This document shows positions 1 through 36,680 of a stretch of DNA of 36,680 bases, piece by piece (within the stretch, counting starts at the first letter, position 1; each line of letters begins with the position of its first letter). Made by a program: the position numbers and the translations under genes. Source of the DNA: Bacteroidaceae bacterium (lineage in GTDB: Bacteria > Bacteroidota > Bacteroidia > Bacteroidales > Bacteroidaceae); the NCBI GenBank assembly GCA_017381015.1, contig JAFOCV010000116.1, positions 1 to 36,680 of the forward strand. Direction: 5' to 3'. Below the pieces are notes generated by a model that was not told the DNA's origin, ran no database searches, and saw nothing but the letters and a program-made list of their open reading frames with translations.

Positions 1-777
1 AGCATGTTGGTTTTTGTCTATTTGATTGAGATGCACCGTGAAGATTTTAATTAACGAGCCAGAGCTATACACTCCGAGTGAAAGAGCACAGACTATAATT
101 CCGCTAATCTGTGTAGATGCAAAGACTACATAATAAAAGAAGAATATCAATACTATGGACGGAACGTCGTGAATAGTCTTGATGAAATAGTTAATCGGCA
201 AGGAAATATATTTCAGATGCCTATGGCTATTCATAGCCAGCATCAGCGCTGTAAGGGCAAAAGCTATCAGAATTCCTAGTATGAATATAGATACTGTTGC
301 CACGAATCCCTTAATGATTAGTTTCCAATAGCCTTCAGATATGATGTTGTGGTTGATTCTACGTATCGAATTGTTGAAGAAGTCACCGTTAGAGACAGAT
401 TTCCTATTATCGGGGAGTAAACGGCTGTGAACAATAATCATGGTTTGAGCATCGTCTGATTCAGAATGGACAAGTGATGCATATTCTGGATTTTTGCTCA
501 AGAAATACTCTCCATCCTCTTTTTTCACAATGCCTGCCTCACATTTCCCCATTGCCAATGCCAATAGAAACTCCGAAGGCGATTTGAATTGAACGATATC
601 CGAGTTAGGAATAATTTTCTTCAGGTCTTCATCGATAACAGAATTGTCGAGCACTGCTATGTGCGAACCGTTAAGGTCATCTACTGAAGATATCATGCCC
701 TTGTCGCCACATCCAGCAAGAACCAGCGTGAGCAAAAGCATGATAATATATGTCATCTGTTTTCTTAGTCTCATCAT
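1..777 (-). CDS. Lipoprotein-tethered amino-acid ABC transporter permease (3' part cut by window edge)
   Basis: The reading frame stays open to the left edge, so about 259 N-terminal codons are visible and the C-terminus is missing. A lipoprotein signal peptide ends in LVLAGC (Cys23 or Cys22, depending on which of two adjacent ATGs is used). Residues ~27-115 (DDLNGSHIAVLDNS, then ALAMGKCEAGIV) resemble one lobe of a family-3 amino-acid solute-binding protein. A HisM/GlnP-type permease begins near residue 150, with a hydrophobic segment at ~155-180 and the coupling-loop-like stretch NYFIKTIHDVPSIVLIFFFY. By family it would form the inner-membrane channel of a polar amino-acid importer with its receptor fused and lipid-anchored. 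The receptor part looks too short for a complete two-lobed binding protein. No ATPase gene is visible; it may lie beyond the edge. A promoter-like element precedes it. Confidence 0.75.
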   Translation of the reverse strand, partial: MMRLRKQMTYIIMLLLTLVLAGCGDKGMISSVDDLNGSHIAVLDNSVIDEDLKKIIPNSDIVQFKSPSEFLLALAMGKCEAGIVKKEDGEYFLSKNPEYASLVHSESDDAQTMIIVHSRLLPDNRKSVSNGDFFNNSIRRINHNIISEGYWKLIIKGFVATVSIFILGILIAFALTALMLAMNSHRHLKYISLPINYFIKTIHDVPSIVLIFFFYYVVFASTQISGIIVCALSLGVYSSGSLIKIFTVHLNQIDKNQHA

Positions 778-833
778 AATCAGTACTAAATTTCTGCAGC
801 TCTCATTTTATGCTTATATATATAAAACGGGCA

Positions 834-868
834 CAAAAGTACATAAAATATCTGAATTTGAATGCAAA
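834..868 (-). promoter_or_regulatory. Bacteroidota-type promoter of the ABC permease gene
   Basis: On the minus strand, TACTTTTG at 834-841 matches TAnnTTTG. A TTTG at 865-868 lies 23 bp further upstream, slightly longer than the usual ~20. The start codon is about 55 nt downstream. The rest of 778-994 shows nothing else I can support. Confidence 0.5.
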
Positions 869-994
869 ACAGACCTGATATTTCAAATTTAATACTTGAA
901 ATATCTTGAATATGTAGTATAAGTAGGGTAAACCAGACGGCTAAAGTATATATGTTATGATTGTTTTGGTAAATTAATCTTGATTCATACCGAC

Positions 995-3499
995 TTATAA
1001 GTCAACTTCTATCATTTCATTGTTGACCAACACTTTCACCTTTTGATGTTGTGGAGAACTTAATTTCCAATCTGTAACTTTTCCGTTTTTCCAGGACATA
1101 TCCACCTCTATGTTACCTCTGGCTTTTAATCCAGATGCTTTACCCTCTTTCCATGTTTCAGTGGGTGCGGGGAGCAATTCAATTATCCCTTCGTGTGACT
1201 GTATGAGCATCTCCAGCATGGCAGCTGTTATTCCGTAGTTTCCATCTATTTGAAGAGGAATATGATGAGTGGTAAAGAGATTGTCAAGCATATTGTGCGT
1301 GATAAGTCCCTCTATCATGTCATGCGCCAATTCTCCCTCATGTAGTCTTGCCCATAAGAGGCTTCGCCATGTCCATGCCCATGAGCGTCTGCTATCTCCA
1401 GTTGTCTTTCTGTATGATAGGGACTTTTTGGCTGCTTCTGCCAATTCAGGTGTGTTTCTGAGACTTATACCTTTACCAGGGAAGACGGCAAATAAATGTG
1501 ATGTATGTCTGTGGTCAGTCTCAGGCGAACGGTCTATCATCCATTCCATCAGATTGCCCATCTTGCCTATTTGTGGCGCATACATACGTTCGCATATTTC
1601 TGATATATGGATTCTCCATTGCTCATCAATATTCAGTATTTTAGAGGCCAGAATCGTATTTGCAAACAGTTCACTTACAATTTGTTGGTCGTGAGACACA
1701 CCATCTTCACCCCTAGGTCCATGTTCTGGCGACCATCCGTTTGGTACTACCAATGTTCCCTCTTTTATATGAGCAAGTTCAGGGTACTGACTCACGTCCA
1801 CTCGTTGATAATTTGATTCAAAGTTTTCTCCTCCTTTACCCAAGGATTTCAGTTGTCCTTCCCAGTAATGACACAACTCCTTCATCATGGGGTAAGCTTG
1901 GTTTCGCAGGTAAGTAGTATCGTTGGTAAAGGCAAAATGCTCCCACAAATGTAAGCCATACCAAGCAGCACCAGGAAGATTTACTTGCCAACCGCCAGCA
2001 CCGAATGGATTGTGCGAGGTATATACCACCCAACCATCTTTCACCTTATCCACATTTTCGCCAATGGCGTGCAGGTATTCATGAGTATTCTTGCGGAAAG
2101 GTTCGCGCATGGCATCCAGGTAATCTATCATTGAAAGATGGCATTCACTCAGGTTGCCCGGTTCTGGTAACCAATACACCATCTGGAAGTTTATGTTGCT
2201 ATGATAATCATTACCCCAGGGAGCATCTATCATTCCATTCCATATGCCCTGAAGTCCAGCAGGTAGACTACCTTGTCGTGAAGTGTTAATCATTAGATAA
2301 CGTCCAAAGTTAAACAATGTTTCCTCCAATTCCGGGTCTTCTGCATGCTGACGATAAGCCTCCAGACGTTTATATGTAGACATAGCTTTGAGTGCTTTCG
2401 GAGATTTGCCTAAGGATACATGCTGGCGATTATATAAACCAGTATAATCCTTCAAGTGTCTTGCCTGGAGTTCTGAAAAAGATACCCCCTTAACCTTGGA
2501 TATACGGTCTTTTACAAGTTTCTCTGCCCATTCTCTACGAAATTTTTTCTGAAAATCCATTTCGTAATTTGTTTCTAATGCCAGGACGATGGTACATGAA
2601 TCAGCACCCTCCAATATCAGGTGTTTGTTCTCTGGCTTGAGCACACCACCATGTGGATGTATCATTGCCAGAGCCACGCATTTCATGCCATTCTTCAGCG
2701 TAGAAACCAATTGTATCGTGTTCCATCCCACCATGATGCTATCCTCTGCCCTATGTGGCGCAAAAAGGATGTTGCCATTCAAGCCCGATTTTTCTTCAGA
2801 CTTATAGTTAATCACCATTACCTGGTCGGGATAACTGCAAAATGCTTGGCTTTGTGTCACGTTTCCATTGCGTTCTCCACGGGCAGAGACACAACCTTCA
2901 TCAAGACGTATTTCGCGAATGAATGAAGCTTTCGCTACAGGTGTGCCAAAGTCGAAAATAAGGTCGCCAACGGGTTGATAACCGCCAAAATCGTCATCAA
3001 TAGCATCGGGACCCTGCTCACGGTTAAAACTCTTGTCTCCTTTATTGTTGATGGTACCAGCATTCAATCCTCCCGACCAGAAAGAAACCTCATTCAATGC
3101 ATATCTGTCTCTGCCACTACCATGAAAAACAGATGCTGCTATACGCCCATTACCTATGGGGTATGGTTCGCCTTCCCATATACGCACTGGGTTGGGATAT
3201 TTTCCATGCGTCATACTGTCAGTCTCTTCCAGCAGGTAATTATTTCCTTCGCCTTCTGACCATTGCTTGATATATGGAGAGGGATTAGCTACACGGGGTA
3301 GGATAGGGCGTTTTTCTCCCTCCCATATACCATCGTATATGTCAGATGTCAGTCCCAATTCATACTGATTCTCAAACACCTGCGTATAGGCAGGTATGTC
3401 CGACCATACACGTTGGTTTTCACTCACTGATTTGTTTGCCGAACAGGATAGCAATGTTGCTATTATTCCTAAGCATAGAATTGTATAATGTTTCCTCAT
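995..3499 (-). CDS. GH95 alpha-L-fucosidase / alpha-L-galactosidase-type lipoprotein
   Basis: The 834-aa product starts with a lipoprotein signal (LLSC, Cys19), so it is probably attached to the outer membrane or periplasmic face. The rest has the GH95 architecture: an N-terminal beta-sandwich (~95-330), a linker, an (alpha/alpha)6 barrel (~370-770) and a C-terminal beta region. GH95 enzymes hydrolyse terminal alpha-1,2-linked L-fucose, or L-galactose in some plant-glycan enzymes, with inversion. By motif analogy with the Bifidobacterium enzyme, the active site would be Asn435 and Asn437 (NIN in YHSNINFQM), Glu592 (WSPEHG) and Asp752 (QIDGNYG). The residues after NIN read FQMVYWLPE, where many relatives have xQMNYWPAE, so the exact sugar preference is uncertain. 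It lies downstream of the gal operon terminator and has its own promoter, so it is a neighbour rather than an operon member. Confidence 0.9.
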   Translation of the reverse strand: MRKHYTILCLGIIATLLSCSANKSVSENQRVWSDIPAYTQVFENQYELGLTSDIYDGIWEGEKRPILPRVANPSPYIKQWSEGEGNNYLLEETDSMTHGKYPNPVRIWEGEPYPIGNGRIAASVFHGSGRDRYALNEVSFWSGGLNAGTINNKGDKSFNREQGPDAIDDDFGGYQPVGDLIFDFGTPVAKASFIREIRLDEGCVSARGERNGNVTQSQAFCSYPDQVMVINYKSEEKSGLNGNILFAPHRAEDSIMVGWNTIQLVSTLKNGMKCVALAMIHPHGGVLKPENKHLILEGADSCTIVLALETNYEMDFQKKFRREWAEKLVKDRISKVKGVSFSELQARHLKDYTGLYNRQHVSLGKSPKALKAMSTYKRLEAYRQHAEDPELEETLFNFGRYLMINTSRQGSLPAGLQGIWNGMIDAPWGNDYHSNINFQMVYWLPEPGNLSECHLSMIDYLDAMREPFRKNTHEYLHAIGENVDKVKDGWVVYTSHNPFGAGGWQVNLPGAAWYGLHLWEHFAFTNDTTYLRNQAYPMMKELCHYWEGQLKSLGKGGENFESNYQRVDVSQYPELAHIKEGTLVVPNGWSPEHGPRGEDGVSHDQQIVSELFANTILASKILNIDEQWRIHISEICERMYAPQIGKMGNLMEWMIDRSPETDHRHTSHLFAVFPGKGISLRNTPELAEAAKKSLSYRKTTGDSRRSWAWTWRSLLWARLHEGELAHDMIEGLITHNMLDNLFTTHHIPLQIDGNYGITAAMLEMLIQSHEGIIELLPAPTETWKEGKASGLKARGNIEVDMSWKNGKVTDWKLSSPQHQKVKVLVNNEMIEVDL

Positions 3500-3521
3500 G
3501 TGTGATGTTTTCTTACCAGCA

Positions 3522-3529
3522 CAAAGTTA
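3522..3529 (-). promoter_or_regulatory. -7 element upstream of the GH95 gene
   Basis: TAACTTTG on the minus strand matches TAnnTTTG and lies 22 bp before the ATG at 3499. I could not find a convincing -33 TTG at the usual distance. Confidence 0.5.
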
Positions 3530-3645
3530 GTAAATTAGTTTCATATTTTACATTCATATTCATCAACATTAGTGTTTTTCTCATCTATTTTCTATTTCAG
3601 GACTATTCGGATAGAAGCAAAATCCGATTTCATTCATTTTTCTAC

Positions 3646-3686
3646 AAAAAAAATCACTCCCCGTACCACGATTGGGTAGGGGAGTG
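3646..3686 (-). terminator. Intrinsic terminator of the galM-transporter-galK operon
   Basis: On the minus strand the stem CACTCCCC/GGGGAGTG (3655-3662 with 3679-3686) is extended inward by TACC/GGTA. It is followed, after one A, by eight consecutive T residues (3646-3653). It lies just after the galK stop codon at 3717, so it should separate the gal operon from the GH95 gene. Confidence 0.85.
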
Positions 3687-3716
3687 AAATATAATAACGT
3701 CTAATGTTGTTATCGA

Positions 3717-4877
3717 TTAGCAGAGCTTACGAGAACCGTCACCGATAACTACGTCGATTACGATAGGAGCCTTGCCATACTTAGCAGCGAACTTCTCCTT
3801 CACAACCTTTACGAAGTTGTCATATAGCTCGTCAGCAACCAGGTTGATGGTGCAACCACCGAAGCCACCACCCATGATACGGCTACCAGTTACGCCTTCT
3901 TCCTTAGCAATCTCGTTCAAGAAATCAAGTTCCTCACAAGATACCTCGTACTCCTGGCTCAAGCCATAGTGAGTCTCGTACATCTTCTGACCAACGGTCT
4001 CGTAGTCACCACGCTCCAATGCATCACACACTGCCAATACGCGGTCAACCTCGCCGATAACGTAACGTGCTCTCTTGTAATCCTCTTCGCTTACCTCAGC
4101 CTTAACCTCGTCAAGAAGAGCCATGTTTGCATCGCGCAATGTCTCTACCTCGGGGTGGTGCTTGTTGATAACGGCAGCAACGCGCTCGCAAGAAAGACGA
4201 CGCTCGTTGTAGGGGCTACCTGCCAACTCGTGCTTAACGCAGCTGTTTACCAATACCAACTTGTAACCTTCGGGATTCCAGGGGAAGTATGCATACTCAC
4301 CGCTGCGGCAGTCAAGACGCATCAAGCTACCAGCCTTACCGTGTACGCTGGCAAACTGGTCCATGATACCACAGTTACAGCCAATGTACTTGTGCTCGGT
4401 GCGCTGACCAACGCGTGCCAACTCCATCTTCTCGATCTTGTTGTCGCCCCATAGGTCGTTGCAAGCAAATGCGAAGGTGCTCTCCAATGCAGCAGAAGAA
4501 CTCATACCTGCACCAAGGGGTACATCACCTGCGAAAGCAGTGTTGAAGCCCTCAACGGGTACACCTAGAGCCATCATCTCGCGGCAAACACCGTAGATGT
4601 AGCGTGCCCAAGTAGCCTTAGGACCTTCGGGGTCGTCAAGACAGAATGTTACCTTGTCCTTCAAGTCGATAGAGTAAGCATTGACGTTGCGAGTGCCGTT
4701 GGGCTTAATCTCTGCAATCATACCCTGCTGTACTGCACCGGGGAATACGAAGCCATTATTATAGTCAGTATGCTCACCGATCAAGTTAATACGACCGGGA
4801 GAAGCATATACACTACCTGTTGTACCATCGAAGTGCTTAATGAAGCGACTTCTTACGTCATCAATTGTTAGTCTCAT
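3717..4877 (-). CDS. galK: Galactokinase
   Basis: This 386-aa GHMP-family kinase phosphorylates alpha-D-galactose at C1 using ATP, the first committed Leloir step in the cytosol. The galactokinase signature PGRINLIGEHTDYNNG lies at residues 27-42. The GHMP ATP-binding motif PLGAGMSSSAALE is at ~120-132, with the catalytic-base Asp in IMDQF at ~173, and the third motif GGGFGG is near the C-terminus. The length is normal for the family. The gene follows the sugar transporter after 35 bp and ends the operon at a strong terminator. No galT or galE is present in the window, so the remaining Leloir steps must be encoded elsewhere. Confidence 0.98.
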   Translation of the reverse strand: MRLTIDDVRSRFIKHFDGTTGSVYASPGRINLIGEHTDYNNGFVFPGAVQQGMIAEIKPNGTRNVNAYSIDLKDKVTFCLDDPEGPKATWARYIYGVCREMMALGVPVEGFNTAFAGDVPLGAGMSSSAALESTFAFACNDLWGDNKIEKMELARVGQRTEHKYIGCNCGIMDQFASVHGKAGSLMRLDCRSGEYAYFPWNPEGYKLVLVNSCVKHELAGSPYNERRLSCERVAAVINKHHPEVETLRDANMALLDEVKAEVSEEDYKRARYVIGEVDRVLAVCDALERGDYETVGQKMYETHYGLSQEYEVSCEELDFLNEIAKEEGVTGSRIMGGGFGGCTINLVADELYDNFVKVVKEKFAAKYGKAPIVIDVVIGDGSRKLC

Positions 4878-4912
4878 AGTTTATTTAGGATTTTTTATTA
4901 GATTTGTAAATA

Positions 4913-6187
4913 TTACTCAGAGCGCTTTGAAACGCGGCTACCGATAAGAGCGTAGAACAATAGGTATGCTGCGCAGAATACTACTACCCAGAAGCTGGTC
5001 ATGTAGTCTGTCAAGTCAGCAACGTAACCCTGGATACCCATCATGATAGCGCAACCGAATACCATGGTCATGAAGATACCAGAAGCGATAGCGGTGTACT
5101 TGCCAAGACCCTCTACAGCCATGTTGAAGATAGCACCCCACATTACTGATGTGCAAAGACCAACCAACAAGAATGAGAAGATGCCAAGGGGGACAGGCTG
5201 CCAGATAAGCTCTAGCTTACCCCAGTCAACACCAGGGAAGTTAACCAATACGTCTGCGGGAGCATACATACCGAAGATAACCAATGCCAATGTAGCGATA
5301 GATACTGTGGTAATCATAGCGCGAGCACTAACCTTGCTACCGATAGAAGCACCTACGAAACGACCTACAAGCATCATAGCCCAGTATACAGCTACAATCA
5401 TACCTACAGTAGCAGCAGGAATAGAGTAGGGCTCAGATGTAAGCATCTGCTGAACAGCGTTGGGCACACCTACCTCGATACCCATGTACAAGAAGATAGC
5501 CAAAGCACCGAGAGCAAAGTGACGGTGGCTCATAGCACCCTTGATAAGGTCTACACGAACAGGTGCCTGCTCAGGCTCCTCAATCTTGGTGAAAAGAATA
5601 ACGATGAATGCAATGATAAAGATAGCAAGAGCAATCATCAAAGCAGGAGTAGCGTCAGCAATCTTAGCCTTGCTTGCGTCTGCGATAAGAGCACCCATAA
5701 GGATGTAACAAGCTACTGCAGCAGAAGAGTTGAATACACCACCAATCTGAATCAACTGGTTACCAGAGTTACCACCACCACCAAGAAGGTTAAGCATGGG
5801 GTTAACTACGCAGTTCAAGATACACATGCAAAGACCAGCGATGAATGCACCAATTAGATAGATACCGAATACAAGACCAATGTTCTCCTGAGCATTGAAC
5901 TGACCGCTCAACCACTGGATAAGGATACCTGTAGCACCTACAACTAGACCGATAAGAGCAGTCTTCTTGTAACCGAACTTAGCGATTAGCATACCTGCGG
6001 GAATACCCATCACCAAGTAAGCGATAAAGTTACCGTAGTTACCAATCTGTGCAAGAACGTTTGAAATCTCACCCTGGTTCTTGATAATGGTTGCCATAGG
6101 TGTACACAAGTTGGTAACGAAGGCAATCATTGCAAATAGCGCAATCATTACAATAATCGCGCCCCACTGTTTTGTTTTTTGAGCCAT
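4913..6187 (-). CDS. FucP/GluP-family MFS glucose/galactose transporter
   Basis: The 424-aa protein is hydrophobic throughout, with about twelve predicted membrane segments. It resembles the FucP/GluP subfamily of the major facilitator superfamily, which imports monosaccharides by proton or cation symport across the inner membrane. The N-terminal region contains TPMATIIKNQ and the MGIPAGMLIAKFGYKKTALIG helix-loop typical of the group (first halves of the MFS repeat). Its position between galM and galK makes galactose (or glucose/galactose) the most likely substrate; that is inference from context. It starts with MAQKTKQWG, 129 bp after galM, and the gap holds a strong RNA hairpin that could set its level relative to galM. 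Uptake of fucose released by the neighbouring GH95 enzyme cannot be excluded. Confidence 0.92.
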   Translation of the reverse strand: MAQKTKQWGAIIVMIALFAMIAFVTNLCTPMATIIKNQGEISNVLAQIGNYGNFIAYLVMGIPAGMLIAKFGYKKTALIGLVVGATGILIQWLSGQFNAQENIGLVFGIYLIGAFIAGLCMCILNCVVNPMLNLLGGGGNSGNQLIQIGGVFNSSAAVACYILMGALIADASKAKIADATPALMIALAIFIIAFIVILFTKIEEPEQAPVRVDLIKGAMSHRHFALGALAIFLYMGIEVGVPNAVQQMLTSEPYSIPAATVGMIVAVYWAMMLVGRFVGASIGSKVSARAMITTVSIATLALVIFGMYAPADVLVNFPGVDWGKLELIWQPVPLGIFSFLLVGLCTSVMWGAIFNMAVEGLGKYTAIASGIFMTMVFGCAIMMGIQGYVADLTDYMTSFWVVVFCAAYLLFYALIGSRVSKRSE

Positions 6188-6266
6188 TTGTTTAAATAAG
6201 TTTGTTTAAATTATTATTAATAAAGTTTTTGTAATATTCTAAAACTGTATCGTTATAATCAATTAA

Positions 6267-6302
6267 AGCCACCCTCTCTTTTGGGTAAAAGAAAGAGTAG
6301 CT
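6267..6302 (-). promoter_or_regulatory. Intercistronic hairpin between galM and the sugar transporter
   Basis: In the minus-strand transcript, the two 16-nt arms (6287-6302 and 6267-6282) pair at every position around the 4-nt loop ACCC. Thirteen pairs are Watson-Crick and three are G-U. In the opposite-strand RNA the same three positions would be A-C mismatches, so the fold suits only the gal mRNA. The arm is followed by UUUAAUUG, a weak U-tract. A partial terminator or an RNase barrier that unbalances galM and transporter expression is the likeliest role. Confidence 0.6.
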
Positions 6303-6316
6303 TGAATGGATTAGTA

Positions 6317-7396
6317 TTATTTTTCTACGCCAAACTTGTAAACGGTCTTCTGTACATAGATTTCGCCTGGCTTCAACTGTGTGCTGGGGAAGTGAGCACG
6401 GTTGGGAGAGTCGGGGAAGTGCTGTGCTTCGAAGCAAAGACCAGAGTGCTTGCCAAATGTTGCACCATGCTGTCCCTTGTAGCCGTCTGCCCAGTTGTCG
6501 CTATAGAACTGTACACCAGGTTCTGTGGTCCAGCATTCCATTGTACGGCCAGTTGATGGTTCTACCATAGAAGCTGCCAATGTCAATTCTCCTGGTTCGC
6601 GCTTGTTCAAAACATAACAATGGTCATAGCCAGTGCCATTCTTGATTTGCTCATCATCTGCAGCGATGTCTCTGCCTACGGGCTTGGGAGTGCGGAAATC
6701 AAATGGTGTGCCCTCTACCTTGCGAATTTCGCCAGTGGGAATGCTATTCTCGTCAATGGGTACGTAGAAGTCAGCATTGATGGTAAGAATAGTGTCTAGC
6801 TGAGAGGGTGTGGGATTGGCAATACCAGTCAGTGAGAAGAAACCATGGCTAGTCATATTCACTACGGTCTTCTTGTTGGTAGTACCACGATAGTCAATAA
6901 CCAATTCGTTGTCATTGGTAAGTGAGTACTTGACTGTCATGCTTACTTCGCCGGGGAAACCCTCTTCATAGTATGCAAAGGTATAGCGGAGTACCAATTC
7001 CTGGTCGTTCAACTGCTCTGCATCCCATACACGAGCGTGGCATCCAGTGGGACCACCATGCAGGTGATTAGGACCATTGTTGATAGACAAGCTATATTCC
7101 TTATTATTCATGGTAAATTTACCACGACAGATACGGTTACCATATCTACCCACCAAGGTTGAAAGGAAAGGTTCTGGACTGCTCAGACAATCCTGGATGC
7201 AATCATGTCCCTGAATCACATTAGCCATATTGCCATCGCGGTCTGGTACCATGATTGACACCAACGAACCGCCATAGTTGGTAATGCTTACTTCCATGCC
7301 CTGAGCATTGGTCAGAGTATACAGGTCGGTCTCTTTGCCCTGTACCATGGCTTGGAAGTTTTCACGCTTCAAGCCGGAAATCAAATTTTTCTCCAT
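6317..7396 (-). CDS. galM: Aldose 1-epimerase (galactose mutarotase)
   Basis: This 359-aa cytosolic enzyme interconverts alpha and beta anomers of galactose or glucose, supplying the alpha form to GalK. Family motifs are present: NHLHGG (His111 and His113), the catalytic-acid region TSHGFFSL with His184 (TNHxYFNL in many relatives), YDHCYVL, and the catalytic-base region CFEAQHFPDSPN with Glu323. No signal peptide is visible. It is the first gene of the gal operon. A well-formed TTG-N20-TATATTTG promoter lies just upstream, directly after the folC stop. The variant TSHGFFSL is an ordinary divergence because the His is kept. Confidence 0.97.
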   Translation of the reverse strand: MEKNLISGLKRENFQAMVQGKETDLYTLTNAQGMEVSITNYGGSLVSIMVPDRDGNMANVIQGHDCIQDCLSSPEPFLSTLVGRYGNRICRGKFTMNNKEYSLSINNGPNHLHGGPTGCHARVWDAEQLNDQELVLRYTFAYYEEGFPGEVSMTVKYSLTNDNELVIDYRGTTNKKTVVNMTSHGFFSLTGIANPTPSQLDTILTINADFYVPIDENSIPTGEIRKVEGTPFDFRTPKPVGRDIAADDEQIKNGTGYDHCYVLNKREPGELTLAASMVEPSTGRTMECWTTEPGVQFYSDNWADGYKGQHGATFGKHSGLCFEAQHFPDSPNRAHFPSTQLKPGEIYVQKTVYKFGVEK

Positions 7397-7431
7397 TGGT
7401 ATTAGTAATTAAAATAGATTATTCGACGTTG

Positions 7432-7462
7432 CAAATATACAAAATATTCTCCATACGGCCAA
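7432..7462 (-). promoter_or_regulatory. Promoter of the galM-transporter-galK operon
   Basis: On the minus strand TTG (7460-7462), 20 bp, then TATATTTG (7432-7439) matches the Bacteroidota -33/-7 consensus closely. The predicted start gives a leader of about 30 nt. It sits in the 106-bp gap after folC, which separates the gal operon from grpE-dnaJ-folC. Confidence 0.75.
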
Positions 7463-7502
7463 TATTACGCGCCGAAAATACGCTCAGAGTGGCTCCTAAA
7501 TG

Positions 7503-8753
7503 TTAAAAACTGTTTCTAAGTATATCTGCTACGACAAAAGTGCTGCCTCCAATGAAGATTGTATCCTCAGAATTGCACTTGTTTTTTGCCGCTTGAAAAG
7601 CGGTCTCCACATTGCCATAAACGGAGCCTTGCAAATCATGCTTTTGAGCTATTGCTGCAAAGTCTTCTGCGGGCATGGCACGCTTTACGCTGGCTTGGGT
7701 AAAGTAATATGTTGCATCCTTGGGGAGCATGCTCACAACCTTTTCTATATCCTTGTCTCCAACCATACCTATTACAATGTGCAGATGACCTGGAGTCATT
7801 GCCAGTTGTTTGCTCAAATACTCCCATCCGCCCACGTTGTGACCGGTGTCGCATATTGTGAGGGGTTTGTTGGATAGTGTTTGCCATCTGCCCATGAGTC
7901 CTGTGATGCCACATACGTTGGCAAAGCCCTGTCTAATGTGCTCCTGAGTAATATTAAGAGATGTTTTTATTCCCTCAACCTCTCCCGTAAGGAAATCGAG
8001 GGCGGTAAGTATGGTTTGAGTGTTTTTTTCTTGGCAAAAGCCCTTCAGTTCCGTCTCCACAGGAGTATGATGCATTTCATCAGCAAACATGATGGGAGCG
8101 TTCTCTGTATTTGCTTTCTCGCAGAAAACGGTTCTGACCTCTGTGTTGCCGCCTGTTTCGCCTATTACCACGGGAGTGTCCCTTTTGATGATGCCGGCTT
8201 TTTCCTTGGCTATGGCAGGCAGCGTATTGCCCAGGAACTGAACGTGGTCGTAGCTGATGTTTGTGATGATGGAGAGAATGGGCGAGATGATATTGGTGCA
8301 ATCAAGTCTGCCACCAAGACCTGTTTCTATTACGGCAATGTCTATCTCGGCTTCTTCAAAATACTTTAGTGCCAAGGCTGTGGCCAGTTCGAAAAAGGAG
8401 GGGTGAAGTGGTTCAAAGAAATCTCTCTCTTGCTCTACGAATTTTACCACTCGCTCCTCTGGTATCATCACGCCATTGACTTTGATGCGCTCTCTGAAGT
8501 CCACCAGATGCGGGCTGGTATACAGGCCAACCTTGTAGCCAGCGCTCTGCAGTATGGCGGCCAGGGTGTGGCTGGTGCTGCCCTTGCCATTGGTGCCGGC
8601 TACGTGTATTGTCTGGTACTTGGTGTGTGGGTGACCAAAGTGCTCGTCCAGTGCGAGCGTATTGCTCAATCCTTCTTTATAAGCACCAGCCCCGATATTC
8701 TGGAATAACGGGGCTGAGGTGAAAAGATATTCTGTAGCTTCGCTATAAGTCAT
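7503..8753 (-). CDS. folC: Bifunctional folylpolyglutamate synthase / dihydrofolate synthase
   Basis: The 416-aa Mur-ligase-family enzyme adds glutamate to dihydropteroate and to reduced folates in the cytosol, in folate biosynthesis and retention. The ATP-binding loop HVAGTNGKGSTSH lies at ~residues 44-56. ETGLGGRLDCTNII and ISYDHVQFLGNT are the usual Mur-ligase central motifs, and ICDTGHNVGG marks the C-terminal domain. I chose the ATG at 8753 (MTYSEATEYLF); an upstream in-frame TTG at 8777 would add eight unconserved residues. It lies 38 bp after dnaJ, so it is probably the last gene of the grpE operon. Pairing folC with chaperones looks like operon convenience rather than shared function. 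Confidence 0.95.
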   Translation of the reverse strand: MTYSEATEYLFTSAPLFQNIGAGAYKEGLSNTLALDEHFGHPHTKYQTIHVAGTNGKGSTSHTLAAILQSAGYKVGLYTSPHLVDFRERIKVNGVMIPEERVVKFVEQERDFFEPLHPSFFELATALALKYFEEAEIDIAVIETGLGGRLDCTNIISPILSIITNISYDHVQFLGNTLPAIAKEKAGIIKRDTPVVIGETGGNTEVRTVFCEKANTENAPIMFADEMHHTPVETELKGFCQEKNTQTILTALDFLTGEVEGIKTSLNITQEHIRQGFANVCGITGLMGRWQTLSNKPLTICDTGHNVGGWEYLSKQLAMTPGHLHIVIGMVGDKDIEKVVSMLPKDATYYFTQASVKRAMPAEDFAAIAQKHDLQGSVYGNVETAFQAAKNKCNSEDTIFIGGSTFVVADILRNSF

Positions 8754-8791
8754 CTTTGTATATTCTTTTATAACCAACGAGTTATAATGTC

Positions 8792-9952
8792 CTATGAAAA
8801 TAGATTCTTGAACTTCTGGAAGAATGAAGTCTTTGTGGATTGCGAGGGAATGAAACTTTCGCTGCCGCGCATTTTCTCAAAGGCAGAGTGTTCTTCCTTG
8901 GTGAGAGTTTCGGGTATGTATACAGAGATGTTTACTATCAAATCTCCATATCCGTAGCCATAACCATGCAGTGCAGGCAGACCCTTGCCGCGCAGTCTTA
9001 CTGTCTTGCCAGGTTGTGTTCCGGGTTCTATCTTAATCTTGACACGGCCGTCGATGGTGGGTATTTCTGCAGAACCACCAAGTATAGCTGTGGGTAGGTC
9101 GAGCAGAAGATTGTAGATAAGGTCGTTCTCGCGACGAGTAAGTTCGCTATGAGGTTCTACCTCTACATATACCTGGATGTCGCCGGCATAACCGTTGTTT
9201 CTACCAGCATTACCCTTGCCCTGTACATTCAGTATCATGCCATCCTGTACGCCAGCTGGTATCTGTACCTCAACCAACTCTTCGCCACTGACAACACCAG
9301 TGCCAGAGCAGTGTGAACATTTATTCTTGATAACAGTGCCCTGTCCGCCACAAGTAGGACATACGCTCTGCTGTTGCATACGGCCGAACATGGTGTTTAC
9401 GGTACGAGTGGTATAACCGGTGCCATTACATGTGCCGCAAGATTCTGTCTTTCCGTCCTGCGAACCAGTACCATGGCAATGAGTACAGGTAACGTCTTTC
9501 TTTACCTTGAATTTTTTGGTAGCACCACTGGCTACTTCTTCAAGAGTAAGCTTCACCTTCAGACGAAGGTCGCTGCCCTGGTGCTTCTGTGCACCACGTC
9601 TGCCTCTGCCGCCAAAGTTATTGAAGCCTTCAAAGCCACCGCCCATGTGACCACCAAAGATGTCGCCAAACATGGAGAAGATGTCGTTCATGTCAAAGCC
9701 ACCACCGCTGAAGCCACCAGCGCCACCCATACCGGCATGACCGAATTGGTCATAACGTGCACGCTTGTCGGGGTCGCGAAGTACGTCGTAAGCCTCGGCA
9801 GCCTCCTTGAACTTTTCTTCGGCTTCCTTGTCATCGGGATTGCGGTCTGGGTGATATTTGATGGCCATCTTTTTATAGGCCTTCTTTATCTCGTCGTCAG
9901 AAGCCCCCTTTTTTACTCCAAGGACTTCATAGTAATCTCTTTTTTCAGCCAT
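8792..9952 (-). CDS. dnaJ: Chaperone protein DnaJ (Hsp40)
   Basis: This 386-aa co-chaperone delivers unfolded substrates to DnaK and stimulates its ATPase. The J domain carries YHPDRNP at residues ~33-39. A glycine/phenylalanine-rich linker (~75-125) follows. Then come four zinc-finger repeats: [24 protein letters not shown] and CSHCSGTG. The C-terminal substrate-binding domains are complete. All eight zinc cysteines are present, so this is a full type I DnaJ. It follows grpE by 27 bp, the classic heat-shock pair; dnaK is not in the window. Expression is presumably driven from the sigma54-like region upstream of grpE. Confidence 0.99.
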
Positions 9953-9979
9953 ATATAAATAAGGTGTTACTTTGTGTTA

Positions 9980-10570
9980 TTAAATACCCACTACAACCTG
10001 TGCGTGGCGGATAACCTTTTCGTTCAGTTTGTATCCCTTGAGTGTGCAGTCGATAACCTTGTTCTTCATTTCCTCTGTGGGAGCAGGGAACTGTGCCACC
10101 GCTTCGTGTACCTCTACGTCGAATGTTGCGTCTTTGGTCTCTATGCACTTTACGCCTTGCTTTTCCAGGATGCCCATGAATTTTTTCTGAATAAGGCTCA
10201 CACCCTCAATCACAGCCTGTACATCGCTGGCTTTCTGCATCTGCTCCAAGGCTCTCTCCATATCGTCCATTACGGGAAGAATGGCGCCGATTACCTTTTC
10301 ACCACCATTCAGGATTAGGTCGGCCTTTTCCTTGATTACACGCTTGCGATAGTTGTCAAATTCTGCAGCCTTGTATAGCAACTGCTTCTTCAGCTCTGCT
10401 ATCTCTGCCTGTGCAGCCTCCAGAGGGTCCACCTCTACGGGTGCTTCTGCGGGCTGTTCGTTTTCTGTGGGTGCGTTATCTTCGCCAGTAGCGTTGTCTG
10501 CAGACTGGTTGTTAAGGATTTCTTCCTGGTTCAATTCTTCGTTTGTGTTTTTAGCTTCTTTGTTTTCCAT
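9980..10570 (-). CDS. grpE: Nucleotide exchange factor GrpE
   Basis: The 196-aa protein releases ADP from DnaK. The N-terminal ~60 residues are acidic and low-complexity, rich in Glu, Asn and Ala. A long helix follows (~50-85, including LLYKAAEFDNYRKR, the family hallmark), then VMDDMERAL, and the beta-wing domain ends in the signature HEAVAQFP...GYKLNEKVIRHAQVVV. Normal length and an ATG start. It is first in the operon with dnaJ and folC. Upstream there is a sigma54-like -24/-12 site inside a 14-bp palindrome rather than the TAnnTTTG promoter seen at most other genes here, which suggests separate control, possibly stress-related. Confidence 0.98.
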   Translation of the reverse strand: MENKEAKNTNEELNQEEILNNQSADNATGEDNAPTENEQPAEAPVEVDPLEAAQAEIAELKKQLLYKAAEFDNYRKRVIKEKADLILNGGEKVIGAILPVMDDMERALEQMQKASDVQAVIEGVSLIQKKFMGILEKQGVKCIETKDATFDVEVHEAVAQFPAPTEEMKNKVIDCTLKGYKLNEKVIRHAQVVVGI

Positions 10571-10610
10571 AAATGTTGCTTTTATTTGAATGGTCCTCTA
10601 CTAATTGATA

Positions 10611-10627
10611 TGCATAAAACGTGCCAA
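10611..10627 (-). promoter_or_regulatory. Sigma54-like -24/-12 promoter of grpE-dnaJ-folC
   Basis: The minus strand reads TTGGCACGTTTTATGCA. The GG and GC dinucleotides are separated by 10 nt, exactly the sigma54 spacing, and the -24 half TTGGCACG is perfect. Only the first T of TTGC is replaced by A. The predicted start near 10600 leaves a ~30-nt leader to the ATG at 10570. The site is one arm of a palindrome that could instead end the ABC-F transcript. Confidence 0.5.
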
Positions 10628-10648
10628 TCGGATTTTGGCACGTTTTAT
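10614..10648 (-). terminator. 14-bp perfect palindrome; possible terminator of the ABC-F gene
   Basis: ATAAAACGTGCCAA (10614-10627) and TTGGCACGTTTTAT (10635-10648) form a perfect inverted repeat with a 7-nt loop. It lies 82 bp downstream of the ABC-F stop codon. The T-run inside the distal arm is only four long, so termination is plausible but not compelling. The same arm carries the sigma54-like site, and both roles could coexist. Confidence 0.45.
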
Positions 10649-10661
10649 GTCAATTTGGCAG

Positions 10662-10717
10662 ACTTTCTGTCACACTTTCTGTCAGATTTTTAATTTAGCT
10701 GTCACACTTTCTGCCAA
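10662..10717. repeat. Direct repeats upstream of grpE (TGACAGAAAGT motif)
   Basis: The 15-mer CTGTCACACTTTCTG occurs perfectly at 10667-10681 and 10699-10713, 32 bp apart, close to three helical turns. Within and around it the core ACTTTCTGYCAN occurs at 10662, 10674 and 10706. On the grpE strand the repeats read (C/T)TGACAGAAAGTGTGACAG. They begin about 35 bp upstream of the -24 box, a typical place for activator binding. Confidence 0.7.
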
Positions 10718-10730
10718 AAGCAGTTTTATT

Positions 10731-12365
<1,635 letters not shown>

Positions 12366-12385
12366 TTAGTTAGTTTTTTATATAG

Positions 12386-12868
12386 TTATCCTTTCATGTT
12401 GTCTGCCCCGAATGTGAGTGGTAGCAGGCTGGCTATACTGTCTGCACGGTATATTCCCTCCTTTGAGTATAACAGTACTTTTATAAAGTGCTTCTGTTGC
12501 TGTTCCACCTCAATGAGTGCTTGTCTGCACATGCCGCATGGCGAGATGGGAGAGGGTGTGAAGTCATTGCTGTGCTTGGCTGCAATGGCAATGGCTTTTA
12601 TGTTGCAGTCTGGTCTGTTGGCTTTTGCCCAAAATAGTGCAGTTCTTTCCGCGCAACATCCCACTGGGTATGATGCATTTTCCTGGTTGCTGCCTGTAAT
12701 GATGTCGTTATCCTCCAAGAGCAGAGCTGCTCCTACCTGAAAGTGGCTGTATGGCGAGTAACCGTTGTTGGTTGCTTCCTTGGCAGAGGTGATGAGTTTT
12801 GTTTCTTCCTGGCTCAGTTCGCTCTCCTGGAGTATATCAATTTTTGTAGTTATCTCTAGCTCTCTCAT
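12386..12868 (-). CDS. cdd: Cytidine deaminase
   Basis: This 160-aa homotetrameric-type enzyme converts cytidine and deoxycytidine to uridine and deoxyuridine in pyrimidine salvage. The zinc motif is complete: CAE with Cys72 and Glu74 (NQENASYPVGCCAERTAL), and PCGMC with Cys111 and Cys114. I placed the start at the ATG at 12868 (MRELEITTKI). The in-frame TTG at 12892 overlaps the promoter -7 box and would add eight unlikely residues. It is the first gene before the ABC-F gene. Confidence 0.96.
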   Translation of the reverse strand: MRELEITTKIDILQESELSQEETKLITSAKEATNNGYSPYSHFQVGAALLLEDNDIITGSNQENASYPVGCCAERTALFWAKANRPDCNIKAIAIAAKHSNDFTPSPISPCGMCRQALIEVEQQQKHFIKVLLYSKEGIYRADSIASLLPLTFGADNMKG

Positions 12869-12889
12869 TGTTCCACATACTTTGCTTTG

Positions 12890-12920
12890 CAAAGATACGA
12901 TTATTCTGCCGATTGACCAA
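12890..12920 (-). promoter_or_regulatory. Promoter of cdd and the ABC-F gene
   Basis: TTG (12918-12920), 20 bp, TATCTTTG (12890-12897) on the minus strand. The predicted transcript starts about 18 nt before the cdd ATG, which supports the start at 12868. Confidence 0.72.
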
Positions 12921-12984
12921 GTTTTTAGTATCTATTTTTCGGTCCAGACGCTGCATTAAGTGATTTTTTTACACTATTGGAAAA

Positions 12985-13926
12985 TCAGGTCACCCTTGGC
13001 CCTCTGGAAATTATCCTTTGTTCTCTGGTATCTCCTATGATTATAGGTTTTGTGCTATCTTCCTCGTATGGTTTGTATGACTCTGTGTCACTGGCATGGT
13101 GTTCTGTTTTATAATTCCTGGTTGTCACTTCTGTTTTTGTGGCATGTTCCATTCCATTCTTTGTCTGAGAGTCTAGCTCTTGTGTGGGAGTATCTTTTGC
13201 CTTTTTTCTATGTGCAAGGCGTTGCTTATATTCTGTGGTGATATCGCTGAAGAGCTTGTTGATGGATAGAATAAGCCTTTTGAGTTCCTCGGTTGGATTG
13301 TTGTAATAGGCACATCGTATGCAGGTGAGCATAATGTTTAGCAAGCCATTCATTTCCTTGCGGATAAGGGCTGGCTTGTCTTTAGAAATACGTACCTGTA
13401 TGTCGGCTCTTCGGTTGAGCAATTCCAGGTATTGCTCATTTAAATTCTTTAGAGTATCTACCTCGTCGCTAATACCTAAAGTTTTGACCAGTTGAGCATT
13501 CTTGGGATTGTTCAAATCACATATTAGACTAATTATCTGGGCATTCTTTTGTCTGCGTGGCGACCTGCGTACTTTATTGTACATCTTAGTGATGCAGTAC
13601 AATTCCCTTGCTGCTTCACTCTTGTTTTCTATGCCGCTATCTTTAGCCAATCTGACAACACCCAGTACATATACAAGGTACTTGTTTATTTGCTTGTCTA
13701 GATTCTCTATCTTTGTTGTTTCAGCAGTTGCTCTGCTCGTATTAATGATATCCAACATCTTGGATGCACCAGCTTGGAATTGTTCATATACTCCCTTGGG
13801 CATGGTGAGCTTGGTTTTGTCCACACTACCAAGCAGGTCAACCAACTTGCTGGCAACAAACGCATACTCTGAAGCGTTACATCTCTTTGCAATGGCAAAG
13901 TCATTTAAATCAAAATGTTTAGTCAT
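12985..13926 (-). CDS. DUF6261 family protein
   Basis: This 313-aa protein has no signal peptide or membrane segment. It is mostly helical in composition to about residue 235. The motif KMYNKVRRSPRRQKNAQIISLICDL and the helical layout resemble proteins I know as DUF6261, which are common in Bacteroides and Prevotella and have no assigned function. The last ~75 residues are polar and low in hydrophobics (rich in Thr, Glu, Lys), probably disordered, ending GDTREQRIISRGPRVT. It stands alone with its own promoter, and a repeat-rich non-coding stretch lies upstream. The family assignment is from memory of sequence style. Confidence 0.8.
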   Translation of the reverse strand: MTKHFDLNDFAIAKRCNASEYAFVASKLVDLLGSVDKTKLTMPKGVYEQFQAGASKMLDIINTSRATAETTKIENLDKQINKYLVYVLGVVRLAKDSGIENKSEAARELYCITKMYNKVRRSPRRQKNAQIISLICDLNNPKNAQLVKTLGISDEVDTLKNLNEQYLELLNRRADIQVRISKDKPALIRKEMNGLLNIMLTCIRCAYYNNPTEELKRLILSINKLFSDITTEYKQRLAHRKKAKDTPTQELDSQTKNGMEHATKTEVTTRNYKTEHHASDTESYKPYEEDSTKPIIIGDTREQRIISRGPRVT

Positions 13927-13948
13927 AGTAGAAAAATATTATTTTTCA

Positions 13949-13979
13949 CAAAAATACAACTTTAACTCAATACTTGCAA
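13949..13979 (-). promoter_or_regulatory. Promoter of the DUF6261 gene
   Basis: TTG (13977-13979), 20 bp, then TATTTTTG (13949-13956) on the minus strand. The leader to the ATG at 13926 would be about 20 nt. Confidence 0.72.
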
Positions 13980-14055
13980 GACTTTCTTCGAGAAATTGTA
14001 TTTCTGCCTGATTACTAAGCTAAAATGGACATTTTGTCAAACGGCAATACACCTT

Positions 14056-14380
14056 GCATAGAGTCGTCAATCATTGCTTATCTGCAAAGCATAGCCCTCG
14101 TTGTTTCAACCCTCATTTCACCTTTGCAGAGGCACTCTGTCACACTGACGGTGTGCTTTTGCACGCTTTCAAACACAGCGCGTCACATGAACCTACTACT
14201 TCTGAAATCTGCAATGGTATATAGCCATACTGAGGGTCTACCTCTGCAATCTGCTTCAACACCCTGTCATATCATCGTAATGCTATTTCTGTTTTGCAAA
14301 GTTATCACGTCACTATGGTGGCATGCCTTTGCAGCATTGGTTAATATCCCGTCATAGTGTATGATGCTTTTTGCAAATTG
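14056..14380. repeat. Decayed ~85-bp intergenic tandem repeat
   Basis: The non-coding stretch 13980-14540 contains nine T(T/C)TGCA-like boundaries, with GCA at 14056, 14084, 14126, 14161, 14211, 14246, 14296, 14331 and 14373. From 14126 the spacing alternates 35, 50, 35, 50, 35, giving an 85-bp period for about three copies. Copies 14126-14210 and 14211-14295 agree at about 60% of positions over the first 40 bases. They share TTCAA(A)CAC...GTCAYAT after a 1-3 nt shift. Many differences are transitions, as expected of an old repeat. Frames on both strands are broken by stops or unlike proteins. Confidence 0.65.
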
Positions 14381-14411
14381 ATAGTCATAAAATCATATTC
14401 TGCGGTCACTT

Positions 14412-14444
14412 TTTGGCTATTTGTAAAAAAAATCAGTACATTTG
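14412..14444 (+). promoter_or_regulatory. Orphan promoter pointing against a convergent small gene
   Basis: TTTG (14412-14415), 21 bp, TACATTTG (14437-14444) is a good plus-strand -33/-7 match. No plus-strand gene longer than an 8-codon frame (MNVTIILE at 14476-14502) follows. A 9-bp inverted repeat ATTCAAGAA/TTCTTGAAT brackets that frame (14455-14463, 14492-14500). The transcript would run into the 3' end of the minus-strand gene at 14541. Confidence 0.5.
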
Positions 14445-14540
14445 CCACCTCAAAATTCAAGAAAGGTAAGGAAGCATGAACGTGACCATTATTCTTGAAT
14501 AACAAAATGTGACTCGCTAACCCAAATGATTATTCTCCTC

Positions 14541-14834
14541 CTATCTTACCATCACGGGTAGCAATTGTTCTTCGTTGGGCCAATGGGGCAGAAAGAAGAG
14601 TGGGCGAGGGGTTCCTCCCAATCCGCTCCAGTCTATTCGTCTGAGAGCTGAGAACTCGGCTGCTCCGAAAGCAAAAGACCTGCCATATAGCAGTATGGCT
14701 CCTCGGCCTTCGTCCACCTTCCACAAACCACCACCATACGGGCAGTGCTCACCCACACGTAGCAAGTCGCGGTGCTGATAAACACGACCAAATCTTAGCA
14801 CTCCATCCTGATTGATAATAAACTTCTGATACAT
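14541..14834 (-). CDS. Small conserved-looking hypothetical protein
   Basis: This 97-aa soluble protein has no signal peptide or membrane segment. It is rich in aromatic residues and glycine (GEHCPYGGGLWKVDEGRGAI, LYGRSFAFG, PLFFLPHWPNEE). The composition looks like a compact folded domain and coding is convincing, but I do not recognise a function. It begins with ATG (MYQKFIINQDG) and has a -7-like element ~75 bp upstream. It is isolated between the repeat region and the tRNA gene, and its 3' end faces an orphan plus-strand promoter. Confidence 0.72.
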   Translation of the reverse strand: MYQKFIINQDGVLRFGRVYQHRDLLRVGEHCPYGGGLWKVDEGRGAILLYGRSFAFGAAEFSALRRIDWSGLGGTPRPLFFLPHWPNEEQLLPVMVR

Positions 14835-14907
14835 CGTACTTACACATTATAATTATTTTATAGGGCATAGCTTTGTATCCCCATTTTGTATACTTAATTT
14901 TGAGGGA

Positions 14908-14915
14908 CAAATTTA
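14908..14915 (-). promoter_or_regulatory. Possible -7 element of the 97-aa gene
   Basis: TAAATTTG on the minus strand matches TAnnTTTG, about 75 bp before the ATG at 14834. No TTG is at the expected -33 distance, so this is tentative. Confidence 0.35.
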
Positions 14916-15039
14916 TACAATTAAATATAAAATATTGTCACTGCAGGTCAAAAAACTAACCTCGACACCATGAAAAGACCCTCTTTGGTGAAATATTGAA
15001 GAAAAATCTCAGGAAAATGGAAAAAAGTTATCGTAAAAC

Positions 15040-15070
15040 TTGTGTGGAATAAAATAAAGTCGTACCTTTG
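15040..15070 (+). promoter_or_regulatory. Promoter of tRNA-Cys
   Basis: TTG (15040-15042), 20 bp, TACCTTTG (15063-15070). The predicted start lies about 15-20 nt before the mature tRNA at 15091. Confidence 0.75.
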
Positions 15071-15090
15071 CAATCGCAAACAAGGAACAA

Positions 15091-15162
15091 GGTGCCTTGG
15101 ATGAGTGGCTTAGTCTACGGTCTGCAAAACCGTCTACGGCGGTTCGAATCCGCCAGGCACCT
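15091..15162 (+). tRNA. tRNA-Cys (anticodon GCA)
   Basis: The acceptor arms GGTGCCT and AGGCACC pair perfectly and are followed by discriminator U, the identity base for Cys. The anticodon arm is CGGT-CTGCAAA-ACCG, giving anticodon GCA. The T arm is GGCGG-TTCGAATC-CGCC with the invariant TTCGA. CCA is not encoded. It stands alone with its own promoter and terminator. Confidence 0.97.
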
Positions 15163-15171
15163 CAACTTAAC

Positions 15172-15209
15172 AAGAGAGTGAACAACATCAGTTCGCTCTC
15201 TTTTGCTTT
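15172..15209 (+). terminator. Terminator after tRNA-Cys
   Basis: Arms 15172-15183 and 15191-15202 form a 12-bp stem with one G-U pair and a 7-nt loop, ending in TTTTGCTTT. It starts 10 nt after the tRNA. Confidence 0.82.
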
Positions 15210-15314
15210 AATACCCTTGCATACAAACTACTTACAAAACTTACAGTGGGGGCTTCAGGATAACTTTTAATATATGTGTGGGCTTACTCTCGGAAGAGTG
15301 ATGCTTAATTGAAA

Positions 15315-17174
15315 ATGAATATGAGAAGGCTTACCGAACAAGAAATAAAGATACTTCAATCACAGAACTGCATAGCAGAGGACTGGACACAAATCCTGGT
15401 AACGGATGACTTCAAACCGAGTAGGGTGCGTGGAGTGGAATTCTATGGCAGAGTGGAGCTTGGTAGCATGAATGGTGACATTGAGGTTTCTGAAGACTTT
15501 ATGAAACCATGTGGCATAAATAATGCAACATTACGCAACGTACGCATAGGCGATGAGTGCCTCATTGAAAATGTCCGCAACTATATTAATAATTATGATA
15601 TAGGTAACGGTGTCTTGATTAGTAACGTTTGTGCTATAGAAACTAAAAAGGATGCTCGTTTCGGAGAAGGTACAGTGATTTCTGTTCTCAACGAGGTGGG
15701 AAAAGGAAATGTGATGATATTTGACGGTTTGAATTCTCAATTGGCTAGCCTGATGGTAAAATATGAGCACGATGAACGCTTTACCCAAAATATCAGAAAT
15801 ATTGTTCGCCGAAATATTGAAAGAAAAAGAAAGGACGTCAAAAGAGGAACCATCGGCAATCGTGTTCGTATCGTTAACACCCAGACCATAACCAACTGTC
15901 ACATCAGCAGTGGGTGTGTCATAGAAGGGGCATCAAGGCTAAACGAATGTACTCTGAAAAGTATCCCGGAGGCTAGTGTGCACATTGGTACTGGCGTAAT
16001 CTGCGAAAACTCTGTCATATATGATGGCTCCAGTATACTGAATAATGCAAAGCTGGAAAACTGCTTTGTGGGAGAAGCTTGTATGATTACCGACGGATTC
16101 ACTGCTGCCAACAGTCTTTTCTTTGCCAATTGTTACATGGCCAACGGAGAGGCTTGTGCCGCATTCTGTGGTCCTTTCTCTGCCAGTCATCATAAAAGTA
16201 CGTTGCTCATGGGTGGTATGTACTCCTTCTATAATGCAGGGTCAAATACCAACTTTTCCAATCATGCCTACAAAATGGGACCCATGCATTGGGGTGTACT
16301 TGAAAGGGGTACAAAAACTGCCAGTGGCTCATATATCCTTATGCCTGCACAGATAGGTACATTTAGTGTCTGCTTTGGAAAACTGATGTATCACCCAGAT
16401 ACACGAAAACTTCCTTTCTCTTACCTGATTGCTTATGGAGATGAAATGGTGTTGGTGCCTGGACGTAATCTGACAACGGTAGGACTGTATCGAGACATAC
16501 GCAAATGGCCCAAACGCGACAAGCGTTCACAGGGTGGAAAAAACTCCATCGTCAATTTTGACTGGTTATCTCCCTTCTCTGTTGGTGGAATCATGGTTGC
16601 AAAACGCACCCTGGAAAGCCTTAAGGAGGTTTCTGGTGATGTGTCAACCTATAACTTTCACGATTATGTTATCAGAAACTCTTCGCTGAAAAAAGGAATA
16701 AAATACTATGATATCGCTCTAAGGATATACATGGGAGCTGTTATGAAAAGGCATAAACTTGAGCGCCCTAAAAGCTCTGTAGGAACTGGTAAGTGGAGTG
16801 ATTTAAGCGGTGTTCTTATCCCATTGAGTGAAGAGGAACGCATCGTGGAAGCAATTCGCAACGGTGAGTTGAAAAACATAGGTGATATTCGCCAACAGTT
16901 CATAGATGCCCATGCCAACTATGCAGAATACCGTTGGGCATGGAGCTACCGTCTCATACGTGAATACTATGGTATAGAAGGCGATATCACCCCAGAAATA
17001 GCAGAACAAGTCCAAGAAGACTATATCCAAGCAAGAAGGGCATGGATAGCAGAAATACGAAAAGATGCCGAAAAGGAATTCGAATTAGGAGATATCAGTA
17101 AAGAGGTACTGGATGAATTCCTTAAGGACCTTGATAGCGAGGTGGAGTTCGAGAAACTAAAGTATGATATGTAG
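15315..17174 (+). CDS. DUF4954 family left-handed beta-helix protein
   Basis: The ~619-aa cytosolic protein has a central region (~65-330) of hexapeptide-like repeats (CLIENV, VRIVNTQTITNCHISSGCVIEGASRLNECTL), which predicts a left-handed beta-helix as in acyltransferases and sugar-nucleotide enzymes. A C-terminal helical region (~430-619) follows. The whole matches the Bacteroidota DUF4954 family, whose function is unknown; it is sometimes annotated as a UDP-GlcNAc-pyrophosphorylase-like or transferase-like protein on the basis of the helix alone. Starts at 15315 (MNMRRLTEQE) and 15321 (MRRLTEQE) are both possible. A TTG at 15309 is less likely. It is monocistronic and ends at a bidirectional terminator shared with the FHA gene. 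Confidence 0.92.
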   Translation: MNMRRLTEQEIKILQSQNCIAEDWTQILVTDDFKPSRVRGVEFYGRVELGSMNGDIEVSEDFMKPCGINNATLRNVRIGDECLIENVRNYINNYDIGNGVLISNVCAIETKKDARFGEGTVISVLNEVGKGNVMIFDGLNSQLASLMVKYEHDERFTQNIRNIVRRNIERKRKDVKRGTIGNRVRIVNTQTITNCHISSGCVIEGASRLNECTLKSIPEASVHIGTGVICENSVIYDGSSILNNAKLENCFVGEACMITDGFTAANSLFFANCYMANGEACAAFCGPFSASHHKSTLLMGGMYSFYNAGSNTNFSNHAYKMGPMHWGVLERGTKTASGSYILMPAQIGTFSVCFGKLMYHPDTRKLPFSYLIAYGDEMVLVPGRNLTTVGLYRDIRKWPKRDKRSQGGKNSIVNFDWLSPFSVGGIMVAKRTLESLKEVSGDVSTYNFHDYVIRNSSLKKGIKYYDIALRIYMGAVMKRHKLERPKSSVGTGKWSDLSGVLIPLSEEERIVEAIRNGELKNIGDIRQQFIDAHANYAEYRWAWSYRLIREYYGIEGDITPEIAEQVQEDYIQARRAWIAEIRKDAEKEFELGDISKEVLDEFLKDLDSEVEFEKLKYDM

Positions 17175-17214
17175 GTCTTGCATGCTGCTGATTTAGCTTC
17201 TCGGAGAAGGTAAT

Positions 17215-17268
17215 CTGATTATTCTGAATACTCTGAATATTCTGATTATTCAGAGTACTCCGATTAAT
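17215..17268. repeat. Six tandem copies of a 9-bp unit, with embedded hairpin
   Basis: The units CTGATTATT, CTGAATACT, CTGAATATT, CTGATTATT, CAGAGTACT and CCGATTAAT run head-to-tail from 17215 to 17268. TACTCTGAATA (17229-17239) and TATTCAGAGTA (17247-17257) also form a perfect 11-bp stem with a 7-nt loop. The array lies between the DUF4954 stop codon and a terminator. Confidence 0.75.
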
Positions 17269-17306
17269 AAAAAAGTACAGATGCTGCGGAGCATCTGTAC
17301 TTTTTT
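17269..17306. terminator. Bidirectional terminator between DUF4954 and FHA genes
   Basis: GTACAGATGCT (17275-17285) pairs perfectly with AGCATCTGTAC (17290-17300) around GCGG. An A-run precedes and T6 follows, so it can stop transcription on both strands. Confidence 0.9.
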
Positions 17307-17330
17307 GAATCTATAAGTGATAAAATCCTA

Positions 17331-17867
17331 TTATTCCTCGTCGTCATCCTTGGCGGTGCGCAATATCAATGTTGTGGCACCTATGGTGATGATGTCTCCG
17401 TCGGAGAGAGAAACCTTTTCGTTGTCACGCAAGATATCGTTCATGTAGAATGTACCTGTATTGGAGGGAGCGTCCCATAGAATGTATTGCAGTTGGCCAT
17501 TCTTGCCATGCTGTACGCGGATGACGCAGTGCTTGGTATCTACGCTGGGGTCTACTGTTTCGATGGGGAGATTGATGTTGGTGCCCTTGACGTATCTGCC
17601 CAGTACATTGTCGCCCATACTCAGGGGGAGTACCTGTTTGTAATGAAATACGTTTTCCACAACCACTATGCTACCACAATGGTCTTTGTTGGCTTCCTCG
17701 TCGAGAACCTCATTCTTGCGTGTTTCCTTTACCTTGCTCGTACCCATGCGTATGCCAAATTGTTTGGAGCACTCGGGGCACTGAAACACCAGTTGCTGAC
17801 CAGCCTGGTACTTGGTTTCGTCAAAAGTGATATAGCTATCACATTTGGGACAACGTACACGCTTCAT
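17331..17867 (-). CDS. Zinc-ribbon / FHA domain protein
   Basis: This 178-aa cytosolic protein begins with a four-cysteine zinc ribbon of the MJ0042 type (Cys6, Cys9, Cys30, Cys33; CPKC and CPEC). A charged linker joins it to an FHA domain (~80-172) with the expected landmarks: LGRYVKG, DPSVDTKHCVIRV (Ser and His of the phosphothreonine pocket), SNTGTFYMNDI and LSDGDIITIGATTLIL. FHA domains bind phosphothreonine peptides, so it probably reads a Ser/Thr kinase signal; no kinase gene is present here. It follows the HU/SPOR gene by 28 bp, which suggests a shared transcript. The acidic tail DDDEE is short. Confidence 0.92.
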   Translation of the reverse strand: MKRVRCPKCDSYITFDETKYQAGQQLVFQCPECSKQFGIRMGTSKVKETRKNEVLDEEANKDHCGSIVVVENVFHYKQVLPLSMGDNVLGRYVKGTNINLPIETVDPSVDTKHCVIRVQHGKNGQLQYILWDAPSNTGTFYMNDILRDNEKVSLSDGDIITIGATTLILRTAKDDDEE

Positions 17868-17895
17868 GATTAATATTTACGTTAAGTTTTGTGTG

Positions 17896-19062
17896 TTAGA
17901 ATTTCTTTATCCAAGAACCAGAGTACATATCATCTGTGGCACGTACTACGGCCATGGTGGCACGAGCAGATTCTTCGTTGGGGAAACCAGTGAGCACCAC
18001 GCGAAGCATTCCATTATCAGTATGCTTTACTGCATTGGTGAATCCTTCCTTAGCCAACTTTTCAATCAGCAATGCTGCACCCTTGTGAGTGATAGCGCTG
18101 GCCATTACTACGCAATATCCTTTGGCTACTAATGGTTGTGTTTCCTCTAGTTTTGGTTCAGCTTGCTCTACTACTTCCTGAGCAACTATAGCTGGCTCTT
18201 CTACCTGCTGTGCCACAACTGCTGGCTTTTCTGCCTCTTGTGCTACTACTGCAGGTACATCTGCAGATTCCAGAGTGTCGACTGGTTGTGCAGGAGTGAT
18301 GGCCACCATGTCGCATACCACTGTGTTTGTGGGTTCGGATGTCGTTGCACTCAGAGCTGATGTATTATCCTCAGCTATCGTAGCCTCTGGAGTGATTGTA
18401 GCCTCTGGAGCTGTGCTATTGGAGATAGGTTGGGGGAACCTGTTGAAGACATTTACAATGCTCTCTGTAGAAGCAAACTTTGCCTTGAAATCATGCTGCT
18501 TGAAGAAACCACGATTGGGCACTATGATAGTAAGCACTACTATCAGCATAGCGGCTGCTGTCATAGCGCGGCGCACTGTGCTTCGGCGCAAGCGTATGGT
18601 CAGGTGTGTGGGGTCTTTGATGATTCTGTTCTTGTGGGCATAAGATGGTAGCTTCTCAAAGTGGAATGAGTCAAGACCATAAAGTTCGGGTGAGTTGACA
18701 CCTGCATCACATACCTCGAAATCTATCTTGCCATCGCGAGAAACCAATTGTCCGATAGTACCAACGGGCATGCTGTTGTTTTCCATGAGCGACTGGTTGA
18801 TATACTCCAGGTACTCTGTAATCCACTTCTTGGCCACACCACGAGTAACTCTGTGCAATTGGATTAAGCAGTGCTCCAGCTTGCCATCGTCCTGAGTGTT
18901 GGCTGCATTGAAGTGTACGCTACGTACAGGGGGAATATAGATATTCTCCTCGCTATAATATTTAGCGGGGAGTTCCTCTACGGTGAACATACCAATACCG
19001 GGTATTGCTATGGACGTATGCTCTGTCAAGAGGTATTCTATATGTCTGCTTAAATCTTTCAC
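17896..19062 (-). CDS. HU-CCDC81-type / SPOR domain membrane protein
   Basis: The 388-aa protein has two N-terminal HU-like domains (~1-60, with IAIPGIGMF, and ~62-135). A single membrane segment follows at ~168-184, then a Val/Glu/Ala/Pro-rich periplasmic linker with near-repeats (EKPAVVAQQ, EEPAIVAQE). The C-terminus (~312-388) is a SPOR domain, YCVVMASAITHKGAALLIEKL to GSWIKKF. SPOR domains bind denuded peptidoglycan at division sites. The HU-CCDC81 pair is a Bacteroidota arrangement, so a link between nucleoid or cytosolic partners and the septal wall is a reasonable inference. The start is GTG (19060-19062), since no ATG would preserve the first HU strand. The promoter is so close that the leader is only a few nucleotides. 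Confidence 0.88.
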   Translation of the reverse strand: MKDLSRHIEYLLTEHTSIAIPGIGMFTVEELPAKYYSEENIYIPPVRSVHFNAANTQDDGKLEHCLIQLHRVTRGVAKKWITEYLEYINQSLMENNSMPVGTIGQLVSRDGKIDFEVCDAGVNSPELYGLDSFHFEKLPSYAHKNRIIKDPTHLTIRLRRSTVRRAMTAAAMLIVVLTIIVPNRGFFKQHDFKAKFASTESIVNVFNRFPQPISNSTAPEATITPEATIAEDNTSALSATTSEPTNTVVCDMVAITPAQPVDTLESADVPAVVAQEAEKPAVVAQQVEEPAIVAQEVVEQAEPKLEETQPLVAKGYCVVMASAITHKGAALLIEKLAKEGFTNAVKHTDNGMLRVVLTGFPNEESARATMAVVRATDDMYSGSWIKKF

Positions 19063-19067
19063 TTGGG

Positions 19068-19086
19068 CAAAGGTACAACAAATATA
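19068..19086 (-). promoter_or_regulatory. Two overlapping -7 elements at the HU/SPOR gene
   Basis: On the minus strand TACCTTTG (19068-19075) and TATATTTG (19079-19086) both match TAnnTTTG. Use of the first would start RNA within about 2-4 nt of the GTG codon; use of the second gives ~13 nt. Confidence 0.6.
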
Positions 19087-19128
19087 TTTAATAAATGCTA
19101 TACTTTAAGTGTTATTTTTTAACAAAAT

Positions 19129-20475
19129 TTAACACTTGTTGACTTGTTTGTTTTGCTTCTTTTTTGCTTTCTTTTGAGTTTCAGAGGGTTGGGTTTGGGC
19201 CTTGTCAAGATTCTTCTTTGATTGAGATTTTTTGGCCTGTGGCTTGTTGCTCTGGTTTTTCTTGCCTTGGCGATTGTTGTGGCGATTTCTTCTTCCGTTG
19301 TTTTTCTTGGAAAGCAGAGTTTTGTCGTATTCGGGACCTTCTCCAACAGAGGAAGGCAGCTGTAGTTTTTCCACTTCTCTCTCAAGAAAACGCTCTATCT
19401 TGAGAAATTCGAGTTGGTCTTTCTCCGAAACAAGAGTTATGGCGCTACCGCCAGCACCAGCGCGGGCTGTACGACCTATGCGATGTACGTAATCCTCGGC
19501 ATCATGAGGTACGTCATAGTTAACCACTAATGTTATGTCATCTATATCTATGCCACGAGCCACTATATCCGTGGCCACCAGTATATCGGTTTGCTGGCTG
19601 CGGAAGAGATACATCACCTCGTCGCGCTCTTGCTGGGTGAGGTCGCTATGCATTGCCTTGCAGTTGAATCCTGCCTTACTCAATGATATAGCCAGGTCCT
19701 TGGCTTTTACCTTGCTACCGGTGAACACTATTACTCGCTCTGGCTTTTGCTGAGCAAACAATTCCTTCACAATGGCTATCTTCTGAGACTCATAGCAGAT
19801 GTAGGCCATCTGGTGTATCTTGTCGGCAGGACGACTTACGGCTAGTCTGATTTCAACAGGGTCATTGAGCAGTTTTTTTGCCATCTGTCTTATCTTCTCT
19901 GGCATTGTGGCAGAAAACATAATGGTTTGGTGCTTCTCGGGCAACTGCTTTGCTATCTGCATGATGTCCTCGGCAAAGCCCATGTCGAGCATGCGGTCGG
20001 CCTCGTCAAGGATAAAAAATGATACGCGAGAGAGGTCGATATTTCCCAGTGACAGATGACTAATCAGTCGACCAGGAGTAGCAATGATAATATCAGCACC
20101 CTGCTGCATGCTGCGCTTCTCCTGTTCGTAACGGATACCATCGTTGCCACCATATACTGCCACAGAGCTGATGTATGGCAAATGGTATGAAAAGCCTTGC
20201 AGAGCCTGGTCTATCTGCTGTGCTAATTCTCTCGTTGGCGACATTATCACGCAATTGATAGCATCTGATGGATAATCTCCATATGATAGCTCGGACAATA
20301 CTGGCAATAAAAAAGCTGCCGTCTTGCCCGTACCAGTCTGTGCCACTCCCAACAGGTCGCGACCCTCGAGAATGGGAGGTATGGCTTGCTCTTGAATGGG
20401 GGTGGTATTGACGAAATTCATATCGTCCAATGCGTCCAGCACTGGATTGCTCAGGTCAAGGTCGTAAAAGTCCAT
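19129..20475 (-). CDS. DEAD-box RNA helicase (RhlE-like)
   Basis: The 448-aa protein carries the complete helicase core: Q motif (TTPIQEQAIP), Walker A AQTGTGKT (45-52), PTRELAQQ, TPGR, DEAD (ILDEADRMLDMGF), SAT, and in the second RecA domain ARGIDIDD and HRIGRTARAG. The C-terminal ~70 residues are very basic and rich in Lys, Asn and Gln, typical of RhlE-type helicases that grip structured RNA such as ribosomal precursors or mRNA in the cold. It starts 36 bp after the LptG-like gene, so it is probably the last gene of the lon-tgt run. An 8-bp stem overlaps its stop codon (19107-19137) but lacks a U-tract, so I do not call a terminator. Confidence 0.95.
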   Translation of the reverse strand: MDFYDLDLSNPVLDALDDMNFVNTTPIQEQAIPPILEGRDLLGVAQTGTGKTAAFLLPVLSELSYGDYPSDAINCVIMSPTRELAQQIDQALQGFSYHLPYISSVAVYGGNDGIRYEQEKRSMQQGADIIIATPGRLISHLSLGNIDLSRVSFFILDEADRMLDMGFAEDIMQIAKQLPEKHQTIMFSATMPEKIRQMAKKLLNDPVEIRLAVSRPADKIHQMAYICYESQKIAIVKELFAQQKPERVIVFTGSKVKAKDLAISLSKAGFNCKAMHSDLTQQERDEVMYLFRSQQTDILVATDIVARGIDIDDITLVVNYDVPHDAEDYVHRIGRTARAGAGGSAITLVSEKDQLEFLKIERFLEREVEKLQLPSSVGEGPEYDKTLLSKKNNGRRNRHNNRQGKKNQSNKPQAKKSQSKKNLDKAQTQPSETQKKAKKKQNKQVNKC

Positions 20476-20511
20476 TATATAGGTAGCTTCTATTAATTAG
20501 TTTATCTTTTA

Positions 20512-21609
20512 TTATCTAGGAGCCTTTTTATACAAGAATATGGCTATAGGTGTATATATTATATTAGGTAACCATGCCGCCAGCCATGGTTGCATACCAG
20601 CCTGAGTGCTGAAGGTAGCACATACGCCTTGCAACAGGATGTAGGTGGCGCTTAGGGCTAGTCCTACGCCAAGGGCTGTACCCATACCTCCCTTGCGCTT
20701 TCGTGCCGACAAACTGGCACCAATTATACTCAATATGAAAGCTGCAAAGGGTGCGGCTATACGCTTGTGGTATTCTACCTCAAAGTCTTTAAGTCCTGCA
20801 ATACCGCGTATGCGCTGGCGATTGATAAAATCTTTCAACTGGGTAGATGTCATCGTTTCTTGCATCTTGTTGGTCAAGAGGAAATCCTGAGGCTCCAACT
20901 TGATGATACTGTCAATCTGATTGTAATGAGTGATGACTTCTCTGGGGCCGCTCAGTTCTCGGATGTTCACATTGCGCAGTGTCCAATTGAATCGCACGTC
21001 GGAGATGGTATCGTACTGAGCAGAAGAAGCTGTGAGATGAGATACCAGTTTCTTGTCCACAAACTTGTCAAGTGACAGATGATATCCAGTGTTGGATGAA
21101 CCATCAAAATGCTCGATATATGCCACCACACCACTATCTACCTGTAGATGAATGTTGTCTGCCCACGTCTTTACCTTGATGCGCTTCTTGTATAGATTTT
21201 CAAATGCGAGTCGCTCCACACTTCCTCTGGGAATTACTTCGGTACCCAGGAAAAAGTTGAGTGCAGTAATCAGAGCGGCACTAAAGAGATAGGGTCTGAT
21301 TAGTCGTCTGAAACTTACACCAGCAGCAAGCATGGCAATAATCTCACTGTTGTCGGCTAGTTTAACAGTGAAGAAAATTACTGATATAAAGACAAATAGC
21401 GAAGAGAACAGATTGGAATAGAAAGGAATGAAGTTGAGATAATACTCAAAGATAATACCTTCCCAGGGAGCATTATTAGTGGTAAACTTGTCTACATTGT
21501 CGTTGAAGTCGAAGACCACGGCAATACTGATAATCAGTATGATGCTGAAGACATACGTCCCCAGAAACTTCTTGATGATATACCAATCTAATTTGGTGAA
21601 TAGCTTCAT
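20512..21609 (-). CDS. LptF/LptG family permease (lipopolysaccharide export)
   Basis: The 365-aa protein has the YjgP/YjgQ family layout: N-terminal membrane helices (~15-35, ~55-85, ~100-122), a large periplasmic beta-jellyroll-like domain (~130-270) and C-terminal helices (~285-360). Motifs such as YIIKKFLGTY at the N-terminus and FEVEYHKRIAAPFAAFILSIIGASLSARKRKGG near residue 300 match LptG-type subunits. With LptB these extract LPS from the inner membrane. Placement directly after tgt (40 bp) is a familiar Bacteroidota arrangement. Whether it is LptF or LptG cannot be settled from this copy alone. Confidence 0.92.
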   Translation of the reverse strand: MKLFTKLDWYIIKKFLGTYVFSIILIISIAVVFDFNDNVDKFTTNNAPWEGIIFEYYLNFIPFYSNLFSSLFVFISVIFFTVKLADNSEIIAMLAAGVSFRRLIRPYLFSAALITALNFFLGTEVIPRGSVERLAFENLYKKRIKVKTWADNIHLQVDSGVVAYIEHFDGSSNTGYHLSLDKFVDKKLVSHLTASSAQYDTISDVRFNWTLRNVNIRELSGPREVITHYNQIDSIIKLEPQDFLLTNKMQETMTSTQLKDFINRQRIRGIAGLKDFEVEYHKRIAAPFAAFILSIIGASLSARKRKGGMGTALGVGLALSATYILLQGVCATFSTQAGMQPWLAAWLPNIIYTPIAIFLYKKAPR

Positions 21610-21649
21610 TCCTAATTCGTTGTATATATAATGATATGTGTACGCGCGA

Positions 21650-22780
21650 TTATAGACGGTTGGTTACTCGTCTTATCATAATACTCTTCCATTCGGAGAA
21701 ATCACCAGCAATGATATGCTTACGAGCTTCGCCCACGAGCCATAGATAGAAGGCCAGATTGTGGATAGATGCAATCTCTAGCGCGAGGAGCTCTTGTGCC
21801 TTGAACAGGTGGTGCAAATAAGCCTTGCTATAGAAATGGTCCACAGAAGCTGTACCTTGTGGGTCGATGGGAGAGAAATCGTCGGCCCACTTTCTATTGC
21901 GCATGTTCATGATGCCCTCGCTGGTGAAGAGGCATGCGTTGCGTCCGTTTCTTGTGGGCATTACGCAGTCAAACATGTCAATGCCACGTTCTATACCCTC
22001 GAGCAGATTGGCAGGTGTACCAACACCCATTAGATAACGAGGTTTCTCCTTGGGAAGAACCTCATTCACAACCTCTATCATCTCGTACATCACCTCGGCT
22101 GGTTCGCCTACTGCCAAGCCACCAATGGCATTGCCATCAGCATTCTTTGAAGCAATGTATTCGGCACTTTCTCGGCGTAAATCTTTGAATGTACAACCCT
22201 GCACGATGGGGAAGAGACTCTGCTGATATCCATAGAGGGGTTCTGTTTCGTTGAAACGCTTGAAACATCTGTCCAACCATCTGTGTGTCAAGCCCATGCT
22301 TTTCTTGGCATAAGCATAGTCACTGGTGCCAGGAGGACATTCGTCCAAAGCCATGATGATATCTGCACCGATGCTGCGCTCTATGTCCATAACACGTTCG
22401 GGTGTGAACATGTGCTTTGAGCCATCAAGGTGACTGCTAAAGGTACATCCTTCTTCGGTAAGTTTGCGAATGCCTGTGAGCGAGAATACCTGAAAGCCAC
22501 CAGAGTCGGTGAGTATGGGTTTGTTCCAACCATTGAACTTATGCAAACCTCCAGCCTTTTCAAGGATTTCGGTACCAGGACGAAGATAAAGGTGATAGGT
22601 GTTTCCCAGGATAATCTGTGCCTTGACCTCTTCCTCCAGGTCGCGTACGGTAAGTCCCTTCACACTGCCCACTGTACCCACGGGCATGAAGATGGGAGTT
22701 TCTATCTGGCCATGGTCGGTAGTTAGCAAACCAGCTCTGGCATTGGTTTTTGAATCTGTATGTAGTAGTTCAAACTTCAT
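21650..22780 (-). CDS. tgt: Queuine tRNA-guanine transglycosylase, zinc cysteines absent
   Basis: The 376-aa TIM-barrel enzyme exchanges guanine-34 for the queuine precursor in GUN-anticodon tRNAs. Conserved parts are complete: DSGGFQVFSL (Asp92, general base), DECPP, GGLAVGEP, and FDCVMPTRNGR, in the nucleophile-Asp region. Bacterial enzymes normally bind structural zinc with CxCxxC plus a His. Here the cysteine positions read Gly309, Ala311 and Asp314 (DPQGTASVDHF), while His340 (IHNL) is kept and the flanking YSKAYLHHL is normal. I recall the same loss in other Bacteroidota, so the enzyme is probably active without the metal. It lies 105 bp after lon and 40 bp before the LptG-like gene. 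Confidence 0.95.
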   Translation of the reverse strand: MKFELLHTDSKTNARAGLLTTDHGQIETPIFMPVGTVGSVKGLTVRDLEEEVKAQIILGNTYHLYLRPGTEILEKAGGLHKFNGWNKPILTDSGGFQVFSLTGIRKLTEEGCTFSSHLDGSKHMFTPERVMDIERSIGADIIMALDECPPGTSDYAYAKKSMGLTHRWLDRCFKRFNETEPLYGYQQSLFPIVQGCTFKDLRRESAEYIASKNADGNAIGGLAVGEPAEVMYEMIEVVNEVLPKEKPRYLMGVGTPANLLEGIERGIDMFDCVMPTRNGRNACLFTSEGIMNMRNRKWADDFSPIDPQGTASVDHFYSKAYLHHLFKAQELLALEIASIHNLAFYLWLVGEARKHIIAGDFSEWKSIMIRRVTNRL

Positions 22781-22785
22781 TTCTT

Positions 22786-22854
22786 GAAAGTTAATTTGTT
22801 GTAGCCTTGAAACTTGTTTCCGATGTAGCCCTTAAAGCTATTCTATGTATCCTT
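22786..22854. repeat. Three degenerate ~21-25-bp direct repeats between lon and tgt
   Basis: On the minus strand, three consecutive units begin with AAGG: 22834-22854 (AAGGATACATAG), 22809-22833 (AAGGGCTACATCGG) and 22786-22808 (AAGGCTACAACA). The second and third end in TTTC. They fill most of the intergenic space just before the tgt start. Whether they are a leader structure or a decayed repeat is unclear. Confidence 0.4.
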
Positions 22855-22885
22855 GACGCTATTTCAATATAGTAGAATTGTGCTA

Positions 22886-25372
22886 CTATTTTGAATCTTC
22901 CTTGGTGTTCTTCTCTTCAAAGTGGAATTCTATGGGATTAGCCACTTTTTCAGAGAGCAGAGCATAATCCAGTACATCCATCACGGTATTGACATAATGG
23001 AAGGTAACTCCGTTAAGATAAACCTCGGGTATTTCGTCAATGTCTTTCTTGTTGTCCTGACATAACACTATATGCTTGATACCTGCACGCTTAGCTGCAA
23101 GAATCTTCTCGCGAATACCGCCTACGGGCAGTACCTTGCCTCGAAGAGTGATTTCGCCAGTCATGGCTATTTCCTTGCGAACCTTTCTCTGTGTCAGTGC
23201 AGAAGCAAGACTTGTGGCCATGGTGATACCTGCGGAAGGTCCATCCTTGGGCACAGCACCCTCGGGCACGTGAATGTGAATGTTGTAGTTCTCAAATACA
23301 CGTGGGTCAATACCCAAATCTCTTACATGGCATCTAATCCACTCGAGTGCAATGGTGGCAGATTCCTTCATCACATCGCCAAGGTTGCCAGTGAGAGTGA
23401 GGCGACCGCCCTTGCCTTCAGAGATGCTCGTTTCGATGAAAAGTATTTCACCACCCACGCTTGTCCATGCAAGACCTGTCACCACACCAGCAAAACCATT
23501 GCCTTGATAGCTGTCTCTGCTGAAGAGTGGTTTGCCTAGAAGGCGTTCCACCTCCTTGTCGTCAATGTTCTTTTCTACAACAAAGTTCTTGATAATGCCA
23601 TCATTTTGCTCTTTGGCCACTTCAAGAGCCACCTTGCGAAGCATCTTGTTGATTTGCTTCTCCAATGAGCGAACACCACTCTCGCGAGTATATTGTTCGA
23701 TAATCTTTTCAATGGCATTCTTCTTTATCTTCAAGCCCTTCTGGTTCTCCAAACCATTGTTTTCCTTTTCCTTGGGGAACAGATGGCGGCGTACTATCTC
23801 TATTTTCTCTTCAGTGATATATCCGCCCACTTCTATCAGTTCCATTCTATCCAAAAGAGGACGAGGAATGGTGTGTATGTTATTGGCAGTAGCTATGAAC
23901 ATCACATTGGAGAGGTCGTAATCTACATCCAGGAAATTGTCGTGGAAGGCTGTGTTTTGTTCAGGGTCAAGAACCTCCAGTAGAGCACTTGATGGGTCGC
24001 CATGAGTAGTTGCCTGGGTGACCTTGTCTATTTCGTCAAGAACAAAGACAGGGTTGGAAGAACCAGCCTTGATGATGCTCTTGATTATACGGCCAGGCAT
24101 AGCACCGATGTATGTGCGACGGTGACCACGGATTTCGCTCTCGTCGTGCATACCGCCCAAAGATATTCTTACGTAGTTGCGCTTCAATGCATTGGCTATG
24201 CTCTTGCACAAACTGGTCTTACCCACACCAGGAGGGCCATAAAGGCAGATGATGGGGCTCTTCTTGTCGGCCTTCAACTTCAGGACGGCCAGATGCTCCA
24301 TGATGCGCTCCTTAACCTTTTCCATACCATAGTGGTCTTCGTCCAGGAAGCGTTGTGCACGCTTTAGGTCCAGATTGTCTTGAGTGTACTCTCCCCAAGG
24401 CAATTGTAGCATGGTTTGAAGGTAATTCAGTTGAACATTATAGTCGGGGCTTTGAGCATTGATGCGCGAAAGTTTCATTATTTCCTTCTCAAAGAGTTCT
24501 GCCACGCTGGGGCTCCACTTCTTGGTTTTGCCTTGAGCACGAAGCAGGTTGAGGTCCTCAAACTTGTTGGAGAATTCATCCGTATTGCCCAATTCTGCCT
24601 GAAGGTTGCGAATCTCCTGATTGACAAAGTATTCTCTCTGCTGACGATTGAGGTCGGCATGAGTCTTTGCTTCAATATTTTGGCGCATCTTGGCCAGCTT
24701 AAGCTCAAATTTGAAGAACTTCAAGAGTAGGGTAGCGCGACCCAAATCCGTATCCTCGCAAATCAATTGGGCCTTCTTTTCTACACTGAAGGGAAAGTTG
24801 GTGCAAAGGAAATTGGCGAAGAACACACCAAGAGGCATCTTCTTGATCAATTCCATTAACTCCATAGGTATGTCGTCAGTAGTAGTAGCCAATTGTTTCA
24901 AGCAGTTTAATGTCATCTCGTATGTCATAAACTGCTCGTTCATATCCTCTTCTTTCTTGATGTCGGGGATAGCGGTGACTTTACCCATCAATCCATCCGG
25001 TGTATCGTGCATTTCGTCCAAACCTACACGATTCATTGCCTGAATGAGAGCGCTATGGTTGCCATCGGGCAATTTCATCAGATGCACCACTCTGCACACA
25101 CTGCCCACATGGTAAAGGTCGTCCATTGTTGGTTCTTCCGTTTCCACGTTCTTCTGTGCAAAGGCAGCTACAAGGCTACCGCTCTTTTCTGCCTTCTTCA
25201 GTGTCTTGAGGCTCTTCTTTCTACCAATGGTGATGGGAGTTACGGTTCCTGGGAATAGTATATTGTCACGCAACGCCAGGATACCCATTTCGCCGTCCTG
25301 GCTGTCGCGTATTACTTTTTCTACATCAGCATCAATTTCTGTAACAAATGAAAACGAAGGATTCTTTCGCAT
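22886..25372 (-). CDS. lon: ATP-dependent Lon protease
   Basis: The 828-aa cytosolic AAA+ serine protease degrades misfolded and regulatory proteins. The N-terminal substrate-binding domain (~25-235) includes [17 protein letters not shown]. It is followed by the coiled-coil helical region and the ATPase domain with Walker A GPPGVGKT (379-386) and Walker B VFVLDEID (442-449). The protease domain has catalytic Ser713 (KDGPSAG) and Lys756 ([12 protein letters not shown]). It is complete and of normal length. A Bacteroidota -7 element lies ~66 bp upstream. I see no heat-shock repeat like that at grpE, so it may be regulated differently. Confidence 0.98.
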
Positions 25373-25437
25373 GTTGGGTTTACGTGTTTATTATCAATGA
25401 ATCAGTGGGATATATCTTCCTATATAAAATTGGCTTG

Positions 25438-25445
25438 CAAAGGTA
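25438..25445 (-). promoter_or_regulatory. -7 element of lon
   Basis: TACCTTTG on the minus strand, with the start predicted ~60 nt before the lon ATG. The -33 region has no clear TTG. It lies about 90 bp from the divergent trmN6 promoter. Confidence 0.5.
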
Positions 25446-25528
25446 GTGAAAAAAGATGAAAATAGAAAGAAGTTGGCAGATGATTTTAATTTTATTAACG
25501 TATTATGTTTCTATTTGCAGAAAAGTTG

Positions 25529-25536
25529 TAAATTTG
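25529..25536 (+). promoter_or_regulatory. -7 element of trmN6
   Basis: TAAATTTG (TAnnTTTG) ends 9 bp before the ATG at 25546. The predicted RNA would have a leader of about 6 nt. This excludes the longer in-frame start at 25456. Confidence 0.55.
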
Positions 25537-25545
25537 TGGCTGATT

Positions 25546-26271
25546 ATGTCGAAGGATATCTTTACTTTTAAACAATTTTTTGTCAAGCATGGTGCCAGTT
25601 CCATGCGTGTTGGCACTGATGCAGTTTTGCTCGGTTCTTGGGCAGAGATGGATGCCTCGTATACCTCTGGTGCCAGGGTGCTGGATATTGGGTGTGGCTG
25701 TGGCTTGATTGGCATGATGATAGCGCAGAGATATCCCTTTGCCAGTGTTCTTGGCATAGATATAGATGCACCTAGTGTCTATGAAGCCAAAGAGAATGCA
25801 GAAGCTAGTCCTTTCGCTTCTCGAATGGAATTTATGGTGGCTGATGTGAGAAGTTTTTCGGAAGACTCTTCTCACGGTCTTTTCAATTTTGTTCTTTGCA
25901 ATCCTCCATATTATACAGAGGATACATTGCCACCCGATGACAGGCGCAGTAAGGCACGAAATTCTCATCATCTTTCGTTTGCCGAATTGGTGTCGTCTGT
26001 CACAAAAATACTTTCTGCAGACGGAGTTTTTGCCGTTGTGATACCAATGCAAGCAAGAGGTGAATTTGTGGGAGAAGCCCTGAAAAACAATCTGAATCTA
26101 AGACGAGAATGCTCTGTAAAAACAACTTTAAGGAAAGCTCCAAAAAGAGTATTGCTAGAGTTTGATTTACAAAAGAATAATGTTATTGATGTACAAACTA
26201 TTGTTCTTCAAAATCCAGATGGTTCTAGAAGTGAAGAATATTCTACTTTGTGCAAAGATTTTTATCTCTGA
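25546..26271 (+). CDS. trmN6: tRNA1(Val) (adenine37-N6)-methyltransferase
   Basis: This 241-aa Rossmann-fold methyltransferase (YfiC/TrmN6 family) places N6-methyl on A37 of tRNA1-Val using S-adenosylmethionine. The family start FTFKQFFVKHGASSMRVGTDAVLLGSW is present, as are motif I VLDIGCGCGL (45-54), the acidic end of beta-2 (GIDID) and the catalytic NPPYY (119-123), typical of N6-adenine enzymes. An in-frame ATG at 25456 would add 30 hydrophobic, unconserved residues and overlap the promoter, so I start at 25546 (MSKDIFTFK). It is divergent from lon. Confidence 0.93.
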   Translation: MSKDIFTFKQFFVKHGASSMRVGTDAVLLGSWAEMDASYTSGARVLDIGCGCGLIGMMIAQRYPFASVLGIDIDAPSVYEAKENAEASPFASRMEFMVADVRSFSEDSSHGLFNFVLCNPPYYTEDTLPPDDRRSKARNSHHLSFAELVSSVTKILSADGVFAVVIPMQARGEFVGEALKNNLNLRRECSVKTTLRKAPKRVLLEFDLQKNNVIDVQTIVLQNPDGSRSEEYSTLCKDFYL

Positions 26272-26351
26272 GATAAGGTTTTGTTCATTCTTCTTTTTCG
26301 TTAAGATGTAAAATAATTGTATTTGCGTTAAGTTATTAAGATAATTTTTAC

Positions 26352-26359
26352 TACCTTTG
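26352..26359 (+). promoter_or_regulatory. -7 element of the 178-aa gene
   Basis: TACCTTTG lies 19 bp before the ATG at 26379. A TTTG 26 bp further upstream (26322-26325) is a stretched -33 candidate. Confidence 0.5.
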
Positions 26360-26378
26360 CAACGCTTAAAAAATTGCT

Positions 26379-26915
26379 ATGAATTATTACGTTAGATATT
26401 TTGAAACAGAGGGCGTATTTCCCACCCCTCAGGCTTTGGTAGAATTTGTTGCCAACATTCCCCAAATTACAATGACAGACGAGTTGGCTGATGGTATTTA
26501 TGGCTTTTGCGAAGACAAGACTAGTTTTCCCCGCCATTTCCGTTTGCCCAACAAGAATACATTTATTGTTATCAAGACCACGGCTTCTACGTTGGAGGAG
26601 TTTAAAGAGCGTGGCGCTAGTGCCAATTCCGCTAATGCTGCAGAACAAAAGGAGGTAAAGCTGAGTCCTGCCGATGAGATACATCCAGGCAGATATAATG
26701 TCAAGATGGTATTCCGCAGAGCTATTGTAAATCCTGATACTCGCAAGTGTAGCTTCGTGGAGGAAACTTTCGAGGTAGAGATGCTTGCTCAAAGTCAGAG
26801 ACAATGCTTTGAGGTGGTACTGGATCATCTGAAGAATCATCCCGATGTTGACCCCAGAAGTCAGTATCCAAGTATCAAGAGTCAGAACTTTAAGGCTACA
26901 TTGATACAAGCGTAA
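26379..26915 (+). CDS. Hypothetical protein, 178 aa
   Basis: I do not recognise a family. The protein is soluble, with no signal peptide or membrane segment. Residues 1-75 (MNYYVRYFETEGVFPTPQAL ... FRLPNKNTFIVIKTT) look like a small alpha/beta domain. Residues ~78-95 form an Ala/Ser/Asn/Glu-rich linker (RGASANSANAAEQKE). The C-terminal half (VKMVFRRAIVNPDTRKCSFVEETFEVEM) looks like a second beta-rich unit. Codon use resembles its neighbours, and it has its own promoter and a clear ATG, so it is a real gene. It is not obviously linked to trmN6 or the lysozyme. Confidence 0.8.
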   Translation: MNYYVRYFETEGVFPTPQALVEFVANIPQITMTDELADGIYGFCEDKTSFPRHFRLPNKNTFIVIKTTASTLEEFKERGASANSANAAEQKEVKLSPADEIHPGRYNVKMVFRRAIVNPDTRKCSFVEETFEVEMLAQSQRQCFEVVLDHLKNHPDVDPRSQYPSIKSQNFKATLIQA

Positions 26916-27009
26916 CCATATCGGTTTTCATCAACTGATTCTTATGTTTCTTGTGCATCTCATACAAAAGATGCATAACTCTGTCTTATAGTAACTTACG
27001 TGTAAAAAG

Positions 27010-27834
27010 TTGAATCTTAAAGAGCGCTTTATACTAGTACTCCTTTTGGTATGCACGATAGCGTATCCTAATGGTGATAATAACAAGGTTGCGACCTATT
27101 ACATCCCTAAACCCGATGTGATGCCGCAACCTTCGTTGGCAGAAAATAAAGTGCGCTTCATACCAGAGCCTCAGCTTTACCATCAGCGTAAGGGCAATGT
27201 GCCTAGTTCGCGATACGGCATAGACGTAAGTCGCTATCAAGGCGATATTAATTGGAAAGAAGTAGCTAAAGATGCTCGTGTCACCTATGTTTATCTCAAG
27301 GCTACGGAGAGTACGGGTCTTGTAGATAGGACTTATACCAAGAATCTGAAAGAAGCCAGAAAGGTTGGTCTCCCCGTGGGAGTTTATCATTTCTTTTCAC
27401 CGAATACACCATCGCATCAGCAATTGGCCAACTTTATCAATACCGTTGACCCTCGCACTCAAGACCTCATACCTATTGTGGATGTAGAAATAGCACCTAA
27501 GCGCAAGTCGCAGGTACTTCCCTTCTTGAGACGCTTGCGAGCATTTGTTGACGGAGTGGAAAAGTATTTTGGCTGTAAACCAATGATTTATACCAGTCAA
27601 GATTTTTACAATCGTTATCTTGCTGGTAAGTTTTTGGATTGTCCATTTATGTTTGCACGCTATGCCGAGGACGTACCTCAAGTGACCGACAATGTGCGCT
27701 TTATGGTGTGGCAATTTACGGCTTCTGGTCGCATTCGTGGCATCAAGGGAGATGTAGATCGCTCTTGCTTGATGAATCATTACACGGTTGATGATATAAG
27801 GTACAATCACAAGAGCAAAAGGAAGAAGAAATAA
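27010..27834 (+). CDS. GH25 lysozyme-like muramidase, TTG start
   Basis: The 274-aa protein has an N-terminal hydrophobic export segment (LKERFILVLLLVCTIAYP) followed by a GH25 catalytic domain (~65-262). GH25 enzymes cleave the beta-1,4 bond between MurNAc and GlcNAc in peptidoglycan. Family landmarks are YGIDVSRYQGDINW, YLKATES, VGVYHFF, the catalytic Asp/Glu pair in IVDVEI, and MVWQFTASGRIRGIKGDVDRS. A basic tail (HKSKRKKK) ends it. The start must be the TTG at 27010: an in-frame stop lies just upstream and the next ATG would remove the export signal. No lipobox is present, so it is probably periplasmic or membrane-anchored and used in wall remodelling. Confidence 0.9.
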   Translation: MNLKERFILVLLLVCTIAYPNGDNNKVATYYIPKPDVMPQPSLAENKVRFIPEPQLYHQRKGNVPSSRYGIDVSRYQGDINWKEVAKDARVTYVYLKATESTGLVDRTYTKNLKEARKVGLPVGVYHFFSPNTPSHQQLANFINTVDPRTQDLIPIVDVEIAPKRKSQVLPFLRRLRAFVDGVEKYFGCKPMIYTSQDFYNRYLAGKFLDCPFMFARYAEDVPQVTDNVRFMVWQFTASGRIRGIKGDVDRSCLMNHYTVDDIRYNHKSKRKKK

Positions 27835-28001
27835 TACTTCCGAAGTGTCAAAACTCTCTTTTCGTATCAAGATTTTCATATCTGACTTCCTGAAAATGAA
27901 ATTCAGGGGTAAGAATCGTATTTCCCAAGTTTCGAAAATGAGTTTTTGCAGAAAGAAAAGCATTTCCTAACTTTCGATAATCAGACTTGGTACAACAAAA
28001 T
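27834..28001. repeat. Four degenerate 42-bp tandem repeats downstream of the lysozyme gene
   Basis: Units at 27834-27875, 27876-27917, 27918-27959 and 27960-28001 keep an exact 42-bp phase. The first and third agree at 26 of 42 positions. The last two share TATTTCC/CATTTCC, then AAGTTTCG/AACTTTCG, then AAAATGAG/ATAATCAG. They begin at the lysozyme stop codon. The rest of the gap up to ileS (28002-28207) is AT-rich and I see no gene in it. Confidence 0.65.
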
Positions 28002-28207
28002 ACAATTACAAGGTCTTTTGCATGTGATTTTGTATAAGTTTGACGAGTTGTTGCGCGAGGAATTTTGCCACTTCATTTGAATGGAAGCTTCCTGATGTAT
28101 TTCACGATTAATCCCCCAAAATAATCGTTTCTGTACTTCGTTTACGTGCTTTTATAGCATCATTTTTGTCTTTATTTATAAAATAGGTAAACTACCTGTG
28201 CTGGTAT

Positions 28208-28239
28208 TTTGTCTATGAGGATATTTTTTTGTAATTTTG
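28208..28239 (+). promoter_or_regulatory. Promoter of ileS
   Basis: TTTG (28208-28211), 20 bp, TAATTTTG (28232-28239). The predicted leader to the ATG at 28267 is about 24 nt. I see no T-box or other leader structure. Confidence 0.75.
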
Positions 28240-28266
28240 TGCGCGAAAAAAATAAAAATATCATAT

Positions 28267-31200
28267 ATGAGTAAAAAATTTGCAGAACGAACTAAGCTAA
28301 ATCTTAGCGAAGTCAACAAGGAGGTTCTTGGTCAGTGGGATGCAGAAGATGTCTTCCACAAGAGTATGACAGAGAGAGAGGGTTGTCCTTCTTTCATTTT
28401 CTTTGAAGGACCTCCATCAGCTAATGGTCATCCCGGTATTCACCATGTATTGGCTCGCTCGCTAAAGGATACCTTCTGTCGTTTCAAGACAATGAAGGGT
28501 TATCAGGTAAAGCGCAAGGCTGGTTGGGATACTCACGGATTGCCCGTAGAACTTGGTGTGGAAAAGGAACTAGGCATCACCAAGGAGGATATCGGAACAA
28601 AGATTTCTATCGAGGATTACAATCGTCGTTGCCGCGAGAATGTGATGATGTTCACATCTGAGTGGGAGGACCTTTCTCATAAGATGGGTTACTGGGTGGA
28701 TATGGAAAATCCTTATATCACCTACGACAATAAGTATATTGAAACCTTGTGGTGGCTTTTGAAGCAGTTGTACAACAAGGATTTGCTCTACAAGGGTTAC
28801 ACCATTCAGCCTTATTCACCTGCCGCTGGTACTGGTTTGAGTAGTCACGAGTTGAATCAGCCAGGTTGCTACCGTGATGTTAAGGATACTACCGTTACTG
28901 CTCAGTTCCGCGTACTTTCAGTGGGTGGTTGCTCAGCAGCAGAGGCTTTGCCAAAGGAGAATCTTTATATCCTTGCCTGGACAACAACTCCATGGACACT
29001 TCCTTCAAATACTGCACTTTGCGTAGGTCCTAAGATTGACTATGTGGCTGTTAAGGGTCAGAATCCCTACACCAATCAGGAGGCCGTATATGTAGTTGCA
29101 GAGAATCTCTTGTCTTCTCACTTCAAGGCAGAAGAAGGCACTGAATTTGAAATCCTTTGGAAGGGTAAGGGTGCGGACCTCGTTGGTATCAAGTACCAGC
29201 AGTTGATGCCTTGGGTGAAGCCTTGTGCAATAGAGAATGGCAAGCCAGTTGTTAAGGAGGATGATGCTTTCCGTGTAATCCCTGGTGACTACGTTACAAC
29301 AGAGGATGGTACCGGTATCGTACACATTGCTCCCACCTTTGGTGCAGATGATGCCAAGGTAGCCAAGGATGCTGGTATTCCTAGCCTCTTCATTATGGAT
29401 AAGGCTGGTGATACTCGTCCTATGGTTGACTTTACCGGTAAGTACTTCATGCCTGAGGATATGAACCAGGAGTTCTATGAGTTGTGCGTCAACAAGGAGA
29501 ACTATGCTAAGCATCAGGGTCAGTACGTGAAGAACGCTTACGATCCTAAGTTCAACGTGGATGGTCGTTATGACGAGAAGGCTGCTGCAAAGGAGATGGA
29601 CCTCAACGTACTTCTCTGCATCGAAATGAAGGAAGAGGGTTGTGCATTCAAGATAGAGAAGCATGTTCACAATTATCCTCATTGCTGGCGTACCGACAAG
29701 CCCGTACTTTATTATCCTTTGGATTCTTGGTTTATCCGTTCTACTGCTGCTAAGGAACGTATGATGGAGTTGAACAAGACCATCCTTTGGAAGCCAGAAA
29801 GTACCGGTACAGGTCGCTTTGGTAAGTGGTTGGAGAATTTGAACGACTGGAATCTTTCTCGCTCTCGTTACTGGGGTACTCCATTGCCCATCTGGCGCAA
29901 TCGAGACACACGTGAGGAGATTTGCATCGGTTCTGTAGAGGAACTTTACAATGAGATAGAAAAGGCAGTTTCTGCAGGTGTGATGGCTTCAAATCCTCTT
30001 AAGGATAATGGCTTCGTACCTGGTGATATGTCTAAGGAAAATTATGATAAGATTGACCTACACCGTCCCTATGTTGACCACATCAAGTTGGTAGGAGAGA
30101 GTGGTGCTGTTCTTACTCGCGAGCTCGACCTTATCGACGTATGGTTTGACTCTGGTGCTATGCCTTATGCTCAGATTCACTATCCTTTTGAGAATAAGGA
30201 AGAGTTGGACAATGGAACATGCTTCCCTGCAGACTTCATTGCTGAGGGTGTTGACCAGACACGTGGTTGGTTCTTCACTCTTCATGCTATCTCTACCATG
30301 GTATTCGATTCAGTGTCTTACAAGGCTGTAATCTCTAATGGTTTGGTTCTGGATAAGAATGGTCTTAAGATGTCCAAGCGCCTAGGCAATGCTATCGATC
30401 CTTTTGGTGCTATCGAGCAATATGGTTCTGATGCCGTTCGTTGGTACATGATTACCAACTCTCAGCCTTGGGACAACTTGAAGTTCGACGTAGATGGTGT
30501 GAAGGAGGTTACTGGTAGCTTCTTTGGCAAATTGTACCAGACATATTCTTTCTTGACAATGTATGCCAACGTAGATGGTTGGAACTTCTCAGAGGCAGAG
30601 GTACCCGTAGCAGAGCGTCCTGAAATGGATCGTTGGATTATTAGCTCGCTTAATTCTCTTATACGTGACGTTGAGCAGTGCTACAATGATTACGAACCTA
30701 CTCGTGCCGGTCGTCTCATCCAAACCTTCGTTGTAGATAATGTCAGCAATTGGTTTGTACGTCTGTCCAAGAAGCGTTTCTGGGGTGGTGAAATGACTGC
30801 CGACAAGTTGTCTGCATATCAAACTCTATATACTTGTTTGGAAACAGTAGCACGCCTCATGGCTCCTATCGCACCATATTATGCTGACCGTTTGTATCGT
30901 GATTTACATGAGGGACGTGGCGAGGAGAATGTTGGTAGTGTACATCTGGCTCAATTCCCCGTTGCCGATACATCTGTTATCGACAATGAACAGGAAGAAA
31001 GAATGGCACTGGCTCAGCAGATAACCAGTATGATTCATTCTCTTCGTAAGAAGGAGGCAATCAGCGTTAAGCAACCTCTTCAACGCATCGCTATCCCTGC
31101 TATGAATGCAGAACAGCAGGCACGCATCGAAGCTATGAAGCAACTTATCCTGGACGAGGTAAATGTCAAGGAGATAGAATTTGTAGAAGGTGCTGGTATG

Positions 31201-31680
31201 CTTGTCAAGAAGGTTAAGTGCAACTTCCGTACCATGGGTAAGAAGTTTGGCAAGCAGATGAAGGCCGTGGCTGCAGCTGTTGCTGAGATGAGCCAAGAAC
31301 AGATTACCATGTTGGAGCAGGGTAGTGTTACACTTTTGGTTGAGGGTGCAGATGCACTCATCGAACTTGAGGATGTAGAAATCTATAGCGAGGACATTCC
31401 TGGTTGGAGTGTAACAAATGCCGGTACTCTCACCGTTGCTCTTGACCTAACCATTACCGAGGAATTGCGCCTCGAGGGTATGGCTCGCGAGATTATCCGC
31501 AGCATCCAGCAGATGCGTAAGGATAGCGGTTTCGAAATTACCGACCGTATTATCGTTACTTTGCCTGATAATGACGATACTCGTGCTTGCCTATCAGCTA
31601 ATTATGATTATGTAGCTAGTCAGGTATTGGCCACAGAGATTAATTTCTCTGGTGATGCCATTGCAGTAGAAAAGGTTTAA
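28267..31680 (+). CDS. ileS: Isoleucyl-tRNA synthetase, IleRS2-like with GIHH signature
   Basis: This 1137-aa class I synthetase charges tRNA-Ile in the cytosol. It has the Rossmann catalytic core, an inserted editing domain (~residues 190-390, with TTPWTLPSNTALCV and DGTGIVHIAPTFG), the KMSKR loop at 701-705 and a long C-terminal anticodon-binding region without the zinc-binding cysteines of the E. coli type. Length, KMSKR and the ending suggest the eukaryote-like IleRS2 class. At the HxGH position the sequence is PSANGHPGIHHVLARSLKD, so the signature reads GIHH (57-60) with His and Gly exchanged. I chose the ATG at 28267 over an upstream TTG at 28237, which lies inside the promoter. It precedes lspA by 203 bp. 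Confidence 0.97.
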   Translation: MSKKFAERTKLNLSEVNKEVLGQWDAEDVFHKSMTEREGCPSFIFFEGPPSANGHPGIHHVLARSLKDTFCRFKTMKGYQVKRKAGWDTHGLPVELGVEKELGITKEDIGTKISIEDYNRRCRENVMMFTSEWEDLSHKMGYWVDMENPYITYDNKYIETLWWLLKQLYNKDLLYKGYTIQPYSPAAGTGLSSHELNQPGCYRDVKDTTVTAQFRVLSVGGCSAAEALPKENLYILAWTTTPWTLPSNTALCVGPKIDYVAVKGQNPYTNQEAVYVVAENLLSSHFKAEEGTEFEILWKGKGADLVGIKYQQLMPWVKPCAIENGKPVVKEDDAFRVIPGDYVTTEDGTGIVHIAPTFGADDAKVAKDAGIPSLFIMDKAGDTRPMVDFTGKYFMPEDMNQEFYELCVNKENYAKHQGQYVKNAYDPKFNVDGRYDEKAAAKEMDLNVLLCIEMKEEGCAFKIEKHVHNYPHCWRTDKPVLYYPLDSWFIRSTAAKERMMELNKTILWKPESTGTGRFGKWLENLNDWNLSRSRYWGTPLPIWRNRDTREEICIGSVEELYNEIEKAVSAGVMASNPLKDNGFVPGDMSKENYDKIDLHRPYVDHIKLVGESGAVLTRELDLIDVWFDSGAMPYAQIHYPFENKEELDNGTCFPADFIAEGVDQTRGWFFTLHAISTMVFDSVSYKAVISNGLVLDKNGLKMSKRLGNAIDPFGAIEQYGSDAVRWYMITNSQPWDNLKFDVDGVKEVTGSFFGKLYQTYSFLTMYANVDGWNFSEAEVPVAERPEMDRWIISSLNSLIRDVEQCYNDYEPTRAGRLIQTFVVDNVSNWFVRLSKKRFWGGEMTADKLSAYQTLYTCLETVARLMAPIAPYYADRLYRDLHEGRGEENVGSVHLAQFPVADTSVIDNEQEERMALAQQITSMIHSLRKKEAISVKQPLQRIAIPAMNAEQQARIEAMKQLILDEVNVKEIEFVEGAGMLVKKVKCNFRTMGKKFGKQMKAVAAAVAEMSQEQITMLEQGSVTLLVEGADALIELEDVEIYSEDIPGWSVTNAGTLTVALDLTITEELRLEGMAREIIRSIQQMRKDSGFEITDRIIVTLPDNDDTRACLSANYDYVASQVLATEINFSGDAIAVEKV

Positions 31681-31883
31681 GGTAGGACCTGTAAATTAGC
31701 TTTGTGTTATATGATGTCTATTACGCAGTAGATTTTTAATTTGAGCAAACGAACATATTGACCTATGTGAGTAAGTGAAAATGAAAAGTATACAAGTAAG
31801 AGAAATCGTAGAACCGAAGCAATAGGAATTCTACTTTATGAAAAGGATAAATTTATTAATAGAACCTACCTTAACTCTTTCGT

Positions 31884-32498
31884 ATGACTAAACAACGAAA
31901 ACAGATAATAACGGCCGCTAGCATCACGCTGGCGGCTATTATCATCGACCAAATCATCAAGATTTTGGTTAAAACAAACATGTTCATGCACGAGGTAATA
32001 GAGATAACACCATGGTTCAAGATTCTCTTTACAGAAAATAGTGGCATGGCTTTTGGCATAGAGCTTGTTGACAAGATTTTCCTTACCTCTTTCCGCCTTG
32101 TGGCCGTATCCTTTCTTATATATATAATAGGTAGTATTATCAAACGCGGTATCAACACAGGTTTTCTCATCTGCATGTCATTAATATTGGCAGGTGCAAC
32201 GGGCAATATCATTGATTGTCTTTTTTATGGCATGATATTCAATAATCCTCCTGCACCCATTGTTGCCGAATTCGTTCCCTTCGGTACCGGATATGCTTCA
32301 ATGTTCTATGGCAAGGTGGTGGATATGTTCTATTTCCCTCTTGTAGAATGGAACTGGCCCTCATGGTTGCCTTATATCGGTGGAGAGCATTTTATATTCT
32401 TTTCGCCAATATTCAACTTTGCTGATGCTTGCATTTCCTGCAGTGTAATATATATGTTACTGTTCTATCGAAAGCAGTTGCAAAACATTATGAAATAA
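31884..32498 (+). CDS. lspA: Lipoprotein signal peptidase (signal peptidase II)
   Basis: This 204-aa inner-membrane aspartyl protease removes signal peptides from prolipoproteins after lipid attachment. Four membrane segments are visible (~10-30, 68-86, 93-115, 180-197). Family motifs are FTENSGMAFG, GATGNIID, KVVDMF with catalytic Asp147, and FNFADACIS with catalytic Asp181. It is about 40 residues longer than the E. coli enzyme because of a loop between the conserved GNIID and VVD motifs (~115-145) and another before FNFAD (~150-172), as usual in Bacteroidota. It leads a short operon with a DUF4296 lipoprotein and a 54-aa gene. Several predicted substrates are encoded in this window. Confidence 0.96.
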   Translation: MTKQRKQIITAASITLAAIIIDQIIKILVKTNMFMHEVIEITPWFKILFTENSGMAFGIELVDKIFLTSFRLVAVSFLIYIIGSIIKRGINTGFLICMSLILAGATGNIIDCLFYGMIFNNPPAPIVAEFVPFGTGYASMFYGKVVDMFYFPLVEWNWPSWLPYIGGEHFIFFSPIFNFADACISCSVIYMLLFYRKQLQNIMK

Positions 32499-32518
32499 TC
32501 TCTCTCCATTAATATACG

Positions 32519-33466
32519 ATGAAGCAATTCAGCCTTCTCTTCTCTCTACTCTTACTTCTAGGTGCTTGCAAACCCAGTAGGCCCTCTGGCATATTGTCTG
32601 AAAAGAAGATGACAAACATCCTTGTAGATTACCACCTGGCACTGGCTATGGCGGATTTACAGGTAGGTGATTTGCAAGAGAACAGGTATATACTTACTCA
32701 AGCAGCTTTGAAGAAACATCATGTAAGCGAGGCTGAGTTCGATTCCTCTTTGGTATATTGGTGTAAGCATTCCGAGAAGATGGTTGGTATATGCGAAAAC
32801 GTTACCAAACGCCTTACATACATGGCAGAAAGCCAGGGTGTAGAGCGCAAGGAGAAGAAAAATCCCTATAGCTTCCTCACCACCGAAGGAGATACAGCCA
32901 ACATTTGGAGCTATCGCAATAGTGTAGTACTTATCCCCAATGTGATTGATAATATATATTCTTTCACTATAGATGCCGACTCCACATATCTCAAAGGTGA
33001 TTATTTCATGTGGACGTTTAAGACTCATTTCCTTACTAGCGACAATTCTCAGGAGGCCTATGCTCTCCTTTCAGTACAATACGAGAATGATAGCATCGTA
33101 GGTGTAAGTCAGCGCATCACTTCCAATCGTCAGTTGGAGCTAAGACTTCAGTGCGCCTCAAAATACAAAGATACAGCCATTCGTAGCATCAATGGCTCAA
33201 TCTATTTGCCTCTTCGCAAGCATGGTTTTGGTATCCTTTCCATTAAGGACTTCATCCTTGTTCGTTATCACGACAAGAATCTTAAGAAAAAGCAAGAAGA
33301 AAACTCCGAACAAAAGGATTCAGTAAAAATTCTACCAGAAACGCTGGAACCAGATACAAACAAGGTACGTCAGAATCCTTACGATATTCGTGGCAAGCAA
33401 AATGACAAGCGAACCATCAACATTGTCAGAGATAAACCTCTAAGAGAATCACGTCGCCAACGATGA
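32519..33466 (+). CDS. DUF4296 domain lipoprotein
   Basis: The 315-aa protein starts with a lipoprotein signal (LLGAC, Cys17). The DUF4296 domain follows at ~22-115, with ILSEKKMTNILVDYHLALAMAD and a helical continuation to KRLTYMAESQG. Residues ~120-245 are beta-rich, and the tail is charged and probably disordered (KKKQEENSEQK to RESRRQR). The function is unknown; the family occurs next to lspA in many Bacteroidota. The gene starts 20 bp after lspA, and its stop codon overlaps the next start by 4 nt, so the three are cotranscribed. It is itself a predicted LspA substrate. Confidence 0.9.
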   Translation: MKQFSLLFSLLLLLGACKPSRPSGILSEKKMTNILVDYHLALAMADLQVGDLQENRYILTQAALKKHHVSEAEFDSSLVYWCKHSEKMVGICENVTKRLTYMAESQGVERKEKKNPYSFLTTEGDTANIWSYRNSVVLIPNVIDNIYSFTIDADSTYLKGDYFMWTFKTHFLTSDNSQEAYALLSVQYENDSIVGVSQRITSNRQLELRLQCASKYKDTAIRSINGSIYLPLRKHGFGILSIKDFILVRYHDKNLKKKQEENSEQKDSVKILPETLEPDTNKVRQNPYDIRGKQNDKRTINIVRDKPLRESRRQR

Positions 33467-33627
33467 AAAAGTACGGATACCACAGATTGCAACTCCCCGA
33501 TGGAGAAATCATCCAAGGTCCACTTGTTATCACCCTTGATAGCAACTCTCATCTCATAGAGTACCATCTCCTTCGTGGCGAAGAACCCATGGTAGAATGG
33601 CTTGGTGGTACCTTCATAGCGAAATAA
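33463..33627 (+). CDS. Small 54-aa conserved-looking protein in the lspA operon
   Basis: The frame reads MKKYGYHRLQLPDGE to EWLGGTFIAK. Its ATG overlaps the preceding TGA (ATGA), a typical translational coupling. The peptide is soluble, with two short beta-like strands and the ending EEPMVEWLGGTF. I recall similar short proteins (YHRLxLPDGxxL ... EWLGG) across Bacteroidota without known function. A terminator begins three bases after the stop. Operon position, coupling and residue pattern support a real gene; the function is unknown. Confidence 0.82.
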   Translation: MKKYGYHRLQLPDGEIIQGPLVITLDSNSHLIEYHLLRGEEPMVEWLGGTFIAK

Positions 33628-33630
33628 ATT

Positions 33631-33667
33631 AGAGGATGTGTCATTTTTGTTGGCACATCCTCTTTTT
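33631..33667. terminator. Terminator between the lspA operon and mscL
   Basis: AGAGGATGTGTC (33631-33642) pairs with GGCACATCCTCT (33652-33663), 12 bp with one G-U, followed by T5 on the plus strand. The convergent mscL can use the same stem, although its T-tract on the minus strand is weaker. Confidence 0.85.
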
Positions 33668-33688
33668 CGCTATCTTAAATATGAGTGC

Positions 33689-34135
33689 TTACTTGTTCTT
33701 CAGCAAATCACGAATCTCAGTCAATAGCTTTTCCTCTGCACTTGGTTCTGGAACGGGTGCTGGCGCAGGAGCTGCAGGCTTTGGCTGTTCCTTCTTCTTG
33801 GTAAGCTTGGTAATGATTCTTACCATAACGAAGATGCAGAATGCAATAATCAGGAAGTCAAGAGTTGTCTGTAGGAAGTTACCATAGTTGATAGTAACAG
33901 GCACAGGTTCTACACCCTCCTGTACGCTCAATGGGTTGATAGGTAGTTCGTACTTTAGGTCCTTGAAATTTACACCACCGATAAGCCAACCGATAGGAGG
34001 CATGATAATATCGTTTACTACACTGGTAACGATTTTACCAAACGCACCACCGATGATAACACCGACAGCCATGTCCACCACATTGCCCTTCATTGCAAAG
34101 GCCTTAAAATCCTGTAAGAATGTACTTTTTGCCAT
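33689..34135 (-). CDS. mscL: Large-conductance mechanosensitive channel
   Basis: The 148-aa inner-membrane protein opens under membrane tension during hypo-osmotic shock. The N-terminal [44 protein letters not shown] covers the amphipathic helix and pore-lining TM1 with the hallmark glycines. TM2 ([20 protein letters not shown]) starts near residue 83. An Ala/Pro/Glu-rich linker ([13 protein letters not shown]) leads to the cytoplasmic helix [11 protein letters not shown]. Length is normal. I found no clear TAnnTTTG promoter in front of it. Confidence 0.98.
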
Positions 34136-34220
34136 TTTTTTTAATATGTATTTAGATTAATAATTGTTGCTTCCTATGAATTTCTTCTTCATTTCCGATG
34201 CGAAATTAAAAAGATTTTTG

Positions 34221-34228
34221 TAAATTTG
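34221..34228 (+). promoter_or_regulatory. -7 element of the mini-lipoprotein gene
   Basis: TAAATTTG lies 20 bp before the GTG at 34249. The -33 region lacks a clear TTG. Confidence 0.5.
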
Positions 34229-34248
34229 CGCAAGAAAATAGAATAAAA

Positions 34249-34341
34249 GTGCATAAAAAAATAATATTCATCCTAATCACGGCCTTTGTAACGCTATGTA
34301 TTGCAGCGTGCAAGAGCGCTGAATATTGTAATTGTGGTTAG
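34249..34341 (+). CDS. Mini-lipoprotein precursor, 30 aa
   Basis: The frame from GTG to TAG encodes VHKKIIFILITAFVTLCIAA and then CKSAEYCNCG. It has every part of a lipoprotein signal: a basic start (HKK), a 14-residue hydrophobic core and a lipobox ending IAAC with Cys21. The predicted mature product is only 10 residues, with two more cysteines in a CxC. A TAnnTTTG element lies at the expected distance, and the gene sits in the 288-bp gap before gap, which has its own promoter. Mini-lipoproteins of 30-50 codons occur in Bacteroidota but are seldom annotated; function unknown. The GTG start and short length keep confidence moderate. Confidence 0.6.
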   Translation: MHKKIIFILITAFVTLCIAACKSAEYCNCG

Positions 34342-34358
34342 AGAATATCATCATTTTA

Positions 34359-34366
34359 TATATTTG
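34359..34366 (+). promoter_or_regulatory. -7 element of gap
   Basis: TATATTTG with a TTG at 34332-34334, 24 bp upstream, gives a leader of about 54 nt. The bases before the ATG are A-rich (AAGAAAAGAA), as is common at strongly translated Bacteroidota genes. Confidence 0.55.
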
Positions 34367-34399
34367 ATATAAGAGTTAGTAAACCATATTTTCAATTAA

Positions 34400-35437
<1,038 letters not shown>

Positions 35438-35459
35438 TATTTTAACACGTTATAATTTT

Positions 35460-35494
35460 AACGCCCGAGAATTTCTCTCGGGCGTTTTCTTTTG
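35460..35494 (+). terminator. Terminator of gap
   Basis: AACGCCCGAGA (35460-35470) pairs perfectly with TCTCGGGCGTT (35476-35486) around ATTTC, followed by TTCTTTTG. It is GC-rich against an AT-rich background. The stretch 35495-35591 holds nothing I can identify. Confidence 0.92.
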
Positions 35495-35591
35495 TACTGT
35501 ACTTTTCTCTCTATATATCTTTAATTACATGTTGAAGTCAGGGGAGTAGTTGAAATACAATATTACTAATTCACAACTCCCCCAACACCCC

Positions 35592-36680
35592 TTACCTTTC
35601 ACCTTTACCATTAATGATTATACCTTGAGGATGGCATAGATACAAGTCCTCACCAACCGCCTCTATTTGGTTATATATAGCAGGTGTTACGATGTGTCCC
35701 TCTGCATCAATCAAACCACACAAATATCGGTGATTCCAATACACATAATATTTTTTACACTTTGTAATACCTTTCTTGTTTTGCCACAGAAAACCACCAT
35801 CTTCATCAAACTCCTGGATTATTTCATTAGTTTCGTATTCCATAGTGCTTACCTCATTGATTACATTTTCTGCTATCACATACCCATTATAATCCACTTG
35901 TACTACGCAGGTGTCTTTCGTGTGCAATTCAATATAATTCCTCTCCACATCGATATATGGGTATGAAGCAGAGTATATGGTATCCAGATTATCCGACAAC
36001 AATCCCTGGTATCCATCTTTTACTACTTTCCAGAAGTCATATTCTCTTACTATTTCATCATAGTGGGGTAGGAGAGCCCAATTACCATTTCTGTCAATCA
36101 TACCCATCTTCTTGTCATTCTTCCTGCTTACCACACAGTATCCTTTTTTGAATACATAGTCCCTTATTTCTTCATTAAATACAAGATTATTATCAATTAC
36201 CACTTCTCCAGCCTTGTTGATGAAAACTATCTTCTTACCAGTTTCTACAGCAGCCAATCCCTCAGAGAATATCCATGCTTTGGAATATTGTGCCGGCACA
36301 ACCACTGCACCAGTATATATATTAAAATACCCACGTTTTCCATCTTGCGAGTATACAGCTAGCGAATCCTCTCCTACATTTTTGCAAATCCAATTTACAT
36401 TAGTTATTGTCTTTTTCCCAGTGCTATCATTATATATGTATCCACGGTCAGTATAATAGTTGTATTTGAATACCACATCGCTACTAACATTACTTTCCGT
36501 ATACGTCTCCTCTGTGAAGAAAGGTCTTACATATCTACGGTATATAACATCCTCCCAGAAGGCACACATCAAGCAAAAAGCTACCATCAACATGATTATA
36601 GCAATACAGGTAGATGTGATGCGCCACATCACCTTGCTCAATGTACCAGTACCCTGGTATCCAAACAACTTTAGAAAAGC
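35592..36680 (-). CDS. WG-repeat membrane protein (5' end cut by window edge)
   Basis: At least 362 codons are open to the right edge, so the true start is probably a few residues outside (visible start AFLKLFGYQGTGTLSKVMWRITS). A TTG at 36668 or an ATG at 36629 are the in-window alternatives. One membrane segment (~22-42) precedes an extracytoplasmic region with WG (KWG/RYG-type) repeats: GKRGYFNIYTGAVVVPAQYSKAWIFSEGLAAV, KIVFINKAGEVVI, KMGMIDRNGNWALLPHYDEI, YLCGLIDAEGHIVTPAIYNQI. WG-repeat domains form beta-structured modules of uncertain function, often in cell-envelope proteins. It is convergent with gap. Confidence 0.82.
   Translation of the reverse strand, partial: AFLKLFGYQGTGTLSKVMWRITSTCIAIIMLMVAFCLMCAFWEDVIYRRYVRPFFTEETYTESNVSSDVVFKYNYYTDRGYIYNDSTGKKTITNVNWICKNVGEDSLAVYSQDGKRGYFNIYTGAVVVPAQYSKAWIFSEGLAAVETGKKIVFINKAGEVVIDNNLVFNEEIRDYVFKKGYCVVSRKNDKKMGMIDRNGNWALLPHYDEIVREYDFWKVVKDGYQGLLSDNLDTIYSASYPYIDVERNYIELHTKDTCVVQVDYNGYVIAENVINEVSTMEYETNEIIQEFDEDGGFLWQNKKGITKCKKYYVYWNHRYLCGLIDAEGHIVTPAIYNQIEAVGEDLYLCHPQGIIINGKGER

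What the first reader, a model, noticed from the sequence alone, without database searches (positions are those of the whole stretch)
28435..28446. IleRS with the class I signature rearranged from HxGH to GIHH
Aligned without gaps to eukaryote-like IleRS (PFATGLPHYGHILAG), this protein reads PSANGHPGIHHVLAR. The first His and the Gly of HxGH are exchanged, giving GxHH. I recall published work on a subset of IleRS2 enzymes where this swap coexists with full activity and causes extreme mupirocin resistance. The remaining features (KMSKR, ~1140 aa, C-terminus without the zinc cysteines) fit IleRS2. If this is the only ileS of the cell, the organism should be intrinsically highly resistant to mupirocin, with the altered motif as the housekeeping state rather than an acquired resistance gene.
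Basis: partly seen in the sequence, partly recalled or inferred. Interest (0 to 1): 0.8.

Follow-up and report, generated by a model that had tools for sequence, protein, structure and literature searches.

The report
Ordinary Bacteroidota IleRS with GIHH motif
This is the cell's normal enzyme for loading isoleucine onto its tRNA; its swapped active-site motif is real, but it looks like the standard form in this whole group of bacteria and has already been explained in print as a cause of very high resistance to the antibiotic mupirocin.

Summary
Window 28435-28446 encodes GIHH at residues 57-60 of a 1137-aa isoleucyl-tRNA synthetase (28267-31680, +), ungapped where E. coli IleRS1 has HIGH; no HxGH occurs elsewhere in the protein. 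The best PDB match is their GVHH-mutant IleRS2, 8c8w. It is the only ileS found in the 84.6%-complete genome.

294 of 296 have exactly one ileS match. So this is the group's housekeeping enzyme, of a published kind. Intrinsic mupirocin resistance is predicted, not measured. The phylum-wide fixation, which I did not find stated in the texts seen, suggests an ancestral change rather than present drug selection.

The parts
28267..31680 (+). ileS, isoleucine--tRNA ligase type 2 (1137 aa), the only ileS found in the genome
   Evidence: TIGR00392 1002 bits against cut-off 621.4; best PDB chains are P. megaterium IleRS2; only full-length hit in own genome
28435..28446 (+). class I signature motif in the swapped form GIHH (residues 57-60)
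   Evidence: ungapped alignments
30178..30192 (+). HYPFE (residues 638-642), a motif named as characteristic of eukaryotic/eukaryote-like IleRS
   Evidence: found; motif named in PMC4861432 (passages)
30343..30345 (+). Leu693, aligned with His582 of P. megaterium IleRS2 and with the Phe of HGF in E. coli IleRS1; the IleRS1 Phe is reported to stack on mupirocin
   Evidence: Leu in 117 of 117 aligned sequences left after removing rows contained in another; role of the position from PMC10485003 section 9
30367..30381 (+). KMSKR, second class I signature (residues 701-705)
30628..31083 (+). anticodon-binding domain (PF08264)
   Evidence: residues 788-939
31141..31656 (+). C-terminal DUF5915 region, no zinc-site cysteines
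   Evidence: residues 959-1130; no CxxC
31884..32498 (+). lspA-like ORF (signal peptidase II; name recalled from sequence), downstream neighbour
   Evidence: ORF; a match to it lies 116-1115 nt downstream of the ileS match in 70 of 81 stretches (window and 80 loci), no match in 11

Best explanation
The gene is the sole, housekeeping isoleucyl-tRNA synthetase of a Bacteroidales bacterium (nearest named relatives are titled Bacteroides, Bacteroidaceae or Prevotellaceae). It is a type 2 enzyme (IleRS2) carrying the published non-canonical signature GXHH. By homology with the studied IleRS2 enzymes, His59 (third position) does the job of the usual first His in forming isoleucyl-adenylate. This is possible because the motif helix is shifted in IleRS2. 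The same bulky His collides with mupirocin, so the enzyme should bind the drug only in the high-micromolar to millimolar range. Shown here: sequence, alignment, type, copy number in the sample, distribution in the sample. Inferred: catalysis, Ki and cell resistance.
For: Motif and its ungapped placement. Best solved-structure match is 8c8w, 796 bits; the P. megaterium IleRS1 chains score 292 and 301 bits. HYPFE present, no CxxC. One full ileS in the own genome; the other four hits are three pieces in one 910-aa frame, of which one piece was scanned and scores best as ValRS, and one LeuRS. 294 of 296 phylum genomes have exactly one TIGR00392 match at E<=1e-120, 2 have none. GxHH sites in 295 of 296: 192, 80 of 80, 23 of 24 by letters. 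For the 103 sites lie inside the ileS match and the other (G176) is in a gene cut by a contig end. Published kinetics and structures for the swap.
Against: No Ki, MIC or structure of an IleRS from this group was seen. The genome is 84.64% complete, so a second ileS could be missing from it. The 192 genomes were checked against ileS coordinates only for some rows, by eye; 4 of them (G002, G104, G115, G183) have a second site. A phylum-wide search for HxGH was not run. One of 80 genomes (G027) also rings once in the reversed-pattern control. Engineered GVHH enzymes lost up to 10-fold in kcat or KM, so the effect depends on context. [quoted passage not shown]
Confidence: 0.92

Rival explanations
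1. GIHH is a resistance adaptation still maintained by exposure to mupirocin-like antibiotics in this organism's habitat.
For: Brkic et al. propose antibiotic pressure for the origin of the motif; by their Table 1 motif exchange changes Ki about 175- to 820-fold.
Against: A GxHH site in 295 of 296 genomes, spread over 50 family and 140 genus labels. A trait maintained only by local exposure should be patchy or revert, as the paper reports for Deinococcus-Thermus. The looser pattern did list a few HxGH- or HxHH-shaped sites (G110, G015, G141, G268, G028, G129), but these six lie outside the ileS match. Distribution cannot exclude an ancient drug origin.
Confidence: 0.2
2. The protein is a catalytically impaired or specialised paralogue, with a canonical IleRS elsewhere.
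For: The swap abolishes activity in IleRS1 (published).
Against: It is IleRS2-type, the only ileS found in the genome and single in 294 of 296 sampled genomes; the motif codons vary synonymously under strict protein conservation.
Confidence: 0.03
3. The swap is a frameshift, sequencing error or misalignment.
For: None seen.
Against: In-frame, ungapped, and shared by 78 of 80 named loci, the other 2 lacking the stretch.
Confidence: 0.01

Closest known systems
G/AXHH IleRS2 of Brkic et al. 2023 (S. griseus; D. radiodurans ALHH; 86 sequences; PMC10485003)
   Same: IleRS2 type, first and third motif residues swapped, housekeeping role
   Different: This one comes from a group that the main text of that paper does not name (0 hits for Bacteroid; figures and source data not seen); not assayed; KMSKR and Leu693 here
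P. megaterium IleRS2, GVHH mutant, PDB 8c8w
   Same: Best sequence match in the PDB copy; ungapped over the motif
   Different: 8c8w carries an engineered swap of an HVGH enzyme; here the swap is natural
MupA/MupB acquired mupirocin-resistance IleRS (NF000257, NF000258)
   Same: Homologous (720 and 780 bits)
   Different: Far below their cut-off of 1900 bits; here the sole ileS found, not an added gene
E. coli IleRS1
   Same: Same enzyme; 247 identities in 869 aligned positions of a multiple alignment
   Different: E. coli has HIGH, HGF and C-terminal CxxC pairs; this protein has GIHH, NGL and no CxxC

Membership tests
IleRS (TIGR00392) | score over curated cut-off | tested here: met
   1002.2 against 621.4 bits
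IleRS type 2 | closer to IleRS2 than IleRS1 structures | tested here: met
   P. megaterium IleRS2 8c8w 796 bits; IleRS1 8c9f 300.6 and 8c9e 292.4 bits
IleRS type 2 | HYPFE motif | tested here: met
   residues 638-642; motif from PMC4861432 (passages)
IleRS type 2 | C-terminal subdomain without zinc motif | tested here: met
   no CxxC in the protein; feature from PMC10485003 Fig. 3 legend
G/AXHH IleRS2 | Gly or Ala first and His third in the signature | tested here: met
   GIHH, residues 57-60
G/AXHH IleRS2 | mM-range mupirocin Ki | not testable with these tools
   needs an ATP/PPi exchange assay
G/AXHH IleRS2 | catalytically competent, housekeeping | tested here: inconclusive
   only ileS found in the genome and single in 294 of 296 sampled genomes implies it; no assay
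MupA/MupB | score over curated cut-off | tested here: not met
   720.3 and 779.5 against 1900 bits

The most novel reading that the evidence does not exclude
The GxHH signature was fixed once, at or before the origin of this phylum, and no reversion is seen in the 295 sampled genomes that show the motif stretch. If so, the phylum's mupirocin insensitivity is an ancient, locked-in by-product of a different catalytic geometry (swapped His plus Leu693) and not a maintained drug-resistance trait.
Probability: 0.5. Interest if true: 0.35.

Novelty: already known. Interest (0 to 1): 0.2.

Why it matters
An apparently broken universal active-site motif turns out to be the normal state in nearly every sampled genome of a phylum of gut and environmental bacteria. 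This fits the published mechanism and predicts that mupirocin will hardly act on their IleRS, which bears on selective media and resistome annotation. Beyond that it adds little to the 2023 paper.

Tried and rejected
Paper searches for mupirocin with Bacteroides, Prevotella, Bacteroidetes or Flavobacterium gave no Ki or MIC for an IleRS or strain of this group in what was listed: 18 of 18 papers, 15 of 46, 10 of 19, 10 of 102, 8 of 34. Search listings and abstract starts only, except as follows. PMC13085705 (passages): its model predicted that mupirocin increases Bacteroidaceae diversity on plates, weak indirect support; the same paper says that mupirocin inhibits non-bifidobacterial strains. 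PMC7564983 (passages): mupirocin is listed among the drugs for Staphylococcaceae. PMC4861432 and PMC9437257 (passages): 0 hits for Bacteroid; the former lists Firmicutes, Actinobacteria, chlamydiae, spirochaetes and deinococcales as IleRS2 bearers. The first strict pattern (ANGxPGxHH) missed 104 of 296 genomes; in 103 of them a GxHH site was then found with the residue before N left free, so an early impression of two classes was dropped. A structure prediction was not run, because solved templates exist and coordinates cannot be inspected here.

Full report
What was checked. The frame at 28267-31680 (+) encodes a 1137-aa protein that scores 1002 bits against the IleRS model TIGR00392 (cut-off 621.4). 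It has PF00133, PF08264 and DUF5915 matches. Codons 28435-28446 are GGT ATT CAC CAT, residues G57 I58 H59 H60. Against E. coli IleRS1 the stretch aligns without gaps to HIGH. Against P. megaterium IleRS2 it aligns without gaps to HVGH in 8c8v and 8c8u and to GVHH in 8c8w (identities of the entries). No HxGH occurs elsewhere, there is no CxxC in the protein, and KMSKR is at 701-705.

Type. Solved-structure matches rank the four P. megaterium IleRS2 sequences first (796 to 784 bits); the P. megaterium IleRS1 chains 8c9f and 8c9e score 301 and 292 bits. HYPFE, which PMC4861432 (passages) names as characteristic of eukaryote-like IleRS, is present at 638-642. The enzyme is not a member of the acquired MupA or MupB families (720 and 780 against 1900 bits).

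Copy number. In the window's own genome (2.45 Mb, 162 contigs, 84.64% complete) the protein search gave five matches: the gene itself, three pieces on C9 that share a 910-aa frame, and one on C26. One C9 piece was scanned and scores best as ValRS; the C26 stretch scores as LeuRS, over that model's cut-off. Of 296 genomes drawn evenly from the phylum, 294 have exactly one TIGR00392 match at E<=1e-120 and 2 have none (there only the 3 best candidates of each genome were scored). For the 104 genomes nearly all candidates were scored: one match each in 79 of 80 at E<=1e-120, and 23 of 24 with a match over the cut-off; at the looser E<=1e-60 some of the 24 show a further match far under the cut-off, not examined. 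The two genomes without a match are G291, whose only IleRS piece is a C-terminal fragment at a contig start, and G176, whose motif site lies 46 bases from a contig end.

How common the motif is. The pattern for A-N-G-x-P-G-x-H-H matched 192 of 296 genomes, including all 73 labelled own, same family or same class; the reversed-pattern control is 0 in the rows of that call, and 4 genomes have two sites. The 104 genomes without a match were re-examined with N-G-x-P-G-x-H-H: 80 of 80 matched (one of the 80, G027, also rings once in the control). For the remaining 24, the looser pattern lists a GxHH site in 23, by my reading of the printed letters; the miss is G291. The sum is 295 of 296. Of the 103 sites lie inside that genome's ileS match and the other is the cut gene of G176. 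For one search only some rows were compared, by eye. Among 80 loci with record titles, 78 have GIHH; L081's match lacks the N-terminus and L012 lacks the stretch. The 121 aligned rows hold 117 sequences once rows contained in another are removed; in these, positions 57, 59, 60 and 693 never vary. They were picked with a motif expression that allowed HxGH as well.

Mechanism and prior work. Brkic et al. 2023 (PMC10485003; outline with abstract, passages, and sections 6, 7, 8, 9, 11, 18 and 31 read) report 86 IleRS2 with G/AXHH and 77 with HXGH. D. radiodurans ALHH IleRS2 has a mupirocin Ki of 6.6 mM, and changing it to HVGH drops Ki to 8.1 uM. Putting GVHH into T. thermophilus and P. megaterium IleRS2 raises Ki from 0.20 to 35 uM and from 1.08 to 460 uM, at a cost of up to 10-fold in kcat or KM. 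[quoted passage not shown] IleRS1 cannot accommodate the swap. All of this transfers to the present enzyme by homology only. In addition, the position of the IleRS1 Phe that stacks on mupirocin (His582 in P. megaterium IleRS2) is Leu693 here and in all 117 aligned sequences. Its contribution is untested.

Verdict. The main text of PMC10485003 has no occurrence of Bacteroid (its figures and source data were not seen). The searches, of whose hits only a part was listed, showed no paper that I recognised as stating the phylum-wide fixation. That is the only part I cannot place in print, and it may well be in that paper's figure 2.

Noticed in passing
window 31681-31883: The gap between the ileS and lspA matches is 207 nt here, against 402-1115 nt in 64 of 81 stretches (window and 80 loci), 116-140 nt in 5 other loci (L013, L014, L015, L021, L027) and no lspA match in 11. 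In L019 and L006 the gap holds a 126-128 aa DksA/TraR-like ORF (name recalled). No such gene was found in the window's 84.64%-complete genome (one match to PF01258, below cut-off; none, no positive control).
   Followed up: partly
L012 about 6090-6100: The ileS of this assembled genome lacks the stretch with the motif and changes frame there; probably an assembly deletion.
   Followed up: partly
L139 261-782 (-): Genome G115 holds, on a 5,580-base contig next to a transposase-like ORF (name recalled, not tested), an ORF whose first ~77 residues look like an IleRS N-terminus with GIHH and then run into other sequence; its ileS frame on C1 is open. Chimeric contig or gene fragment.
   Followed up: partly
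genome G272, contig C6:95484-98616; genome G067, contig C5:3383-5968: The ileS of G272 appears in pieces with a TAA inside one, and that of G067 has one TAG inside; sequencing error or real change not distinguished.
   Followed up: no
KMSK motif of L006-L085: The fifth residue of the KMSKS motif is Arg in 59 and His in 21 of 80 sites found by the expression used; His appears in many Prevotella-titled relatives.
   Followed up: no
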